Assembly: GCA_947853665.1 (NCBI GenBank)
Contig: CANTXF010000016.1
Span: 62,001 to 126,000, forward strand
Reading direction: 5' to 3'
DNA length: 64,000 bases
From: an uncultured Deferribacterales bacterium
Lineage (GTDB): Bacteria; Chrysiogenota; Deferribacteres; Deferribacterales; Mucispirillaceae
Shown here: piece after piece, positions 1-64,000 of the stretch
Position numbering within the stretch: the first letter of the stretch is position 1
Layout: every line of letters begins with the position of its first letter
Translations under genes and position numbers: made by a program
Notes under the pieces: model-generated
Told to the model about the DNA's origin: nothing
Database searches by the model: none
Seen by the model: the letters and a program-made list of their open reading frames with translations, nothing else

Positions 1-294
1 AAAGGGTGTATCGCCGGTCAGACCATATGTTTCGTAAACGCCATGGGAGATGTTCTTCCATGCTCATATTTTCCGGAACCCGCCGGCAACGTGTTTGAAA
101 AACCCCTTAAAGAAATATGGGAAAATTCGGAGCTTTTTTCCGAGCTGAGGGATTTTAAAAAATACGAGGGCAAGTGCGGCGTATGCAGATTTATAAAAGT
201 ATGCGGAGGATGCAGGGCGCGGGCTTACGCCGTAACAGGCTCCCATCTGGCCGAGGAGCCTTTCTGCGATTACAGGCCGGCAGGCGCCAGATAG
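1..294 (+). CDS. Radical SAM/SPASM protein, C-terminal fragment (heme-pathway type)
   Basis: This reading frame is open from base 1 and ends at the TAG at 292-294, so only the last 97 residues of a longer protein are visible. They hold a SPASM-type auxiliary iron-sulfur domain: a PCSYFPEP segment with its cysteine, then a cluster of cysteines ending in CGGCRARAY, and a final Cys in EPFCDY. This spacing and the [10 protein letters not shown] stretch are typical of the AhbC/AhbD/NirJ group, radical SAM enzymes that modify siroheme-derived tetrapyrroles for alternative heme or heme d1 synthesis. The catalytic CxxxCxxC radical-SAM motif would lie upstream of the window and cannot be checked, so the exact member is not assigned. 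No terminator is obvious before the next gene 68 bp downstream. Confidence 0.75.
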
Positions 295-361
295 CCGAAC
301 CTACAATCTTAAATAAAAGCAGTAAAATAAAGGAAAAAATCTCTTAAAGAGGTGTGCTGCC

Positions 362-1921
362 ATGTCGGAATTTGAAAACAGAATAAGAGACAAAAGTCTT
401 TTATCCAGAATTACCACCGCTGACAAACTTATTCCCTTATTCGCTTCCACCGAAAAACGCAGGCTTAATCTGGGCTGGTCAGGATTTACGCCGGTAGGTT
501 ATCCGAAAGTCATACCTGCGGCGCTGGCGGATCATGTGGAAAAAAACAATCTTCAGGGTAAATGGCGTTTTAATCTTTTTATAGGCGCCTCCATAGATGC
601 GGAAATAGAAGACCGCTGGGCCAGCCTTCAGATGATAGACAGGCGCTGGCCATATCAAACGGGAAAAGCTGTAAACAAAGCTATAAATAAAGGCGAGATA
701 CGTATGGGGGACAAGCATCTTTCGATGTTTGCCCAGGATCTTTTCAACGGATTTTACACTATGGAGGAGGGAGGCGGCCTGGACGTGGCCATTGTGGAAG
801 CTTCCGCCATAGACGAGAACGGAAATATAATTCCGGCCGGTTCTGTCGGAGCCGCTCCTGAAATAATAGCTATCGCGGATAAGATAATAGTTGAGATAAA
901 TACCGCCATACCGTCTTTTGAGGGTATGCACGATATATGGTTAAGCGACGCTCCGCCTTATAAAAAAATAATCCCGATAACAGACGTGCGCCAGAGGATA
1001 GGCACGCCGTTTATTCCTACCGATAAAAATAAAATAGTAGGTATAGTGGAATCCGCCATTCCGGATAACGGCAGAGCCGTTCGCGGAAGCGATGCCGTTT
1101 CGGACGCGATCGCGGCCAATATAATAGATTTTTTCAGCCATGAGGTTAAATCCGGCAGACTGCCGAAAAATCTGCTGCCTCTCCAATCCGGAGTAGGCTC
1201 CATCGCAAACGCCGTGGTTATGGGGCTTACCAATTCTCCCTTTGAAAACCTTACCGTTTACAGTGAGGTTCTTCAGGACGGGTTCCTGCCTTTTCTCGAT
1301 TCGGGTAAATGCAGGTTTATAAACGCCACCTCGGTATCTCTTTCGAACGAAGGGTTCGAGCACTGGTGGAAAAATTACGACAAATACAGAGAATCCGTGC
1401 TTCTGCGTCCCATGCAGATATCTAATAATCCGGAAATTATAAGGCGTCTCGGAGTTATAGCCATGAACACTCCGGTAGAGGTGGACATATACGCTCACGC
1501 CAATTCGACTCTGGTAGGAGGGGTAAGAATGCTTAACGGCATAGGCGGCTCCGGCGATTTCTGCCGGGCGGCGTATCTTTCCATAATGCACGCTCCGTCC
1601 GTAAGAGCCGGTAAAACCGACGAGCTTGGCATATCGTCCATAGTTCCCAAAGTTCCTCATGTGGACCATACGGAACACGATCTTGACGTCGTCGTTACCG
1701 AGCAGGGGCTTGCGGATCTCAGGGGCCTGTGCCCCAAAGACAGGGCGTTTAAAATAATAGATAAATGCGCGCATCCTGCCTACAGAGACTATCTTAGGGA
1801 TTATCTTGAACGCGCTTCAGAAAAAACCAAAAACGCCCACGAGCCGCAGATATTGTCTGAATGTTATAAAATGCATATAAGCCTGGAAGAAACAGGAACC
1901 ATGCGTTTTTGGGAACATTAG
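362..1921 (+). CDS. Succinyl-CoA:acetate CoA-transferase family (acetyl-CoA hydrolase/transferase)
   Basis: At 519 residues this matches the AarC/Cat1 family in length and motifs. It has an N-terminal half with GSVGAAPEI, the LQSGVGSIANAV loop, the YSEVLQDG segment whose Glu (about residue 302) is the expected CoA-thioester catalytic residue, and GGSGDFCRAAYLS near the C-terminus. Such enzymes move CoA between succinyl-CoA and acetate. In bacteria lacking succinyl-CoA synthetase they close the TCA cycle, and in others they excrete or activate acetate. An AGAGG ribosome site lies about 9 bases before the ATG. The gene stands alone and is followed by a strong hairpin terminator. Substrate preference (succinyl, butyryl or propionyl) cannot be read from sequence alone. 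Confidence 0.88.
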   Translation: MSEFENRIRDKSLLSRITTADKLIPLFASTEKRRLNLGWSGFTPVGYPKVIPAALADHVEKNNLQGKWRFNLFIGASIDAEIEDRWASLQMIDRRWPYQTGKAVNKAINKGEIRMGDKHLSMFAQDLFNGFYTMEEGGGLDVAIVEASAIDENGNIIPAGSVGAAPEIIAIADKIIVEINTAIPSFEGMHDIWLSDAPPYKKIIPITDVRQRIGTPFIPTDKNKIVGIVESAIPDNGRAVRGSDAVSDAIAANIIDFFSHEVKSGRLPKNLLPLQSGVGSIANAVVMGLTNSPFENLTVYSEVLQDGFLPFLDSGKCRFINATSVSLSNEGFEHWWKNYDKYRESVLLRPMQISNNPEIIRRLGVIAMNTPVEVDIYAHANSTLVGGVRMLNGIGGSGDFCRAAYLSIMHAPSVRAGKTDELGISSIVPKVPHVDHTEHDLDVVVTEQGLADLRGLCPKDRAFKIIDKCAHPAYRDYLRDYLERASEKTKNAHEPQILSECYKMHISLEETGTMRFWEH

Positions 1922-1944
1922 TCAAAATAGGCTTTTTAGCGAAC

Positions 1945-1970
1945 GGGAGGGAAAGCCCTCCCTTTTATTT
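1945..1970 (+). terminator. Intrinsic terminator between convergent genes
   Basis: A 7-bp perfect stem (GGGAGGG/CCCTCCC, loop AAAG) is followed by TTTTATTTT. It ends the CoA-transferase transcript and overlaps the last codon of zapE, which arrives from the other strand. Confidence 0.8.
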
Positions 1971-3005
1971 TGTGAAAAAAACTGCTATTTCATCGAGACG
2001 GGACTTGCATCTTAAAAAGCGGCGTTCAAAAACCGAATTTATCATTTCTTCCGTAAATATATCGGCCATGCTTTCGCCGGAGTTTTTTATAAACAGCTTA
2101 GTATCGTAATAATAACAGTGGTCTATAAAGGAAGCGAAGCGAAGGGCATCGTCAAATTTTGTAAACCCCCTGAAATCATATATAAACAGTTTTTTAAAAT
2201 TTCTTGGCACTACGAAAAAACGAAAAGGGTGGTTGCTCCTCAATACTTCAATCAAATCGTCAAAACCGGCCGTAAGTATTTTTTTCTCGTCTTTCGCGGA
2301 AAAAAGGGTATCGTTAAAGCAGGATTCTGAAAATTTAGCCTGCCATTGCGCCATATTTATGCGGAAACTTACTCCTTCCACAATGACCGTCCTGAAAGCG
2401 CCTGATATTATTCCCAATTCCCTTGCGAATCTTTCCGTGTCGAAGTTTCCGCCTCCCAGTTCGTCCGGAGGCCTGTTGGATGTGGTTATGATAACGGTAT
2501 GGTCGTTTACGGCTTCGATAAGGCGGGCGGCCATTCTTGTATTGGCAGGGTCGTCCAGGTCGAATTCGTCTATAAGGAGGAGGTCCAGTTTTTTAAACTT
2601 TTCTATTGTATTTTCAAGACCGTAATAGTTTATAAAATATGTAAGCTCAAGAAAGCTCATAAACGCTTTGCTTCCGTTAAAGGCGTTGAAGCAGGCGGAA
2701 AGCAGATGCGTTTTTCCTACTCCGTAAGTACCGTCTATATAAAGGTTTTCATGCTTTTTAGCGGTTTTACTTCCGCGGAAAAGGCTGCGAAAGCGCTTTT
2801 TCTCTGTATCTTTGGAACCACTTGTGATATTGCTTAGAATGTTTTTCAGATAAAGCTGCGACGGATAGCGCTCGTCATGTTTATAATTGTCGAAGGTACA
2901 TTTATTGAATTTCGGATGCGGCTTTAGCTGACTGAAACAATCGTCCGCCGATACGTTGAAATCTATGGCTTTTATGTCCGACATAATTTCAGATATATGT
3001 AACAT
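1965..3005 (-). CDS. zapE: Cell division ATPase ZapE / AFG1-like
   Basis: The 346-residue protein has the ZapE/AFG1 layout: Walker A GTYGVGKTHLL around residue 93, Walker B LLLIDEFDLDD around 143, then ITTSNRPPDELGGG and a long C-terminal region. ZapE proteins are peripheral ATPases that in gamma-proteobacteria destabilise FtsZ polymers under low-oxygen or stress conditions. Mitochondrial AFG1 handles misassembled respiratory subunits. The first ATG (3005) is used here. A second ATG seven codons in (MSDIKAI) is an equally possible start. The gene is divergent from the suhB-like gene, with only 29 bases between the two start codons, so the promoters must lie within one another's coding sequence or be shared. 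Confidence 0.85.
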   Translation of the reverse strand: MLHISEIMSDIKAIDFNVSADDCFSQLKPHPKFNKCTFDNYKHDERYPSQLYLKNILSNITSGSKDTEKKRFRSLFRGSKTAKKHENLYIDGTYGVGKTHLLSACFNAFNGSKAFMSFLELTYFINYYGLENTIEKFKKLDLLLIDEFDLDDPANTRMAARLIEAVNDHTVIITTSNRPPDELGGGNFDTERFARELGIISGAFRTVIVEGVSFRINMAQWQAKFSESCFNDTLFSAKDEKKILTAGFDDLIEVLRSNHPFRFFVVPRNFKKLFIYDFRGFTKFDDALRFASFIDHCYYYDTKLFIKNSGESMADIFTEEMINSVFERRFLRCKSRLDEIAVFFTK

Positions 3006-3034
3006 AATTTAAAAATTTGCAAGGAGTTTCGCCG

Positions 3035-3796
3035 ATGCTCAAATCCATAACGAATATAGCCCTGGAAACTGGGGAAATAATAAAACGCGGCATATATGCG
3101 GATAAGCATATAAATTATAAAAGCCGCGTGGATATGGTAACGGATTTCGACGTAAAGGTGGAGGACATACTGAAAGAAAAGCTTGCCAGGCTTTTTCCGG
3201 GATATGAGCTGGTGGCGGAGGAATCCTCTGCAAGCCCGCTTAAAAGAGAAGGAAACGTCATATACATAGACCCTATAGACGGGACTACCAATTTTGTGCA
3301 CGGTTTTCCGTTCGTATCCATATCCGTAGGAGTATATACGGAAGGCGAAGGGCATTACGGCGTGGTTTACAACCCGTTATTAGGAGAGGTTTTTACCGCA
3401 TCCAGGGGAAACGGGGCCTTCCTGAACGGAAGCAGGATATACGTATCTAAAACTCCGCGTCTGGAGAACTCTCTGTGCGCCACCGGTTTTCCGTACGTAA
3501 AGGATAATATCCCCGCCCTTATGAAAACGCTGGAGAAAACCCTTATGGCTACAAGAGGCATAAGACGCGCCGGTTCTGCGGCTCTTGATTTATGCTATGT
3601 GGCAAAAGGTGTGTTTGACCTTTATTACGAAACGGCCCTCAAGCCATGGGATGTTTCTGCCGGTATGATAATAGTAAGAGAGGCCGGCGGAATGGTAACA
3701 AATATGGACGGAAGCTTTCAGAATCTGGGTTCCGATTCCCTTATAGCTTCCAACGGCCTTATTCATGACGAATTTATAAAACTTATATCGGAATAA
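3035..3796 (+). CDS. suhB: Inositol-1-monophosphatase family protein (SuhB-like)
   Basis: The 253-residue protein carries the full metal site of the Li+-sensitive phosphatase family: EESSAS (Glu), DPIDGTTNFVHG (the two Asp ligands and the nucleophilic-water Thr), and WDVSAGMIIVREAGG. Family members hydrolyse inositol 1-phosphate or related sugar phosphates, and E. coli SuhB also takes part in rRNA antitermination complexes. A TTG at 3017 would extend the frame by six codons. The ATG at 3035 is preferred because a clear AAGGAG sits 9 bases before it and would otherwise be inside the gene. A bidirectional terminator follows immediately. The physiological substrate is unknown. Confidence 0.88.
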   Translation: MLKSITNIALETGEIIKRGIYADKHINYKSRVDMVTDFDVKVEDILKEKLARLFPGYELVAEESSASPLKREGNVIYIDPIDGTTNFVHGFPFVSISVGVYTEGEGHYGVVYNPLLGEVFTASRGNGAFLNGSRIYVSKTPRLENSLCATGFPYVKDNIPALMKTLEKTLMATRGIRRAGSAALDLCYVAKGVFDLYYETALKPWDVSAGMIIVREAGGMVTNMDGSFQNLGSDSLIASNGLIHDEFIKLISE

Positions 3797-3801
3797 AAAA
3801 T

Positions 3802-3832
3802 AAGGCCGCTTTTAAAAGCGGCCTTTTCTTTT
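3802..3832. terminator. Bidirectional intrinsic terminator
   Basis: Self-complementary AAGGCCGCTTTT/AAAAGCGGCCTT (3802-3825) is followed by TTCTTTTTT on the plus strand and preceded by an A-run that becomes a U-run on the minus strand. It separates the suhB-like gene from the convergent phosphofructokinase gene. Confidence 0.88.
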
Positions 3833-5047
3833 TTAGTAGATTCTGTCGATTAGCTCGGTTATAGCTTCCGACTTCGGCGAAGAGGGCCGCGGACTGCGTC
3901 CGAAGCAAACTCCGAGATTCTCGTAAAAACTTATCATCTCCGGATGAACATGGCGCTGCTTTATTGCGTCTTTGGTAATCATGTAGCGTATCTGCCCGTC
4001 GCCCGTAAGGTGGGAGAAGGTTACGCCGGTAATGCCGTTTAAAAGGAGCATTACAGCGGAAGCTCCGGCTTCTTTACCGAAATTGGAGTCCAGAGCCGAG
4101 CTTTCGCCGCTGCGTACAATATGGCCTGGCACGACTTCCCTTATTTCGGGAATTTCAAATATGCCTTCCACGTACATTCCCGTCTTTTTCATAAATTCTT
4201 TTGTTTCCGGGTCCGCTTTCATAAGCTCTTCAAGTCTGGATTTGACGCATTTTGCCGCTCCGGCCAGTTTTGCGTGTCCGAAAGCGTCTTTCTGGCCGCC
4301 TTCGCAGAAAAGGTTGCCGTTTTCGTCCGTAATCCCTTCGGCTACTACTATGGTATAAGTCCCCGCGTGAACGTCGCTGTTCGTGACTCTTCTGAAAAAA
4401 TGCTCTTTTATGTGGGAATAAACCTGGCCGAAATCAACAGGAACTTCCGGTATGAGTATGCAGTCCGCATCGGCGGCTATACCACCGCGAAAAGCCGTGT
4501 GTCCGGCATATCTTCCGAAAACCTCCGTTACCATTATTCTGTTATGGGTGCGGCCGGTGGTTTTCAGGTCCTCGACGATACACGCTATTCTGTTTATTGT
4601 GGAGTCTCCGCCTACGGAATATGTTTGAAGGTCCAGATCCATGGTCTTGGGGGCGTGAACCACCGGTATCCCGTTTTCGTGCAGGTCTACTACGACGCTG
4701 CCCGTATCGTCGCCTCCGGCCACAACAAGCCCGTCTATGTCAAAATTTTTAAGGCCTTCCAGTATGCGGGCGTATTTGTTGGTGTCTTTGATTTTAGAAA
4801 TTTTAACCCGGGAGTGGCCGGCTTCGCTTCCGGCTCTGGTGGAATTTATCATTTCCAGCCTGTTTCTGTCGAGACGGGCGAGCCTGTTAATATCTACCAG
4901 GTTATAAAGACCGGCGTAACCGTTAGGAATTATATACGCTCCCACGCCTTTGGAATTAGCCATCAGCGCCGCTCCGCGCACAACCGCGTTAAGGCCGCCG
5001 CAATCGCCGCCTGCGGTAATTATACCAATATTGCGGATCTGTCCCAT
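3833..5047 (-). CDS. pfp: 6-phosphofructokinase, probably PPi-dependent
   Basis: The 404-residue protein of the PFK family starts with the phosphate-binding GIITAGGDCGGLNAV. VAGGDDTGS has Asp where ATP-type enzymes have the Gly of GGDGS. PKTMDLDL has Lys in the position that is Gly in ATP-type PGTIDND. GRYAGHTAFRGG and an ILIPE segment follow. Asp for Gly and Lys for Gly together are the accepted signature of pyrophosphate-using PFKs, which catalyse reversible fructose-6-phosphate/fructose-1,6-bisphosphate conversion. The catalytic loop reads T-M-D-L-D rather than T-I-D-N-D, so both Asp are kept but the Asn is lost. A GGGGTG site precedes the ATG. The gene is monocistronic. Confidence 0.85.
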   Translation of the reverse strand: MGQIRNIGIITAGGDCGGLNAVVRGAALMANSKGVGAYIIPNGYAGLYNLVDINRLARLDRNRLEMINSTRAGSEAGHSRVKISKIKDTNKYARILEGLKNFDIDGLVVAGGDDTGSVVVDLHENGIPVVHAPKTMDLDLQTYSVGGDSTINRIACIVEDLKTTGRTHNRIMVTEVFGRYAGHTAFRGGIAADADCILIPEVPVDFGQVYSHIKEHFFRRVTNSDVHAGTYTIVVAEGITDENGNLFCEGGQKDAFGHAKLAGAAKCVKSRLEELMKADPETKEFMKKTGMYVEGIFEIPEIREVVPGHIVRSGESSALDSNFGKEAGASAVMLLLNGITGVTFSHLTGDGQIRYMITKDAIKQRHVHPEMISFYENLGVCFGRSPRPSSPKSEAITELIDRIY

Positions 5048-5332
5048 GCTTCTGCACCCCTTATTTTATTTGGTTCCTGATATTTCAATATATAATCCAA
5101 AAGGCATTTCCTGTCCATACTAAAGAGACGTATAAGGCCTTTATTTTTCTTAACGGCGATAACCGATGCAGGGGAGGGCGTTACCCTTGCGAAACCGGTA
5201 TTATGAACATTTCCCGTAATTATCCGCGTCGGGCGATATCCGCCTTTTTCTTTATATTTTTAACTTTATAGTAGAGAGAAAATGGTGTATGCTTACAGGC
5301 TCAATAAGTTTTCGGAGAAATATTGAATAGTT
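5048..5332. other. 285-bp intergenic region between divergent pfp and queC
   Basis: No recognised RNA family or promoter could be assigned. On the plus strand there is AGGG-cgtta-CCCT near 5176 and a short GGCG/CGCC hairpin with a T-rich tail near 5230-5249, which could be a leader element of queC. On the minus strand one frame is free of stops for about 79 codons (about 5030-5265) but has no ATG, GTG or TTG near its beginning and no ribosome site. It is therefore not called a gene. I looked for preQ1-I/II riboswitch features because queC follows, and could not make the sequence fit either consensus. Confidence 0.3.
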
Positions 5333-6004
5333 ATGAAAAAGGCTATAATACTGGTAAGCGGGGGCATGGACAGCTGCGTAACGGCCGCCTGCGCCGTAAA
5401 GCAGGGGTATGAACCGGCGTTTTTTCACGTGAATTACGGCCAGCTTACCCAAAACAGGGAGCTTAAGGCGTTCTGCGATATTGCCGATTATTACGGAGTC
5501 AAAGACCGTCTGATTGTGGATATAGAATATCTTAAAAAAATAGGCGGCTCATCCTTAACGGACCGCTCCATAAAGGTCGAGGAAGGCACTGAGCCTAAAA
5601 AGAGCGGCGCTCTTCCTTCCACCTACGTTCCTTTCCGCAACGGCAATCTGATTTCCATCGCAGCAAGCTGGGCGGAGGTAATCAATGCCGGCAGAATTTT
5701 CGTGGGTGCGGTGGATGAGGATTCCAGCGGATATCCGGACTGTACGGCGGAATTTTTTAAGAAATTCAACGAGCTTTTCGGGGCGGCTTTTTCTTCCGGT
5801 TTCGAGCTGAAAATAGAAACCCCTATCATAAACCTTTCAAAGGCGGAAATCGTCAGGCTGGGGACGGAGCTTAACGCGCCCCTGCATCTTACATGGTCCT
5901 GCTATCAAAGCGAGGATAAAGCCTGCGGGGTATGCGAAAGCTGCTTTCTCCGCCTGAGGGGCTTTAAAAACGCCGGAATTAAAGACCCTATCGAATATAA
6001 ATAA
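5333..6004 (+). CDS. queC: 7-cyano-7-deazaguanine synthase QueC
   Basis: The 223-residue protein has the N-type ATP pyrophosphatase loop VSGGMDSCV near the start, HVNYGQ after the first strand, STYVPFRNG in the middle, and a zinc site of four cysteines near the C-terminus (TWSCYQ...CGVCESC). QueC converts 7-carboxy-7-deazaguanine to preQ0 with ATP and ammonia, for queuosine in tRNA. GGAG lies upstream of the ATG. Other queuosine genes (queD, queE, queF) are not in the window. It heads a same-strand run with yqeY, cvpA and mutS2, with an 18-bp gap to yqeY. Confidence 0.93.
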   Translation: MKKAIILVSGGMDSCVTAACAVKQGYEPAFFHVNYGQLTQNRELKAFCDIADYYGVKDRLIVDIEYLKKIGGSSLTDRSIKVEEGTEPKKSGALPSTYVPFRNGNLISIAASWAEVINAGRIFVGAVDEDSSGYPDCTAEFFKKFNELFGAAFSSGFELKIETPIINLSKAEIVRLGTELNAPLHLTWSCYQSEDKACGVCESCFLRLRGFKNAGIKDPIEYK

Positions 6005-6021
6005 ATTTCAAGGAGATAAAA

Positions 6022-6462
6022 ATGAGCTTAAAAGAGCGGATAACGGAAGACATTAAAACTTACATGAGGGAAAAAGACACCGTAAGCCTTAACGCCGTCC
6101 GGATGCTTAAGTCAGACGTAAAGAACGCGGAAATAGACGCGATGAAGGAGCTGGACGACGCGGGCATAATAAAAGTAGTGCAGTCCGGCATAAAAAAAAG
6201 GAAGGATTCCGCGGAGGTATACGTAAAAGCCGGCCGGCAGGAGCTTGCAGATAAAGAGCTTGCGGAAATCAAGGCTTTGGAAAAATATCTGCCCGAGCAG
6301 CTCGGGAAAGAAGAAATCGAAGCCTTAGTCAAAAACACGGTCGCCAAAATGGAAGAGGACAGCAGAAAAAATTTCGGCATGGTAATGAAAGCCGTAATGG
6401 CCAAGGTATCCGGACGGGCGGACGGGAGAACCGTAAGCGAAGTAATAAAAAGGGTAATTTAA
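6022..6462 (+). CDS. GatB/YqeY domain-containing protein
   Basis: The 146-residue, charged and almost wholly helical protein matches the YqeY family, which resembles the C-terminal helical domain of GatB (the tRNA-dependent amidotransferase subunit). Motifs include ALRMLKSDVKNAEID-like residues near 25-40 and the C-terminal FGMVMKAVMAKVSGRADG, where family members bind tRNA-like helices. Its cellular role is not settled. AAGGAG sits 8 bases before the ATG. Its TAA overlaps the ATG of cvpA (TAATG), indicating translational coupling. Confidence 0.88.
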   Translation: MSLKERITEDIKTYMREKDTVSLNAVRMLKSDVKNAEIDAMKELDDAGIIKVVQSGIKKRKDSAEVYVKAGRQELADKELAEIKALEKYLPEQLGKEEIEALVKNTVAKMEEDSRKNFGMVMKAVMAKVSGRADGRTVSEVIKRVI

Positions 6463-6968
6463 TGGGAACCGCTGATATACTTATATTGGCGTTCATACTG
6501 TTTCTTGCCGTTCGCGGCGTTATACGCGGCTTCGTTATCGAAGTGATAGGACTTTTGGGTATAGTGCTGGCGTTTCTGTTTTCCTTTATGATATACACGC
6601 CTATGCTTACCCTTACCACGGCGGTGGGCCTTAGCGGGGACGCCGCCTCCGTTACGGCCTACGTGCTGGGCTTCATTATTATATACGTTATAATAATAAT
6701 ATTAGGGCACTTGCTGCACAAAACCCTTTCCGTAATACATCTCGGCTGGCTCAACAGATTGATAGGATTTCTTTTCGGAGGTCTTAAAGGCACCGTTATA
6801 GCCGGTCTTATTCTGTGGGCAGTAGTTTATGTCCTTCCTGAGGACGCGCGCCTTATAAACGACATAAACAAGTCTCAGGCTGCAAAAACCGCTATGGCGG
6901 TAGTGCCTTATATATACGATAAAATAAACGGCATAGCCGGAGTAGACAGGATAAATCCTTTTAAATAA
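6462..6968 (+). CDS. cvpA: CvpA family membrane protein
   Basis: The 168-residue protein has four hydrophobic segments (about 1-20, 24-48, 64-90, 104-125), GVIRGFVIEVIG after the first, and GGLKGTVIAGLILW in the last, the CvpA/DedE pattern. CvpA is an inner-membrane protein first linked to colicin V production and later to envelope stress and bile tolerance. Its molecular activity is unknown. The start codon overlaps the yqeY stop, and only four bases separate its stop from mutS2. This arrangement next to mutS2 is common in bacteria. Confidence 0.85.
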   Translation: MGTADILILAFILFLAVRGVIRGFVIEVIGLLGIVLAFLFSFMIYTPMLTLTTAVGLSGDAASVTAYVLGFIIIYVIIIILGHLLHKTLSVIHLGWLNRLIGFLFGGLKGTVIAGLILWAVVYVLPEDARLINDINKSQAAKTAMAVVPYIYDKINGIAGVDRINPFK

Positions 6969-6972
6969 AGCC

Positions 6973-9246
6973 ATGTACGATTTTCACTCTCTCGAATTCG
7001 AAGATTTTAAAACTTACCTTAAAAACTCCTTTTCCTCCAGCTTTGCAGCGGACGCTGCCGAAGCCCTGCGCCCGCTTGAAAGCGTGGAGGACATACTGCG
7101 CGTCCAGCGTGAAACGGCAGAGGCCATAGAACTTGCGGAAAACGGAAAAATAGTGGAAAACGATGATGAATTTCACGAGCTTTACGCAAAGCTGAAAGAA
7201 CCTCATTTTTCTTTGGAGCCGCTTGAGTTTATAGTTATCAGAAATTTCCTCGATAAAGTGGATAAAATTAAAGAAAAACTTTTAGTCAAGCGAATTAAAT
7301 ATCTGAAAAATATTATAGAATCAATAGATACTCTTTCGCATTTTAAAGAAGAAATAACTTCCTGCATCGAGGATAACGGAGAAATAAAAGACGACGCTAC
7401 GCCGGAGCTGCGGGCGGTAAGACGCGGGCTTGCGGAATACAAAAGCCGTATAAAAAGCTCGCTTCACGGTATTTTCAATTCTCCAAACGCCGACAAATTC
7501 ATACAGGACAGGGTAATAGTTCTGCGCGGCGGCCGTTATACGGTCCCCTGCAAAACGAACTTCAGCCAGTATATGCAGGGTATAATTCACGACAAATCGT
7601 CTTCCGGCCAGACCCTTTATATTGAACCGGCTTCATGCGTGCAGGCCAATAACGCCATGCAGGAGCTTATTATAAAGGAATCGGAGGAAATAGCCAAAAT
7701 AATATACAGCCTTATGTCCATACTGAAATATTCGTCCGATTTAATAGACGATTTGACGGAAAAATATAAATATCTGAGCATGCGTCTCGAAATAGGCTTT
7801 TTCTACCGGGGCAGGAGCTATGCCTTCGGAGAGATAGGCGGCGGAATACGGCTTGAAAAAGCCCATCATCCGCTGCTTTACCTTCGTAAAGGAGATGGCT
7901 CCGTGCCCATAGATTTCGAGCTTGCAAAGGACGCAAAAACCGCCGTTATAACCGGCCCGAATACGGGAGGCAAAACGGCCGCTCTGAAATCCGTGGGATT
8001 AAACCATCTTATAACTTTCTGCGGCCTTCCTTTTTTCGGCTCTGCGGGAACGTTCGTGCATTATTCCTCCATCCTTGCGGATATAGGCGACAAACAGTCC
8101 ATAGTTATGGATTTGAGCACATTTTCATCTCATATGATAAATATTAAAAATATAGTCGATAAGGCAGGCGAAAATACCCTTGTTCTTTTCGACGAGCTTG
8201 GTACCGGCACGGAGCCGAGAGAAGGGGCGTCTCTTGCCGTGTCTATACTTAAATATCTTGAGCGCCGCGGAGCGTCTTCAATAGTGACCACTCACTACCC
8301 TGAAGTAAAAAATTATGCTCTTAACGACGCCAAAGCCGTGTTCTATGCGGTGGATTTTGATTACGATACATTCGAGCCAAGATACAGGCTTATTAAAGAC
8401 GTGCTTGGAAAATCAGACCCTATACTTATAGCGCGCCGTCTCGGGTTTCGCGGCGAAATAATAGACGAGGCGGAAAAGGAACTTTTAAAATACAAATCAA
8501 GCGTGGAAATGGGCATTGAAGAGCTTAACAGGCTCACGGCGGAGGCGGAGAGGACAAAACGCATTTTGGATGCGAAAGAGGCGGAGCTTGAGGAGAAGCA
8601 AGCCGCCATGGACGCCTCGGAAGAAAGCCTTAAAAAAAGGCTGAATTCTAAAGAGCTGGAGCTGCTTGAAGAAGCCTACGCCCTCCTGCAGAGAGGAAAA
8701 AGACTTGCTTCCGAAAAAATAAAAGCTAAACCGTCGGATATAGACACGGAGCTGAAAAAGGCGGCGGAAAAAATAGACAAACTTAAATCCGAACGCAGAA
8801 CGGTTCAGGATATTTCCGCAGGCGACGTCATATTTCTAGAACGTTACGGTAAAACGGCAAAAATAGTTTCAATCGAAGGCGATTCGATTAACCTTAACAT
8901 GGAAGGCATGCGCGTAAAAATCAATAAAAAGGACGCGGTAGGCCGTAAAGTCGAAAGAAACAGGCAGCCCGCCGTAAAAATAACCTCTCATGCCGGCGGA
9001 AGCTCGGCTCGGCGCGAACTGCTGCTTATAGGCAAAAGAGCCGAAGAGGCCCTCGATATGCTGGATAAATTTATAGACGAATCTCTGCTGTCCGGATATG
9101 AAAAAGTATATATAATCCACGGCAGAGGGTCCGGCCAGCTTAGAAAAGCCGTTCACGAAGCCCTAAGAAACGCTCCCAGAGTACGGCGTTATTCTCTTGC
9201 GGGAAACGAAGAGGGCGGAAACGCCGTTACCATAGCCGAATTTTAA
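6973..9246 (+). CDS. mutS2: Endonuclease MutS2
   Basis: At 757 residues it has the MutS2 plan. A helical core (1-280) is followed by an ATPase with Walker A GPNTGGKTAALKSVG (about 330), LFDELGTGTEPREGASL (Walker B) and the STHYPE-type VTTHYPEVKNYA. A long coiled coil (about 500-600), a KOW-like segment and a C-terminal Smr nuclease domain with YIIHGRGSGQLRKAV complete it. The mismatch-reading domain of MutS is absent, as expected. MutS2 proteins suppress recombination or split collided ribosomes, depending on species. The last bases overlap the convergent gamma-carbonic anhydrase gene by 4 bp. The start has only a weak AAAG ribosome site and is probably coupled to cvpA. Confidence 0.93.
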   Translation: MYDFHSLEFEDFKTYLKNSFSSSFAADAAEALRPLESVEDILRVQRETAEAIELAENGKIVENDDEFHELYAKLKEPHFSLEPLEFIVIRNFLDKVDKIKEKLLVKRIKYLKNIIESIDTLSHFKEEITSCIEDNGEIKDDATPELRAVRRGLAEYKSRIKSSLHGIFNSPNADKFIQDRVIVLRGGRYTVPCKTNFSQYMQGIIHDKSSSGQTLYIEPASCVQANNAMQELIIKESEEIAKIIYSLMSILKYSSDLIDDLTEKYKYLSMRLEIGFFYRGRSYAFGEIGGGIRLEKAHHPLLYLRKGDGSVPIDFELAKDAKTAVITGPNTGGKTAALKSVGLNHLITFCGLPFFGSAGTFVHYSSILADIGDKQSIVMDLSTFSSHMINIKNIVDKAGENTLVLFDELGTGTEPREGASLAVSILKYLERRGASSIVTTHYPEVKNYALNDAKAVFYAVDFDYDTFEPRYRLIKDVLGKSDPILIARRLGFRGEIIDEAEKELLKYKSSVEMGIEELNRLTAEAERTKRILDAKEAELEEKQAAMDASEESLKKRLNSKELELLEEAYALLQRGKRLASEKIKAKPSDIDTELKKAAEKIDKLKSERRTVQDISAGDVIFLERYGKTAKIVSIEGDSINLNMEGMRVKINKKDAVGRKVERNRQPAVKITSHAGGSSARRELLLIGKRAEEALDMLDKFIDESLLSGYEKVYIIHGRGSGQLRKAVHEALRNAPRVRRYSLAGNEEGGNAVTIAEF

Positions 9247-9761
9247 AGCCCCCTTTCCAGATATATGTTTTTATATTCCACATAGTGGTCCGCGTTGTTT
9301 TTTATCCATATTATATCGTCTTCTGAAAGCGCGCGGGCAATTTTCCCCGGAGAGCCCATTATCATGGACCCGGATTGTATCCTCCTGCCCGGAGGGACGA
9401 GGCTTCCCGCCGCTATGACGCAGTTATCCTCGATAAGTGCGCCGTCGAGAACTACGGCGCCTATGCCGATAAGAACGTTATCGCCTATCTCGCAGCCATG
9501 CAGCTTGGCTCCGTGGCCAACGCTTACTCCCCGGCCTATGATGACCGGCTTATTCTCCGAAACGTGAAGTATGGCTCCGTCCTGTATATTGGAACGGCAG
9601 CCGATAGTTATAGGCTCTATATCGCCGCGGATTACCGCGCCGTACCATACGCTTGCGTCGTCGCCCAGAGTCACGTTGCCTATAATGCTGCAATTGGCGC
9701 TGACGTATGCGCCGGAGCCGAAAGAAGGACCTTTATCCAGGTTTTTGAAAATATTTTTCAT
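9243..9761 (-). CDS. Gamma-class carbonic anhydrase family protein
   Basis: The left-handed beta-helix protein of about 172 residues has many hexapeptide turns such as VTLGDDASVWYGAVIRGD. The conserved metal ligands sit in ILHVSENKP and VGHGAKLHGC, as in the YrdA/PaaY/Cam family. Members are trimers that may hydrate CO2, but many isolated homologues are inactive or need oxidised conditions. A GTG at 9785 would add eight residues. The ATG at 9761 is preferred because an AAGG precedes it and the only promoter-like sequence places the transcript start near 9783. The 3' end overlaps mutS2 by 4 bp. Confidence 0.85.
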   Translation of the reverse strand: MKNIFKNLDKGPSFGSGAYVSANCSIIGNVTLGDDASVWYGAVIRGDIEPITIGCRSNIQDGAILHVSENKPVIIGRGVSVGHGAKLHGCEIGDNVLIGIGAVVLDGALIEDNCVIAAGSLVPPGRRIQSGSMIMGSPGKIARALSEDDIIWIKNNADHYVEYKNIYLERGL

Positions 9762-9785
9762 CCTATATGCCTTTTTACTGGACAC

Positions 9786-9801
9786 GTTTATTATAATAAA
9801 C
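9786..9801. promoter_or_regulatory. 16-bp perfect palindrome at the gamma-CA promoter
   Basis: GTTTATTATAATAAAC is its own reverse complement. It includes TATAAT on both strands, so it can serve as a -10 element and as a repressor site. It lies just upstream of the gamma-carbonic anhydrase start and 120 bp upstream of a divergent XRE-cupin regulator gene, which could be its ligand. That link is inference. Confidence 0.45.
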
Positions 9802-9921
9802 TAATACTATTGAAAAAGATATATTTCATCTGCCAACTTAAAGTACTATTTTTATTATCGAAATAATATACGGCCGCTGCCCGTCAAATGCAACAACGTA
9901 TTTCGAAACATAGAGGTAAGT

Positions 9922-10458
9922 ATGAGTTACGGAACAAGATTGCGTGAGATACGCAAACATATGGGATTTACCCTTGAGGACATATCCCAGAAAACGAAGT
10001 TTACAAAAAGCTTCATTTCACAAATAGAAAATGGTAAGAATTCGCCGTCCATAGCTTCTTTAAAAAAGATTTGCAGCGCGCTGAACACAACCATAAGCGA
10101 CCTTTTCGAAGAAGAAAAATCCGTTATACATATTTTGAAGAAAAGCGACTATCAGGTATTCGATTATAACGGTTCCTCCTTCAGCTTTATGGCCGCCCAG
10201 TTTTCCGGCAGAAAGCTTGAGCCGCTTCTTGTGGAAGTGGCTCCGCACGGAGAAACCAGTTCAAAAAATTATCAGCATATAGGTGAGGAGTTCGTCTATA
10301 TGGTGAAAGGGGGGGCTGTGTTTGTAATTGGAGAGGAGGAATACGAAGTAAACGAGGGGGAATCCGTTTATTTCAGCTCCAACCTTCCTCACAGGCTTAA
10401 AAATAATACGAAAGACAAAATAGTCGCCTTTTGCGTTGGAACCCCTCCGTCTTTTTGA
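9922..10458 (+). CDS. XRE-family transcriptional regulator with cupin domain
   Basis: The 178-residue protein has an N-terminal helix-turn-helix (about 6-60, with LEDISQKTKFTKSFISQIENG) joined to a C-terminal cupin (about 105-175; HIGEEFVYMVKGGAVF and the second-motif stretch ESVYFSSNLPHRLKN). This is the architecture of PuuR/SinR-like regulators that sense small metabolites such as polyamines, amino acids or their derivatives in the cupin. AGAGGTAAG precedes the ATG. It faces the gamma-carbonic anhydrase gene across a 160-bp gap that holds a perfect palindrome, and panB follows behind its own promoter. The effector is unknown. Confidence 0.88.
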   Translation: MSYGTRLREIRKHMGFTLEDISQKTKFTKSFISQIENGKNSPSIASLKKICSALNTTISDLFEEEKSVIHILKKSDYQVFDYNGSSFSFMAAQFSGRKLEPLLVEVAPHGETSSKNYQHIGEEFVYMVKGGAVFVIGEEEYEVNEGESVYFSSNLPHRLKNNTKDKIVAFCVGTPPSF

Positions 10459-10490
10459 CGGACGCTTCCGTTTATTTGGTTTGATTTTTT
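10458..10490 (+). terminator. Short intrinsic terminator after the XRE-cupin gene
   Basis: ACGGA/TCCGT with loop CGCT (10458-10471) is followed by a T-rich tract with seven consecutive T at 10485-10491. It overlaps the stop codon region. Stem length is modest. Confidence 0.5.
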
Positions 10491-10509
10491 TATTTTTAGC
10501 AATTATACT
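10481..10509 (+). promoter_or_regulatory. Sigma-70-type promoter for panBC
   Basis: TTGATT (10481-10486), 17 bp, TATACT (10504-10509). The predicted transcript start is near 10516, giving a leader of about 116 bases ahead of panB. Confidence 0.65.
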
Positions 10510-10520
10510 TTCCGCCTACG

Positions 10521-10605
10521 CTTGGATCTTAAACGACCGAGACGGAAAGGGCGCATTTTGAAAACGGATATGACCATACCCTCGTCCTGCCGACGGGGGT
10601 TTTTT
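10521..10605 (+). promoter_or_regulatory. Candidate transcription attenuator in the panB leader
   Basis: A terminator (CCCTCGTC 10579-10586 pairing with GACGGGGG 10592-10599, then TTTTTT) lies between the panB promoter and the panB ribosome site. Upstream, CTTGG (10521-10525) can pair with CCGAG (10537-10541). GACCGAG (10535-10541) can alternatively pair with CTCGTC (10581-10586), which would break both other stems. This is a standard three-state attenuator geometry. A pan RNA motif upstream of pantothenate genes is described in other bacteria. I could not confirm that this is the same RNA. Confidence 0.5.
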
Positions 10606-10631
10606 AATATGTTGCCCGGGAGGATATTTAA

Positions 10632-11444
10632 ATGAGCGTACACGGCGAAATTTCGAAAAAAACGGTAAACACCATTATAGGCATGAAAGAAAAGGGAGAA
10701 AAAATAACGTGTCTCACTGCCTATGACTACACATCCGCCAAAATATTGGATGAAGCCGGCATAGACCTTATTCTGGTAGGCGATTCCCTGGGCATGGTGA
10801 TTAACGGGTATGAATCGACCCTGCCGGTTACTATCGAAGAAATAATATATCATACTAAAGCCGTAAGAAAAGGCGCTAAAAACAGCTTTCTTGTGGCCGA
10901 TATGCCGTTCGGCTCCTATCAGTGCGGACAAGACGAAGCCGTGGCCAACTGCCTGCGCGTTGTGAAAGAATCCGGCGCAAACGGCATAAAGCTTGAGGGA
11001 GGCGCGGAAATATCCGGCATAGTCAGGCGGGTGGTGGCCGCCGGGGTAAACGTGATGGGGCATATCGGCCTGAAACCGCAGTCCGTAAACGCTATGGGAG
11101 GCTATAAAATACAGGGAAAAAACGGGCCGGAACAGCTTATAGAAGATGCCGCAGCCCTTGAAGAAGCGGGAGCGTTTTCATTCGTTATCGAAGGAGTTAC
11201 GTCTAAAAGCGCGGAAACCGTTACGAAAAAGGTAAAAATACCGACTATCGGCATAGGAGCCGGCAAGGGATGCGACGGACAGATACTTGTCTTTCACGAT
11301 ATTTTCGGTATATATACAGATTTTCGTCCCAAATTCGTAAAACGGTACGCAAATCTTGCAAAAACGATAAGAGACGCGGCGGAAGAATATATCAAAGACG
11401 TTAAATCCGGGGTTTTTCCCGGAGAAGAAAACTCTTTTCTTTAA
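10632..11444 (+). CDS. panB: 3-methyl-2-oxobutanoate hydroxymethyltransferase PanB
   Basis: The 270-residue protein matches PanB along its length: TAYDYTSAKILDEAGID near the N-terminus, LVGDSLGMV with the Mg-binding Asp, ADMPFGSY, KLEGG, GHIGLKPQSV and PTIGIGAGKGCDGQILVFHD. PanB transfers a hydroxymethyl group from methylene-tetrahydrofolate to 2-ketoisovalerate to form ketopantoate, the first step toward pantothenate and CoA. GGGAGGA lies 9 bases before the ATG. It is followed by panC after 11 bp and preceded by a structured leader. panE and panD are not present here. Confidence 0.95.
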   Translation: MSVHGEISKKTVNTIIGMKEKGEKITCLTAYDYTSAKILDEAGIDLILVGDSLGMVINGYESTLPVTIEEIIYHTKAVRKGAKNSFLVADMPFGSYQCGQDEAVANCLRVVKESGANGIKLEGGAEISGIVRRVVAAGVNVMGHIGLKPQSVNAMGGYKIQGKNGPEQLIEDAAALEEAGAFSFVIEGVTSKSAETVTKKVKIPTIGIGAGKGCDGQILVFHDIFGIYTDFRPKFVKRYANLAKTIRDAAEEYIKDVKSGVFPGEENSFL

Positions 11445-11455
11445 GGGAGAGGCAT

Positions 11456-12301
11456 ATGGAAATATTCGAAACCGTAGCGGAAATAAGAAATACGGTAAAA
11501 AAATGGAAAAAAAACGGGTTGACCGTAGGGCTAGTCCCTACTATGGGGTATCTTCACGAGGGCCATGCCAGCCTCGTGAAGGAATCCGTCAGAAATAACG
11601 ATAAAACTGTGGTAAGCGTATTCGTTAACCCGGCGCAGTTCGGCCCTGGCGAGGATCTGGCTTCATATCCCAGGGATTTCGGAAGGGATAAAGCCATGCT
11701 TGAAGCCCTCGGGGCAGACGCCGTATTCCACCCGTCAGCGGATGAAATTTACGGCGGCAATCCGCTCACAAAGGTATATGTGGAAGAAATGTCCTCCGTA
11801 TTATGCGGAAAGACAAGGCCGGTTCATTTCGGCGGAGTGGCGGCCGTCGTATCGAAGCTGTTCAATATAATATCTCCCGATAAAGCCTATTTCGGTTTAA
11901 AGGATTACCAGCAGTTTCGGATAATCTGTAAAATGGCCCGCGACCTTAATTTCGACATTGAAATAATCGGCATGCCGATTGTAAGGGACAAAGACGGACT
12001 GGCTTTAAGCTCCAGAAACGTTTACCTTAAACCGGAAGAACGGGAAGCGGCTTTAAGCCTGAATAAATCTCTCGGTATTGCGGAAAAAATGGCCGAAAAC
12101 GGCGAAAGGAGCGCGGCAAAAATAATAAACGCCGTTAAAAGCGCCATAGAGGCTTATGCCGCCGCCAAAATCGATTATGTAAATATCGTTGACCCGGAAA
12201 ATCTTAAAGACATAGACACGCTGACCGGCCCTTCGGCGCTTATGCTTGCGGTTTATGTGGGAAATGCCAGGCTTATAGACAACAGAATCATAGGTTCCTG
12301 A
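11456..12301 (+). CDS. panC: Pantothenate synthetase PanC
   Basis: The 281-residue adenylate-forming ligase has the nucleotidyltransferase signature PTMGYLHEGHASLV (HxGH) near residue 30, VFVNPAQFGPGEDL, the FGLKDYQQ segment (KDYQQ binds ATP/pantoate) and SSRNVYL. It joins pantoate and beta-alanine with ATP. GGGAGAGG precedes the ATG, and panB ends 11 bp upstream. The operon appears to end here: the next gene has its own strong promoter. Confidence 0.95.
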   Translation: MEIFETVAEIRNTVKKWKKNGLTVGLVPTMGYLHEGHASLVKESVRNNDKTVVSVFVNPAQFGPGEDLASYPRDFGRDKAMLEALGADAVFHPSADEIYGGNPLTKVYVEEMSSVLCGKTRPVHFGGVAAVVSKLFNIISPDKAYFGLKDYQQFRIICKMARDLNFDIEIIGMPIVRDKDGLALSSRNVYLKPEEREAALSLNKSLGIAEKMAENGERSAAKIINAVKSAIEAYAAAKIDYVNIVDPENLKDIDTLTGPSALMLAVYVGNARLIDNRIIGS

Positions 12302-12308
12302 AAATAGC

Positions 12309-12337
12309 TTGAAATGTTTATTTCTTACGGCTATAAT
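12309..12337 (+). promoter_or_regulatory. Sigma-70-type promoter for cheW-recG
   Basis: TTGAAA (12309-12314), 17 bp, consensus TATAAT (12332-12337). The start would be near 12344, about 80 bases before cheW. Confidence 0.7.
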
Positions 12338-12350
12338 ATTCGGCGAATAT
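12336..12350. promoter_or_regulatory. 15-bp inverted repeat at the cheW-recG transcription start
   Basis: ATATTCG-G-CGAATAT overlaps the last bases of the -10 element and the expected start site. The perfect 7-bp arms with a 1-base centre look like an operator for a dimeric repressor. The regulator is unknown. Confidence 0.45.
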
Positions 12351-12424
12351 CACATAACTTTATATTAATATATGTAATGGTATAGCTGCGTAATATTTTA
12401 ACGATATATTAAGAGGTTTCCGGA

Positions 12425-12883
12425 ATGGCCGAACTGAAACAGTTTGTCGGTTTTATGCTGGCAAAAGAGCACTATGGTATCGATATAATGATAGTGGAAG
12501 AAATCATCCGTATGGTAGAGATCACTCCGGTACCCAGGGCGCCTTCTTTCGTGGAAGGAATCATAAACATGCGCGGAAGGGTTATCCCCGTGGTGGATTT
12601 GCGCAAAAAACTAAGCATCGTAAGCGGCGAAGGGAGAAACGAAGCCACAAGGATTGTCGTTACCTGCATAGACGGCAAGCGTATGGGTTTTATAGTGGAT
12701 AAAGTCGAAGAAGTAATAAAAATAAATTCCGAAGATATAGATAAGGCTCCCGGCACGTCGAGAGCCATAGACAACTATATAAGCGGTGTCGCCCGTACCA
12801 GGGAAAAGGGTATGATCATTATCCTGGACATACTCAAGGTGTTTTCTCCGCAGGAAAAGAAAGCCCTCGAGTCGCTGGGTTAA
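12425..12883 (+). CDS. cheW: CheW-like chemotaxis coupling protein
   Basis: The 152-residue single-domain CheW has LAKEHYGIDIMIVEEI, the family-typical EIIRMVEITPVPRAPSF and NMRGRVIPVVDLR, and near the end the GMIIILDILKVF strand. CheW links chemoreceptors to the histidine kinase CheA. No other chemotaxis genes are nearby, so this copy either serves a pathway encoded elsewhere or acts as an auxiliary coupler. AGAGG precedes the ATG. It is followed by recG after 21 bp and shares its promoter. Confidence 0.9.
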   Translation: MAELKQFVGFMLAKEHYGIDIMIVEEIIRMVEITPVPRAPSFVEGIINMRGRVIPVVDLRKKLSIVSGEGRNEATRIVVTCIDGKRMGFIVDKVEEVIKINSEDIDKAPGTSRAIDNYISGVARTREKGMIIILDILKVFSPQEKKALESLG

Positions 12884-12904
12884 TTTTCCGGCGGAAAGTC
12901 TGGT

Positions 12905-15013
12905 TTGGAAAAATATACCGGAGAGCCGCATAACGCCGTAGAAACGGAGGCGGCTCTTTCTTTTTTAAAAAAATCCGTAAAATCCCTTCCCGGAATAGGC
13001 GATAAATTTTATAATTCCCTTCAGAAAATGGGGATATCGACCGTCAGAGACGTTATATATTCCTTTCCTTACAGATTCGATATGTTCAAAAGCCCCGTTT
13101 ACGGCGAAAAAGGAGTAATCGGCGGCGTTTATGAAAACCACGGTATTATAAAAACCAGAAACGGCAAACGTATGCTGAAAGCCGTGTTTCGTTCCGAGAA
13201 CGGCTTTTTTTCCGCCGTATGGCTGCATTTTAAAGGGGATTATCCGGCCAATACCCTTAAAAAGGGCGAAACATATTATCTTTACGGAACGGTATCTAAA
13301 AACGACGGCATGCCATCCGTTTTTCATCCGGAATTTCTTAAGCCGGAAGAGGTGGGAGCTTTGCGGCCGGTATATTCAATACCCGGCGCCATGCCGCAGA
13401 GCGTATACAGAAAAGCGGCGGAAACGGCTCTTAAAACGGGGCTTGCGTACGTTCCGGAAACGCTTCCAGATAAGATACTGGAAAAATATAAATTTCCAGG
13501 GATTAAAGACGCGATAACCACGCTTCACAGGCCGGAAACCGAAGCGAACGTATCAGGAATAATCTCAAGAACTCATCCGGCATATAAAAGGTTTATTTAC
13601 GAGGAGTTTTTTTATTTACAGACCGCGATGGAAATAAGGCGGAGGAGCTATTCCGCTGCGGAAGGTATAAAATTTCGGATAGATAAGGATTTTCTTAATA
13701 AAATCAAAGATATCATGCCTTTCAGACTGACTTCGGCGCAGCGCAGGGCCCTAGTGGATATATTTAACGACATGATGAGCCCCGCACAGATGAACAGGCT
13801 CGTTCAGGGCGACGTGGGCAGCGGAAAGACTATTATCGCCTTCATTGCCGGGGCGGCCGCCGTCGATAACGGGTATCAGGTTATAATAATCGCCCCGACG
13901 GAAGTGCTTGCCGAACAGCATTTCGGCAATTTACAGAAATTTTTCAGGAATTCACCGTATTCGGCATGTTTGATGACCGGGTCGGTAAATAAGAAAGATA
14001 AGGCGGAAGCGAGAAATCTTATAGCTTCCGGAGCAGTTAATTTTATCGTAGGCACTCATGCGGTTTTGGAAGAAAACGTGGAATTTTTCAATCTTGGTCT
14101 CGTTATTGTGGACGAGCAGCACCGCTTCGGAGTACGTCAGCGAAAAGCGTTAATGGATAAAGGGCCGGCCCCCGACGTTATACTTATGACTGCAACTCCC
14201 ATACCAAGAACGCTGGCAATGACGGTTTACGGCGATCTGGACGTAAGCGTGATAGACGAAATGCCCCCAGGCCGTATTGCCTGCATTACTAAAAGCTATC
14301 CTGCGGAAAAGCTTAACGACGCTCTGAAATTCGTGGAAGAAATACTTGAAAAGGGACAGAGAGCCTATTTTATATATCCGCTGATAGACGAAAGCGATAA
14401 GCTGGAGCTTAAAGCCGCCACAAAAAGTTTCGATTATATTAAAAGATTTTTTAAAAATAAAAACGTTGGCCTTTTACACGGTAAGATGAAAGGCGAAGAA
14501 AAAAAAATACTGCTTGACGGCTTTAAAAACGGCTCCATTGACGTTCTTGTTTCCACTACCGTGGTGGAAGTGGGGGTGGACGTGCCTGAAGCGACGGTAA
14601 TCTTAATAGAAAACGCCGAAAGGTTCGGGCTTTCGCAGCTCCACCAGCTACGCGGGCGGGTGGGCAGAAGCAGCCTCCAATCTTATTGTATTCTCGTAAC
14701 CTCCCAGGATATTACGGAAAACGGCCGCAGCCGGATAAGCGCCATGCTTAAATATACCGACGGCTTCAAACTTGCGGAAATAGATTTGGAAATCAGAGGG
14801 CAGGGGGATTTTTTCGGAACCAGGCAATCGGGGCTGCCGGAATTTAAATTTGCCAATATAATTACGGACGCTAAAATACTTCAGGCCGCTCAAAAGGACG
14901 CTAAAGAAATACTCTCCTGCGACCCCGAGCTTGAAAAGGAAGAAAACAAAATAATAAAAAACACTCTTTCCGCTCATTATTCTGGCGGGGCCTCATATTT
15001 GGGCGTAGGATGA
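12905..15013 (+). CDS. recG: ATP-dependent DNA helicase RecG
   Basis: The 702-residue protein has an N-terminal wedge/OB region (about 20-200). The helicase motifs follow: I GDVGSGKTIIAF (about 300), Ia APTEVLAEQH, II VDEQHRFG, III MTATPIPRTLAM, V VSTTVVEVGVDVP and VI QLRGRVGRS. The TRG-type end GDFFGTRQSGLPEFKFANI follows. RecG reverses stalled replication forks and processes R-loops and branched DNA. The start is TTG at 12905, with GGCGGAAAG a suitable distance upstream. Length is normal for the family. Confidence 0.95.
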   Translation: MEKYTGEPHNAVETEAALSFLKKSVKSLPGIGDKFYNSLQKMGISTVRDVIYSFPYRFDMFKSPVYGEKGVIGGVYENHGIIKTRNGKRMLKAVFRSENGFFSAVWLHFKGDYPANTLKKGETYYLYGTVSKNDGMPSVFHPEFLKPEEVGALRPVYSIPGAMPQSVYRKAAETALKTGLAYVPETLPDKILEKYKFPGIKDAITTLHRPETEANVSGIISRTHPAYKRFIYEEFFYLQTAMEIRRRSYSAAEGIKFRIDKDFLNKIKDIMPFRLTSAQRRALVDIFNDMMSPAQMNRLVQGDVGSGKTIIAFIAGAAAVDNGYQVIIIAPTEVLAEQHFGNLQKFFRNSPYSACLMTGSVNKKDKAEARNLIASGAVNFIVGTHAVLEENVEFFNLGLVIVDEQHRFGVRQRKALMDKGPAPDVILMTATPIPRTLAMTVYGDLDVSVIDEMPPGRIACITKSYPAEKLNDALKFVEEILEKGQRAYFIYPLIDESDKLELKAATKSFDYIKRFFKNKNVGLLHGKMKGEEKKILLDGFKNGSIDVLVSTTVVEVGVDVPEATVILIENAERFGLSQLHQLRGRVGRSSLQSYCILVTSQDITENGRSRISAMLKYTDGFKLAEIDLEIRGQGDFFGTRQSGLPEFKFANIITDAKILQAAQKDAKEILSCDPELEKEENKIIKNTLSAHYSGGASYLGVG

Positions 15014-15151
15014 GCCTTTATTTTTTGTCTTGAATATCAACCATATCTGTGAGATAAATAATTATACCTAGTCGTAAGCATCTGTTTTCCGCGGCTCGGC
15101 CGCCGTCGATACCCCGGAAAGAACGCGAAAATACTTTGTCAGGAGGGACCG

Positions 15152-15697
15152 ATGCAGTTAATCAAACTTTCGGAAGACGATTTAAAAGACGTTTCATCCC
15201 AGCTTACATTGCAAAGAGCGGAAAGCTATGTGGGCAATTTCTATGACTGTAACCTTAATGACGGCGTCCTGACGGGAAAGATACGCGGAAACCACGGCGA
15301 ATACATAGTAGAAATCGAGGTAATAGGCGAAGGCAGAATAAAATCACATAAATGCGGCTGCGAAACCTCAAGGGAAGAATTCTGCAAACATGCGGCGGCT
15401 TTGGGCCTTACCTATATATATACGCCCTGGCTTTTCAGCGGCAAAAGAATCGGGCGTTCCGACATCAAAACGACGGACGATCTCAAATACCATATCTCCA
15501 CCACTCCTTTAAGGGAAATGTTTATAGAGCTTAAAAGCGCCGGATACAGCCTTGCGGATATTGCAGACCTGCTGAAAATATCAACTGTTCAGCTTTCCGG
15601 TATAATAAAGGACGACCAAGCCGGAAAAACCCACCAGCTTACGGAACCCGTCAAATTAGCCTGTTTATATCTTTTAGACAAACAACTCGGAAAATAA
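15152..15697 (+). CDS. SWIM zinc-finger domain protein
   Basis: The 181-residue protein has a SWIM signature (KCGC...FCKHAAAL, i.e. CxC-x(n)-CxH) at about 65-90, the fold used for DNA or protein binding in SWI2/SNF2-associated proteins. After it come a short linker and a helical segment (about 120-160: MFIELKSAGYSLADIADLLKIS) that resembles a small helix-turn-helix. The usual partners (a Snf2 helicase or a VWA/MoxR cluster) are not adjacent. AGGAGGGA precedes the ATG. A strong hairpin follows. Function unknown; the SWIM call is firm, the helix-turn-helix is tentative. Confidence 0.75.
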   Translation: MQLIKLSEDDLKDVSSQLTLQRAESYVGNFYDCNLNDGVLTGKIRGNHGEYIVEIEVIGEGRIKSHKCGCETSREEFCKHAAALGLTYIYTPWLFSGKRIGRSDIKTTDDLKYHISTTPLREMFIELKSAGYSLADIADLLKISTVQLSGIIKDDQAGKTHQLTEPVKLACLYLLDKQLGK

Positions 15698-15709
15698 CAA
15701 AATACTACG

Positions 15710-15736
15710 TTAAGGCGGCTTAAAAAGCCGCCTTAA
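15710..15736 (+). terminator. Hairpin after the SWIM gene
   Basis: A 12-bp perfect stem (TTAAGGCGGCTT/AAGCCGCCTTAA, loop AAA) is present without a clean T-run. It is probably a terminator or transcript-end stabiliser ahead of pyrK. Confidence 0.6.
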
Positions 15737-15797
15737 GGCTTTCCCGCATCTGCACGAAGCCTGCGGCAGGGAAAACCCAAGAGGATAAAAACGCCCG

Positions 15798-16586
15798 ATG
15801 AACGCTCAGATAATATCCAATGCTCCTGTAGGGACGAAATTCGGATATATGGAATTAAAGTGTCCGGAAATCGCTTCCGAAAAAAACGCCGGCCGTTTTT
15901 TTATGGTTTCTGTTCGCAGTGATGAAAAATCCATAGACCCGATTTTAAAAAGACCTTTCGCCATATGCGATATAAAATCGCCGGATACGTTTTCTTTCCT
16001 TTATATGATAGTGGGGCGCGGAACGTCTCTGCTTGCTAAATGCCGGCAGGGAGAATATCTGGGCGTTACCGGGCCGCTTGGAAATTACTTTAAGCTCGAA
16101 AAAAATGCCAGCGTAGCACTTGCGGCCGGAGGCATAGGTATCGCGCCTATGATAATGACGGCTAAGAAACTGCGCGGGCAGGGATGCCGCGTAACGCTTT
16201 TTTACGGAGGCAGGAGCGCTTCCGATATAATAATGCGCGATACGCTGGAAAATATATGCGACGAATTGGTTCCCGTTACGGAAGACGGTTCTTTGGGAAT
16301 AAAAGGGCTTGTAACGGCTCCGATTAAAGAAAGGATATCGGAGTTCAGGAAGGTTTACGCGTGCGGCCCTAACAGAATGCTTATGGCAGTAAACGATATA
16401 TGCTCCGAAGCAGGCACGGATATAGAAGTGTCTCTGGACGAACACATGGCCTGCGGAGTGGGGGCGTGTTTGGGATGTCTTGTGGCCGTAAAGGAAAAAA
16501 CAGGCACGGTTATGAAACGCTGCTGTGTGGAAGGGCCGGTATTTAACGGAGCGAAAATAGACTGGCCGGCTCTTTGCAGAGGGTAG
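15798..16586 (+). CDS. pyrK: Dihydroorotate dehydrogenase electron-transfer subunit PyrK
   Basis: The 262-residue ferredoxin-reductase-type protein has FAD-binding KRPFAICD, GPLGNYF, NAD-binding AAGGIGIAPM, YACGPNRMLMAV and, at the C-terminus, a [2Fe-2S] site CGVGACLGC...CC. PyrK passes electrons from PyrDB to NAD+, and together they form the class 1B dihydroorotate dehydrogenase. It is two bases upstream of pyrD. The leader between the terminator and the ATG contains a further hairpin (CCGCA/TGCGG near 15744-15766), whose role is unknown. Confidence 0.93.
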   Translation: MNAQIISNAPVGTKFGYMELKCPEIASEKNAGRFFMVSVRSDEKSIDPILKRPFAICDIKSPDTFSFLYMIVGRGTSLLAKCRQGEYLGVTGPLGNYFKLEKNASVALAAGGIGIAPMIMTAKKLRGQGCRVTLFYGGRSASDIIMRDTLENICDELVPVTEDGSLGIKGLVTAPIKERISEFRKVYACGPNRMLMAVNDICSEAGTDIEVSLDEHMACGVGACLGCLVAVKEKTGTVMKRCCVEGPVFNGAKIDWPALCRG

Positions 16587-16588
16587 GG

Positions 16589-17506
16589 ATGAGTGAAAGA
16601 CTTAAAATAAATTTATGCGGCGTAGAGTTTAACAACCCGGTAATTGCCGCCAGCGGTACATTCGGATACGGGCTTGAATTTTCGCGCTTTACGGACCTTA
16701 ATAAAATAGGGGGAATATCCGTAAAAGGCATATCCTTAAAAGAAACTTACGGGAACAAAATGCCGAGAATCGCAGAAACAGCCTCCGGCATGCTAAACGC
16801 CATAGGACTGCAAAATATAGGCGCAGAAAAATTCATTTCCGAAAAATTGCCTTTTCTGAAAAAGTACGATACCAGGATAATAGTAAATTTCTGGGGAAAA
16901 ACCATAGAGGAATATACAGAAACAGCCGCCATACTGGATAAAGCGGATATAGACATGCTGGAAATGAATATTTCCTGCCCTAACGTTAAGGAAGGGGGTA
17001 TCGCTTTCTCATCATGTCCTGAAATGACGGAAGAAATAGTTAAAGCGGTCAGAAAGGTTGTAGTTCATAAACCGCTGATAGTTAAGCTCTCTCCCAATAT
17101 AACGGATATAAGGCTCTTTGCGGCAGCCTGTGAAAAATGCGGAGCCGACGCCGTGTCCGTAATAAATACGCTGCTGGGAATGGCCATCGACGTTGAAACC
17201 ATGAAGCCGAAAATAGCCAATATTACCGGAGGGTTAAGCGGCCCCGCGATAAAGCCGGTAGCCGTAAGGATGGTTCATGAAGTGAAAAAAACGGTGCGTA
17301 TTCCCATAATAGGCATGGGAGGCATAGCGTTCTGGGAAGACGCGGCGGAATTTTTTCTGGCCGGAGCTAGCGCTGTGCAGGTAGGCACGGCTAATTTCAG
17401 GGACCCGGATTCCTGCGTAAAAATATCGGAAGGGCTGGACGCATACCTTGAAAGAAAAACTATAAACAACATATCCGAGCTTACCGGAAAGGCGGTTTTA
17501 TATTGA
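16589..17506 (+). CDS. pyrD: Dihydroorotate dehydrogenase catalytic subunit (class 1B)
   Basis: This is an FMN-dependent TIM barrel of 305 residues. NPVIAASGTFGYG near the start, NISCPNVKEGG with the catalytic-base Cys (class 1 type), NTLLGMAID, and GLSGPAIKPVAVRMV and GMGGIAF for phosphate/FMN binding. It oxidises dihydroorotate to orotate. A TTG five codons upstream is also in frame. The ATG at 16589 is chosen since it lies just after the pyrK stop with GCAGAGGG upstream. The rest of the pyrimidine set (pyrR, pyrB, pyrC) is found 20 kb away. Confidence 0.93.
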   Translation: MSERLKINLCGVEFNNPVIAASGTFGYGLEFSRFTDLNKIGGISVKGISLKETYGNKMPRIAETASGMLNAIGLQNIGAEKFISEKLPFLKKYDTRIIVNFWGKTIEEYTETAAILDKADIDMLEMNISCPNVKEGGIAFSSCPEMTEEIVKAVRKVVVHKPLIVKLSPNITDIRLFAAACEKCGADAVSVINTLLGMAIDVETMKPKIANITGGLSGPAIKPVAVRMVHEVKKTVRIPIIGMGGIAFWEDAAEFFLAGASAVQVGTANFRDPDSCVKISEGLDAYLERKTINNISELTGKAVLY

Positions 17507-18375
17507 ATTCCGAGCTTATAGTATCAGATTCCTGGAAAGAATTCAGTTTGATTGATTCCGGCTGGGGCTACCGCCTTGAAAGGTGGGGCGAATACACGCT
17601 TATACGCCCGGACCCTCAAGCGGTATGGGCAAAAAGCAGAGATTCCCGCTGGAGCGCGCCGGACGCCGTTTATAACCGCAGCTCATCCGGAGGCGGCGAA
17701 TGGAAATTTCATAAAGAGCTTCCGGAAGCATGGACTATTTCTTATAAAAATATGGTTTTTAAGGTGCGTCCAACAGGTTTCAAGCACACCGGGCTTTTTC
17801 CCGAGCAGGCGGCAAACTGGGACTGGATATCGGAGACTACTAAAAAACGCCGTGTGGCAAGCGCACTGAATCTTTTCGGCTATTCTGGGGCGGCCACCAT
17901 AGCTTCCGCTCTCGCAGGAGCGTCCACTTGCCATGTAGACGCTTCAAAGGGGGCGGTTAACTGGTGCAAGGAAAATTCCCATTTATCTAAAACTGCGGAC
18001 GGAAAAATACGTCTGATCGTGGACGATTGTATGAAGTTCGTACAAAGGGAAGCCAGACGCGGCAAAAAATACGACGCCATAATAATGGACCCGCCGGCTT
18101 TCGGCCGGGGAGCAGGCGGAGAGGTCTGGAAACTTCAGAATTCGCTGTGGGAGCTTTTTGAAGCGTGCAAGGCCATTCTTTCGGAAAAGCCTGCTTATAT
18201 GCTTATTAATTCCTATACGTCCGGCCTGTCTCCTTTGGCTCTTTATAATATAGCGTCGGACTCCTTCGGCGGCCTTATTAAAAACGGCTCTATTAAATGC
18301 GGAGAAATAGGGCTGCCGTTCAGAAACGGAGAACGCGTGATGCCGTGCGGTATATATTGCCGTCTGCTTTTTTAA
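17503..18375 (+). CDS. Class I SAM-dependent methyltransferase, RlmI/RlmK-like
   Basis: The 290-residue protein resembles the catalytic part of COG1092 23S rRNA methyltransferases. SAM-binding NLFGYSGAATIASA is followed by HVDASKGAVNWCKEN, an acidic DDC motif and the catalytic IIMDPPAFGRG (DPPxF, typical of cytosine-C5 or guanine-N2 rRNA methylation). The N-terminal PUA domain of RlmI is missing and is replaced by a short Trp-rich region. Start is TTG at 17503, overlapping the pyrD stop (TTGA). The target base is not deducible. Confidence 0.8.
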   Translation: MNSELIVSDSWKEFSLIDSGWGYRLERWGEYTLIRPDPQAVWAKSRDSRWSAPDAVYNRSSSGGGEWKFHKELPEAWTISYKNMVFKVRPTGFKHTGLFPEQAANWDWISETTKKRRVASALNLFGYSGAATIASALAGASTCHVDASKGAVNWCKENSHLSKTADGKIRLIVDDCMKFVQREARRGKKYDAIIMDPPAFGRGAGGEVWKLQNSLWELFEACKAILSEKPAYMLINSYTSGLSPLALYNIASDSFGGLIKNGSIKCGEIGLPFRNGERVMPCGIYCRLLF

Positions 18376-18390
18376 GAATACGCAAAAAAT

Positions 18391-18407
18391 GGGGCCTAAA
18401 GGGCCCC
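18391..18407. terminator. Bidirectional hairpin between convergent genes
   Basis: GGGGCC/GGCCCC with loop TAAAG lies between the methyltransferase and purB stops. It is preceded by an A-run, which acts as the U-run for purB transcripts. Confidence 0.65.
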
Positions 18408-18413
18408 GATAGT

Positions 18414-19850
18414 TTATACTTTTAATTCCGTTTTTTTGCCAAGTTCATCTTTATATTTGTTAAGAACCGGGTCTATTTCGGAAGATATAAATTCTTCCGT
18501 TTGCTGTGAAGCGCGTCCGATAAATTCCCTCGGATTCATAAGAGCCGCTATTTCCTCTTCGTCAAGCGGGATTGCCGGATCCTCCGCTATGCGCTTCAGA
18601 AGGTCGTTTTCCATACCGTCCTGTTTTACCCGCATACCTGCGTCCATAGAGTGCTGGCGTATATGCTCGTGCATTTCCTGCCTGTCCGCGCCTTTGGTGA
18701 CGGCTTCCATTATTATGTTTTCAGTAGCCATAAATGGGAGCTCTTCTGAAATGCGTTTGCCTATGATTTTATCATAAACGACTAAACCGCTTGTAATATT
18801 TACGAGAAGATCCAATATGGAATCAGTTGCGAGAAAACTTTCCGCAATGGATAAACGCCTGTTGGCGGAATCGTCCAGAGTACGCTCGAACCATTGCACC
18901 GCGTGAGTGTAATAGGGATTCGCGGAAAGGGATATTACATAACGGGCCAGGGAGCATACGCGTTCGCTCCTCATGGGGTTGCGTTTATAAGCCATGGCGC
19001 TTGAACCTATTTGAGTAGATTCGAAAGGCTCTTCCACCTCTTTAAGATTAGCAAGCAGCCTTATGTCCGTAGCGAGCTTATGGGCGGATTCCGCAATACC
19101 CGCAAGAACAGACACTATCCTGGAATCCTGCTTCCTGGAATACGTCTGGCCTGTAACGCCGAAAGCCTTATCGAAGCCCATTTTTGAAGAAACCAGCTTG
19201 TCCAGCTTCTTTACCTTTTCGTGATCGTTGCGGAAAAGATGCAAAAAAGACGCCTGCGTGCCGGTAGTCCCTTTAACTCCCCTGAAACGTATGCGGTTTA
19301 AAGCGTCCGTCAGATTTTCAATATCCATAAGGAAATCCTGCATCCATAAAGTGGCCCGCTTGCCTACGGTTGTAAGCTGAGCAGGCTGAAAATGAGTAAA
19401 ACCTAGGGTAGGCAGTTCCTTATACCTTAAAGCGAAGGTTTTAAGATTTCCTAAAATGGATATAAGCTTGCCGCGCACCAGCTTTAAAGCGTCGCGCATG
19501 ACTATTATATCAGTATTATCGCCCACATAGGCGCTTGTGGCTCCCAGATGGATTATAGGCATGGCCGCCGGGCATACTTTCCCGAAAGTATGAACGTGCG
19601 CCATAACGTCGTGGCGGAATTTCCTTTCCATTTCTCTGGCGTAATCGAAATCAATATTTTCGATATTGCTTTTCATCTGGTTTATCTGTTCGTCTGTAAT
19701 AGGCAGGCCGAGTTCCTTTTCGGATTCCGCCAGAGCCACCCACAGCCTGCGCCACGTAGTGAATTTTTTGTTGGGAGAAAAAATCTTCAGCATCTCCCTG
19801 GACGCGTATCTTTCTTCAAAAGGGGTCTTAAAAGTGTCGAAGTTTTCCAT
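18414..19850 (-). CDS. purB: Adenylosuccinate lyase, long (animal-like) type
   Basis: The 478-residue fumarase/aspartase-superfamily lyase has the signature GSSAMAYKRNPMRSE around residue 290 (Ala replaces the usual Pro). RHDVMAHVHTFG, HLGATSAYVGDNTD, TLGFTHFQPAQLTTVGKR and QWFERTLDDSANRR complete the active site. It catalyses two steps of purine synthesis: SAICAR to AICAR, and adenylosuccinate to AMP. From memory of family sequences, these blocks follow human ADSL more closely than the shorter B. subtilis or E. coli PurB. It is last in a minus-strand run with the deaminase and HAD genes (7-bp gap). Confidence 0.93.
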   Translation of the reverse strand: MENFDTFKTPFEERYASREMLKIFSPNKKFTTWRRLWVALAESEKELGLPITDEQINQMKSNIENIDFDYAREMERKFRHDVMAHVHTFGKVCPAAMPIIHLGATSAYVGDNTDIIVMRDALKLVRGKLISILGNLKTFALRYKELPTLGFTHFQPAQLTTVGKRATLWMQDFLMDIENLTDALNRIRFRGVKGTTGTQASFLHLFRNDHEKVKKLDKLVSSKMGFDKAFGVTGQTYSRKQDSRIVSVLAGIAESAHKLATDIRLLANLKEVEEPFESTQIGSSAMAYKRNPMRSERVCSLARYVISLSANPYYTHAVQWFERTLDDSANRRLSIAESFLATDSILDLLVNITSGLVVYDKIIGKRISEELPFMATENIIMEAVTKGADRQEMHEHIRQHSMDAGMRVKQDGMENDLLKRIAEDPAIPLDEEEIAALMNPREFIGRASQQTEEFISSEIDPVLNKYKDELGKKTELKV

Positions 19851-19857
19851 CAGACAT

Positions 19858-21111
19858 TTATCCTTTTATTGTTTTAGCCTCGTCACGGGCTTTTTTCTTG
19901 ATTTTTTCCTCGTCTATCGTCGTAAGAACGCGATTTCTCATAAGAGGGCGTCCTTTAACGTAAACGTCGGTAACGTCTCCGCTTTCCGCGGCGTATACGA
20001 GCTGAGATACCGGGTTATATACCGGCGTCATTCGTACGGAATCGAAAGAAAGCACGAAAAAATCGGCAAAATTACCCTTTTTCAGAGAACCGGCATTATC
20101 AAGGCAAAGAGCTTTAGCCGCGTTCGAGGTAGCCATTTCAAGAACGGATGAAGCGGGAAGGGCGCTGGCATCGTCGTTAAATGCTTTATGAAATTTGGAA
20201 ACCGTGGAAATTTCCCCTATAACGGATTGGTCGTTGTTGCTTGCCGCTCCGTCCGTGCCTATCGTAATATTTGCTCCAGCCTTTATAAGCTTTTGTATAG
20301 GCGCAAAGCCGCTCGCCAGCTTTAAATTGCTTTCAAGACAATGGGAAACGTTTACTTTTTTGCGGCCCATCAGAGAAATCTCATCATCCGTCAGATGTAC
20401 GCAGTGGGCGAATATGGAGCCTCTGTAATCAAAAGCTCCGGTTTCATCCATGAGAGACACTGGCGTTTTGCCGTATTTCGCCAGTATCTGTTCGGTTTCG
20501 GCCTTTGTCTCGGCCAGATGGGTATGCAGAAGAAGCCCCTTATCTGAGGCGAATTCAACGCATCCCGCTATGGTATCCGGGCCCACGGTATAAAGAGCGT
20601 GCGGGCATAAAGACGCCTTTACCAGCTCGTCCGGCTCAAATTCCTCCGCCATGCGAAGGGCTTCTTTAGGAGAGCCCATCACTCCGAAGCCTACCACGCC
20701 TCTGATACCGGCGTCCCTGAGAGCGTATGCGGCTTCAAGGCCGTGATAATACATATCGTTTACGCATACGACTCCTGAACGTATGCATTCGGCAGCAGAA
20801 AGAAGAGTATAATTATAAACGAATTCGGGAGAAACGTGTTTTTTTTCGGCGGGCCATATATTTTCCTTGAGCCACGTCATCAGCGTAAGATCATCGGCGA
20901 GACCTCGGAAAGCGGACATCGCCAGATGGGTGTGAGTGTTTATAAGCCCGGGGAATATTGCGGAATTATCAAACTTGACCTTATCATAGGAGAAAAGGGC
21001 GTTTTCATCCCCGGAAATACCTTCGACGACGCCGTTTTCCGTCAATAGCCACGAATTGCGGCGAAGTGACGAATCATACCATATATAATCCGCATAATAG
21101 GCGATTTTCAT
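19858..21111 (-). CDS. mtaD: Amidohydrolase, MTA/SAH deaminase family
   Basis: The 417-residue metal-dependent amidohydrolase of the TrzN/AtzA/MtaD group has NTHTHLAMSAFRGLADDL (metal His pair), the second His region LLHTHLAET, FAHCVHLTDDEI and GTDGAASNN with the metal Asp. These enzymes deaminate 5'-methylthioadenosine, S-adenosylhomocysteine or adenosine to the inosine form, an alternative to nucleosidase-based recycling. Its position just ahead of purB fits a purine-salvage role. The precise substrate is not provable from sequence. Confidence 0.82.
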   Translation of the reverse strand: MKIAYYADYIWYDSSLRRNSWLLTENGVVEGISGDENALFSYDKVKFDNSAIFPGLINTHTHLAMSAFRGLADDLTLMTWLKENIWPAEKKHVSPEFVYNYTLLSAAECIRSGVVCVNDMYYHGLEAAYALRDAGIRGVVGFGVMGSPKEALRMAEEFEPDELVKASLCPHALYTVGPDTIAGCVEFASDKGLLLHTHLAETKAETEQILAKYGKTPVSLMDETGAFDYRGSIFAHCVHLTDDEISLMGRKKVNVSHCLESNLKLASGFAPIQKLIKAGANITIGTDGAASNNDQSVIGEISTVSKFHKAFNDDASALPASSVLEMATSNAAKALCLDNAGSLKKGNFADFFVLSFDSVRMTPVYNPVSQLVYAAESGDVTDVYVKGRPLMRNRVLTTIDEEKIKKKARDEAKTIKG

Positions 21112-21114
21112 TTA

Positions 21115-21777
21115 TTATTCACCATTACCATTATTTATTATGTAATCGTATATTTCAAACGGGGAGGACGCAGTAAAATCGGCCTTTGACAAAATACCGG
21201 AGCCGTAACCGTACCTGCACCAGCACGTTTTTATTCCGGCGGCTCCACCGGAAGCCACGTCGTTTTCACTGTCTCCGATCATTATACAGCTTTCTGGATT
21301 ATAATAAGGAGTTATGGATTTTATAGTTTCAATCACAGGCTCCGGGGAAGGCTTTTTTTCGGAAAAGGTATCGCCGCCGGAAATTTTAGCAAAGAACTTA
21401 TCGAACCCGAAATGGTTTATTATTTTCCTTACAAAAATCTCCGATTTATTGGAGGCGACTCCCATTGTAACGCCTTTTAAAAGCAAGCCTTCAAGCAAAT
21501 CCTCAATACCGCCGTAAGGCCTTGTTTTATCCGTGCAATGAGCGCCGTAGTATGAAAAATAATCGTCCAGCAGCGGCTGCGGGCATTCCTTCGCTCCGGA
21601 CAGCGCCGCGGCTTTGCCGAGAAAAGTTTTAAGACCGTCGCCCATAAATGAAGCAGCTATATTTTCAGACGGAACTTTCATACCGTTTTTTTTCAAAACG
21701 AATTCGAGAGCTCCGTAAATATCCGGCAGCGTATCGAAAAGGGTTCCGTCTAAATCGAACACGGCTATAGCGAACAT
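21115..21777 (-). CDS. HAD-family phosphatase, phosphoglycolate phosphatase-like
   Basis: The 220-residue HAD hydrolase has motif I DLDGTLFDT at 8-16, motif II/III VASNKSEIFVRK and motif IV MIGDSENDV. A helical cap is inserted between I and II, as in Gph and PpaX. It probably acts on a small phosphomonoester such as 2-phosphoglycolate or PPi. It is the first gene of the minus-strand cluster with the deaminase (3-bp gap) and purB, so a nucleotide-related substrate is also possible. Confidence 0.82.
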   Translation of the reverse strand: MFAIAVFDLDGTLFDTLPDIYGALEFVLKKNGMKVPSENIAASFMGDGLKTFLGKAAALSGAKECPQPLLDDYFSYYGAHCTDKTRPYGGIEDLLEGLLLKGVTMGVASNKSEIFVRKIINHFGFDKFFAKISGGDTFSEKKPSPEPVIETIKSITPYYNPESCIMIGDSENDVASGGAAGIKTCWCRYGYGSGILSKADFTASSPFEIYDYIINNGNGE

Positions 21778-21809
21778 GCATAAGTATCCGCAAAAAGCCG
21801 TCCAGCGTC

Positions 21810-21829
21810 AAGTTTAAATTATTAAACTT
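21810..21829. repeat. 20-bp inverted repeat in divergent promoter region
   Basis: AAGTTTAA-ATTA-TTAAACTT has perfect 8-bp arms. It lies about 33 bp upstream of the HAD gene start and could be an operator or a start-proximal hairpin. Confidence 0.35.
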
Positions 21830-21889
21830 TACATAATAGCACTTATCGGACTAATTATTTGTAAATTTACCCTATTGCCGTAAAGCGTC

Positions 21890-21913
21890 AAAATCGCCGA
21901 TTTAAGCGATTTT
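21890..21913. repeat. Second inverted repeat in the same intergenic region
   Basis: AAAATCGC (21890-21897) and GCGATTTT (21906-21913) flank an 8-base spacer. It lies upstream of the plus-strand secreted-protein gene and may be a regulatory dyad. Confidence 0.35.
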
Positions 21914-22001
21914 AGCGATAACAGGTAAAGATAAAAAATAAAAATCGATTACAGGGCTTTTTATGGCTTGCGGCACGGAACGATTTATTTTAATATTTGC
22001 C

Positions 22002-22421
22002 ATGATCAAGAAAATAATAATATTTGCCGCGGTTATTTTTTTTAACGTTCATATCCAGGCCCATGCCGGGTTTCCTGAACCTTACAGCGCGGAAAAAGAC
22101 ATAACGGACCGGGACATCACTTTTGCTCTTAAAGAAAATTCCGTTACGGTGTCTTATTCGAGGCCTGCCGTTCCTATGAAGCCTTTTGATATTTCCTTTA
22201 AATTCCGCGTGGATAACGTCAAAAGCCTTTCATATTCAACTAATATGAAAATGAATATGGGACGCTATATATTCTCTCCAAAGCCTGCTGACGGTATTTA
22301 CTCCGTAACTCCCGTTCTGCCGAAATGCGGCTCGGGAAGTTCCTTATGGTACGGAAAGCTCGATATAACCTATAATTCCGGAGCCACGGAAAGCCTGGTA
22401 TTTTTTTATAATGTAAAATGA
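22002..22421 (+). CDS. Secreted Met-rich protein, FixH/YtkA-like, unknown function
   Basis: The 139-residue product starts with a clear signal peptide (MIKK, then a hydrophobic stretch ending near HAHA) and a beta-rich body. The motif NMKMNMGRY, followed later by VLPKCGSGSSLWYG, resembles the MxxMG-type segment of YtkA/FixH-like periplasmic domains. Several Met and one Cys could bind copper. An ATG at 21963 adds 13 residues and has a better AGGG site but would spoil the signal peptide. It overlaps the next gene by four bases (ATGA), and both face the cbb3 assembly operon, so a role in oxidase copper supply is likely but unproven. Confidence 0.6.
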   Translation: MIKKIIIFAAVIFFNVHIQAHAGFPEPYSAEKDITDRDITFALKENSVTVSYSRPAVPMKPFDISFKFRVDNVKSLSYSTNMKMNMGRYIFSPKPADGIYSVTPVLPKCGSGSSLWYGKLDITYNSGATESLVFFYNVK

Positions 22422-23056
22422 TAGAAATACCGGCATTTTTCATAATAGGCCTTACGGGCGGTTTCGGCCACTGTGTGCTTATGTGCCATCCTTTCGTTTT
22501 ATACGTTTCGGGCAGATACTCCGCTTCAAGGGCCGGATATTCCATGCTGATACCTCATATTTATTACAATCTGGGAAGGATACTTACGTATTCCGCCCTG
22601 GGCGCGGCAGCGGGTTTTCTGGGAAGCGTGGTTCAATATGCCGGGGCTTTTACCGGCGTTCAAAAGCTGGCCGCAATTTTGGGTGGGATTCTGCTGACAG
22701 TATTTGCCGCTCTGTCTTTATCGGGAATCTCCGGCGCGTTTTTCCCTGCAAAGCTTAATATATCGAAATATATATCCCGTTTCGAGCCGCCAAATCCCCT
22801 TTTTCTCGGCCTTATGCTTGGATTGCTTCCATGCGGGCTGAGCATGGGTGCGGTAATAGGAGCGGCGTCCTCCGGAAGCGCCTTTACGGGCGCCCTTCTG
22901 CTTTTTGCTTTCGGCATCGGAACGTCGGCGGCAATGATGACTATGGCATTATTCGGCAATCTTGCCTTAAAATACAGCGTTATCTTAAAAAAAGCCGGCG
23001 GCATTTTGCTTTTTATTATGGGCGCTTATTTTATATATATGGGAGTATCTTTTTAA
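22418..23056 (+). CDS. SafE/TauE-like (COG2836) membrane protein, probable copper/oxidase assembly
   Basis: The 212-residue protein has six predicted membrane segments. It contains TGGFGHCVLMCHPFVLY at 13-29 (a GHCxxMCxP metal-type motif), YYNLGRILTYSALGAAAGF, and a second internal repeat LGLLPCGLSMGAVIGAA. This family (sulfite exporter-like, DsbD-type fold) is repeatedly found beside cbb3 oxidase and CcoI genes. It overlaps the preceding secreted protein by ATGA and the convergent ccoI 3' end by 4 bp. Transported ion not known; copper is inferred from context. Confidence 0.78.
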   Translation: MIEIPAFFIIGLTGGFGHCVLMCHPFVLYVSGRYSASRAGYSMLIPHIYYNLGRILTYSALGAAAGFLGSVVQYAGAFTGVQKLAAILGGILLTVFAALSLSGISGAFFPAKLNISKYISRFEPPNPLFLGLMLGLLPCGLSMGAVIGAASSGSAFTGALLLFAFGIGTSAAMMTMALFGNLALKYSVILKKAGGILLFIMGAYFIYMGVSF

Positions 23057-25485
23057 AAACGCTTTATCCGCAGAGAATTAAGCACCACAAAAAGGGAGCT
23101 TACGCTCATAAAGGCGGCGGACATTACAGGATGGATTAACCCGGCTACGGCCAGAGGTATGGCTATCAGATTGTAGGAGAAAGCCCAAAACAGGTTTTCC
23201 TTTATTATTCTCAAACTCTTACGGCATATTTCATAAGCTTTTACTATAAGGTTTAAATCGCTTCTCAGCATAACGGCCGAAGCGCTCTCTATGGAAATAT
23301 CGGTTCCTTCCCTCATTGATATTCCCACTCCTGCGGCAGTAAGGGCTATCGCGTCGTTTATCCCGTCTCCGGTCATTACCGTCTTTGCAGGATTCGGGGA
23401 GGATTTAATTATCTCCGATTTCTCGAAAGGCGAAATTCCCGCATATACTGGAATTTTAAGGCCGATATTTTCAAGAACCCGTGCCGCGGCGTTCAGGCTG
23501 TCTCCCGTCAGGACAGATACACCGCATCCTTTTTCCATAAGAGCTTTTACTGCATCGGCCGCTCCTTGCCTCGCAGCGTCGGTCATACCGAATACGCCGG
23601 CAAGCTCGCCGTTTACGGCGGAATAAACCACCGTCATGCCGCCCTGTTTCCATTGTTCCCCGTTTTCTGTAATATCAGGCTGGGAGGACATATTAACGCC
23701 CTTTTCTTCCATAAAACGAAAAGAACCTATAACAACGCTTTCCCCGTTTACGCGGGCTTCCGCTCCCTTTGCAGGGATATCCGCAAAATCACGGGCTTCA
23801 TAGTAAGCGTCCTCAAGGAAAGAAACGGCTTTTGAAGCCGGATGTTTTGACTTTCTTGCCGCAGAAGCTATAAGTTTCAGGGCCTCTTTGCTTTTTTGGG
23901 AAATAATCATTTTTTCAACGGTCATACGGCCTTCGGTAAGCGTTCCTGTCTTATCAAAATAGAAATCGTCAGCGGAGGCAAAGCGTTCTATGGCCTCCCC
24001 GTTTTTAAAAACTATTCCCTCGTGCGAAAGCCTTGAAGATGCGGTTATAACTGCTAAAGGCGTGGCCAGGCCCATGGCGCACGGGCAGGCGATCACTAAA
24101 ACGGACACTGCTTTCATAAGACTTTCCGAAAATCCGTCTCCTGCAATCAGCCATGCCGCAAAGGTACATGCGGCGACGCATAATACAAAAGGAACAAACC
24201 TTCCGACAAATCTGTCCGCCACATCCTGTATAGGAGCTTTGCTTTCCTGAGCTTCTTCCACAGAAGCGGCAATCTTCGACAAAAACGTTTCGCTCCCCAC
24301 AGCCGAAGCCCGTACAGTTATGACGCCGGTAAGGCATTTTGTTCCGGCAAATATCTCCGCCCCTTTTTCTTTATGGACGGGCTCCGGTTCTCCCGTAAGC
24401 ATGGATTCGTTCATATCAGCCGCGCCTTTTTCTATTATACCGTCGGCGGCGGCCGGAAAGCCGCTTTCCACTTCAAACAAATCGCCTTCTTTAAGCTGGG
24501 ATACCGGTATTACGACATAATCCTCATCATTTCCCGGAAGCAGAACTTTCACTCTCGAAGGCCTAAGAGACATAAGTTTTCTTACGGCGTTTCCGCTTTT
24601 TTGCCTGGCTCCGGCTTCTATGAACCTTCCCAGCAGTATCAGCGTAATAATCATGGCGGAAGTATCAAAATAGGTCTCCGCCCCTGTAAAAATGGCGGCA
24701 ACGCTATAAAGATAAGCACTTCCAGAACCTATAACCACAAGGGTATCCATTGTGAAATTGCGGTTTTTAAGGGCTTTTAAGGAATTTTTAAAAAACGGCA
24801 TACCAGCATAAAAAATGACCGGGGTTGCCAGAAACCACGATATAACTCTGAAAAGACGCCTGAAGCTTTCATCCATCCCTTGAAAATATCCGGCGTATAA
24901 AGCCGCCGAATATATCATAAGCTGCATGGTAAAAAAAGCGGCTGTGCCGAAGCGGTAAAAATAATCCTTCCGCTCCCTGTCCTGGACTGTTTCCTCGTCG
25001 CCGTAAGGAAGCGGGCAATATCCAAGACGGGTGATTTTTTTCAGCACATCTCCCAGGCTTATTAAGCCTGGATCAAACTGTATCCTGGCTTTATGGCTGG
25101 CGTAGTTCATACGGACGTTTTTAACGCCCTTCTCTTTCGATACGGAATTTTCAATAAGCCATATACAGGCCGCGCACCGTATGCCAGAAATGACGACCGT
25201 AAGCTCAATAAGGCCGCCGGGAACGTCTTTTATACATGTTTCGAAATATTCCGGGGAAGCGTCGGCTTTTTCAACGGGCCCTGCCTGCCAATCGGCCCGT
25301 TTATCGTAAAACGAAGAAAAACCTTCTCCCTTTATAAGATGGTATACGGAGCGGCACCCTTCGCAGCAGAAACAAAGCCCGGAATCTCCTTCATCTACGC
25401 AGGACGCCCCTATTTCGCTTTCACAGTGGGCGCATCTGCGTTTTTCATCGGTTTTCCCGTACGTTATCGTCATCGTCGTCATCAT
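23053..25485 (-). CDS. ccoI: Cu(+)-exporting P1B-type ATPase CcoI (cbb3 assembly)
   Basis: The 810-residue heavy-metal P-type ATPase has an N-terminal Cys-rich finger (CAHCESEIGASC...CFCCEGC, about 17-42), an HMA domain with GIRCAACIW, and CPCAMG in the transport helix. The actuator TGEP, the phosphorylation loop DKTGTLTEG and GDGINDAIA follow. This N-terminal finger plus HMA layout marks the FixI/CcoI branch, which supplies copper to the CuB centre of cbb3 oxidase. It overlaps ccoS by 41 bp if the first ATG is used. ATGs at 25482 and 25473 are alternatives. Last gene of the cco operon. Confidence 0.94.
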   Translation of the reverse strand: MMTTMTITYGKTDEKRRCAHCESEIGASCVDEGDSGLCFCCEGCRSVYHLIKGEGFSSFYDKRADWQAGPVEKADASPEYFETCIKDVPGGLIELTVVISGIRCAACIWLIENSVSKEKGVKNVRMNYASHKARIQFDPGLISLGDVLKKITRLGYCPLPYGDEETVQDRERKDYFYRFGTAAFFTMQLMIYSAALYAGYFQGMDESFRRLFRVISWFLATPVIFYAGMPFFKNSLKALKNRNFTMDTLVVIGSGSAYLYSVAAIFTGAETYFDTSAMIITLILLGRFIEAGARQKSGNAVRKLMSLRPSRVKVLLPGNDEDYVVIPVSQLKEGDLFEVESGFPAAADGIIEKGAADMNESMLTGEPEPVHKEKGAEIFAGTKCLTGVITVRASAVGSETFLSKIAASVEEAQESKAPIQDVADRFVGRFVPFVLCVAACTFAAWLIAGDGFSESLMKAVSVLVIACPCAMGLATPLAVITASSRLSHEGIVFKNGEAIERFASADDFYFDKTGTLTEGRMTVEKMIISQKSKEALKLIASAARKSKHPASKAVSFLEDAYYEARDFADIPAKGAEARVNGESVVIGSFRFMEEKGVNMSSQPDITENGEQWKQGGMTVVYSAVNGELAGVFGMTDAARQGAADAVKALMEKGCGVSVLTGDSLNAAARVLENIGLKIPVYAGISPFEKSEIIKSSPNPAKTVMTGDGINDAIALTAAGVGISMREGTDISIESASAVMLRSDLNLIVKAYEICRKSLRIIKENLFWAFSYNLIAIPLAVAGLIHPVMSAAFMSVSSLFVVLNSLRIKRF

Positions 25486-25612
25486 CCAGCATACGGTATT
25501 TCGGGCCTTCTATATCGTCAAACTGCTTGTTTTTACCGGCGTAAAGAAAAAAACAAAACACGGCCAGACCCGCGACAAGACTTATTATTATGAGAAAGAA
25601 AAGAGACCCCAT
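25445..25612 (-). CDS. ccoS: cbb3 oxidase maturation protein CcoS
   Basis: The 55-residue protein has a single N-terminal membrane helix (MGSLFFLIIISLVAGLAVF), then KQFDDIEGPKYRML and a run of seven Asp. The FDDxEGP..RML stretch is the CcoS signature. CcoS is needed for cofactor insertion into CcoN. A longer frame begins at 25669 but overlaps fixH and has no ribosome site. The ATG at 25612 lies 2 bp after the fixH stop. The Asp-coding GAT/GAC run contains the ccoI start codons in another frame. Confidence 0.88.
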   Translation of the reverse strand: MGSLFFLIIISLVAGLAVFCFFLYAGKNKQFDDIEGPKYRMLDDDDDDDNVRENR

Positions 25613-25614
25613 AT

Positions 25615-26040
25615 TCAGTCTATATATAAACTTTTTGATATGGTCACATTTGTTTGGCCAGCGGAGCATAAAAGCTGCAGATTATACCATCCGGATGGTA
25701 TTTCCCCGGAAAAACCGTAGCCTTTTTCGGATTTTTCAAGAACATAATCTTTTCCGCCGCCGGGCCTTACAAGCCTGGCCTCCTTAACCGCCGCATCGGG
25801 GAAAATCGTGCCGGAAGGCTCAAAAATAAAACTTACGGAGATTCCTCCGGGGTGTTTTTCGGCTTTTATATTGCTTAACGCTTTCTCTATATTGTTTACG
25901 TTTACTACGGTTTCATCATATTTAAGGGCCGCTTCGTAGGTTTTTTCCTCAACGACTCCGTCAAAATGACGTTGAGCTATCATAAAAGTAATACCTAAAA
26001 GTGTTACTCCGAAAATTATAAGAGCTATCATCGGTTTCAT
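25615..26040 (-). CDS. fixH: FixH family protein (CcoH)
   Basis: The 141-residue protein has one N-terminal membrane anchor (about 5-22) and a periplasmic beta domain ending SGWYNLQLLCSAG. It lies between ccoG and ccoS, the standard place for FixH/CcoH, which stabilises cbb3 assembly together with CcoI. The sequence itself is weakly conserved, so the call rests on size, topology and position. The ATG follows the ccoG stop by one base, indicating coupling. Confidence 0.8.
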   Translation of the reverse strand: MKPMIALIIFGVTLLGITFMIAQRHFDGVVEEKTYEAALKYDETVVNVNNIEKALSNIKAEKHPGGISVSFIFEPSGTIFPDAAVKEARLVRPGGGKDYVLEKSEKGYGFSGEIPSGWYNLQLLCSAGQTNVTISKSLYID

Positions 26041-26041
26041 A

Positions 26042-27190
26042 TTAATTATTCCGTTTTTTTAAAATTATGGTATCGGTAAAGCCGCCGCTGGTAACGGCTT
26101 TTATTTTTATATCTCCTGAATGTTCCGCGCCAGTGCGGATTGTTACGGTTATTTTTTTCTTCTCCTTGGCTTTAAGGGATACGGTGCGCGGTTCGACCGT
26201 GCCACCATTTTCTATATCAAAGGTAACTATGGTATTTTTTAAAATTCCGTTTTTAAGCTTAAGCTCCGCGCGGTAATTTCCGACGCCGCTCTCGTATAAG
26301 CTGTCGTATTTAACAAAAAGCGGCCTGCTTTCAAAAACGTTGTAAACAAGCATTACCGAAAGAAGAAGAGCAATGGACATAGTTATGAGAAGATTGGCTC
26401 TTTTAACTGTAAACCTGCCCACGCTGCCCCAATTATAGCCTATAACCGAGCTTCCTCCGCGCTTTGACAATACCTTTTCGCATGTAACTATACAGGTTTC
26501 GCAATAAACGCAGGCGTTATCTGGGGTTTTGCGCGGGTCTATTTTAACCGGGCATTTTCTTACGCAGGCCAGGCAGTTTATGCATTTATCCTCATCGCCC
26601 TTTAATAATCCGACATAGAGGGTGTCGCTGTCGCTCATAAGAGTCTGCATTTTTGCGTAAGGACACAAATATCGGCACCATAAAAAGCCGACAAAAGCAA
26701 AGTCCAGAAAAAGAGCGATAAAAATAACGGACCAAATTATATAAGCCGTTCCGCCAAAATGGTTTACGGCTCCGTATATAAAATCGGCCGGAGGAATGAA
26801 GTACCACATCCAGTTGAGAGAGAGAATCAAAGCGCTTAGCAACGCTAAAAAAACAGCGGCAGCCCTTCTGTAGTTTTTTTTAAGCTTACCGGATAAGTCC
26901 GTTATAAGCTTTGAAAAAAACGATTGAGGACAAAACCATCCGCACCATATCCGGCCGAATATCTGCGTTACGAATATAAATATAAAAACAAAAAGCAGTA
27001 TAACCAGGGACGTAACGAAAAAATTATCGAAAGTAATAATATTATTGAAAAGGTACAGCCTTAAACGCTCCGCATCGAAGCGTATAAGGCCGTTGCCGTT
27101 GGATGTTTTTATGAACGGAGCAATCAGGAAGAAGGATACCGCAGTTCCCTGCAGTATCCTTAAAATCCTTCTACGGCAGCTTATCGTCAT
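26042..27190 (-). CDS. ccoG: Cytochrome c oxidase accessory protein CcoG
   Basis: The 382-residue membrane ferredoxin has several N-terminal helices, WCGWFCPQSFF and CRYLCPYAKMQ Cys motifs, and two [4Fe-4S] sets (CINCLACVRKCP and CVYCETCIVTCEK). An Ig-like C-terminal domain completes it, as in FixG/RdxA. CcoG reduces Cu2+ to Cu+ during cbb3 assembly. Start MTISCRRR lies inside the 3' end of the upstream 50-codon gene (20-bp overlap). Confidence 0.93.
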   Translation of the reverse strand: MTISCRRRILRILQGTAVSFFLIAPFIKTSNGNGLIRFDAERLRLYLFNNIITFDNFFVTSLVILLFVFIFIFVTQIFGRIWCGWFCPQSFFSKLITDLSGKLKKNYRRAAAVFLALLSALILSLNWMWYFIPPADFIYGAVNHFGGTAYIIWSVIFIALFLDFAFVGFLWCRYLCPYAKMQTLMSDSDTLYVGLLKGDEDKCINCLACVRKCPVKIDPRKTPDNACVYCETCIVTCEKVLSKRGGSSVIGYNWGSVGRFTVKRANLLITMSIALLLSVMLVYNVFESRPLFVKYDSLYESGVGNYRAELKLKNGILKNTIVTFDIENGGTVEPRTVSLKAKEKKKITVTIRTGAEHSGDIKIKAVTSGGFTDTIILKKRNN

Positions 27191-27323
27191 CGTCGTCTTT
27201 CAGCATTTCAAATTTCGGTTCTTCAACGTTTTTCTTCCTTTTTCCCGAAAAGTAGTAAAAGATAACCGCAATCATGGCGATAACAAGCAAAGCGCCGAAT
27301 ATAGTAAGCAACATTCCGCCCAT
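27171..27323 (-). CDS. 50-residue membrane protein with acidic tail, CcoS/CcoQ-like
   Basis: This small gene has an ATG at 27323, GGAG about 13 bases upstream, and a TAG at 27171-27173. The product has one N-terminal helix (about residues 4-24), a basic KRKK, then EEPKFEMLKDDDDDKLP. The end resembles the tail of CcoS (PKYRML plus Asp run) encoded 1.6 kb downstream, suggesting a duplicated or divergent CcoS, or a CcoQ-type subunit. It lies between the FixP-N-like gene and ccoG and overlaps the ccoG start by 20 bp. Function is inferred from position only. Confidence 0.7.
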   Translation of the reverse strand: MGGMLLTIFGALLVIAMIAVIFYYFSGKRKKNVEEPKFEMLKDDDDDKLP

Positions 27324-27340
27324 TCGTTTTTTTGTTCTCC

Positions 27341-27541
27341 TTATTTTGCCTGCATGGACTGCTCGAACGCTTTATCCTGAGTCCAGCCGGATATATCCGG
27401 CGTATAGGCTATGTAATAATAGATTCCCCAAATTATAAGCCCGGCAAAAAGCAGCACCCATCCGATAGGCAGTTTTTTGGAGGTATCCTTGCGTTCCATT
27501 GCGCTGATGTCGTCTTGTTCTTCCATATTGGGATTAGGCAT
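27341..27541 (-). CDS. Small membrane protein resembling the N-terminal domain of CcoP/FixP
   Basis: The 66-residue protein has a hydrophilic charged start, a single helix (LPIGWVLLFAGLIIWGIYYY, about 25-44) and a short tail. The LPxxW...WGIYY pattern is that of the FixP-N membrane anchor which, in ordinary CcoP, precedes two cytochrome c domains. Here nothing follows the anchor. AAGGAGG lies 6 bases before the ATG at 27541. A longer frame from 27610 would overlap ccoO and lacks such a site. It may act as a CcoQ-like subunit or as a detached CcoP anchor. Confidence 0.75.
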   Translation of the reverse strand: MPNPNMEEQDDISAMERKDTSKKLPIGWVLLFAGLIIWGIYYYIAYTPDISGWTQDKAFEQSMQAK

Positions 27542-27552
27542 ATACGTCCTCC

Positions 27553-28464
27553 TTAATTGGAAGCCTGCTGCTTGGCGGCAAGCATCCGGCAATAGGATAC
27601 GAGATCCCATATATCGTTTTTAGTCATTATATTTATATGTTCTGGCATCATGCCGGGCAAGCCGTTGGCAACATCCACAAAAATCTGTCCGTCGGAAGTA
27701 TATTCGTCCACAAGGTCGGTTATTCCTGATGCAATATTGGTGCCCTCCCCATTTACGCCGTGGCAGAAAAAGCAGTTGGCTTCATAAAGAACGCGGCCTT
27801 TTTCCGCGGAAGCTGCGTCGTCCTTAAAAGGATTCTGGGCGTTTTCATAATCCTCTGGCAGCACTGCAACATAGTTTTTACGCTCGACAGCGGAGCCTAC
27901 GACCTGCATATAAGCCACCATGGCGTCAAGCTGGGTGCGGCTTTTAAGGGCTTCGATATCTTCCTGCGTGTAAGGAAATCCCAAAACGTCCATACCGCGC
28001 TTTGTCTGCTCTATGTCTATGGGCTTAGACGCAAGCCAATCATATTTGGGCATATTGGAAAGAGGATAGAAAGCCTGCGGATTATTAAAGTGGTCTATAT
28101 GCCACTGGTCGGAATATTTTCCGCCTATACGCGCAAGATCCGGCCCGGTACGCTTAGAACCCCAAAGGAAAGGATGTTCGTAATAGTTTTCCCCGGCTTT
28201 GGAATATTCCCCGTATCTGAGCACGTCGGCTTTAAGAGGACGCACTGTCTGCGTATGGCAGTTGAAACAGCCTTCCTTCTGGTAAAGGTCTCTGCCGGCA
28301 AGCTGAAGCGCGGTATAAGGTTTAAGATTATCAAGCTTGGGATGCATATCTTTCATGGCAAGCGGTACAAACGCGGTAATTACCGAGCCTATGATAACGG
28401 CTACTGCCACCACAACGGTGAAAACTACGGATTTGCTGTATATGGAGTTTTTATTATCGCTCAT
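27553..28464 (-). CDS. ccoO: cbb3 oxidase subunit CcoO fused to a second cytochrome c domain
   Basis: 303 residues. Residues 1-190 are a complete CcoO: a membrane anchor at 13-36, heme site CFNCH at 66-70, QTVRP, RTGPDLARIGGKYS, the NMPKYDWL axial-Met segment and LDAMVAYMQVVG, where CcoO normally ends. A linker (191-218) leads to another cytochrome c domain with CFFCH at 231-235 and LPGMMPEH (axial Met about 272). This second part looks like one of the CcoP cytochrome domains. Ribosome site GGAG. No separate diheme CcoP is encoded in the operon. Confidence 0.88.
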   Translation of the reverse strand: MSDNKNSIYSKSVVFTVVVAVAVIIGSVITAFVPLAMKDMHPKLDNLKPYTALQLAGRDLYQKEGCFNCHTQTVRPLKADVLRYGEYSKAGENYYEHPFLWGSKRTGPDLARIGGKYSDQWHIDHFNNPQAFYPLSNMPKYDWLASKPIDIEQTKRGMDVLGFPYTQEDIEALKSRTQLDAMVAYMQVVGSAVERKNYVAVLPEDYENAQNPFKDDAASAEKGRVLYEANCFFCHGVNGEGTNIASGITDLVDEYTSDGQIFVDVANGLPGMMPEHINIMTKNDIWDLVSYCRMLAAKQQASN

Positions 28465-28479
28465 GTTCGGCTCCTATTC

Positions 28480-29877
28480 CTATCTGTTGGACGCTAAGGC
28501 GCGCTCGCCCTTAACGATCGTCATTATAAAGTTATAAAGGAACACAAGCATACCTACAATGAATATGGCTCCGGAAACGGTTCTGAGCTGCCAGTAAGGG
28601 TAATTTCCCACGAGGCCGTCCATAAAGGTATATAAAAGCGTTCCGTCGGCATTGAGGCTTTTCCACATAAGACCCTGGCGGATACCGGTTATCCACATGG
28701 TAATGGAAAACATTACCTGCCCCACAAGCACAAGCCAGAAATGGGTATTGGCTAATTTTACGCTGAATATGTCCACTTTATAAATTTTTGATACAACATA
28801 ATACATGGCGGCGGTTATAGTCAGCACGACCCACCCCATGGTTCCCATATGGACGTGCCCAGGAACCCAGTCCGTATAGTGCACGAGAGCGCTCACAGCC
28901 CTTATGCCCTGAGACGGTCCCTGAAGGGTCTGAAGGCCGTAAAAAGTTATGCCGGCAATAAAAAATTTGGTAAGGTAATGAGTTCTCAGACGGGACCAGT
29001 CCGGCTCGACGGTCATATATCCGTTTACCACGGAACCCCACGACGGAGCAATGAGTATCATGGTAAATACTATTCCCAGAGTCTGGAGCCAGTCGGGAAG
29101 CGGAGTATATACCAGGTGGTGGGCTCCCGTCCACATATATACGAAAATAAGCGACCAGAAAGATATTATGGACAGCCTGTGGCTGTATATGGGAAGACCG
29201 GTCGATTTCGGCAGAAAATAATAGAACATGGCCAGAATCGGCATCGTAAAAAGAAATCCGACGATGTTGTGCCCGTACCACCATTCTACGTTGGCGCTGT
29301 TAAGGCCTGCAAACAGATGGTAAGATTTGCCCAAAGTGGCTATCAGTGAAAGGTTGTTTACTATATAGAGCAGAGCGATTGCGACTATGGTGGCTATAAT
29401 GTACCATAGGGACACATACATCTGTTTTTCTTTTCTCGTTATTATAGTGCCGAGTATGTTTACCGAAAAAAGCACCCACACTACAACGACGCCCAGATCC
29501 ACCGGCCATTCGAACTCCGCGTATTCAAGAGACTGGTTAAGCCCCATGAACAGGGTTATCATGCCGGCCAATACCACAATATTGTAAATCCACATGGTAA
29601 TAACCGCAAGCTTCGGAAAAAGCAGCGGCCTTTTGGTAAGCCTGATAACGATGTAGTAAAAAAGCCCCATAATCGTAAAAAGCCCCAAACCGTAAGCAAG
29701 AACGTTGGTATGCACGATCCTGAGACGTCCGAAGGAAAAATATTCCCCGAAATTAAAAGCTGCGTCCCACATCTGGACTGAGATAAGAAGACCTATAAGC
29801 AGGCCTATCACGCCCCAGACAAGGCCGGAGTAGAAATAACCCAAGACAATTTTAGAATCGCCGGAGAGTTCTTTCAT
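28480..29877 (-). CDS. ccoN: cbb3-type cytochrome c oxidase subunit I CcoN
   Basis: The roughly 465-residue subunit has about 12 membrane helices. Heme and copper ligands sit in IVHTNVLAYG, WWYGHNIVGF, GAHHLVYTP and VPGHVHMGTMGW. It reduces O2 to water at the heme b3-CuB site with high oxygen affinity. The start at 29877 (MKELSGDSK) is preferred over the in-frame ATG at 29892 because GGGGGAC lies 8-13 bases upstream of the former, while the latter has no ribosome site. First gene of the operon, with a good promoter 46-74 bp upstream. Confidence 0.95.
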   Translation of the reverse strand: MKELSGDSKIVLGYFYSGLVWGVIGLLIGLLISVQMWDAAFNFGEYFSFGRLRIVHTNVLAYGLGLFTIMGLFYYIVIRLTKRPLLFPKLAVITMWIYNIVVLAGMITLFMGLNQSLEYAEFEWPVDLGVVVVWVLFSVNILGTIITRKEKQMYVSLWYIIATIVAIALLYIVNNLSLIATLGKSYHLFAGLNSANVEWWYGHNIVGFLFTMPILAMFYYFLPKSTGLPIYSHRLSIISFWSLIFVYMWTGAHHLVYTPLPDWLQTLGIVFTMILIAPSWGSVVNGYMTVEPDWSRLRTHYLTKFFIAGITFYGLQTLQGPSQGIRAVSALVHYTDWVPGHVHMGTMGWVVLTITAAMYYVVSKIYKVDIFSVKLANTHFWLVLVGQVMFSITMWITGIRQGLMWKSLNADGTLLYTFMDGLVGNYPYWQLRTVSGAIFIVGMLVFLYNFIMTIVKGERALASNR

Positions 29878-29922
29878 AATAAAGTCCCCCATTAAAAATT
29901 AGTTGTACACGGCAATGCGTTT

Positions 29923-29951
29923 ATCATAATTAAATATTGACAATAAATCAA
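29923..29951 (-). promoter_or_regulatory. Promoter of the cco operon
   Basis: Read on the minus strand: TTGATT (29951-29946), 17 bp, TATGAT (29928-29923). The -35 is part of TTGAT-n5-GTCAA, which resembles an FNR/CRP-type half-site pair but with one base more than the standard spacing of four. Confidence 0.65.
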
Positions 29952-30006
29952 GATGTTTTCAGTCTTTTTATATCGATATTGCGATATTATTAAATTAAAT
30001 AAACCG

Positions 30007-30843
30007 TTAATAAACCAAATTCAATGCGTTACGTTTAATTTTTATAAAAACGGAGGTTTTTTCTATGGGCATGAATTCTCCGTCAATCTGGCAGCAAGAC
30101 GCTCCCCTTACCTTAACATAATCAGAAGATACGGTAACGCCTGAAAAACCCATGCCCAACGCTATTGACAGCACGGATTTTAAAACAGGCCGTATGCCGG
30201 GATAAGGAACGGAAAACAGATTAAGCCTGCCCGGCTGAATTTTACCCAATCTGTATTTACCCCCGTAACAGGCCGCCACCGATACTATCAGGTGATACGC
30301 GGTAACGCCGGAACCGCCTGAAAAAACTTCAAAAGGCTTAAAGTTATTATTTAATAAAGCGACACAACCATTTAATATATGAGCAAGTTTTTTAAATTTA
30401 TATTTTTTTCCGGAAGAATGCACACGTTTTACCGTTTCCGCGTCAAAGCCGAAACCTACCATCAAAAGAAACAATCTTTCGTCAAGATAACCGGCGCTTA
30501 TACGGGTTTTATTTTTTAAATCCATTTTTTTGGCGGCTTTTACCGGATCGAGGCCTATACCGTATTCGCAGCAGAAAACGTTGGCCGTGCCGAAAGGAAG
30601 AACGGAGAAAAGCTTTGAAGTGCCTGCAAGCCCCTGGGCCGCTTCGTTCGCCAGCCCGTCGCCTCCCGCCGCTATAATAAAATCCGCGTCGGCGGCCGCG
30701 GCAATCTCCGCCGCGTGCCCCGCCCTTTCCGTAAGAACGACGGATACGTTTCCGAATTTACGTTTCAGTATATTTTTCGTTTTCTCAAGCGTATGCGGGT
30801 TATATCCTCCGCTTGCAGGGTTGGCTATTATTAAGGTGGTCAT
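30007..30843 (-). CDS. Diacylglycerol/lipid kinase family protein
   Basis: The 278-residue protein of the YegS/BmrU/DgkB type has IANPASGGYNPH at the N-terminus, the nucleotide loop IIAAGGDGLANEAAQGL (GGDGT-like) and LPFGTANVFCCEYG. A C-terminal beta sandwich with ASCCQIDGE (D-G-E metal site) follows. Such enzymes phosphorylate diacylglycerol, other lipids or sphingosine-like molecules at the inner membrane. It is the 3' end of the run with mlaEFD and mqnD, so a lipid role fits. The actual lipid is unknown. Confidence 0.82.
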   Translation of the reverse strand: MTTLIIANPASGGYNPHTLEKTKNILKRKFGNVSVVLTERAGHAAEIAAAADADFIIAAGGDGLANEAAQGLAGTSKLFSVLPFGTANVFCCEYGIGLDPVKAAKKMDLKNKTRISAGYLDERLFLLMVGFGFDAETVKRVHSSGKKYKFKKLAHILNGCVALLNNNFKPFEVFSGGSGVTAYHLIVSVAACYGGKYRLGKIQPGRLNLFSVPYPGIRPVLKSVLSIALGMGFSGVTVSSDYVKVRGASCCQIDGEFMPIEKTSVFIKIKRNALNLVY

Positions 30844-30849
30844 AAGCTC

Positions 30850-31644
30850 CTAACAAAAAACGGAATCGTCGGTTCCCAAAAGCAGAGATATACCGCCCGA
30901 GGCTTTGGTAAGGTCGAAAGAATATTCGTTTACATAAAGGGACACATGGGCCCTTATAACGCCGTCGTCCATATCCTGAGCGTATTTTTTTACGTAACCG
31001 TAAGCCGCCGCCGGATTTGCCTCCGCGAAAGTCAATGATTTTTTAATCATATTATTGACGTCTCCGGCAATATGCAAATATTTTTTATTAAGGGCTATAA
31101 ACCCCAGAGGTATGGGCTGCCCGAAACGTTTTTCCCAAAGCTCGCCCATATCCGCCAGCTTTTTCAGCCCGTATGAACCGTATGTAAACCTGCCTTCGTG
31201 TATTACAAGCCCGGCGTCAAATTCGCCGGACGCGACCCCCGGCATTATTTTATCGAAACGTACCTCCTGCACGTTGTCCGCACATTCGGGATAAAACATC
31301 TTAAAAACCATAAATGCCGTCGTGTTTTTTCCCGGTATCGCAATCTTTTTGCCTTTAAGTTCCGCCGGATTTTCGTATTTGCGCGCCAGCAAAAGAGGCC
31401 CGCATCCGAATCCCAGCGCACCGCCGCATTTTAGTATTTTATAATTTTCTTTTATTTCCGGAAAAACGCCGAAGGATACTTTAACTATATCCAATGCTCC
31501 CTTAATCGCCTGAAGGTTAAGAAGCTGCACGTCGTCCATTATGCCTGTAAGCCTGAAAGGATATTCCACATCCCCTCTTACGGCGGCCCCGAAAATATAC
31601 GTATCGTTGGGGCACGTAGATATTCCCAGCTTCAGAGTATCCAT
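30850..31644 (-). CDS. mqnD: 1,4-dihydroxy-6-naphthoate synthase MqnD
   Basis: The 264-residue periplasmic-binding-protein-like enzyme has the MqnD opening LKLGISTCPNDTYIFGA, a middle GFGCGPLLLARK, VIHEGRFTY and IPLGFIALNKKY. It acts late in the futalosine route to menaquinone, turning the cyclic de-hypoxanthine-futalosine product into 1,4-dihydroxy-6-naphthoate. A GTG at 31647 is one codon upstream of the ATG used here. The ATG overlaps the mlaD stop (TGATG). mqnA, B and C are not in the window. Confidence 0.9.
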   Translation of the reverse strand: MDTLKLGISTCPNDTYIFGAAVRGDVEYPFRLTGIMDDVQLLNLQAIKGALDIVKVSFGVFPEIKENYKILKCGGALGFGCGPLLLARKYENPAELKGKKIAIPGKNTTAFMVFKMFYPECADNVQEVRFDKIMPGVASGEFDAGLVIHEGRFTYGSYGLKKLADMGELWEKRFGQPIPLGFIALNKKYLHIAGDVNNMIKKSLTFAEANPAAAYGYVKKYAQDMDDGVIRAHVSLYVNEYSFDLTKASGGISLLLGTDDSVFC

Positions 31645-33194
31645 CACTGCACCGCCGAAGCCGCTGAACCGGCGGAACCGGCCAGAAATTTCAAATCATT
31701 ATCGACGAACCTTACGCCGCCTCCCAGGGCAAACACTCTGTTCGTATTATTCAGTATGTCTTCCACACCGGCCTGTATGAAAAAATTACGAAAAAAATGC
31801 CATCTTATATAGGCTCTCGTATAAGCCTCAAAGCCGCTGTTAAAAGAATTGAAATCGTATATTTCAAAGGAAAGTGACAGATTGTCGTTTCTTAAGGGAT
31901 ATAAATCCACTGCTCCTCCAAGTGTGCTTTCAAATATACCGACCCTCATCCCTATTATCTTTTCAAAAATATGTCCGTACTGGAGATTAAAAGCGAGCTT
32001 GGAGCTTTTATTTTCATCCTTTACCGATTCGAAGGCCACGGTGCCGTCCGGAAGGATTCCCGCATTTCCAGGCGAGGTTACGAGAGTATATCTTGTGGTA
32101 GTGCGCTTTGTGTCCACTCGGGGCGTGTTGCTTACCCCTAAAAGATAAAAGGTGGAAGGCGTGGTATGAAGGCGCAGGTTTACGTAGCCTCTGGCGTCGT
32201 TTGCGTCAAAAAGATAATCTGCGCCGAAAGTTACGTCAAGATTCCATTCCGATACCCTGGATACCATATTTTTTACGTTGGACACCACTGATTTGACTTC
32301 TTCCTTGGTCTCGTTGTCGTTTATGAGCATCCCGAGAGTGCCTTTCCCCTCGTTAAGGTCCTTCGTAATGGACTTTATGTCGTCCATAGCCACGTTCAGC
32401 TTATCTGTAATTTCTTTAATATTGGCTAGGCTGCCGTCAATATTATTGGTATTATTTTCCATGAGTTTATCTATGGACGCGGAGAAATTTTTAAGGGAAG
32501 CCGTAAGCTCCTTTATATTTTTTATGGAGGTATCGACGCTGCGTTCGTTTTTAGCGACAATTCTGTCCATAGATGCGGTAAGGCTGCGGGCGTTTTCTAT
32601 AATTTCGTCAAACTTCTCGTCGTTGGCCGCAATAAGGGTCTCTATGTTGGACGTTATGCTCCTGAGGCTTTGTATGGATTCGTTAAGGGCGGCCTTGGAA
32701 TCGTCCCTGGCAAAAACGTCGTTCAAAGCGCCTACGAGTATGGCTATCTGCTCCGCGGCCTTGTCGATCTTGGCCATTACGGCGTCCATGCTGACGACGT
32801 TTTGCCGTCCGTCGTAAACCTGCCCGCTCTGAAGAAAGCCTGCTGCAGGAATCTGAGGGTCTCTGACAAGCTCCACGTATTTTTCCCCTACGAATCCACG
32901 CTGGCGTACAGTAAAGACAACGTTGTCCGGTATCTGAAAGCTTTTATCCAGAATCAATGTGGCGATAAGATCTTCCCCTTCCAGAGTAATATCCTTCATG
33001 GTTCCTATCGGAACCCCGCGGTAAAATACCTGAACGTCTTTGTTTATGCCGGAGGCGTCCAATATCTCAAAACGTATTTCGTAGCCTTTGTCGCGGGAAA
33101 AGTCCATTTTACCGAAAACCGCTCCCATAACAGCTATTATCACGGTAGCGGCCACCACGAATATACCGACCTTAACTTCAAGCCCTGAATTCAT
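31644..33194 (-). CDS. mlaD: MlaD-family (MCE) protein with long coiled coil and barrel-like C-terminus
   Basis: 516 residues, far longer than E. coli MlaD (about 180). It has an N-terminal membrane anchor (about 6-27) and an MCE domain (about 35-115; VFYRGVPIGTMKDI, VGEKYVELV). Heptad-rich coiled coil follows from about 135 to 320 with repeated N-I-KELT-type units. Residues 330-500 have alternating amphipathic strands rich in aromatic residues (DVTFGADYLF, YVNLRLHTTP, AYIRWHFFRNFFIQAG) that look like an outer-membrane barrel. The protein could span from inner to outer membrane and carry lipids. mlaF and mlaE are directly upstream. Confidence 0.85.
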   Translation of the reverse strand: MNSGLEVKVGIFVVAATVIIAVMGAVFGKMDFSRDKGYEIRFEILDASGINKDVQVFYRGVPIGTMKDITLEGEDLIATLILDKSFQIPDNVVFTVRQRGFVGEKYVELVRDPQIPAAGFLQSGQVYDGRQNVVSMDAVMAKIDKAAEQIAILVGALNDVFARDDSKAALNESIQSLRSITSNIETLIAANDEKFDEIIENARSLTASMDRIVAKNERSVDTSIKNIKELTASLKNFSASIDKLMENNTNNIDGSLANIKEITDKLNVAMDDIKSITKDLNEGKGTLGMLINDNETKEEVKSVVSNVKNMVSRVSEWNLDVTFGADYLFDANDARGYVNLRLHTTPSTFYLLGVSNTPRVDTKRTTTRYTLVTSPGNAGILPDGTVAFESVKDENKSSKLAFNLQYGHIFEKIIGMRVGIFESTLGGAVDLYPLRNDNLSLSFEIYDFNSFNSGFEAYTRAYIRWHFFRNFFIQAGVEDILNNTNRVFALGGGVRFVDNDLKFLAGSAGSAASAVQ

Positions 33195-33209
33195 TAATAG
33201 TTCAACCTT

Positions 33210-33965
33210 TTAGTAAACCTTTATCGGCCCGTCTTTGGAACCGGAAAAAAATTGCCTTACATACGGATCGTCGGTGGTTCTGAAATCTTCCGGAGTGCCG
33301 TACCGCACTATTTTTCCATTGTATATCATGCCTATATAATCGGCAATTTTTAAAACGCTTCTTATATCGTGGGATATTACCACCGAAGTTATATCCAGCT
33401 TTTTCTGCGTGTCGAATATCAAATCGTCGACCACGTCGGTCATTATAGGGTCAAGCCCTGTGGTAGGCTCGTCATAAAGCATAATTTCAGGCTCCAGCGC
33501 AAGGGCCCTCGCAAGCCCCACCCTCTTTTTCATGCCTCCCGACAGCTCGGAAGGATATTTATCGTCCGCGCCGGAAAGCCCCACCATACGCAGTCTGTCG
33601 GCAACCGCAGATTTTATTTCCCTCTCCGTCATGGCAGTATGCTCTTTTAAAGGAAACGCCACATTTTCACTGACCGTCATAGAATCGAAAAGAGCCGCGT
33701 TTTGAAAAAGCATTCCGAACTTTTTGCGAAGCTCCAGCAGACGGCTTTTTGTGGCGGTTTCAATATCGACTCCGTCCACTGTTATCTTTCCCGAATCGGG
33801 AAGTACAAGGCCCATCATCTCCTTTAACAATACGCTTTTTCCCGTGCCGGAAGGGCCTATTATTACGGTTATGGCTCCTTTTACCACATTCAGGTTGATT
33901 CCCGAATGAACTTTCTGCCTGCCGAAGCTTTTATGCACGTCCGTCATTTCTATCATGTTCGGCAT
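33210..33965 (-). CDS. mlaF: ABC transporter ATP-binding protein MlaF
   Basis: The roughly 251-residue ATPase has Walker A IGPSGTGKSVLLKEMMG, the signature ELSGGMKKRVGLARALA, Walker B IMLYDEPTTGLDPI and a switch His in VVISHD. The MlaF/TtgA hallmark is the GGMKKR signature instead of GGQQQR. It drives lipid transport with MlaE and MlaD. A longer frame from 34019 overlaps mlaE. The ATG at 33965 follows the mlaE stop by two bases and fits the family's start. Confidence 0.92.
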   Translation of the reverse strand: MPNMIEMTDVHKSFGRQKVHSGINLNVVKGAITVIIGPSGTGKSVLLKEMMGLVLPDSGKITVDGVDIETATKSRLLELRKKFGMLFQNAALFDSMTVSENVAFPLKEHTAMTEREIKSAVADRLRMVGLSGADDKYPSELSGGMKKRVGLARALALEPEIMLYDEPTTGLDPIMTDVVDDLIFDTQKKLDITSVVISHDIRSVLKIADYIGMIYNGKIVRYGTPEDFRTTDDPYVRQFFSGSKDGPIKVY

Positions 33966-33967
33966 CG

Positions 33968-34747
33968 TTACACCAGGAAGGACGTCATTATATAATCGAA
34001 CATAAGTATAAGCACGCACGATTGAACCACCGCTGTGGTAGTGGCTTTGCCTACCCCTTCTGCGCCCATTTTAGTATTGAAGCCGTTATAACAGCAGATG
34101 GAAGCGATAATTATACCGAAAACTAACGCTTTGAACATGCTGTTGAAAATATCGGCCCCGTTTACGTAAAGCACAGAATTATCGTAATACATGGAAGCGT
34201 TGGTGCCCATTACGATAACGTTAACGAAATAACCGCCTAAAAGGCCAAAAAGTATACAGATACCGTTCATAAGCGGCATCGCTATCATGCTTGCCGTAAG
34301 GCGAGGCACCATAAGATAGTGCACAGGGTCTACGGCCATGGAGTAAAGCGCGTCTATCTGTTCGGTAACCTTCATTGTGCCAAGCTCCGCCGTCATGGCG
34401 GAACCGGCCCTTGCCGCAACCATAATGGAGGAAAGAACGGGGCCCAGCTCCCTTATCATGGCAAGGGCGACTATTGTTCCGGCCATGCTTTCGGCGCCGA
34501 AGTTTCTGAAACCTACATAGCATTGCAGGCCGAAAACCATGCCGGTAAAAATACCGGTAAGAATAACTATCGGAACCGAATTGGCCCCGATAAACTCTAT
34601 TTGCTTCAAAAGCAGCTTTAAACGGAACGGGCGTTTGGGAATCATGCGCACCGCGTCCATAAGCATTACGGCAACGCTTCCGGCGTCCGCAAACATTTTA
34701 AGAGTCTTGCGGCCCGTAAGTTCCAGTGCCCCTTTTATTATGCCCAA
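33968..34747 (-). CDS. mlaE: Lipid-transport permease MlaE
   Basis: The 259-residue permease has five or six membrane segments and the family motifs GANSVPIVILTGIFTGMVFGLQ, GPVLSSIMVAARAGSAMTAELGTMKVTEQIDAL and GGYFVN. It forms the membrane core of the MCE lipid ABC transporter. It is first of the mlaE-mlaF-mlaD set and lies 18 bp downstream of alr on the same strand. MlaC and MlaA genes are absent nearby, which agrees with the long MlaD variant. Confidence 0.92.
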   Translation of the reverse strand: MGIIKGALELTGRKTLKMFADAGSVAVMLMDAVRMIPKRPFRLKLLLKQIEFIGANSVPIVILTGIFTGMVFGLQCYVGFRNFGAESMAGTIVALAMIRELGPVLSSIMVAARAGSAMTAELGTMKVTEQIDALYSMAVDPVHYLMVPRLTASMIAMPLMNGICILFGLLGGYFVNVIVMGTNASMYYDNSVLYVNGADIFNSMFKALVFGIIIASICCYNGFNTKMGAEGVGKATTTAVVQSCVLILMFDYIMTSFLV

Positions 34748-34765
34748 TTTAACTCCAGATTACGC

Positions 34766-35860
34766 CTAAAAACTACCGTAAATCCTGGGGACTCTGTATG
34801 ATATGCCGCAGAGCGCTTCATAATTTATGGTGTTTCCCCATTTCCCCCAGAGATCGGCGCTTATATCGTCGCCCAGCACCTGTATCCTGCGTCCCTTGCA
34901 GTTTTCACCCAAGGGCGTTACGTCTATCATGGTCATATCCATGCAAACGCTGCCTATTACCGGGCATTTTATATCCCCGGCCATCATATGCGCCCTGTTG
35001 GAAAACGCCCTTAAATAGCCGTCCGCATATCCTATCGGAACCACGCCTATTACGGTGTCCTTATCGGCCCTGTAAGTTCTTCCGTAGCCTACGGTATCGC
35101 CTTTTTTTATTTTTTTTACATGGGCGATCTCGCTCCAAAGGCTCATCACTGGCTCCAGCTTGCCCTCAAGGGCGCCGGAAGATTCGTATCCGTAGAGCAT
35201 CAGACCGGGCCTAGTATACGTCCAGCGGTTTTCGTAGCTGGCTATACCGGACGAATTGAGAAAACTGGCGGCAAAACAAAAGCCTTTGTTTATTTCCAGA
35301 AATCTGTCGAAACGCTTCGTCTGCTCATAAGCGTATCCGTTGTCGCTGTCCGAGGTAGCCAGGTGACTTATTACATTGGTTATGTCCATATAAACATATC
35401 TTGATAAAAAGTCAACAAGATTCAGGTCGTATGAAAATCCAAGGCGCGACATGCCCGTATCTATTTCAAGAGCCACTTTGGCTTTTACGCCCATGCTCCC
35501 GGCGACGCCTGACACGCTTTTGGCGTATCCTTCGTCAAAAACCGACAGTGTAAGCCCAGCTTCTATGGCTTCTTTAATAAAGCTTTCTGTAACATAGCCC
35601 AGCACGATAATATCCGCGTCGGAAGGAACGGACTGTCTTAAAACAAGACCCTCCGTCATTGTAGCCACGGCAAAATTTCTGACCCTTTTTTCGCGGTAGG
35701 CGTATTCTGCCAGCTCGCGCGCACCGTGGCCGTATGCGTCCGCCTTTACCACGGCTATTATGTCGGACCCGGAAAGACGCCTGGCAAGGTCTATATTCCT
35801 TCCGAAACGTTCCTTATCTACAATGGCGTAAGTAGGCCTGTTGCTATTGACAAGAAGCAT
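34766..35860 (-). CDS. alr: Alanine racemase
   Basis: The 364-residue fold-type III PLP enzyme has VVKADAYGHGA with the PLP-binding Lys near residue 38, GMSRLGFSYD, the GYADGYLR segment after the catalytic Tyr region (GYGRTYRA) and CMDMTMIDVT. It interconverts L- and D-alanine for peptidoglycan. The start lies inside the end of prfB (17-bp overlap), so its translation is probably coupled to the release factor gene. Confidence 0.93.
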   Translation of the reverse strand: MLLVNSNRPTYAIVDKERFGRNIDLARRLSGSDIIAVVKADAYGHGARELAEYAYREKRVRNFAVATMTEGLVLRQSVPSDADIIVLGYVTESFIKEAIEAGLTLSVFDEGYAKSVSGVAGSMGVKAKVALEIDTGMSRLGFSYDLNLVDFLSRYVYMDITNVISHLATSDSDNGYAYEQTKRFDRFLEINKGFCFAASFLNSSGIASYENRWTYTRPGLMLYGYESSGALEGKLEPVMSLWSEIAHVKKIKKGDTVGYGRTYRADKDTVIGVVPIGYADGYLRAFSNRAHMMAGDIKCPVIGSVCMDMTMIDVTPLGENCKGRRIQVLGDDISADLWGKWGNTINYEALCGISYRVPRIYGSF

Positions 35861-36968
35861 CGCCCGTTTCTCCGATACCGGCTGTAAAAAGCAGATAGCT
35901 TCTTATAAACTGGTCCAGCTCACCGTCCATAACCGCGTCCACGTTGCCGGTTTCATATCTTGTGCGCAGGTCTTTTACCATTTTGTAAGGCTGCATCACA
36001 TAAGAGCGTATCTGGCTTCCCCAGGCTATATCCGTTTTGCTGTTTTCAAGTTTTTCTTTCGCTTCGTTGCGTTTATTCATCTCGAACTCGTACAGCTTGG
36101 ATTTAAGTATCTTCATGGCGGACGCCTTGTTTTTGTGCTGGCTGCGCTCGTTCTGGCATGTGACTACTATTCCCGTAGGTATATGAGTAAGCCGCACGGC
36201 AGAATCCGTCGTATTGATATGCTGCCCTCCGGCGCCTCCGGAACGGTATGTGTCTATGCGCAGATCGGACTCCGATACCTCCACCTCAAAATCGTCGTCA
36301 ATCTCGGGAAGCACGAATACGGACGCAAAAGACGTATGTCTTCTGCTCTGGGAATCAAAGGGCGAAATACGCACAAGCCTGTGAACGCCCGTTTCACCTT
36401 TCAGATAACCGAAAGCGTACTCGCCTATTACGTTAAAAGTTACGGATTTAATACCCGCTTCCTCTCCGTAGAGAGCGTCGAGTATTTCAAGCCTGTTTCC
36501 GTGCCTTTCGGCCCAGCGGCTGTACATTCTGAAAAGCATGGCGGCCCAGTCGTTGGATTCGGTGCCTCCTGCGCCGGAATGTATGGTTATTATAGCGTTA
36601 TTTGTGTCGTGCTGGTCGCTTAATATCAGTTTCAGCTCGAAAGCCGTGGCCTTGGAACGCAGATCCGCGCACGCCTGGCTCAAATCTTCCTCCGCTCCCG
36701 TTTCCCCTTCCCTGTAAAGCTCCTCAAGAACATCCGCGTCGTCCACCGCGTTTTTCAATTCGCGCCAGCTTTCGAGAAACTTTTTCTGAGATGACTGCTC
36801 CATCAGCATATGTTTAGATTCTTTTTTAGACCAGAAATCCGGATCTTCAAGAGATAGCTTTTCCACCGCCTCTATCTGTTTTTTCAGCTCGTCTTCTTTA
36901 ACCGCGGACTCGAAGCTTTTAACCTTGTTTTTAAGCTCTTCAAGTTCCGCGAGTATTTCCTCTATCAT
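35844..36968 (-). CDS. prfB: Peptide chain release factor 2, without programmed frameshift
   Basis: The 374-residue RF2 has an N-terminal helical domain (1-100), stop-codon reading motif SPF at 202-204 (RISPFDSQSRRHTS) and GGQ at 247-249 for peptide release. It recognises UGA and UAA. The reading frame is continuous from an ATG with AGAGGGG upstream. The usual in-frame UGA near codon 25 that forces a +1 shift in many bacteria is absent, so autoregulation by frameshifting is lost. It has eleven bases to the upstream acetyltransferase gene. Confidence 0.95.
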   Translation of the reverse strand: MIEEILAELEELKNKVKSFESAVKEDELKKQIEAVEKLSLEDPDFWSKKESKHMLMEQSSQKKFLESWRELKNAVDDADVLEELYREGETGAEEDLSQACADLRSKATAFELKLILSDQHDTNNAIITIHSGAGGTESNDWAAMLFRMYSRWAERHGNRLEILDALYGEEAGIKSVTFNVIGEYAFGYLKGETGVHRLVRISPFDSQSRRHTSFASVFVLPEIDDDFEVEVSESDLRIDTYRSGGAGGQHINTTDSAVRLTHIPTGIVVTCQNERSQHKNKASAMKILKSKLYEFEMNKRNEAKEKLENSKTDIAWGSQIRSYVMQPYKMVKDLRTRYETGNVDAVMDGELDQFIRSYLLFTAGIGETGDASCQ

Positions 36969-36979
36969 AAACCCCTCTT

Positions 36980-37429
36980 TTATAAATCGATTATAACGGC
37001 AGTTTCGTCACAATCCGGATATTTTACGCATTTAAGACAGTCTGTCCATATTTTCTTGGGAAGGTTTTCTATATCCGTCACCCTGAATCCGGCCTTTTCA
37101 AAAAATCCCTGGCGGTACGTCAAGGCAAAAACCTTTAAAAATCCCATATCCCTGGCTCTGTCAAGAAGGTGGAGGACCATTTTCCTGCCGATCCCGCGGC
37201 CGGAAAATTCCGGTTTCACAGCAAGGGACCTGATCTCCGCCATATCTCCCCACATTGGGTGCAGAGCGCATACTCCCACAATATCCCCGTCCTCTTCCCA
37301 CAGTATAAACTCATAAAGACGCTCATATACTTCGTTCAGACTGAGGGACAGCATTTCTCCCCTTTTAGCGTAAGCATTGACAAGTTTTTGAACCGTTTGA
37401 CTGTCCGATACCCTGGCGCAGCGTATCAT
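36980..37429 (-). CDS. N-acetyltransferase, short N-acetylglutamate synthase-like (ArgA)
   Basis: The 149-residue GNAT domain has acetyl-CoA loop VKPEFSGRGIGRKMV and the C-terminal YRQGFFEKAGF...LPKKIWTDCLKC...DCDE. That Cys-containing ending, found in COG1246 proteins, characterises the stand-alone synthases that make N-acetylglutamate for arginine synthesis in many bacteria lacking full-length ArgA. No other arginine genes adjoin it. Its ATG overlaps the upstream lipoprotein stop (ATGA). Confidence 0.8.
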   Translation of the reverse strand: MIRCARVSDSQTVQKLVNAYAKRGEMLSLSLNEVYERLYEFILWEEDGDIVGVCALHPMWGDMAEIRSLAVKPEFSGRGIGRKMVLHLLDRARDMGFLKVFALTYRQGFFEKAGFRVTDIENLPKKIWTDCLKCVKYPDCDETAVIIDL

Positions 37430-37824
37430 CGTTTGAAATTCCTGTAATTATCCAATATTTTTTCTGCCAGCTCCGTATTCGATATTAAATATTTGCTGGC
37501 CCGGACGCTTACGTCCATAGTACCGTCATCCTCCACATATACGTTTACGGAAACCTTATATTCTCCCACGATCCCTTTGGCGTATCCGTCGGCAAAGCTG
37601 AGATCGGTAACAGTTCCGCCCTCTTTCTCGATGGCGTATATGGCCTTTTCCACCGCCAGAGCCATTTCTGTGTTGTCTATTTCCGAAACGGTACCGCCCA
37701 CCATGGCCACCCCGGCCACTCCCGCGGCGGCGGCACCCGCCGCTATCCATACGCAGCCGCTGAGAAAAAGCGGCGCCGCAGTCACGGCAATCAAGCAGAA
37801 CCGTCTGATCATATAATAAACCAT
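37426..37824 (-). CDS. Small lipoprotein, DUF3568-like
   Basis: The 132-residue protein has a lipoprotein signal (RR, hydrophobic stretch, lipobox LSGC near residue 24) and a Gly/Ala-rich hydrophobic segment. A compact alpha/beta domain with GTVSEIDNTEMALAVEKAIYAI and YKVSVNVYVEDDGTMDVSVR follows. The pattern matches small periplasmic DUF3568-like lipoproteins of unknown role. ATG at 37812 (MIRRF) is an alternative start. First gene of the run to argA-like and prfB. Confidence 0.65.
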   Translation of the reverse strand: MVYYMIRRFCLIAVTAAPLFLSGCVWIAAGAAAAGVAGVAMVGGTVSEIDNTEMALAVEKAIYAIEKEGGTVTDLSFADGYAKGIVGEYKVSVNVYVEDDGTMDVSVRASKYLISNTELAEKILDNYRNFKR

Positions 37825-37867
37825 TATGAAACTTTACGGGACTTCATGCGTTTTAGCAATATAATTG

Positions 37868-37896
37868 TTGACTTATCATCACTCTAAAATTAATAT
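37868..37896 (+). promoter_or_regulatory. Promoter of the pyrRBC operon
   Basis: TTGACT (37868-37873), 17 bp, TAATAT (37891-37896). The expected start falls at about 37903, where an ATG begins. Confidence 0.72.
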
Positions 37897-37902
37897 TATT
37901 TT

Positions 37903-37986
37903 ATGGGCATAAAACCTGCATCAAACGACGTAGCAAATAATGTTAAGCCTTTCGGCAAGCGGCCGGAGGGCTTTTTTTTATCCTGA
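37903..37986 (+). CDS. Possible 27-residue leader peptide, pyr attenuator
   Basis: The ATG at 37903 coincides with the predicted transcript start, so the message would be leaderless. The frame runs through the terminator hairpin and its T-run (coding GFFLS) and stops at 37984-37986. No ribosome site is present. The layout recalls the E. coli pyrBI leader, where a ribosome closely behind RNA polymerase prevents termination. This may be chance. Confidence 0.25.
   Translation: MGIKPASNDVANNVKPFGKRPEGFFLS
37945..37979 (+). terminator. Intrinsic terminator/attenuator ahead of pyrR
   Basis: An 11-bp stem AAGCCTTTCGG (37945-37955)/CCGGAGGGCTT (37963-37973), with two G-T pairs and a 7-base loop, is followed by eight T. 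It lies between the promoter and pyrR, so it must regulate the operon. No clear PyrR-binding consensus is present in the short leader. Confidence 0.8.
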
Positions 37987-38006
37987 TAACGAAAGCGGAG
38001 GTACCG

Positions 38007-38549
38007 ATGGAAAAAGAAAAGACCCTTATAGGCGGAGAAGAAATGCGAACCATTCTCGAAAGGCTCACTTTTCAGATAATAGAAAAGTGCCCCGACCCAA
38101 AAAACACCTGTATCGTCGGTATACGCCGCAGAGGGGTTTTTATTGCAAAGCGTATAGAAGAATGCCTTAAAAAGCATAATAAAAGAGAATTCGAAACGGG
38201 CACTATAGATATAACCCTATACAGGGACGATTTAAGCGAAATATCAAATATGCCGGAGGTGCACAGCTCCTCCATAGATTTTGACGTAAACGGCAAAACC
38301 CTTATTCTTGTGGACGACGTGCTTTTTACCGGCAGAACCATACGGGCGGCTCTCGACGCACTGCTGGACTACGGAAGACCGTCTAAAATAATGCTTGCCG
38401 TTATGGTGGATAGGGGCCACAGGGAGCTGCCGATACATGCGGATTTTACCGGAAAATACATACCTACCAGCCTTGAAGAAGTCATACACGTGAAAGTAAG
38501 GGAAGTAGACGATACGGAAGACTGCGTAACCATATCCAGAAGGAGCTGA
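38007..38549 (+). CDS. pyrR: PyrR: pyrimidine operon regulator / uracil phosphoribosyltransferase
   Basis: The 180-residue type I PRTase has the PRPP loop [21 protein letters not shown] around residue 95 and the opening [17 protein letters not shown] typical of PyrR, plus [12 protein letters not shown]. PyrR binds pyr mRNA to favour termination when UMP is high and has weak uracil PRTase activity. GCGGAGG precedes the ATG. It leads pyrB (4-bp gap) and pyrC and is preceded by an attenuator. Confidence 0.92.
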
Positions 38550-38553
38550 CGCA

Positions 38554-39477
38554 ATGAGCTACGAACACAAGGATTTTATATCCTCCAAGTGCCTGACGCG
38601 GGAGGAGATCGGCTACATACTCGACCAGGCGAAAGCTTTTCGGGAAATAAACAGAAGGGAAATAAAAAAGGTACCCACTCTCAGAGGGCGCACAATCGTG
38701 AACCTGTTTTACGAAGCGTCCACGAGAACGAGAACCTCCTTCGAAATAGCCGGAAAACGCCTGGGAGCGGACGTAATAAACATAAGCGCTTCGTCCTCAA
38801 GCGCCGTAAAAGGCGAAACACTTATGGACACGGTAAAAAATATAGAAGCCATGGCGGCGGACGTGGTAGTGATACGGCATAACTGTTCCGGAGCGGTAAA
38901 ATTTATAGCCGATAACGTAAAGGCGGGAATAGTCAACGCCGGGGACGGGCTTAACGAACACCCCACTCAAAGCATGCTCGACCTTCTTACGATAGAAATG
39001 GCAAAAGGCTCCCTCGAAGGGCTTACGGTAACTATAATAGGCGATATAGCCCACTCAAGGGTGGCAAGGAGCGACATCTGGGCGATGAAAACCTGCGGCA
39101 TGCGGGTTAAAGTTTTCGGCCCTCCCACGATGATACCCGTAGCCGTGGACGCCTTCGGCGTGGAAGTATGCCGCAATATGGAGGAAGCCGTTTCAGACGC
39201 GGACGTGATAATAATGCTCAGGATACAGCGCGAGCGCATGTCAAAACTGCTTATCCCCTCCGAAAGGGAATATTCCGCGGTTTTCGGTCTTACTCCGGCC
39301 GTAATGGAAAAGGCCGCCAATAATCCGATAGTAATGCACCCGGGGCCCATAAACAGAGGCGTTGAGCTGTCCTCCGTTGTGGCCGATTCCGGGGACTCCC
39401 GGATTCTGGACCAGGTGGAAAACGGCGTGGCCGTCAGAATGGCCGTGCTCACTTTTATTGCGGTAGCGAAAAATTAA
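38554..39477 (+). CDS. pyrB: Aspartate carbamoyltransferase catalytic subunit
   Basis: The 307-residue enzyme has carbamoyl-phosphate motif STRTRTSFE at about 52-60, [25 protein letters not shown] and [10 protein letters not shown] near the end. It joins carbamoyl phosphate and aspartate, the first committed pyrimidine step. AAGGAGC precedes the ATG. No pyrI regulatory subunit follows, so the enzyme is probably the unregulated trimer or partners with the following dihydroorotase. Confidence 0.95.
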
Positions 39478-39489
39478 CGGAATACGAAT

Positions 39490-40752
39490 ATGAAAACACT
39501 GCTTAAAAACTGTAAAATAGTAAACCACGATAAAATAACGGAAAGCGGCATACTTATCGAAAACGAAACGATAAGCGGCCTTACGTGCGACGCAGAAGCG
39601 GACAAAGTAATAGACTGCGCCGGAGCTTACGTCCTGCCGGGCCTTATAGATATGCACGTGCACATGAGGGAACCGGGGCAGGAATATAAAGAAGACATAG
39701 AAAGCGCTTCGAAAGCCGCCTCGGCCGGCGGCGTAACCTCCGCCTGCTGTATGGCGAACACCAGCCCTGTAATAGATAACGCCGCGATAATGAACCACAT
39801 AACGGCTCGTGCGCGAGAAATCGGTCTTATAGATATTTTCCCTTATGGGGCGGTAACCAAGGGCATGAAAGGCGAAGAACTTACGGAAATGGGCGATATG
39901 ACGAAAGCCGGAGCCGCCGGATTCTCCGACGACGGAAAAACAATAATGAACGCGGAAGTTATGCGCCGCGCTTTGGAATACGCCAGACAGTTCGGAGCCT
40001 TTATAGCAAGCCATGCCATAGACACGAACCTTCAGGGAGCCGGCTCCATGAACGAAGGAAGCGTATCTGCCGTCACCGGCTTGAAAGGGATACCCTCCGA
40101 ATCCGAAACTACCGTAATAATAAGGGATATACTTCTTGCAAGGCTCACCAAATCCCGCGTCCATATATGCCACGTAAGCGCTAAGGAATCTGTGGAGCTT
40201 ATACGCTGGGGAAAAAACGAAGGCATAAACGTAACGGCGGAAGCCGCTCCCCATCACTTTACTTTAACCGACGAATGTTGCGAGGGATACGACACAAACT
40301 ATAAAATGAGCCCTCCCCTTAGAACGGAAAAAGATGTTGAAGCCATAATAGAGGGTATTAAGGACGGCACTCTGGATTGTATAGCGACTGATCACGCTCC
40401 CCATCAGGCCGATGAAAAATTTGTGGAATTCGATTACGCACCGGTGGGAATAATCGGCCTTCAGACGTTTATTCCCCTTACTTTACGGCTGATAAAATCC
40501 GGAAAATTATCATGGACGGACTTTGCCAGAGCCGCCTCATATAATCCCGCGAAAATCCTCGGAAAAAGCCGCCTCGGATGTATAGCCCCGGGTATGCAGG
40601 CGGATATTACTGTAATAGACCCGGAATGCGAATATGTTTTCGACGGGAAAATAAATATGTCCAAATCCTCAAACTCGCCGTTTATGGGAGCAGTCTTAAA
40701 GGGAAGGTCCGTATATACGCTGAAAAAGGGCAAAATAGTTTTTTCTCTATAA
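39490..40752 (+). CDS. pyrC: Dihydroorotase
   Basis: The 420-residue class I amidohydrolase has DMHVHMREPGQEYKEDI with the metal HxH, the ASHAID and HICHVSA metal His sites, and CIATDHAPH with the catalytic Asp. It cyclises carbamoyl-aspartate to dihydroorotate. It has a twelve-base gap from pyrB and ends in a strong terminator. Active type (not the metal-less PyrC-like partner), since all metal ligands are present. Confidence 0.94.
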   Translation: MKTLLKNCKIVNHDKITESGILIENETISGLTCDAEADKVIDCAGAYVLPGLIDMHVHMREPGQEYKEDIESASKAASAGGVTSACCMANTSPVIDNAAIMNHITARAREIGLIDIFPYGAVTKGMKGEELTEMGDMTKAGAAGFSDDGKTIMNAEVMRRALEYARQFGAFIASHAIDTNLQGAGSMNEGSVSAVTGLKGIPSESETTVIIRDILLARLTKSRVHICHVSAKESVELIRWGKNEGINVTAEAAPHHFTLTDECCEGYDTNYKMSPPLRTEKDVEAIIEGIKDGTLDCIATDHAPHQADEKFVEFDYAPVGIIGLQTFIPLTLRLIKSGKLSWTDFARAASYNPAKILGKSRLGCIAPGMQADITVIDPECEYVFDGKINMSKSSNSPFMGAVLKGRSVYTLKKGKIVFSL

Positions 40753-40755
40753 AAA

Positions 40756-40786
40756 AATGCGGCCATTACGGCCGCATTATTTTTTT
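40756..40786 (+). terminator. Intrinsic terminator of pyrRBC
   Basis: AATGCGGCC/GGCCGCATT with loop ATTAC (40756-40778) is followed by ATTTTTTT. The 250 bp between here and the convergent cimA stop contain nothing I could support as a gene. Confidence 0.88.
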
Positions 40787-41044
40787 GGCGACTATCGCCT
40801 AACATAGATATTTATGGAAAATAATTATAATAATGCTCCTGAGTCGTCAAAAACATTCATAATAAGGCCTGCGCGGCAAGGCAAACCCGGAGGTAAAAGC
40901 CCCTTTAGACACGCCTTGCAAAGTGCTTTCGGTATTATTATTCATAGCCCCAGAGCAAGCCGCCGCATTATAAATATCTTCCATAATTTTACATTAATCT
41001 CGGATTAACTTAAAATTACTGAAAAATATTTATAACGGAACGGT

Positions 41045-42625
41045 TTATTTTTTATCTTTCATCAGCTTATATAATATGGAATCCGCAAGAGCCTGATAGC
41101 TGGCGTCTATTATATTTTCGGCAACTCCGACGGTACCCCAGGTGTCTATTCCGTCCGTGCTCTCCATAAGCACTCTTGTAGTGGCTTCCGTGCCGTCCTG
41201 CGAAGAAAGTATACGCACTTTAAAATCGACCAGCACCATATCCTTAATTACAGGATAAAAGTGGGCAAGAGCTTTGCGTACAGCCGAATCAAGAGCGTTT
41301 ACAGGACCGTTGCCTGTGGCTGCGGTATGCTCCGTTATTCCGTTTACCGAGAGCATAACAGTGGCTTCCGCCAAAGGAGTGCCGCACGAAAAGTTTTTCT
41401 CGTCTATAACTCTGTAACTGATAAGGTCGAAAAAATTCGGCAAAGTTCCCATGGCTTTTCTTATAAGAAGCTCGAAGGACGCTTCAGCCCCTTCGAATTG
41501 AAAGCCTCTGTTTTCCATTTCCTTCAGCCTGTTCAGAAGCTCCTTTACCGTGTCGTCCCTGCTCTCTATGTCCAGACCGAATTCCTTTGCCTTATATATA
41601 AGATTGCTTTTTCCAGACATATCGGAAAGCAGCACCCTCTGAGTATTGCCCACTAAAGCCGGGTCTATGTGTTCATAAGTTCTGGGATCCTTGAGAATGG
41701 CGGAAACATGCACTCCGCCTTTATGAGCGAAAGCCGAATTCCCAACATAGGGCTGGTGAGTGTCGGGCTTAATGTTGCCCAATTCGTCCACAAACCTTGA
41801 AAGGTCTTTAAGCTTCTTAAGGTTTTCTGCCGGAACGCATTCGTAACCGTACTTTATCTGTAAATTGGGTATTATGGAGCAAAGATTGGCGTTGCCGCAC
41901 CTTTCGCCGTATCCGTTTACGGTGCCCTGAACGTGAACCGCGCCGCGGCGCACGCCGGTTACGGCGTTGGCTACGGCCATCTCCCCGTCGTTATGTGTGT
42001 GAATACCGAAAGGAAAATCGCCTAGGACGTCTTTCACCGCGCCTGTTATGTTAAAAATCTCCTCCGGCATGGCTCCGCCGTTGGTTTCACACAGGATAAC
42101 GGTATCTGCTCCCGCGTCCCTGGCGGTAATAAGCGTCTTTAGAGCATATTCGGCGTTTGCTTTGTATCCGTCAAAAAAATGTTCCGCATCGTAAAAAACT
42201 TTATCCGCCCTTTTCTTTAAAAAAGAAACGGTATCCGCAATAAGCTCGAGATTCTCTTCAAGAGATATTTTAAGCGCCTCCCTTACGTGCAGATCCCATG
42301 TTTTGCCGAAAATCGTGATATTAGGCACCCCCGCGTCCAAAAGAGCCATTATTATCTCGTCGTCCTCGCACTTTTTCCTGGCTCTGCGGGTAGAACCGAA
42401 TGCGGTTATCCTGTCTATGGGAACGGAAGATTTTTTTACATCTCTGAAAAAATCCATATCCCTGGGGTTGGAGCCTGGCCAGCCCCCTTCGATAAAATCT
42501 ATTCCGAAATCCGCCAGGTGGCCGGCTATGCGTATTTTATCCACGACGGTAAAATTTACGTCTTCTGACTGAGTGCCGTCCCGCAGGGTCGTATCGTAAA
42601 GAGTTATTTTACGGTTTTCAGACAT
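41045..42625 (-). CDS. cimA: (R)-citramalate synthase CimA
   Basis: The 526-residue LeuA-family aldol condensing enzyme has DTTLRDGTQSEDVNFT, EGGWPGSNPRD, the metal loop HTHNDGEMAVANA, GYGERCGNANLCSI and a C-terminal allosteric (LeuA dimer) domain. The EGGWPGSNP motif is typical of the Geobacter/Leptospira citramalate synthases. It condenses pyruvate and acetyl-CoA for isoleucine synthesis independent of threonine. It is the last gene of the hom-apgM-lysC operon, one base from lysC. Confidence 0.92.
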   Translation of the reverse strand: MSENRKITLYDTTLRDGTQSEDVNFTVVDKIRIAGHLADFGIDFIEGGWPGSNPRDMDFFRDVKKSSVPIDRITAFGSTRRARKKCEDDEIIMALLDAGVPNITIFGKTWDLHVREALKISLEENLELIADTVSFLKKRADKVFYDAEHFFDGYKANAEYALKTLITARDAGADTVILCETNGGAMPEEIFNITGAVKDVLGDFPFGIHTHNDGEMAVANAVTGVRRGAVHVQGTVNGYGERCGNANLCSIIPNLQIKYGYECVPAENLKKLKDLSRFVDELGNIKPDTHQPYVGNSAFAHKGGVHVSAILKDPRTYEHIDPALVGNTQRVLLSDMSGKSNLIYKAKEFGLDIESRDDTVKELLNRLKEMENRGFQFEGAEASFELLIRKAMGTLPNFFDLISYRVIDEKNFSCGTPLAEATVMLSVNGITEHTAATGNGPVNALDSAVRKALAHFYPVIKDMVLVDFKVRILSSQDGTEATTRVLMESTDGIDTWGTVGVAENIIDASYQALADSILYKLMKDKK

Positions 42626-42626
42626 C

Positions 42627-43850
42627 TTAACGTTTCTCAGATATAAAGGTATCGTGGAGGACCCTTACTGCAAGTTCGGTAAATTTTTCTTCTATAACGC
42701 AGGAAACCTTTATTTCGCTGGTTGAAATCATTTTTATATTTATATTGTTGTCCGAAAGAGCCCTGAACATATTGGCCGCCACTCCGGAATGGCTTTTCAT
42801 GCCTATGCCGACTATGGATACTTTGGAAATGTTTTCATCGTAAACGATATCCTTCGCCCCGGCTTTTTCCGCCACGGTGCGGCAGGCAGCCATCGTTTTT
42901 ACGAGGTCGGTTTTGGGAACGGTAAAGGATATATCGGTCTGCCCTTCCTGTGCGACGTTCTGTATTATCATATCTACGTTTATATTGGCTTCCGCAAGGC
43001 CGATGAATATGCCGGCGGCAACGCCCGGCTTGTCGGAAACTCCGAGAATTGTTATTTTAGCCTGATTTTTATCGCTGGTAACGCCGGATACGACGATTCT
43101 TTCCATTTCCTTTTCCTCCTTCGAAGTTACAAGTGTGCCGGGCTTGTCCTCCAGAGACGACAAAACCATTATATCCACATTAAAATTCATCCCAAGTTCC
43201 ACGCTTCTGGACTGGAGCACCTTGGCTCCCATGGAAGCCAGCTCAAGCATTTCTTCGTGGGATATGGTATCAAGCTTTTTCGCGTCTTTCACAATTCTGG
43301 GATCGGCGGTATATACTCCGTCCACATCGGTATATATTTCGCACACGTCCGCTTTCATGGCGGCGGCGATGGCTACGGCAGTAGTATCCGAACCTCCGCG
43401 GCCTAAAGTGGTAACGTCTCCGGTATCGGGGTTATACCCCTGAAAGCCAGCCACCACGCATATCGTGCCTTTGGACAGGGCGTCTTTTAGCTTCTCCCCG
43501 GTTATATTTTTTATGCGGGCTTTCGTATGCGTCCCGTCAGTCTGCATGCCTATCTGAAGCCCGGTAAAGGATTTGGCGTCATAGCCCATGGTAAGCAGTG
43601 CCTGAGCCAGCAAAGGCACGCTTGCGGTTTCCCCCGTGGAAACCAGCTGGTCGTATTCTCTGGGAGAATAATCGGGAGATATTTCTTTAAGCAGTCCTAT
43701 TAATCTGTCCGTCTCCCCAGACATTGCGGAAGCCGCTACGATAACGTCATGCCCCTCATCTTTTTTCCTGGCGACTATACGGGCGACGTTCTTTATACGA
43801 TCTATGGACCCTACGCTCGTACCGCCGAACTTCATGACTATCAGGCTCAC
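42627..43850 (-). CDS. lysC: Aspartate kinase
   Basis: The 407-residue kinase has KFGGTSVGS near the start, [23 protein letters not shown], then two ACT regulatory repeats (about 270-400; [38 protein letters not shown]). It phosphorylates aspartate, the entry to Lys, Thr and Met, and is likely feedback-inhibited through the ACT domains. It lies between the apgM-like gene and cimA on the minus strand. Confidence 0.95.
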
Positions 43851-43872
43851 TTGCTCCTCCTCTGTCTATATT

Positions 43873-45039
43873 TTAAGGATTTTTTATAAAAAAATCCGCT
43901 ATGCGGTAACCGTCCTTTATATCGAAAGACGGTTTGATATACTCGTTGTATTCGGTGTTCCCGTCCGCCTTTATACCGGAGCCGTAAATTATAGCGGGCA
44001 CCGGGTCGGCGGAGTGGGTTTTAAGCTCTATTGGAGTAGGATGGTCGGGAGTGATGAGTATTCTGTATTCTCCGAACTTTTCCATACCCTCCGTTATTAT
44101 AGGCACCATTTTAGAATCAATGGCTTCAACGGCCTTTATTTTCTTTAAGGCGTCGCCCATGTGGCCGCATTCGTCCGTCGCTTCCACATGCACAAACACG
44201 TAATCGCGGCTTTCCAGGGCTTTAACCGCATACCTGGCTTTTCCTTCAAAATTAGTATCCAGAAACCCGGTGGCTCCCGGAACGTTTATAATATCGAGAC
44301 CGGCGCACATACCTATGCCTCTGACCAGATCCACCGCGGATATAACGGAGCCATTAAGCCCAAACATATCCTTATAGGACGGCAGGCTGGGCCTCCTGCC
44401 CTCTCCCCACAGCCAGACTGCGTTTCCGTCGCCGGTATCAACCGTTCCGTCAAAAGCTTTTTCGGCTTTTTTCATTATGCGGCGCAGCAAATCGCCTCCG
44501 TTGCCGGAAGGAAGATAAGAAGCTATTTTCCTGCCGGTTATATCATGGGGAGGAACTGTTTCCGGCTTTATGTCTGTTCCCCTTAACACCACCAGATGAC
44601 GGTATCCCACCCCTTTATAAAATTCAATATTGCTTTCATCCTTAAAAATATCCTTCAGACGGTTTATTACGTTCTCGCTCAATACGCCGTCTATATGCCC
44701 GGCGGTAAAATCTTCCATTACCGTACCGTTATCTCCCAGCCGGACTATATTGCACCGCAGCGCAACGTCGCCTTCTCCAAGGCTTACCCCCATGCTCACG
44801 GCTTCAAGAGGGCTGCGCCCCGTATAATACTCGGCCGGATTATATCCGAAAATACTGAGGTTGCATACGTCGCTTCCGGGAAGCATCCCTGCGGGAACAG
44901 TATGTATAAGGCCGCACATTCCGCCTGAAGCAAGTTTATCCATGTTTGGTATATCGGCGGCCTGCATAACGGTTTTACCGCCTAAAGACGGTATGGGTCT
45001 GTCGGCCAGGCCGTCGCACAAAAGCACAAGATATTTCAT
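43873..45039 (-). CDS. apgM: Cofactor-independent phosphoglycerate mutase-like protein, candidate homoserine kinase
   Basis: The 388-residue alkaline-phosphatase-superfamily protein of the ApgM type has LVLLCDGLADRPIPSLGGKT (metal Asp), SDVCNLSIFGYNP with the catalytic Ser, HVEATDECGHMGD and LITPDHPTP for the second metal. As a phosphoglycerate mutase it would interconvert 3- and 2-phosphoglycerate. Its place between hom and lysC, with the hom stop overlapping its start (ATGA), supports the idea that this subgroup replaces ThrB as homoserine kinase. Function not provable here. Confidence 0.85.
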   Translation of the reverse strand: MKYLVLLCDGLADRPIPSLGGKTVMQAADIPNMDKLASGGMCGLIHTVPAGMLPGSDVCNLSIFGYNPAEYYTGRSPLEAVSMGVSLGEGDVALRCNIVRLGDNGTVMEDFTAGHIDGVLSENVINRLKDIFKDESNIEFYKGVGYRHLVVLRGTDIKPETVPPHDITGRKIASYLPSGNGGDLLRRIMKKAEKAFDGTVDTGDGNAVWLWGEGRRPSLPSYKDMFGLNGSVISAVDLVRGIGMCAGLDIINVPGATGFLDTNFEGKARYAVKALESRDYVFVHVEATDECGHMGDALKKIKAVEAIDSKMVPIITEGMEKFGEYRILITPDHPTPIELKTHSADPVPAIIYGSGIKADGNTEYNEYIKPSFDIKDGYRIADFFIKNP

Positions 45040-46352
45040 CTTTCTCCTTCCACTCTTATAACGACGCTTTTTTCAACTGTAACGTCCAGTTCGTCTATTT
45101 CTTCCGCGGCGGCCATTATATTGTGTCCCTTGGTTTCGTGGGTCATAAATACGAGGGGGACATATTCTCCGCCCTGCTCCTTTTCTCTCTGAAGAGCCGA
45201 GGATACGCTTATGCCGTTTGAGGCTAATATTCCTCCCACCTTCGCCAGAACCCCCGGAGCGTCCACGACCATTAGCCTCATATAAAAGCAGGAGGTAATA
45301 TCCTCTATACTTCTCAGCCCGCTCAGTTCACTGCCTTTTACAAAACCCAGAACCGGCACTCTGGAGCCGCACCCGGCGGCAATGTTCCTTGCTATATTAA
45401 TTATATCTCCGGCCACGGCGCTTCCCGTTGCCGAGCCGCCTGCGCCCCTTCCGTAGTGCATTGTGGTGCCCACCTTATCGCCGGTCAGGCATACGGCGTT
45501 GAAAACGCCGTCCACGGAAGAAAGCATATTACTGTCCGGAATGATGGTCGGGTGCACCCGCACTTCCATGCCGGAATCGTCTTTTTTAGCTATGGCCAGC
45601 AGCTTTATTGTGCATCCAAGCTCTTTGGCTATTTCTATGTCGACCGGCTTAATATTAGATATGCCTTCCACAAAAATCTTGTCGAACGGTATAACGGCAG
45701 AAAAAGCTATGGAGGAAAGCAGGCATATTTTGTGGGCCGTATCGATTCCTTCCACGTCGAAAGTAGGGTCCGCCTCGGCGTAGCCTTTTTCCTGGGCGTC
45801 TCTGAGCACTTCGTCAAAAGCCTTGCCTTCCTTTGTCATCCGCGTAAGGATATAATTGGCCGTGCCGTTTATTATTCCGTAAATTTCCTGTATATTATTC
45901 GCGGCAAGGTCTTCCTTCATAACCCTGATTATCGGTATGCCTCCGCCGACGGACGCCTCGAATCCCAGAGAAACGCCTTTTTCTTCGGCAAGGCCGAATA
46001 TTTCCCTGCCGTGAACGGCAAGAAGCGCTTTATTGGCCGTAACCACGTGCTTGCCTTTATTTATCGCGCCGGTTATGAACTTCTTCGCCGCACCGTAACC
46101 GCCTATAAGCTCGGCGATTATATCTATTTCGGGATCGTTTATCAAATCGTCAGCGTTTTTTGTTTTTATCTCCACCAGGTCGGTGTATTCGTCATTTTTT
46201 CTGTCTATATTCAAATCGGCGATACCCTTAACAACTATATCCAGACCCGTTTTATCCCTTATCACGGCCGCGTTGCCGATAAGACTTTCAACAGTGCCGC
46301 GTCCGACGACGCCGTAACCGATAACGCCTATTTTTATTGTTTTTCCGTCCAC
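45036..46352 (-). CDS. hom: Homoserine dehydrogenase
   Basis: The 438-residue protein has the NAD(P)-binding start KIGVIGYGVVGRGTVESL, NKALLAVHG, FEASVGGGIPIIR (substrate site), GYAEADPTFDVEGIDTAHK and a C-terminal ACT domain (VVDAPGVLAKVGGIL). The frame extends 51 codons upstream, but a consensus promoter lies in that stretch. GTG at 46352 has GAGG upstream and places Met-1 just before the Rossmann fold. It reduces aspartate semialdehyde to homoserine and heads the operon. Confidence 0.93.
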   Translation of the reverse strand: MDGKTIKIGVIGYGVVGRGTVESLIGNAAVIRDKTGLDIVVKGIADLNIDRKNDEYTDLVEIKTKNADDLINDPEIDIIAELIGGYGAAKKFITGAINKGKHVVTANKALLAVHGREIFGLAEEKGVSLGFEASVGGGIPIIRVMKEDLAANNIQEIYGIINGTANYILTRMTKEGKAFDEVLRDAQEKGYAEADPTFDVEGIDTAHKICLLSSIAFSAVIPFDKIFVEGISNIKPVDIEIAKELGCTIKLLAIAKKDDSGMEVRVHPTIIPDSNMLSSVDGVFNAVCLTGDKVGTTMHYGRGAGGSATGSAVAGDIINIARNIAAGCGSRVPVLGFVKGSELSGLRSIEDITSCFYMRLMVVDAPGVLAKVGGILASNGISVSSALQREKEQGGEYVPLVFMTHETKGHNIMAAAEEIDELDVTVEKSVVIRVEGER

Positions 46353-46391
46353 TAGGATACCTCGCTTTTCATTGCCTGAAAAATAATCCGT

Positions 46392-46420
46392 AATGATACT
46401 TGTTTTGCCGCTTTTCGTCA
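46392..46420 (-). promoter_or_regulatory. Promoter of the hom-apgM-lysC-cimA operon
   Basis: On the minus strand: TTGACG (46420-46415), 17 bp, TATCAT (46397-46392). The start near 46385 leaves a leader of about 33 bases before the GTG of hom and rules out the longer hom frame. Confidence 0.72.
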
Positions 46421-46461
46421 AGTATAAGCGTAAAATACGGGTTCCTTTAAACATTTTATGA

Positions 46462-46490
46462 TTGCAACTTACGTTTATATGTAATAAATT
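46462..46490 (+). promoter_or_regulatory. Probable promoter for the beta-carbonic anhydrase gene
   Basis: TTGCAA (46462-46467), 17 bp, TAAATT (46485-46490), with the gene starting 37 bases later. Confidence 0.5.
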
Positions 46491-46526
46491 AATTACAATA
46501 ATCATAAAAATTTTCAGGAAAACCTA

Positions 46527-47174
46527 ATGGCAGAAAAATCTCCGGAAGACGGTTTCCGAGTTCAGCCCGCCAAAGAACGGGCTGCAGACGCGGAAACCAC
46601 TCTCAACTGGCTGAAAGAGGGAAACAGGCGCTTCACGTCGCACATACTTGAAAGTTCGTCGCCCAGCAATATCGAAAGAGTGCGCTATCTGGCAAAAAAC
46701 GGTCAGAAGCCTCTGGCTGTGCTGGTAACCTGCTCAGACGCGCGCATATCCCCGGAAAGGATATTCAGCGCGGAAATGGGCGATTTTTTCATAATAAGAA
46801 CTGCCGGCAACGTTTTGGGCGCTCTTGAGCTGGGCAGCGTAGAATATGCCGTGGCGTCCTTTAAAACCGACACGGTAATAGTAATGGGGCATGAAAACTG
46901 CGGAGCCATACACAGCGCCGTGCATGCACACGGCGAGGACATCGGAAACATGCAAAGCATACTCGATATAATACAGCCTTCCATAAACAGAGCCATGGCG
47001 GAAACCTCCTGCCACAGGGAAGTAATAGCCAAAGCGGAAGATTACAATATAATAAACAGCGTGGAAAAAATCAAAAGCAGCCGGATAATCAGAAATATAA
47101 CCGGCAAGAGAAAAATAACGATAGTAGGAGCAAAATACGGCATATCCACCGGCAAGGTGACATTTTTCGAATAA
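46527..47174 (+). CDS. Beta-class carbonic anhydrase
   Basis: The 215-residue enzyme has zinc ligands in VTCSDARISPERIF (Cys and the Asp-Arg dyad) and GHENCGAIHSA (His and Cys), plus RTAGNVLGALELGSVEYAV. It hydrates CO2 to bicarbonate, used here by carboxylation steps of pyrimidine and central metabolism. AGGAAAACC precedes the ATG. The first 25 residues form a charged extension with no signal peptide, so the enzyme is cytoplasmic. Confidence 0.92.
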   Translation: MAEKSPEDGFRVQPAKERAADAETTLNWLKEGNRRFTSHILESSSPSNIERVRYLAKNGQKPLAVLVTCSDARISPERIFSAEMGDFFIIRTAGNVLGALELGSVEYAVASFKTDTVIVMGHENCGAIHSAVHAHGEDIGNMQSILDIIQPSINRAMAETSCHREVIAKAEDYNIINSVEKIKSSRIIRNITGKRKITIVGAKYGISTGKVTFFE

Positions 47175-47196
47175 AACCGGTTTCAGGAACCGTTTT
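47173..47196. terminator. Weak bidirectional hairpin
   Basis: AAAACCGGTT (47173-47182) and AACCGTTTT (47188-47196) pair with one bulged C. It overlaps both stop codons of the convergent carbonic anhydrase and dinB genes. Confidence 0.4.
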
Positions 47197-48427
47197 CCAT
47201 ATCCAGATTCCTGCTCCCGTCCGGGCGCCATGACGGAGAAATTATTCTGTGCCCTTTCCTTTCGCATTTCATAACCGAAGCGTAGCCTATGGTTCTTTCC
47301 CCGAATTTCATATTTATCGCGTCGATAGCCCTGTAAAGCCTGTTTTTAACTGCGCCTCCAGTTATCATATCTTCCACACTGGACGAAGCTATCCCTCTGT
47401 GGCCCAACCCGCTTAAAGATACGCCCAAAAGGCGCACCGGCTCCTTTACCACGCCGTTACCGTCATAAAGCTTTACCGCGCAGTCATAAATATGATGGGT
47501 TGCGGAAGTTTTAAAAGAAAGCGTATGGCTGAAATTTAAGGTAGACATATCCGGCCTGCGCACAGTCAGCGTAACGGCTCTGCCGTAATAGGAATTTCTT
47601 CTGGCCCGGCTTGAAACCATTTCGGAAAGCTGCAGCAAATACGCGCATGCTTCGCTCCTGGACGAAATATCTTTCGGAAAAGTCATAGAATGGCTGAAAG
47701 ATTTCATCTCCTCCCGGTCTTTGGGGATACCGCTTTCGCTTTCTCCGGATACAAGGCGGTAGATATTTCTGCCGGGCAGGCCCATCATTTCCTCCAGCCT
47801 GCGTTCCCCGAACAAACGCATATCGGAAGCGCGGAATATACCCATGGAAGCGAACTTCCTTACGGAACTCCGGCCTATACCCCATATATCGGACAGTCTG
47901 AAAGAATCCATAAAAGACAGAGCGTCTTTTCCTGAGACCCTGTAATATCCGTCCGGTTTATTCACATGAGTGGCCATTTTCGCAATAAGCCTGTTAGGCC
48001 CGGCACCCACGGTGCACGTTATGCCGAAATTCTGTTTTATACGGCTTTTAATCATATATGCCGCATTATCGGAGGAAAACCCGGTGCCGGTTATATCGAG
48101 AAACGCCTCGTCTATGGAAAACATGGCGGATTCAGGAGAAACCGACTGAAGGAACTCGGCGATACCGGCCGAAACTGCCGCGTATTTACGCACGCGGCCG
48201 GGAATCAGAATGACTCCCGGGCATACCTTTTGAGCGTCTTTACGGCTCATGCCTGTTTTTACTCCCCTGGCCCTTGCCTCGTAGGAGGAGGTTACGACTA
48301 CGGAACGCTCTCCCGAGCCCACCACCGCTATCGGACGGCCTTTAAGCGAAGGGTCGGAAGCCTGCTCGACGGAAACAAAAAACGCGTCCATATCCACACA
48401 CAGTATTTCGCGCTCATCGTAACGCAT
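47183..48427 (-). CDS. dinB: DNA polymerase IV (Y-family)
   Basis: The 414-residue translesion polymerase has the first metal site VDMDAFFVSVEQ, the nucleotide-binding VVTSSYEARARGVKTGM, SIDEAFLDITG (second acidic site) and a little-finger domain with FSHSMTFPKDI. It copies past damaged bases with low fidelity. It is third in the lexA operon and thus likely SOS-induced. The clamp-binding peptide usually found at the C-terminus is not obvious. Confidence 0.93.
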   Translation of the reverse strand: MRYDEREILCVDMDAFFVSVEQASDPSLKGRPIAVVGSGERSVVVTSSYEARARGVKTGMSRKDAQKVCPGVILIPGRVRKYAAVSAGIAEFLQSVSPESAMFSIDEAFLDITGTGFSSDNAAYMIKSRIKQNFGITCTVGAGPNRLIAKMATHVNKPDGYYRVSGKDALSFMDSFRLSDIWGIGRSSVRKFASMGIFRASDMRLFGERRLEEMMGLPGRNIYRLVSGESESGIPKDREEMKSFSHSMTFPKDISSRSEACAYLLQLSEMVSSRARRNSYYGRAVTLTVRRPDMSTLNFSHTLSFKTSATHHIYDCAVKLYDGNGVVKEPVRLLGVSLSGLGHRGIASSSVEDMITGGAVKNRLYRAIDAINMKFGERTIGYASVMKCERKGHRIISPSWRPDGSRNLDMENGS

Positions 48428-48433
48428 AAAAAA

Positions 48434-48700
48434 TCAAAAGACGGCAAAGCCGTCTCCCTCTTCTCCGAAAGCCGTGAGAAACCATGCCATATCAAGGGGA
48501 TTGAATTCTACTTCGTAAATAGTTCCGCCGTCAGACAGGGAAAACTTTATTATATGGAAAGAACCCGCTTTTTCCTTCCATCGGTAAAAAATATTTTTAA
48601 CCGATATTTTGCGGCCTTTATAATCGAACCATACCGGTTTAGGCCACCCTCCCTCGAAAACGGCGCCAGCCCTTACGGGCTCACGCAAGCCTGAAATCAT
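48434..48700 (-). CDS. Hypothetical SOS-operon protein, DUF6504-like
   Basis: The 88-residue protein has two or three Trp-rich beta segments (PKPVWFDYKGRKISV, IFYRWKEKAGSFHIIKF, GGTIYEVEFNPLDMAWFL). This resembles the small DUF6504-type proteins found beside lexA, imuB and dnaE2 in mutagenesis cassettes. It begins inside the last 20 bases of lexA and ends 6 bp before dinB, so it is part of the SOS operon. Its role is unknown. The family assignment is from memory of the motif and should be checked. Confidence 0.6.
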   Translation of the reverse strand: MISGLREPVRAGAVFEGGWPKPVWFDYKGRKISVKNIFYRWKEKAGSFHIIKFSLSDGGTIYEVEFNPLDMAWFLTAFGEEGDGFAVF

Positions 48701-49295
48701 ACCCCTTCTCCACGAGTCTGAGCAGCATAACGTATCTGCCTATCACTTCAAATTCGTCGGACTCAAGAACGGGTATAGGCCGGAATTCCTCGTTTGCCGG
48801 CATAAGGAACACTCCGTCGTCGGTTCTGCGGAAGGTTTTAAGCGTAACCTCCCCGTTAATGCGGAAAGCGCCTATCTGGCCGTTGGATATGGTTTTCTGA
48901 GGCTGTATGAAAACGAAATCGCCTGGCAGTATGCCTTTATCCTTCATGCTGTATCCGTCCACAACGAGAAAAAAACCGCCGCTGGAATTTTTAAGGAATT
49001 CTCTTACCGGTATGTATCCTTCTATATTTTCTTCAGCCATGACAGGGCTTCCGGCTCTTATATGACCTATTACCGGAACGCCTGAGCAAGCCGGCTCCGG
49101 CGCAGTAACGGACCTGGCTTTGCCGGAAATCATAGAAAGCTCGCCCTTCGCAGTAAGTTTATCAAGCATGGATTTTACTGTGGATGTTGAAGCAAGGCCG
49201 AGACCGGCCGCTATTTCCCTTATGGACGGAGAATAACCGTTATCCTCGCGGAATCTGAGTATAAAATCGACAAATCGCTTCTGCTTTTCCGTCAT
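48681..49295 (-). CDS. lexA: LexA repressor
   Basis: The 204-residue protein has an N-terminal winged helix-turn-helix (about 1-65; SPSIREIAAGLGLASTSTVKSML), a self-cleavage site A81-G82 (HIRAGSP), catalytic Ser116 (DGYSMKDKGI) and Lys153 (VTLKTF). It represses SOS genes until RecA filaments trigger cleavage. GGAG precedes the ATG. Two LexA-like boxes overlap its own promoter, so it is autorepressed. Operon with the small DUF6504-like gene and dinB. Confidence 0.95.
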   Translation of the reverse strand: MTEKQKRFVDFILRFREDNGYSPSIREIAAGLGLASTSTVKSMLDKLTAKGELSMISGKARSVTAPEPACSGVPVIGHIRAGSPVMAEENIEGYIPVREFLKNSSGGFFLVVDGYSMKDKGILPGDFVFIQPQKTISNGQIGAFRINGEVTLKTFRRTDDGVFLMPANEEFRPIPVLESDEFEVIGRYVMLLRLVEKGYDFRLA

Positions 49296-49317
49296 GACAT
49301 CACGCTCCGGAATTTAT

Positions 49318-49345
49318 GAACAAATGTGCTATCGAACAAATGTAC
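49318..49345 (-). promoter_or_regulatory. Two tandem LexA-type operators
   Basis: GAACAAATGTGC (49318-49329) and GAACAAATGTAC (49334-49345) repeat with a 16-bp period. Each is close to the GAAC-n4-GTTC type of box used by Bacillus and related LexA proteins rather than the CTGT-n8-ACAG type. The second overlaps the -10 element. Confidence 0.65.
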
Positions 49346-49372
49346 ATTAGACCACAAAAAAACGTATGTCAA
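49344..49372 (-). promoter_or_regulatory. lexA promoter
   Basis: On the minus strand: TTGACA (49372-49367), 17 bp, TAATGT (49349-49344). The -10 adjoins the LexA-like boxes. Confidence 0.75.
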
Positions 49373-49392
49373 GAAGTTTAGAGCGGAACCTG

Positions 49393-50700
49393 TTACAGCG
49401 TAACAAAAATTTCTTTTACGACGAAAAGGGCCGAAAGCACCAGCATGACGACGGACACCTCTTTTATCCGCCCGGTAAAAAGTTTAATGAAAACGTAAGA
49501 TAATATGCCGAATTCGATACCGGTCGCGATGTTGTAGGTAAAAGGCATTACAGTCATAGCTATCATGGCGGGGAAAAATTCGGTCCAGTCGGAAGTATCC
49601 AGAAGCTTGATAATTGAAAGCATCAGCACGCCTACGAGTATCAACGCGGGCGCAGTCGCGTAGGAAGGAATAACAGCCACGAGAGGGGAAAAGAAAACGG
49701 CGAGAAGAAACAAGGCCGATATAACCACCGCCACAAGGCCGGTGCGGCCGCCTGCTTCGACTCCGGTAACGCTTTCCACATAAGCCGTTACGGTAGTAAC
49801 CCCCATGATGGCTCCGGCTGCCGTTCCCACCGCGTCGGCCATAAAAGCGCTTTTCGCCCTTTTAAGAGAGCCGTTCTCATCTACCAGCCCGGCTCTTGTG
49901 GCAACGCCTATAAGGGTTCCTACCGTATTGAATATATCCATGAAAAGAAGAACCAGTGTTATAATTATAAAATTCATATCGAAAATAGCGGAAAAATCCA
50001 TCTGCATAAATATGGGGCCGATGGAAGGCGGCATGGAAACGATTTTTTCCGGCCACGGAGTAAGCCCCGCAAAGGCCGATATGGCCGTAACCGCAAAAAT
50101 ACCTATCAGGATGGAACCTTTTATGTTAAAAATATATAATACTGTCATTAAGATAAGACCGAATAGCCCAAGCAGCACTTTAATATCCGTCAGATTTCCG
50201 ACCGTAACAAGCGTATCTTTATTGGCAACCACAAAGCCGCATTTCTGCATGCCTATAAACATGAGAAAAAGGCCTATACCCGCGGGGATTCCTATTTTGA
50301 GGGAACGGGGAATACTGTCTAATATCTTGTCCCTCGCTTTAGTAAGCGTCAGTATTATAAACGCCACGCCTTCTATAAATACGGATGCCATCGCCATCTG
50401 CCAGGTAAAACCCATGCCGAGAACAAGGCCGAACGTAAAAAAAGCGTTTACACCCATGCTGGGAGCAAGGCCTATTGGATAGTTGGCCAAAATACCCATA
50501 ATGAGGGTAGAAATCGCGGAAGCCAGACACGTGGCGACCATTACGGCTTCCGCCGGCATTCCCGACGGAGCGATTATATCCGGGTTTACGAAGATGATGT
50601 AGCTCATCGTCATAAACGTGGTAAAACCGCCGAAAATCTCCGTTCTGATTCTTCCGCCCGACTGTGATATTTTAAAATATCCGTCTATCCGCCTTTTCAT
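49393..50700 (-). CDS. NCS2 family purine permease (PbuG/AdeP-like)
   Basis: The 435-residue transporter has 12-14 membrane segments. It carries the Q-S-x3-Gly-type NCS2 motifs in the variant form of the AzgA-like branch (GLAPSMGVNAFFTF near residue 80, GTLIGVATRAGLVD and TTVTAYVESVTGVEAGGRTGL). These proteins import adenine, guanine or hypoxanthine with protons. It ends a minus-strand run behind ntrY and ntrX (3-bp gap). Substrate within the purines is uncertain. Confidence 0.88.
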   Translation of the reverse strand: MKRRIDGYFKISQSGGRIRTEIFGGFTTFMTMSYIIFVNPDIIAPSGMPAEAVMVATCLASAISTLIMGILANYPIGLAPSMGVNAFFTFGLVLGMGFTWQMAMASVFIEGVAFIILTLTKARDKILDSIPRSLKIGIPAGIGLFLMFIGMQKCGFVVANKDTLVTVGNLTDIKVLLGLFGLILMTVLYIFNIKGSILIGIFAVTAISAFAGLTPWPEKIVSMPPSIGPIFMQMDFSAIFDMNFIIITLVLLFMDIFNTVGTLIGVATRAGLVDENGSLKRAKSAFMADAVGTAAGAIMGVTTVTAYVESVTGVEAGGRTGLVAVVISALFLLAVFFSPLVAVIPSYATAPALILVGVLMLSIIKLLDTSDWTEFFPAMIAMTVMPFTYNIATGIEFGILSYVFIKLFTGRIKEVSVVMLVLSALFVVKEIFVTL

Positions 50701-50703
50701 AAG

Positions 50704-52068
50704 TTATTTGTCCCTGTATTTGTCTAATTCGTATACCCGGATTTTACGGTAAAGGTAAGTCCTTTCCATATCAAGCATTCTGGACGCCTGAGAAATATTC
50801 CAGTTGGTAGATTTAAGAGCTTTGAGGATATAATTCTTCTCAAATTCGTCCCTTGCTTCCTTCAATGTGGAGCCGCAGTCGACACCGCCGTCTATATTTT
50901 CTTCCTCGCGTCCGGAAACCAGTATCGCAGGAGCGTCGTTTAAATCCATCGTATCCCCCTCGGACAAAACGACCATTCTCTCTACAATATTTTTCAGCTG
51001 ACGCACGTTGCCCGGCCAGTCGTAATCGGTAAAAAGCCGCATAAGACCGTCGGTAACCTGTTTTTCCCTGATGCCGTTCATGGCTGACGTTTCTTTTATA
51101 AAATGGTTTACCAGAGGAGCTATATCGTCCCGGCGTTCTCTCAGAGGCGGCACCTCCACAGGTATCACGTTAATTCTGTAATAAAGGTCCGAGCGGAACC
51201 TGTTCGACGCTATCTCTACCGGAAGATTTTTATTTGTGGCGGATATAAGCCTGAAATCCGATTTTATGGTGTCGTTGCCGCCTACCCTTGTAAATTCGCC
51301 GGTTTCCAGCACCCTTAGCAGCTTCGCCTGCATGGGTAGGCCCATGTCTCCTATTTCGTCGAGAAAAAGTATACCGCCGTCGGCAAGCTCGAATTTGCCG
51401 ATTTTGCGCTGTATAGAGCCTGTAAAGGAGCCTTTTTCATGCCCGAACATCTCGCTTTCTATAAGGTCGGTTGGAACGGCGGAACAGTTTATCTCTACAA
51501 ACGGTTTATCGGAACGCTTTCCCAGCATGTGTATAAGCCTCGCCACATGTTCCTTGCCCGTGCCGTTTTCACCTGTTATCAGCACCCAGGAATTCATCGC
51601 GGCTATCCGCTCTATTTTATCTTTAAGCCTTACGATGGCGTCGCTTACTCCTATAAGGTCGTATTTCTTTATAAGGTTAAACTTCGATTTCCTTAAATCT
51701 CTCAATATATTGAGCTTATCGCCCAGATGCTTGACCATCATTGTTATCCTGTCCAGGGAAAGCGGCTTTTCAAGAAAGTCGTAAGCGCCGTATCTTATTG
51801 TTTCCACGGCGGTTTCTATTGTGCCGTGGCCGCTTATCATAACCACTTCCGTTTCCGGAAAATACCTTTTTATCTCCCTGAGACCTTCGACTCCGTCAGT
51901 ATCCGGCAGCCATATATCCAGAAACACGATATCGAACATTTTTTCTTTAAGCCGTTTAAAGCCGTCAGAATAATTAAGGCAGAATTCGCATTTATGCCCC
52001 TCGTCCTCAAGTATTCCTTTTATGGCCACTCCGATATTTTTTTCGTCGTCGATTATAAGTATATCCAT
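50704..52068 (-). CDS. ntrX: Sigma-54-type response regulator NtrX-like
   Basis: The 454-residue protein has a receiver domain (1-120) with phospho-acceptor Asp in VFLDIWLPDTDG. A AAA+ domain follows with Walker A TGENGTGKEHVARLI and Walker B GILFLDEIGDM, and a Fis-type helix-turn-helix ends the protein. The sigma-54-contacting loop reads KGSFTGSIQ instead of GAFTGA. Changes in that loop often abolish sigma-54 activation, so the protein might act as a sigma-70 modulator, as described for some NtrX proteins. Start overlaps the ntrY stop (TAATG). Confidence 0.9.
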   Translation of the reverse strand: MDILIIDDEKNIGVAIKGILEDEGHKCEFCLNYSDGFKRLKEKMFDIVFLDIWLPDTDGVEGLREIKRYFPETEVVMISGHGTIETAVETIRYGAYDFLEKPLSLDRITMMVKHLGDKLNILRDLRKSKFNLIKKYDLIGVSDAIVRLKDKIERIAAMNSWVLITGENGTGKEHVARLIHMLGKRSDKPFVEINCSAVPTDLIESEMFGHEKGSFTGSIQRKIGKFELADGGILFLDEIGDMGLPMQAKLLRVLETGEFTRVGGNDTIKSDFRLISATNKNLPVEIASNRFRSDLYYRINVIPVEVPPLRERRDDIAPLVNHFIKETSAMNGIREKQVTDGLMRLFTDYDWPGNVRQLKNIVERMVVLSEGDTMDLNDAPAILVSGREEENIDGGVDCGSTLKEARDEFEKNYILKALKSTNWNISQASRMLDMERTYLYRKIRVYELDKYRDK

Positions 52069-54296
52069 TATTCACCTCTGGGCAGGGTTATGGTAAAAAC
52101 GGTGCCATCCGGGCCGCTTTCCACCCCTATGCCGCCCGAATGTTCTTCAACTATCTTTTTTACTATGGCAAGCCCTAGGCCGGTGCCGCCGGAGCGCTTG
52201 CTGAAATACGGGTCGAATATTTTGAAAATATCTTCCTGCTTTATGCCGGACCCGGTATCTTTAATCTTTATCTCTATATCTCCGCCGCCGGAGGAAAATG
52301 CGGATATGGTCACGGCTCCGGACTGGCTCATGGCGAATATGGCGTTGCTTATAAGGTTCTGAAGCACGCGCCTCAGCTGGTGGCGGTCTCCCTGTATAAT
52401 AAGGCCGTCTTCCCCGGTATAGCTGAAATTTACGTTAGGATAAGTTTCAGTATATAATGATAAAACTTCATTCACAAGTCCGGATACTTCTATCGGATAT
52501 TTTTTCGCTTTGGGAAGCCTGGCGAAAAGATTGAATTCCTCCACCAGCTCAAGAAGATTGTCCGCTTCCGTAACGATGGTATCCATGCTTTCCTGTATTA
52601 TTTCCCTGACGTCGGTTTCGCGAAGCTCCAACGAACGTTTTTTGACCCTTTCGGCCACCAGTTTTATGGGCGTAAGGGGGTTTTTCACCTCGTGAGCGAT
52701 TCTCGTGGCAACTTCCTTCCACACGCTTATTCGCTGGGCGTTTACTATATCCGTAACGTCGGCGATTACAAGAAGCATCTGAAGCTCCTCGTCGTCCGAC
52801 GATATTTTTGAAAAGCTCATTGAAAATATGCGTTTTTCGTCGTTTATGACAAGTTCCACGTTTTTAAAAAAATCAGTTTCCCCGGAAGAAGCGAAAGACT
52901 CCAGATCGCCCATTATGGAGCCGTCCACCTGCTCTTTATTGTTAGCGAGAAGCAAATCCGCCCTGGCATTGGTTTTAAGCAGTTTCATATCATGGCTTAG
53001 AAGTATAAGCGCCGAATCCACGTTTTTAAAGATGGCGTCTATATACATATTATCCCGGGATATCTGGTTATACATTTCTGAAAGAATCTCGTTTTTCGTA
53101 TGCAGTTCTTTAGTATGTACGCTCAGCAGCTTGGCCATACGGTTGAAGGTGCGTATCAGGTAGCTTATCTCGTCTCCGCCCTGCTCTTTTACCTCAACGT
53201 CGAGATTACCCCTCGATATTTCCACGGATGCGTCCGCAAGAGCTTCTATCGGCCTGGTTATGCCTCTGGCAAAAAGTATGCTTCCCCATATGCCGGAAAA
53301 GACCACCAGCAGGGACATCATTACAAGAAGCATAAAATAAGATTTTTTAACTGGATAAGAGAAAAACTCGCTTTCTCTGTATTTATCTCTTGAATCCTGT
53401 ATCAAATCTATATCGTCGGCTATTTTTCTGGGTATGGTCTTATATGTGAAAAGGGCTCCGTAAATCCTGTCCGGGTTATTGCCCTGGCCGGTAACGGGTA
53501 TGCCCACCCAATAAATCTGCGTGTTGTCGAAAAAATCGTATCCGGTTTCCTTGTTTCCTTTCAGGACGCTGTCCAGGTACTTTGCCGAAATCACCGGCAT
53601 ATAGTTTCTGCCCGTATTGTCCTTCAGCAGTATTTCCCCGCCTTTTCTGTCGTATACGGAGATACCGGCCACCAGGTTTTTACCGGCGTAATTATTTATA
53701 AAACTTTCAAGCCTCTTTTTCCCGGAACCGATATAAAGGTTTCTGTCCGTTATTATCTGGGATATGAGAACCGTCTGGTCGAAAAGATCCTGCCTTACCA
53801 TATTCCTGTAATCTTCCATAAGGGCTACGGAGCTTGACAGGGCGCTGTCCACCTGGTTGTTGAACCATTTGTTTATGCTGTCGTTTATGAGAGTGCTGGC
53901 AAAGAAAAAGATAACGGCCACAGGCATTACGGTAAGGGCCACTGAAAATATCACGAGCTTGAACTTGAGTCTCGAGCCGAAAATATTGCTGTGGGCATCG
54001 GAAAGGAGTTTTGCCAGATTTCTGAAAATAACAAGCATCAATACGAGAAGCAATATTATATTTATGTTCACGAGAAGAAATATGGACACGTTGGAATACC
54101 AGGGATATCTGGAGTTGCCGATATTTTTCCCCACGAGGAAATTCATTGCTATAATTATAATGAAATATGCGAGATACTGGAGAATCTTTCTTTTTGGATT
54201 CTGCCCGGTTGATTCTATCAATAGCTTGCCGAAAGACACCAAAGCCCTTCTGGCTTTAAAGAACAACCTTTTTACAGCGCCGGTCAATTTATCCAT
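52068..54296 (-). CDS. ntrY: NtrY-like sensor histidine kinase
   Basis: The 742-residue membrane kinase has several N-terminal helices (about 30-150) and a periplasmic region (about 150-310). A further helix, a HAMP domain (about 345-400) and a PAS-like segment follow. The HisKA domain carries ATRIAHEVKNPLTPIKL (phospho-His), and the HATPase has NLISNAIFAM, DTGSGI and GGTGLGLAIVKKIVEEHSGG. It partners NtrX, directly downstream. Signals proposed for NtrYX elsewhere are nitrogen or redox state. The sensed cue here is unknown. Confidence 0.9.
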   Translation of the reverse strand: MDKLTGAVKRLFFKARRALVSFGKLLIESTGQNPKRKILQYLAYFIIIIAMNFLVGKNIGNSRYPWYSNVSIFLLVNINIILLLVLMLVIFRNLAKLLSDAHSNIFGSRLKFKLVIFSVALTVMPVAVIFFFASTLINDSINKWFNNQVDSALSSSVALMEDYRNMVRQDLFDQTVLISQIITDRNLYIGSGKKRLESFINNYAGKNLVAGISVYDRKGGEILLKDNTGRNYMPVISAKYLDSVLKGNKETGYDFFDNTQIYWVGIPVTGQGNNPDRIYGALFTYKTIPRKIADDIDLIQDSRDKYRESEFFSYPVKKSYFMLLVMMSLLVVFSGIWGSILFARGITRPIEALADASVEISRGNLDVEVKEQGGDEISYLIRTFNRMAKLLSVHTKELHTKNEILSEMYNQISRDNMYIDAIFKNVDSALILLSHDMKLLKTNARADLLLANNKEQVDGSIMGDLESFASSGETDFFKNVELVINDEKRIFSMSFSKISSDDEELQMLLVIADVTDIVNAQRISVWKEVATRIAHEVKNPLTPIKLVAERVKKRSLELRETDVREIIQESMDTIVTEADNLLELVEEFNLFARLPKAKKYPIEVSGLVNEVLSLYTETYPNVNFSYTGEDGLIIQGDRHQLRRVLQNLISNAIFAMSQSGAVTISAFSSGGGDIEIKIKDTGSGIKQEDIFKIFDPYFSKRSGGTGLGLAIVKKIVEEHSGGIGVESGPDGTVFTITLPRGE

Positions 54297-54397
54297 AAGA
54301 CTACGCAGGAACCGCCCGATTGATTATACGGCTCCGGCAGCAAGCCGGAACCGTTTGTAAATTTAACATAAAATAATTTTTAAAAAAAGTGTTTTGC

Positions 54398-55786
54398 CTA
54401 TTTTATTATATCCCTCGTATCCATGTCCCTGGCAAAAATGACTTTTGTCATAACAAGCTGGGCGGGAGAACAGGCGGAAAGAGCGTCAGTAAACATATCC
54501 AGCGTCCTTGCCTTTTCATACCCTCCGAAGCCCGCCCCTTCGAGAAGGCCGCCTATGCCCGCCTCCTCTATGCACTTAACGGGAAGCTCCTCTATACTGA
54601 AGTATTCCGCTATATCAAGATCCGTAACGATAGTTTCGCCGATGCTCGAATATATAAAGGCAAGGCCCGAGCCCTCAGAACGCATTACGCCTTCGTCGTC
54701 ATAGCGCGGTTTTTCCGCTTTATGGACGAACCGAATACTTAAAACCCCGCTGGGAATCTTATCCGCAGGAAAGAAAAACCCTGCTGTTTCGTCGGGATTG
54801 CTCATAAGTCCCGCAATATCTTCCCGCGACCAGCTTTTAAGAACCAGCTCTTTGCCGGAAGGGCTTTTTCTGACTATTTCTACTTTTTCAAGAGAGAAAG
54901 AAGGCAGGTATTCGTTTATAAAGCCTTCCCCCTCCTCAGGCAGAAAAGGTTTCAGAGGGTCTTTCGCACCTATATACGCCGAAGCTATCTTTCCTGAAAA
55001 AACGAACGGTCTGGCAAGCTCGGCGGCGGTTACGCTTCCCGAAGAAAGGCTGTAGTCGCGCCCTGTCTTTTTATATTTTTCCATGGCGGAAAAATAACCC
55101 AGTATCCTTTCCTTTCCGCCGGATTCGAATAAATATTCCATATCGGTAAATTTAGGCACACCAAGAAAGGCGGATATCCAGTCCGTGGAGTAAAACGAAC
55201 TTAACGCATGCGGATAAACGGCGTATTTAAGCCTGTATTCCGAAAGAGCGTCCTTTCCCTCCTTCTCTTCGGGAGCTTCGAGAGAAAGCAGCTTTAAAGA
55301 GGGATATATGCGGTTTCTTAAAAATACGTCTCTTCTTGAAACAAAAATACCAACCTTCTTCACACCCTCGACGGCAAAGGTAACGGGCTCCGTTTTATCG
55401 AAATCCATAGTTTTAAAGCCGTCCGCCCCTTTTGAGGAATACGCCGCAAGAGCGCTTTTTTCCAAACTTCTGCCGTCAAGCTCCAGCTGCCTGAAAAGAT
55501 TCATAAGGTAATCGGAAGACGTTCCCGGAAGAGCCTGGTAAGTTATGGAGGTAAAATAAGAAACATAATCGGCGTTTTCGTTTCCAGAGCAGAAAAATTC
55601 CCCCGACGGACCTCGGGCCGCTTTATTGAAATCGCACTCGAAAACGACGTGCTTAAGCGGTTTTATTTTCTCAAGGTCGTCATAATTTCTGACGTTTTCA
55701 TCCACACTGCCGCTTATTTTGGAGCCGAAAACCGAACACCCGCATATCAGAAGCGCAGCGGCGGACGTAATAAATATTTTTCTCAT
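54398..55786 (-). CDS. Lipoprotein of unknown function, 462 residues
   Basis: An N-terminal signal peptide (MRKIFITSAAALLICGC) ends in a probable lipobox with Cys17. The mature part is mostly mixed alpha/beta with no repeat, transmembrane or catalytic motif that I recognise. A C-terminal segment has IGETIVTDLDIAEYFSIEELP. It lies upstream of ntrY (101-bp gap) and diverges from the acetyltransferase-like operon across 120 bp. It could be an outer-membrane-anchored accessory protein for either neighbour. Function not assigned. Confidence 0.7.
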   Translation of the reverse strand: MRKIFITSAAALLICGCSVFGSKISGSVDENVRNYDDLEKIKPLKHVVFECDFNKAARGPSGEFFCSGNENADYVSYFTSITYQALPGTSSDYLMNLFRQLELDGRSLEKSALAAYSSKGADGFKTMDFDKTEPVTFAVEGVKKVGIFVSRRDVFLRNRIYPSLKLLSLEAPEEKEGKDALSEYRLKYAVYPHALSSFYSTDWISAFLGVPKFTDMEYLFESGGKERILGYFSAMEKYKKTGRDYSLSSGSVTAAELARPFVFSGKIASAYIGAKDPLKPFLPEEGEGFINEYLPSFSLEKVEIVRKSPSGKELVLKSWSREDIAGLMSNPDETAGFFFPADKIPSGVLSIRFVHKAEKPRYDDEGVMRSEGSGLAFIYSSIGETIVTDLDIAEYFSIEELPVKCIEEAGIGGLLEGAGFGGYEKARTLDMFTDALSACSPAQLVMTKVIFARDMDTRDIIK

Positions 55787-55851
55787 AACTGCCTCTTGTA
55801 ATTATGTATAGAGTAAAATAACCGTTATACTTTATTCGTAAAAAATAATGT

Positions 55852-55880
55852 TTGCAAGGTATTATAAGATAGGTTAATAA
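55852..55880 (+). promoter_or_regulatory. Probable promoter of the acetyltransferase-dehydratase-activator operon
   Basis: TTGCAA (55852-55857), 17 bp, TAATAA (55875-55880). The first gene starts 26 bases later behind GGGGAGAG. Confidence 0.6.
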
Positions 55881-55906
55881 TATCTACAGTTTAAGCGGGG
55901 AGAGAT

Positions 55907-56680
55907 ATGGCTGATTTTGAACAGAAAACGGACGAATACGGCACGACAATACTGAAGCTTGTCAGAGTAAAAGAAATAGGCGGAGGAAGCGTAAGGCTTT
56001 ACGGCCATATAATGCTTTCCATAAAGCATTATAAAGAATCGGACACGGAAATGATGATAGTGCGCTTTATATCGCTGGCCGGAAACACCATGGCAAGAGC
56101 GAATCTGAACAATGTAGCCGCTTCCGAAAAGCTGTCTCTTAATAAATTTACCGCTACCGTAAACCACAGAACCAATTCCGTCGATTTCGGCCCGGTTCAG
56201 GGCATATATATGGAGGAAACCCTCCGCGGCAGAGGGATAGGCTCATTTGGTCTTAACGAGCTGATCTCCTGGCTTAAATCCAATTTTGAAGAATATACGA
56301 TAAATCCTTTCGAATTTATATCCCCGGACAACGCATCCCAGGAAGACATCGACAGGCGCAACAAGTTTCTTGAAAATTTCGGCTTTACTCTTGGCTTTAC
56401 GGACGTTACGCAGCGCAGCGGCACCATGAAAGCTAAAAAGGTTTCCATACTTAAGGAGCACTATAATTCCGAAAAGGTGGAAGAGCTGGACATCGAGCAG
56501 TTTGTGTTCGGCCTGATAAACGATAAGGCTTCCCTGGAAAAATCTTACAACGATCTGAAAGCGGAATACGCCGCCAGAGGCGAGGAACTGCTGGCGGGTA
56601 TACCTAAGTCGGAAATAGTAAAATATACCATAATAGGCTGCGTTCTTGTGCTTATAATCCTTACCCTGCTTTTGATATAA
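55907..56680 (+). CDS. GNAT-like domain protein with C-terminal membrane anchor
   Basis: 257 residues. A GNAT-like core (about 30-180) carries the acetyl-CoA-type loop MEETLRGRGIGSFGLNELI (RGxGIG), preceded by a beta-rich region. A helical segment (about 185-235) then leads to one hydrophobic helix at 237-257 (KYTIIGCVLVLIILTLLLI), so the enzyme domain is probably held at the membrane facing the cytoplasm. Its TAA overlaps the ATG of the following dehydratase-type gene (TAATG). No family name or substrate is recognised. The acetyltransferase activity is inferred from the loop only. Confidence 0.6.
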   Translation: MADFEQKTDEYGTTILKLVRVKEIGGGSVRLYGHIMLSIKHYKESDTEMMIVRFISLAGNTMARANLNNVAASEKLSLNKFTATVNHRTNSVDFGPVQGIYMEETLRGRGIGSFGLNELISWLKSNFEEYTINPFEFISPDNASQEDIDRRNKFLENFGFTLGFTDVTQRSGTMKAKKVSILKEHYNSEKVEELDIEQFVFGLINDKASLEKSYNDLKAEYAARGEELLAGIPKSEIVKYTIIGCVLVLIILTLLLI

Positions 56681-57675
56681 TGAAAAAAATCGGCTTTACC
56701 ACCACCATACCGGTAGAAATCGTCCTGTCTGCCGGGCATGTGCCGGTAGATCTCAACAATATATTCGTGGCGGGAAGCGACCCTTCGGCCCTTATAGAAG
56801 AAGCCCATACGGACGGCCTTCCGCGTAACTGCTGTTCTTGGATAAAGGGGCTTTATACCGTAGGAGCAAAACTTAAAGCAGTTGATGAAATAATTGCCGT
56901 AAGCAACGGAGATTGCAGTAATACTCACGCCCTTACCGAGCTTTTCGGCGAAGCGGGCATACCGGTTCATACATTCTCCTATCCATATAACGAGCCCTAT
57001 CCTTCCAAAGCCCTTAAAACACAGATGGAGCTTCTTGCAGGCAAGCTGGGCACCACCCTTAAAGCAGCCTCCCAATACTGCGAAAAGACCGATAAAATCC
57101 GCGATAAACTAAAAATGCTGGACAGGCTTACTTATGAAGGGGAAGTATCCGGCTTTGAAAATCACCTGTGGCTGGTATCATCCTCCGATTTTAACGGAGA
57201 CGCCGGTAAATTTTTGAAGGATGTGGACGACGTAATAGCAAAAGCCTCTCTCAGAGAAAAAAACGATAAAAGCATAAGGCTCGGATATATAGGCGTGCCT
57301 CCGATAATACCCGCCATATACGATTTTATAGAAAGCAAAAACTGCAAGGTCGTGTTCAACGAAGTACAGAGGCAGTTTTCCATCCCGTCGGAAAATGCCG
57401 ATTATGTGGAAAGGTATATAGAATATACATATCCCTACGGCGTAATGGGGAGAATAAACGATATAGCAGAGCGTATAAGAGAACGGCGGATAGACGGGAT
57501 AATACATTATGTTCAGTCTTTCTGCTTCCGGCAGATACAGGATACGCTGATAAAAAAATATCTGCCCGTACCCGTCCTTACCATAGAGGGGGATATGCCG
57601 GGAAATCTCGACGGAAGGACGAAAATAAGAATAGATTCGTTTATAGAAATGCTTGAGAGCAAAAAGAAAAAATGA
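56680..57675 (+). CDS. 2-hydroxyacyl-CoA dehydratase / double-cubane cluster protein-type subunit
   Basis: 331 residues of the HgdB/FldC/DCCP superfamily, with start IGFTTTIPVEIVLSAGHVPVDL and Cys at 51, 52, 79, 134, 222 and 282, the first sets typical of Fe-S ligation. True 2-hydroxyacyl-CoA dehydratases use two different subunits. Here only one is encoded next to its activator, as for double-cubane cluster proteins (and E. coli YjiM/YjiL), which carry out ATP-driven reductions of small substrates. Overlaps both neighbours. Substrate unknown. Confidence 0.8.
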   Translation: MKKIGFTTTIPVEIVLSAGHVPVDLNNIFVAGSDPSALIEEAHTDGLPRNCCSWIKGLYTVGAKLKAVDEIIAVSNGDCSNTHALTELFGEAGIPVHTFSYPYNEPYPSKALKTQMELLAGKLGTTLKAASQYCEKTDKIRDKLKMLDRLTYEGEVSGFENHLWLVSSSDFNGDAGKFLKDVDDVIAKASLREKNDKSIRLGYIGVPPIIPAIYDFIESKNCKVVFNEVQRQFSIPSENADYVERYIEYTYPYGVMGRINDIAERIRERRIDGIIHYVQSFCFRQIQDTLIKKYLPVPVLTIEGDMPGNLDGRTKIRIDSFIEMLESKKKK

Positions 57676-58427
57676 ATACGACGAAACAGGTCGGCATAGA
57701 TCTGGGCAGCAGGTTCGTAAAAATGGCGCTGTTCGGCGGAGAAACCACGCAATTTCTGCGATATGATACCGTTGATTTTTATAAACGGTACATAATCCGC
57801 CGGCCGGACGGAATAAGCATAGATACGGAGCGGCTGGGCATTCCGGAAGACTGCGCCGTAACGGCCACCGGATACGGGCGCAATCTGATGTCTTTTGGAA
57901 ACGCGTCCGTAATATCCGAAATCAAAGCCCATTTCAGAGGGGCGCTGAGAGCTTCCGGAAAAACCGATTTCATACTCGTGGATATAGGCGGTCAGGACAG
58001 TAAGGTAATATGGGCGCGCGACGGATATATAGAGGATTTTGTAATGAACGACAAATGCGCGGCAAGCACCGGCCGGTTTGCCGAAAACGCCTCCTCCGCT
58101 CTCGGTTTCACACTGGAGGAGCTGGGAAACATGAAAGAAAACCCGGCCGACTTATCCACGACCTGCGCGGTATTCTGCGAAAGCGAAATCATAAGTCTCA
58201 TGGCCTCCGGAACGGAGCCGGAACGCATAGGCGCCGGGATTAACATGTCAATAGCCAAGCGCCTGGCTCCGCTTGTAAAATCTTATTCCGCGCCCTACAT
58301 TTTCGCTTCCGGCGGAGCTGCCGAAAACGAAGCTATGCTGTGGTTTCTTTCCAGGCTGGTAGACAAGGAGATACATCCCGTTCCGGAACCGCAGTTCAAC
58401 GGCGCTCTGGGATGCCTGAACCTTTAA
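57672..58427 (+). CDS. ATP-dependent activator of 2-hydroxyacyl-CoA dehydratase type (BadF/BcrAD/HgdC family)
   Basis: The 251-residue ASKHA ATPase has phosphate-1 GIDLGSRFVKM, the DIGGQDSKVI loop, NDKCAASTGRF with Cys129 and TCAVFCESEI with Cys165/Cys169. In the dimer these would hold a single [4Fe-4S] cluster. Such proteins use ATP hydrolysis to push one low-potential electron onto their partner. It overlaps the dehydratase-type gene by four bases (ATGA), marking a functional pair. Confidence 0.9.
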   Translation: MNTTKQVGIDLGSRFVKMALFGGETTQFLRYDTVDFYKRYIIRRPDGISIDTERLGIPEDCAVTATGYGRNLMSFGNASVISEIKAHFRGALRASGKTDFILVDIGGQDSKVIWARDGYIEDFVMNDKCAASTGRFAENASSALGFTLEELGNMKENPADLSTTCAVFCESEIISLMASGTEPERIGAGINMSIAKRLAPLVKSYSAPYIFASGGAAENEAMLWFLSRLVDKEIHPVPEPQFNGALGCLNL

Positions 58428-58449
58428 ATTCCTTTACGGCGGGCGGATC

Positions 58450-60435
58450 ATGGATATACCCATTCTTAAAGACATAACCGTAATAATAGCGGTGGCCACA
58501 ATATCCCTTCTTATATGCTCGAGGCTTAAAGTCCCCGGCATACTCGGATACCTTATAACTGGGCTACTTGTGGGGCCTAACGGACTGCGCCTCGTATCGG
58601 AAACTGAAAACGTAAACACTATGGCCGATATAGGCGTCGTGCTGCTGCTTTTCACGATAGGTCTTGAATTTTCTCTCAGACAGCTTGTGGCTCTGAAACG
58701 GTCCGCAATAGGGGGAGGCATCCTTCAGGTAACGCTTACGACGGCTATTTTTGCCGCCGCGTGCGCAATATTCGGGTTTCATACCGGGCAGGCTGTTTTT
58801 TACGGGCTTATACTCACCCTGTCCAGCACGGCAATAGTTCTGAAACTGCTTATGGAAAGGGGCGAGGTTGAGGCGCCCTTCGGAAGGATAACGACAAGCG
58901 TTCTTATATTCCAGGATATCGCCGTTATTCCCATAATGCTGATAATCCCGATGCTCGTACCCGGCGGAAGCGCGTCTTTGGCGGATATAGGCATAAGCCT
59001 TGGAAAAGCTCTGGCTGTGGTAATTATCCTTTTCGCCGCAGCAAGATTCATGGTTCCGCGCCTTCTGCTGCAGGTAACAAAAACGAGAAGCCGGGAGCTT
59101 TTTCTTTTCTCCATAGTGCTTATATGCATGATAGTGGCGTTTATTACCAACAAAGCTGGTCTTTCTCTGGCTTTAGGAGCGTTTCTCGCCGGTATGGTCG
59201 TCAGCGAAACGGGATACGGATATCAGGCCCTCGGCAACGTGGTGCCGTTTAAGGACGTTTTTACCGGTTTTTTCTTTGTTTCGGTTGGCATGCTTATAAA
59301 TGTGGAAATTATCATCTCAAACCCTATAATCGTAATTTTAGCCGCCCTTTTCATTATAATCGTCAAAACCTCGGTGGCAGGCATGGTAATAAACCTGCTT
59401 GGATATCCCTTAAATACATCGCTGCGCACCGGTCTATCTCTGGCGCAGGTGGGCGAATTTTCTTTCATACTGGCGGCTACCGGAAAAACCATAGGTATAA
59501 TTGACGGAGAGGAGCAGTCCACATTTATAGCCATATCGGTAATTACCATGGCGGCTACACCTTTTCTGATACAGTATTCCAGCAAAATATCGGAAGCGGC
59601 CGGAAAACTCCCCCTTCCCGCGTCTGTCATAAAGGGCTATTTCCACACGGCGTCAAACAATATAAAGCCGGTGAAGGACCACATGATAATAGTGGGATAC
59701 GGCCTTGCGGGAAAAAACCTGGCAAAGGCGGCGGAAAACGCGGGAATAAGCTATAATATAATAGAAATGAATCCCCAGACGGTGAGAAACGAATCAGCTA
59801 AGGGAACCCCGATATTTTACGGAGACGCCTCTCAGGAAGAAGTGCTGGAACACGCAAGAGTAAAGGACGCGAGAGCCGTGGTAGTGTCTGGAGCCGATAA
59901 CGCCACCACCAAAAACATAGTGGAAACGGTACACAGAATCAACCCGTCTATAGCCGTTGTGGCGAGAACCCGCTTCGTACTGAACGCCGCGCCCCTGAAA
60001 GAACTTGGAGCCACCGACGTAATCGTGGAGGAGGTAGAGTCTTCGGTCGCCCTGCTTTCCTGCGTTCTGAAACACTACTACATACCGGCGGAAGACATAG
60101 ACAAGCAGGAAGCGGAAATAAGGCAGATAGAGCCTTCCGCCGTAAAACGCAGATCGAGGGACAGAGCCGCGTCCCTGGGGATAAAAGGCGTGGCGGTGGA
60201 AACCGTTACCGTACCCGTAGGCTCTCCCGTTTCGGGTAAAACGCTGCGGGATCTCGACGTAAGATACAGATACAACGTAAACGTAATAGCCATGAGAACG
60301 GGAGGAAATTTAAAAGTATCTCCCGGTTCGGGAGAACGCTTAAACGACAGAGACGAACTGCTCGTAACCGGACGGCAGGCCGACATAAATATATTCGCCG
60401 GAATTTTTGTACAAAGTACCAAACAAAAGGCCTAA
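58450..60435 (+). CDS. Monovalent cation:proton antiporter-2 family protein, KefB/C-like
   Basis: 661 residues. About 12 membrane helices (1-390) have the CPA2 motifs VVLLLFTIGLEF and LSSTAIVLKLL. A TrkA-N (RCK) domain (about 410-530) begins IIVGYGLAGKNLAKAAENAG and a TrkA-C domain (about 570-655) follows. These mediate K+ or Na+/H+ exchange under ligand control. It starts 22 bp after the activator gene, so readthrough from that operon is possible. Ion and ligand not deducible. Confidence 0.88.
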   Translation: MDIPILKDITVIIAVATISLLICSRLKVPGILGYLITGLLVGPNGLRLVSETENVNTMADIGVVLLLFTIGLEFSLRQLVALKRSAIGGGILQVTLTTAIFAAACAIFGFHTGQAVFYGLILTLSSTAIVLKLLMERGEVEAPFGRITTSVLIFQDIAVIPIMLIIPMLVPGGSASLADIGISLGKALAVVIILFAAARFMVPRLLLQVTKTRSRELFLFSIVLICMIVAFITNKAGLSLALGAFLAGMVVSETGYGYQALGNVVPFKDVFTGFFFVSVGMLINVEIIISNPIIVILAALFIIIVKTSVAGMVINLLGYPLNTSLRTGLSLAQVGEFSFILAATGKTIGIIDGEEQSTFIAISVITMAATPFLIQYSSKISEAAGKLPLPASVIKGYFHTASNNIKPVKDHMIIVGYGLAGKNLAKAAENAGISYNIIEMNPQTVRNESAKGTPIFYGDASQEEVLEHARVKDARAVVVSGADNATTKNIVETVHRINPSIAVVARTRFVLNAAPLKELGATDVIVEEVESSVALLSCVLKHYYIPAEDIDKQEAEIRQIEPSAVKRRSRDRAASLGIKGVAVETVTVPVGSPVSGKTLRDLDVRYRYNVNVIAMRTGGNLKVSPGSGERLNDRDELLVTGRQADINIFAGIFVQSTKQKA

Positions 60436-60439
60436 CGAC

Positions 60440-60467
60440 TTGACAGACTGCGGTTTTATAATATTTA
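60440..60467 (+). promoter_or_regulatory. Possible promoter for the second antiporter
   Basis: TTGACA (60440-60445), 16 bp, TATTTA (60462-60467), upstream of the gene at 60502. Confidence 0.45.
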
Positions 60468-60501
60468 ATAGCTATTAAACACTATTTCGGAGCACCGCTA
60501 T

Positions 60502-61917
60502 ATGAATAACGCGCTGATGTTCGGAGCCATGGTCCTGATCCTGTGTGTGGCTTTCAGTAAAATACTTTATAAGGCGGGGGTTCCTACCCTTCTCATCTTT
60601 ATGGGGCTGGGTATGGTGTTCGGTTCCGACGGTATAGGCGGCATTTATTTTGACGACTACCACCTGACGCAGGATATATGCTCCCTTGCTCTCGTCTTTA
60701 TAATGTTCTACGGCGGATTCGGCACAAGCTGGCGTACTGCCAGGCCCATAGCGGTAAAAGCGGTGCTTCTTTCTTCGGTGGGAACGGTTCTTACAGCCTT
60801 TTTTACCGGTTTTTTCTGTCATTATTTTCTTAAATTTACACTTCTGGAAGGTCTCCTCATAGGCTCCGTTCTGGCATCCACCGATGCGGCGTCCGTTTTT
60901 TCCATCTTAAGGTCCAGAAAAATGGCTCTCAAAGGCGGCGTCGGCCCTATACTGGAAGTGGAAAGCGGCAGCAACGACCCGTTCTCCTATATGCTCACCA
61001 TAGTGATTCTGGCGGTAATTACCGGGGAAGGCAGCGTATCCGTGCCGGAACTCCTTGCCAAACAGATAATTTTCGGCACGGTTACAGGCGTTTTTCTTGG
61101 TTACGCGGCTGTTTACGTGTTAAGACACGTAAACTTTGAAATAGAGAGCTTCAATCTCATTTTCGTAATCGCCATAGCAATACTGGGATTTTCTCTGAGC
61201 GGCTCTCTGGAAGGAAACGGCTTCCTGAGCGTTTACATATCCGGCATAATCATAGGCAACAGCAAAATATTTCACAGAAAAAGCCTGTCTAATTTTTTTG
61301 ACGGTATATCGTGGCTTATGCAGATAATGCTGTTTTTTATGCTGGGATTGCTTTCCTTTCCGTCCAGACTGCCGGACGTTGCCCTCACAGGAACCCTTAT
61401 CGCCGTATTTATGATACTCGTGGCAAGGCCCGCCGCGGTTTTTGCCATATTGACGCCCTTTCGTATGCCGGTAAAACAGCAGACGTTTATTTCATGGGTG
61501 GGCATACGGGGCGCGGCTTCAATCGCTTTTTCAATTTACGCCGTAACGGCTACCAATCATATGAGCGATATTTTCCATATAGTATTTATCGTAGTGCTGT
61601 TTTCCATTCTGATACAAGGGTCGTTCATACCGGTAATGGCAAAAAAGCTGGGGCTTATAGAATCGCAGAAGCACAATAACCTTAAATCCCTGGGCGATAT
61701 GGAGGACGAAACGTACAACCAGCTTATGGAATTTACCGTAAGGCCAGACCACAAATGGGCCGGTAAAATGATAATGGAAGCCGGACTACCCAAGGATATA
61801 CTGATAGTGATGATAAAGCGCGGCAGCGACGTAGTGGTTCCCAACGGCTCCACCAAGCTGCTGCCCGGCGACGTGCTTGTTCTCAGCGGAACGAATCTGG
61901 ATACGGCAGTATCCTGA
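60502..61917 (+). CDS. K+/H+ antiporter, CPA1/NhaP2-like, with TrkA-C domain
   Basis: 471 residues. A 12-helix CPA1 transporter (1-385) has LLIGSVLASTDAASVFSIL and VESGSNDPFSYMLTI, the two Asp-bearing motifs of the ion site, and WVGIRGAASIAF. A short C-terminal TrkA-C-type domain (about 405-471; EFTVRPDHKWAGKMI, SDVVVPNGSTKLLPGDVL) follows. NhaP2-type proteins expel K+ or Na+ at the inner membrane. It is shorter than V. cholerae NhaP2, with less cytosolic tail. Adjacent to an unrelated CPA2 antiporter. Confidence 0.88.
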   Translation: MNNALMFGAMVLILCVAFSKILYKAGVPTLLIFMGLGMVFGSDGIGGIYFDDYHLTQDICSLALVFIMFYGGFGTSWRTARPIAVKAVLLSSVGTVLTAFFTGFFCHYFLKFTLLEGLLIGSVLASTDAASVFSILRSRKMALKGGVGPILEVESGSNDPFSYMLTIVILAVITGEGSVSVPELLAKQIIFGTVTGVFLGYAAVYVLRHVNFEIESFNLIFVIAIAILGFSLSGSLEGNGFLSVYISGIIIGNSKIFHRKSLSNFFDGISWLMQIMLFFMLGLLSFPSRLPDVALTGTLIAVFMILVARPAAVFAILTPFRMPVKQQTFISWVGIRGAASIAFSIYAVTATNHMSDIFHIVFIVVLFSILIQGSFIPVMAKKLGLIESQKHNNLKSLGDMEDETYNQLMEFTVRPDHKWAGKMIMEAGLPKDILIVMIKRGSDVVVPNGSTKLLPGDVLVLSGTNLDTAVS

Positions 61918-62255
61918 ACGGAAAATAAGAATATTGTAAAAAAATATATTTTTCTCCATTTTTTTGACCGCTGCCGGAGAGATTTTTAATGTTTTTTGGC
62001 ATATTATAAAAAATTCTTCTGATAAATATTAAAAAACGGTCTGTAAATCTTAAGGTTTTTTAAACCGCACTTGATATGCCTGCTAAAAAATATCTTTATT
62101 ACAAATAGATTATTAAATAAATATCCCCTGCCGCGCATTTTCGGTTTCTATTTTTATATTTTTTATTATATTTTAACGAAATCTCTTGACAACCGCGCAA
62201 GTCGAGTATATTAATCAGCTCGTATTTCTGAAAAGCAAAAAAACAGCGGTGAGGA
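61918..62255. other. 338-bp AT-rich intergenic region
   Basis: No gene fits. It contains a low-GC hairpin TTAAAAAAC (62029-62037)/GTTTTTTAA (62055-62063), which may end the antiporter transcript, several T and A runs, and the pot promoter at 62186-62214. Its base composition is clearly lower in GC than the flanking genes. Confidence 0.5.
62186..62214 (+). promoter_or_regulatory. Promoter of the potABC-type operon
   Basis: TTGACA (62186-62191), 17 bp, TATTAA (62209-62214). Start near 62221, giving a 35-base leader to potA. Confidence 0.72.
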
Positions 62256-63359
62256 ATGGAAAACAGAAAACCGGTCGTAGAGCTTCAGAACGTTAAAAAA
62301 AGTTTTGACGACAAAACGATACTTAAAAATATAAACCTTACCATATATAACGGCGAGTTTCTGACCCTTCTGGGGCCGTCCGGCTGCGGCAAGACCACCA
62401 CTCTGCGCATTATAGCAGGCTTCGAATCGGCCGATTCCGGAAACGTGATAATAAACGGCGAAAGGGTAAACGATATACCTCCGAATAAACGAGGAGTACA
62501 CACTGTTTTCCAGAGCTACGCTCTCTTCCCCCACATGACGGTCTACAATAACGTGGCCTTCGGCCTTAAAATGCACAAAGTCCCCAAAAATGAAATAAAA
62601 TCGAGAGTTACGGAAGTCCTGCGTATCGTAAAGCTGGAAAACTTTGCGGACAGGAAGCCCCACCAGCTTTCAGGCGGCCAGCAGCAGAGGGTCGCCCTCG
62701 CCAGAGCTCTCGTAAACAAACCTCTCGTCCTGCTTCTGGACGAACCGCTCAGCGCCCTTGACGCAAGCCTGAGAAAAGGCATGCAGAAAGAGCTTAAACA
62801 GCTTCAGAGAGCCCTTGGAATAACCTTTATACTCGTAACCCACGATCAGGAGGAGGCCCTTTCCATGTCAGACAGGGTAGTCGTTATGAACGAAGGCGTT
62901 ATAGAGCAGACAGGTACTCCCAAAAACGTTTATGAGGAACCCAATTCCGTTTTTGTGGCAGGCTTTATAGGCGATATAAACATATTAAACGGGGAAGTTC
63001 TCGGACTTGGCGACGGCGGTATAAGCGCTCGGGTGGAAGGCCGCCTGTGCGCGATAAAAACGAAAAAAAGCCTGAAAATAGGCGACAGATTTAAGCTCTT
63101 GCTGCGGCCTGAAGATATGCGCATCGAAAAGCTGAGCGAAAATCCGGAAACCGACGGGCTAATGATAGGCAACGTAGTGCTGAAAACCTATAAAGGCGCC
63201 ACCCTAGACACACTTATACGCCTTCAGAACGGAACCCAGATAAAGGCAAGCGAATTTTTCGACGAAGAATACGAGGATTTCGACTATAATATGGACGAAA
63301 AAGTTTCCATAGGCTGGGTATCCGGCTGGGAGGTGGTGCTGCCAGATGAAGGAGCGTAA
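62256..63359 (+). CDS. potA: Spermidine/putrescine ABC transporter ATP-binding protein PotA
   Basis: The 367-residue ATPase has Walker [19 protein letters not shown], signature [17 protein letters not shown], Walker [17 protein letters not shown] and switch [16 protein letters not shown]-type C-terminal domain (about 240-365) follows, as in PotA and other osmolyte/polyamine ATPases. GTGAGGA precedes the ATG. It overlaps potB by 14 bp. Polyamine specificity depends on the substrate-binding protein, which lies outside the window. Confidence 0.9.
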
Positions 63360-64000
63360 CCTTTTTCAGATAGTCACAATCGGCATAATCGCTATTTGGC
63401 TCGTTATTTTCGCCCTCATACCCAATATAATGGTGTTTGCCGTCAGTTTTATGGAGCGCAGCGAAGAATCCTTTATAAAGGCGGCCTTTACCTTTGAAAA
63501 CTACCGGGCCTTTTTCAGCTCCATGTATTTTTCGATATTCGCCGCGTCTTTCAAGATGGCCTTTATCACCACGCTTATATGCCTTGTGATAGGATATCCA
63601 TTCGCTTTCATACTGGCAAGATCAGGATCCCGCTTTAAGAGCCTGCTGGCGCTGTTTGTGATAATACCGTACTGGACAAGCGCCCTTATAAGAACGTACG
63701 CCATAAAAGTAATCCTTACCACAAACGGGCTTATCAATACGTTCCTTATAAAAGCGGGCGTTATCAGCGAGCCTCTGAATATGCTCTATACTCAGGGAGC
63801 GGTCGTTCTCGGGCTTGTATACACATTGCTGCCATTTATGATACTGCCTTTATACGCCGCAATAGACAAGCTGGACACAAGATATATAGAAGCCTCTCAG
63901 GATTTGGGAGCATCCAGGCTTCAGACACTTGCCTACGTTATAATCCCGATAACCGTACCCGGCATAGTGGCTGGTTGTCTCCTTGTATTCCTGCCCTCTC
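63346..64000 (+). CDS. potB: Spermidine/putrescine ABC transporter permease PotB, partial
   Basis: The 218 visible residues start at the ATG inside the end of potA. An N-terminal membrane helix (12-33), NYRAFF and a second and third helix (about 64-84, 95-110) are visible. The [16 protein letters not shown] loop and the EAA cytosolic motif [20 protein letters not shown] follow, which contacts PotA. The frame runs off the window end, so the last part is missing. PotB pairs with PotC as the membrane channel. Confidence 0.9.

Follow-up and report, generated by a model that had tools for sequence, protein, structure and literature searches.

What does a single-gene Fe-S enzyme of the BCR/HAD/DCCP superfamily (DCCP, double-cubane cluster protein) do beside its activase, and what part is played by the protein encoded directly upstream of the two? 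The ATP-driven Fe-S enzymes of this superfamily carry out some of the lowest-potential chemistry in biology. It is unclear what its single-gene members do, hence the interest of the subfamily described here; the biological function of the DCCPs was stated to be unknown (PMC11971306).

We analyzed a locus within a 64,000-nucleotide stretch of DNA (the window) from an uncultured Deferribacterales bacterium with a 2.43 Mb genome (97% complete). The closest named relatives are Mucispirillum, with 68-70% identity in the Fe-S protein, a 2-hydroxyacyl-CoA dehydratase D-component-like protein (HGD-D; gene 2). The codes f1, f2, etc. designate families of the phylum, with f1 being the window's own family. 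We read the locus as an ATP-activated enzyme core, made of the Fe-S protein and the activase (gene 3), combined with a lineage-specific tail-anchored third component, the product of gene 1. We would give this reading a probability of about 0.5.

Gene arrangement

A preliminary description of this DNA reported three genes overlapping by one and four bases, and the ORF coordinates agree with it (Table 1). The antiporter gene starts 22 bases 3' of the activase gene and has the same position in Mucispirillum; therefore, the transcript may include more than three genes, with the antiporter as a possible fourth gene in this lineage only. Scans for promoters and terminators produced matches at chance level only. 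The divergent lipoprotein-like gene on the other side of the locus has a Mucispirillum counterpart 33-35% identical to it, and its product had no significant match in Pfam or NCBIfam.

Table 1. Features of the locus (positions in the window)
Feature	Position	Strand	Length
Divergent lipoprotein-like gene	54398-55786	-	462 aa
Gene 1, acetyltransferase-like (suggestive only) protein with C-terminal membrane helix	55907-56680	+	257 aa
Gene 1 stop / gene 2 start, 1-base overlap (TAATG)	56680	+	
Gene 2, PF06050 Fe-S protein, HGD-D-like, single gene	56680-57675	+	331 aa
Gene 2 stop / gene 3 start, 4-base overlap (ATGA)	57672-57675	+	
Gene 3, acyl-CoA dehydratase activase (archerase, ASKHA-type ATPase)	57672-58427	+	251 aa
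KefB/C-like CPA2 cation:proton antiporter with TrkA_N and TrkA_C	58450-60435	+	

The Fe-S protein and its cysteines

The gene 2 protein scored 118.5 bits against PF06050 (cut-off 28.4), and its predicted structure (pLDDT 93.6) has the fold of the superfamily. In a Foldseek search of the PDB the best match was DCCP (6eno, TMq 0.82, E 6e-16); HadC (3o3n_B) followed with TMq 0.77, and the remaining BCR/HAD subunits were also among the best folds. A profile built from gene 2 relatives gave the same order, with DCCP at the top (E 1e-15), then HadC (E 7.6e-9) and BzdN. NCBIfam has no curated name for the subfamily; in 56 of 57 members the closest match among named families was the double-cubane model NF040772, which gene 2 itself matched with 52.4 bits, far below the cut-off of 350.

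We observed that only three cysteines, C52, C79 and C282, are invariant in the subfamily. This was found for 96 sequences from more than 10 phyla (Deferribacterota, Bacillota, Nitrospirota, Thermodesulfobacteriota, Cloacimonadota, Sumerlaeota, WOR-3, Armatimonadota, Zixibacteria, Acidobacteriota and others). The three residues align with C114, C144 and C374 of DCCP, and the loops bearing C309 and C341/C343 of DCCP are deleted in 57/57 aligned relatives of gene 2 (the DCCP numbers were counted from the PDB alignment and may be off by one). An equivalent of the N-terminal cysteine, C36 in BzdN, was judged solely from the lack of an invariant cysteine before C52. In BzdN six cysteines are published as ligands of the [8Fe-9S] cluster, and in BzdO three hold the catalytic [4Fe-4S] cluster (PMC11971306); gene 2 does not have six per subunit. 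By similarity alone gene 2 would be labeled a double-cubane protein; the three-cysteine pattern corrects this label.

The loss of a sub-cluster was argued to be the origin of the dehydratase and reductase active sites (PMC11971306). From this argument and the three-cysteine pattern of the sequences we infer that gene 2 would be a single-gene enzyme in which the second cubane is already lost. We find it better described as a reductase or dehydratase that is encoded by one gene, has three invariant cysteines and is served by an ATP-driven activase. A literature search found no named single-subunit, three-cysteine member of the superfamily. For a two-subunit 2-hydroxyacyl-CoA dehydratase a second homologous subunit would have to be encoded, and at the level of the family the preliminary description was right that it is missing: we found a single PF06050 protein in the 97%-complete genome.

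The activase

The same description also called the pair a superfamily Fe-S protein and its ATP-driven activator, and this held, with PF06050, TIGR00241 and PF01869 all matched above their cut-offs. The activase scored 164.6 bits against TIGR00241 (cut-off 125.4) and 127 bits against PF01869 (cut-off 31), and it matched the DCCP reductase 7yyl_E with an E-value of 2e-32. Characteristic of an archerase, it has cysteines C129 (in NDKCAA) and C165 (in TTCAVF), which, from what is known of the family, we take to be the cluster ligands, two per monomer. A dedicated activase encoded adjacent to the Fe-S protein, as seen here from the TIGR00241 match and the four-base overlap, is a feature of DCCP systems as well.

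The same genome also encodes a fused activase-activase-DUF2229 protein of ~1410 aa, located ~23-27 kb beyond the window (L178:697-4962). It is a separate system, a second relative of the activase/Fe-S pair that is built as one chain, and not a PF06050 subunit, and could in principle share electrons with the pair.

Spread of the enzyme pair

Across more than 10 phyla the identity of gene 2 subfamily members was 43-70%. The activase gene adjoins the HGD-D gene in about half of the best 80 loci (41 with a detectable match), and all 27 tested genomes of other phyla with a short HGD-D had at least one activase. The pair of the Fe-S protein and the activase is old and widespread.

The other neighbors of HGD-D vary. 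For example, RtcB is found in several Deferribacterales, a conserved run TsaD-KsgA-HGD-D-DUF4911-TldD in Syntrophorhabdaceae(-like) genomes (L123, L125, L128, L136, L146, L159, L161), and gene series that include MurI, RNase PH and RdgB in Syntrophomonadaceae; RtcB and DUF4911 were named by Pfam, and several other names were read by eye from the sequences. These neighbors are housekeeping genes and do not point to a clear substrate. Identity of 43-70% over such a range of phyla, in a subfamily that has no curated name, suggests that its members perform a basic shared reaction.

Sequence and predicted fold of the gene 1 protein

The gene 1 protein has a beta-rich N-terminal part, an RGRGIG loop, a long helix (~196-225) and a membrane helix (~234-256). 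The loop fits R-x-x-G-x-G and, with it, the R/Q-x-x-G-x-G/A pattern of acetyl-CoA loops; the motif and the helix after it are kept in most of the homologs linked to HGD-D, and alanine replaces the first R/Q in one sub-clade (L012, L013, L015). A stretch F-L-E-x-F-G-F downstream of the loop resembles the C-terminal half of the N-acetyltransferases (GNATs). In an alignment of 23 sequences the invariant residues were G110, F154, F158 and E193. The last 19-21 residues have a mean hydropathy of 2.6, and the terminal membrane helix is kept in all complete members of the family.

The score of gene 1 against PF00583 was 16.4 bits, below the cut-off of 20.7. Sub-threshold Acetyltransf_1 matches were seen in 13 of the 23 members (best E 0.0036); there were also weak matches to several GNAT families, none of which reached a curated cut-off. 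The helices alpha1-alpha2 of GNATs were not evident in the model (pLDDT 79, pTM 0.66). A Foldseek search of the PDB with this model returned no GNAT and no match with E below 0.1, and a PDB sequence search gave nothing useful. Because the fold search found no GNAT, the assignment is provisional, and the acetyltransferase-like character of gene 1 is suggestive only. The GNAT-type loop and membrane helix named earlier stood as the RGRGIG motif and the hydrophobic C-terminus; the structure search did not confirm a GNAT fold.

The dN/dS values of gene 1 among its relatives were 0.025-0.10, similar to those of HGD-D (0.02-0.13); gene 1 is under purifying selection. These values, together with the finding of the genes side by side again in other genomes, argue that the three-gene arrangement is not due to chance.

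Distribution of gene 1 and its linkage to the Fe-S protein

We searched for gene 1 in 51 genomes of the phylum and compared the results with the PF06050 matches; adjacency was weighed by a local comparison of flanking genes. Gene 1 was located directly 5' of HGD-D in 16/16 testable genomes, 13/13 in f1 and 3/3 in f7. Contig ends made adjacency not testable in two f1 genomes (G035, G047) and in one f7 genome (G034, with both genes at contig ends). The gap between the two genes was mostly less than ~40 bases, with ~190 and ~510 bases in two f1 genomes (L013 and L015, respectively). In two f7 genomes gene 1 adjoins HGD-D and the activase does not (L109, L017), and beyond the three genes no neighbors are common to f1 and f7. 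The identity of gene 1 proteins across these two families was 34-40%.

The linked copies of gene 1 form one clade (SH-aLRT 96). In the HGD-D tree, a single clade of f1 and f7 was not rejected (p-AU 0.308); therefore, the linkage in both families may represent one event.

Homologs of gene 1 unlinked to HGD-D were found in f6, and others in f9, in genomes that have no HGD-D. We also found relatives sharing the layout of a GNAT-like half and a terminal membrane helix, annotated as hypothetical, on plasmids of Burkholderia and Pseudomonas (L166:2662-3498, L167:2710-3498); their loop is degraded. Given these unlinked, HGD-D-free and plasmid homologs, the wider gene 1 family also exists independently of HGD-D. 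The unlinked f6 copies (L022, L024, L027, L030, L031) lie beside a gene for an unassigned protein of ~190 aa, near a PilZ/YcgR-like gene. A phage search with a plasmid relative gave no outcome.

The preliminary description had asked whether gene 1 is a lineage orphan or recurs with the pair in distant genomes. Its homologs and conserved adjacency in other genomes led us to reject the first possibility. The expected synteny was observed in two families of one order, but in none of the 35 genomes of other phyla with a short HGD-D, in which neither gene 1 nor the ~99-aa protein described below was detected by profiles that do match in Deferribacterota. A universal partnership of gene 1 with HGD-D was rejected as well, for HGD-D occurs without gene 1 in most lineages. 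Gene 1 joins the operon in two Deferribacterales families only.

A second occupant of the upstream slot

In families f2-f6 the position just 5' of HGD-D is taken by an unrelated protein of ~99 aa, often encoded after RtcB (L066-L080, e.g., L074:6791-7090). This protein belongs to no Pfam family and has the invariant motifs W-M, N-R-x-G-L-H-x-E and R-Y-I. It was present in 24/24 genomes of f2-f6 and in 0/20 of f1 and f7. As a dedicated partner of HGD-D it is a weakened candidate, since it is found without an adjoining HGD-D in G018 and in G049, where it comes right after RtcB. Since its link with HGD-D is not strict, we call the ~99-aa gene and gene 1 occupants of one slot. At locus L180 the ~99-aa gene follows RtcB without HGD-D.

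Stop codons were observed within the HGD-D, activase or ~99-aa genes in two genomes (G020:C9:140368-142384, G027:C40:37905-38635). Together with G018, which has no HGD-D, they hint that some f6 genomes have lost the system; assembly errors are the other possibility.

Alternative readings of the locus

One alternative is that gene 2 is a DCCP with an [8Fe-9S] cluster which reduces small molecules, as the double-cubane type proposed in the preliminary description would have it, and that gene 1 is its partner, either for the substrate or at the membrane. DCCP is the closest fold, NF040772 is the nearest family for nearly all members, and a single gene with an adjacent activase is what such a system would have. 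However, the sub-cut-off NF040772 score, the three invariant cysteines and the deleted loops speak against it; we rejected the double-cubane assignment and consider this alternative very improbable. For gene 1, a catalytically active N-acetyltransferase acting on the Fe-S protein, the activase or their substrate would account for the loop kept in most of the linked clade and for the weak matches to several GNAT families. The sub-cut-off scores of all these matches, the fold search, the alpha1-alpha2 helices not evident in the model and the alanine in L012, L013 and L015 make such a sequence-derived activity unlikely, though less so than the double cubane.

Gene 1 could also be merely co-transcribed, i.e., it would have landed 5' of HGD-D in an ancestor of these Deferribacterales families and been kept for regulatory or translational coupling, with neither physical nor metabolic cooperation between the products. 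The occurrence of each gene without the other, the possibly single historical event and the wide gaps in L013 and L015 are consistent with this scenario. On the other hand, adjacency was kept in 16/16 testable genomes, at 34-40% identity, while other neighbors moved, as did the activase in some places. We consider mere co-transcription somewhat unlikely, yet the most serious of the three alternatives.

Proposed mechanism

Under the preferred reading, that of an activated enzyme core with a tail-anchored third component, a low-potential donor would reduce the [4Fe-4S] cluster of the activase, and ATP hydrolysis by the activase would drive electrons onto the Fe-S protein; this path from the donor through the activase is backed by knowledge of the family (PMC11574389, PMC11971306). 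The Fe-S protein probably forms a homodimer in which each subunit has one [4Fe-4S] cluster held by three cysteines, and it would perform a one-electron reduction or a radical dehydration of a small substrate, probably a thioester of the acyl-CoA type. The gene 1 protein, made together with the enzyme, may contact it and most likely holds it at the inner face of the cytoplasmic membrane; it may also bind or present the acyl substrate through its GNAT-like half, of the acyl-CoA-binding type.

A broader and more tentative reading, to which we give clearly less than an even chance, is that the whole subfamily of single-gene, three-cysteine proteins with ATP-driven activases, widespread among anaerobes, does low-potential radical chemistry, and that the Deferribacterales add exchangeable partners in the slot, either gene 1 or the ~99-aa protein. 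If this is true, the slot would hold, in Mucispirillum-type lineages, a GNAT-like protein that tethers the enzyme to the membrane and binds acyl-CoA, and elsewhere the ~99-aa protein. A membrane-anchored partner in Mucispirillum-type bacteria would offer a handle on both the location of the enzyme and its substrate.

Comparison with known systems

The gene 1 protein resembles the GNATs (PF00583, PF13508) in its R-x-x-G-x-G loop and helix and in the F-L-E-x-F-G-F helix; it differs from them by scores below every curated cut-off, by having no fold match and by an added C-terminal membrane anchor. With the class I benzoyl-CoA reductases BzdNO and MbdON the gene 2 protein shares the superfamily fold. 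These enzymes are heterodimers with six and three cluster cysteines (PMC11971306), whereas gene 2 is one gene with three, and no aromatic-degradation genes were seen at the locus. The DCCP and DCCP reductase of Carboxydothermus hydrogenoformans (6ENO, 7YYL) have the same fold and the same set of one Fe-S gene and one activase gene, but the Fe-S protein of the window is ~90 residues shorter and has no cysteine-bearing loops for the second cubane. The 2-hydroxyacyl-CoA dehydratases HadBC/HadI and HgdAB/HgdC have two subunit genes in place of one; the window locus has no CoA-transferase or substrate genes, in agreement with the preliminary description. What the window pair has in common with these two systems is the three-cysteine cluster pattern and an activator of the archerase type.
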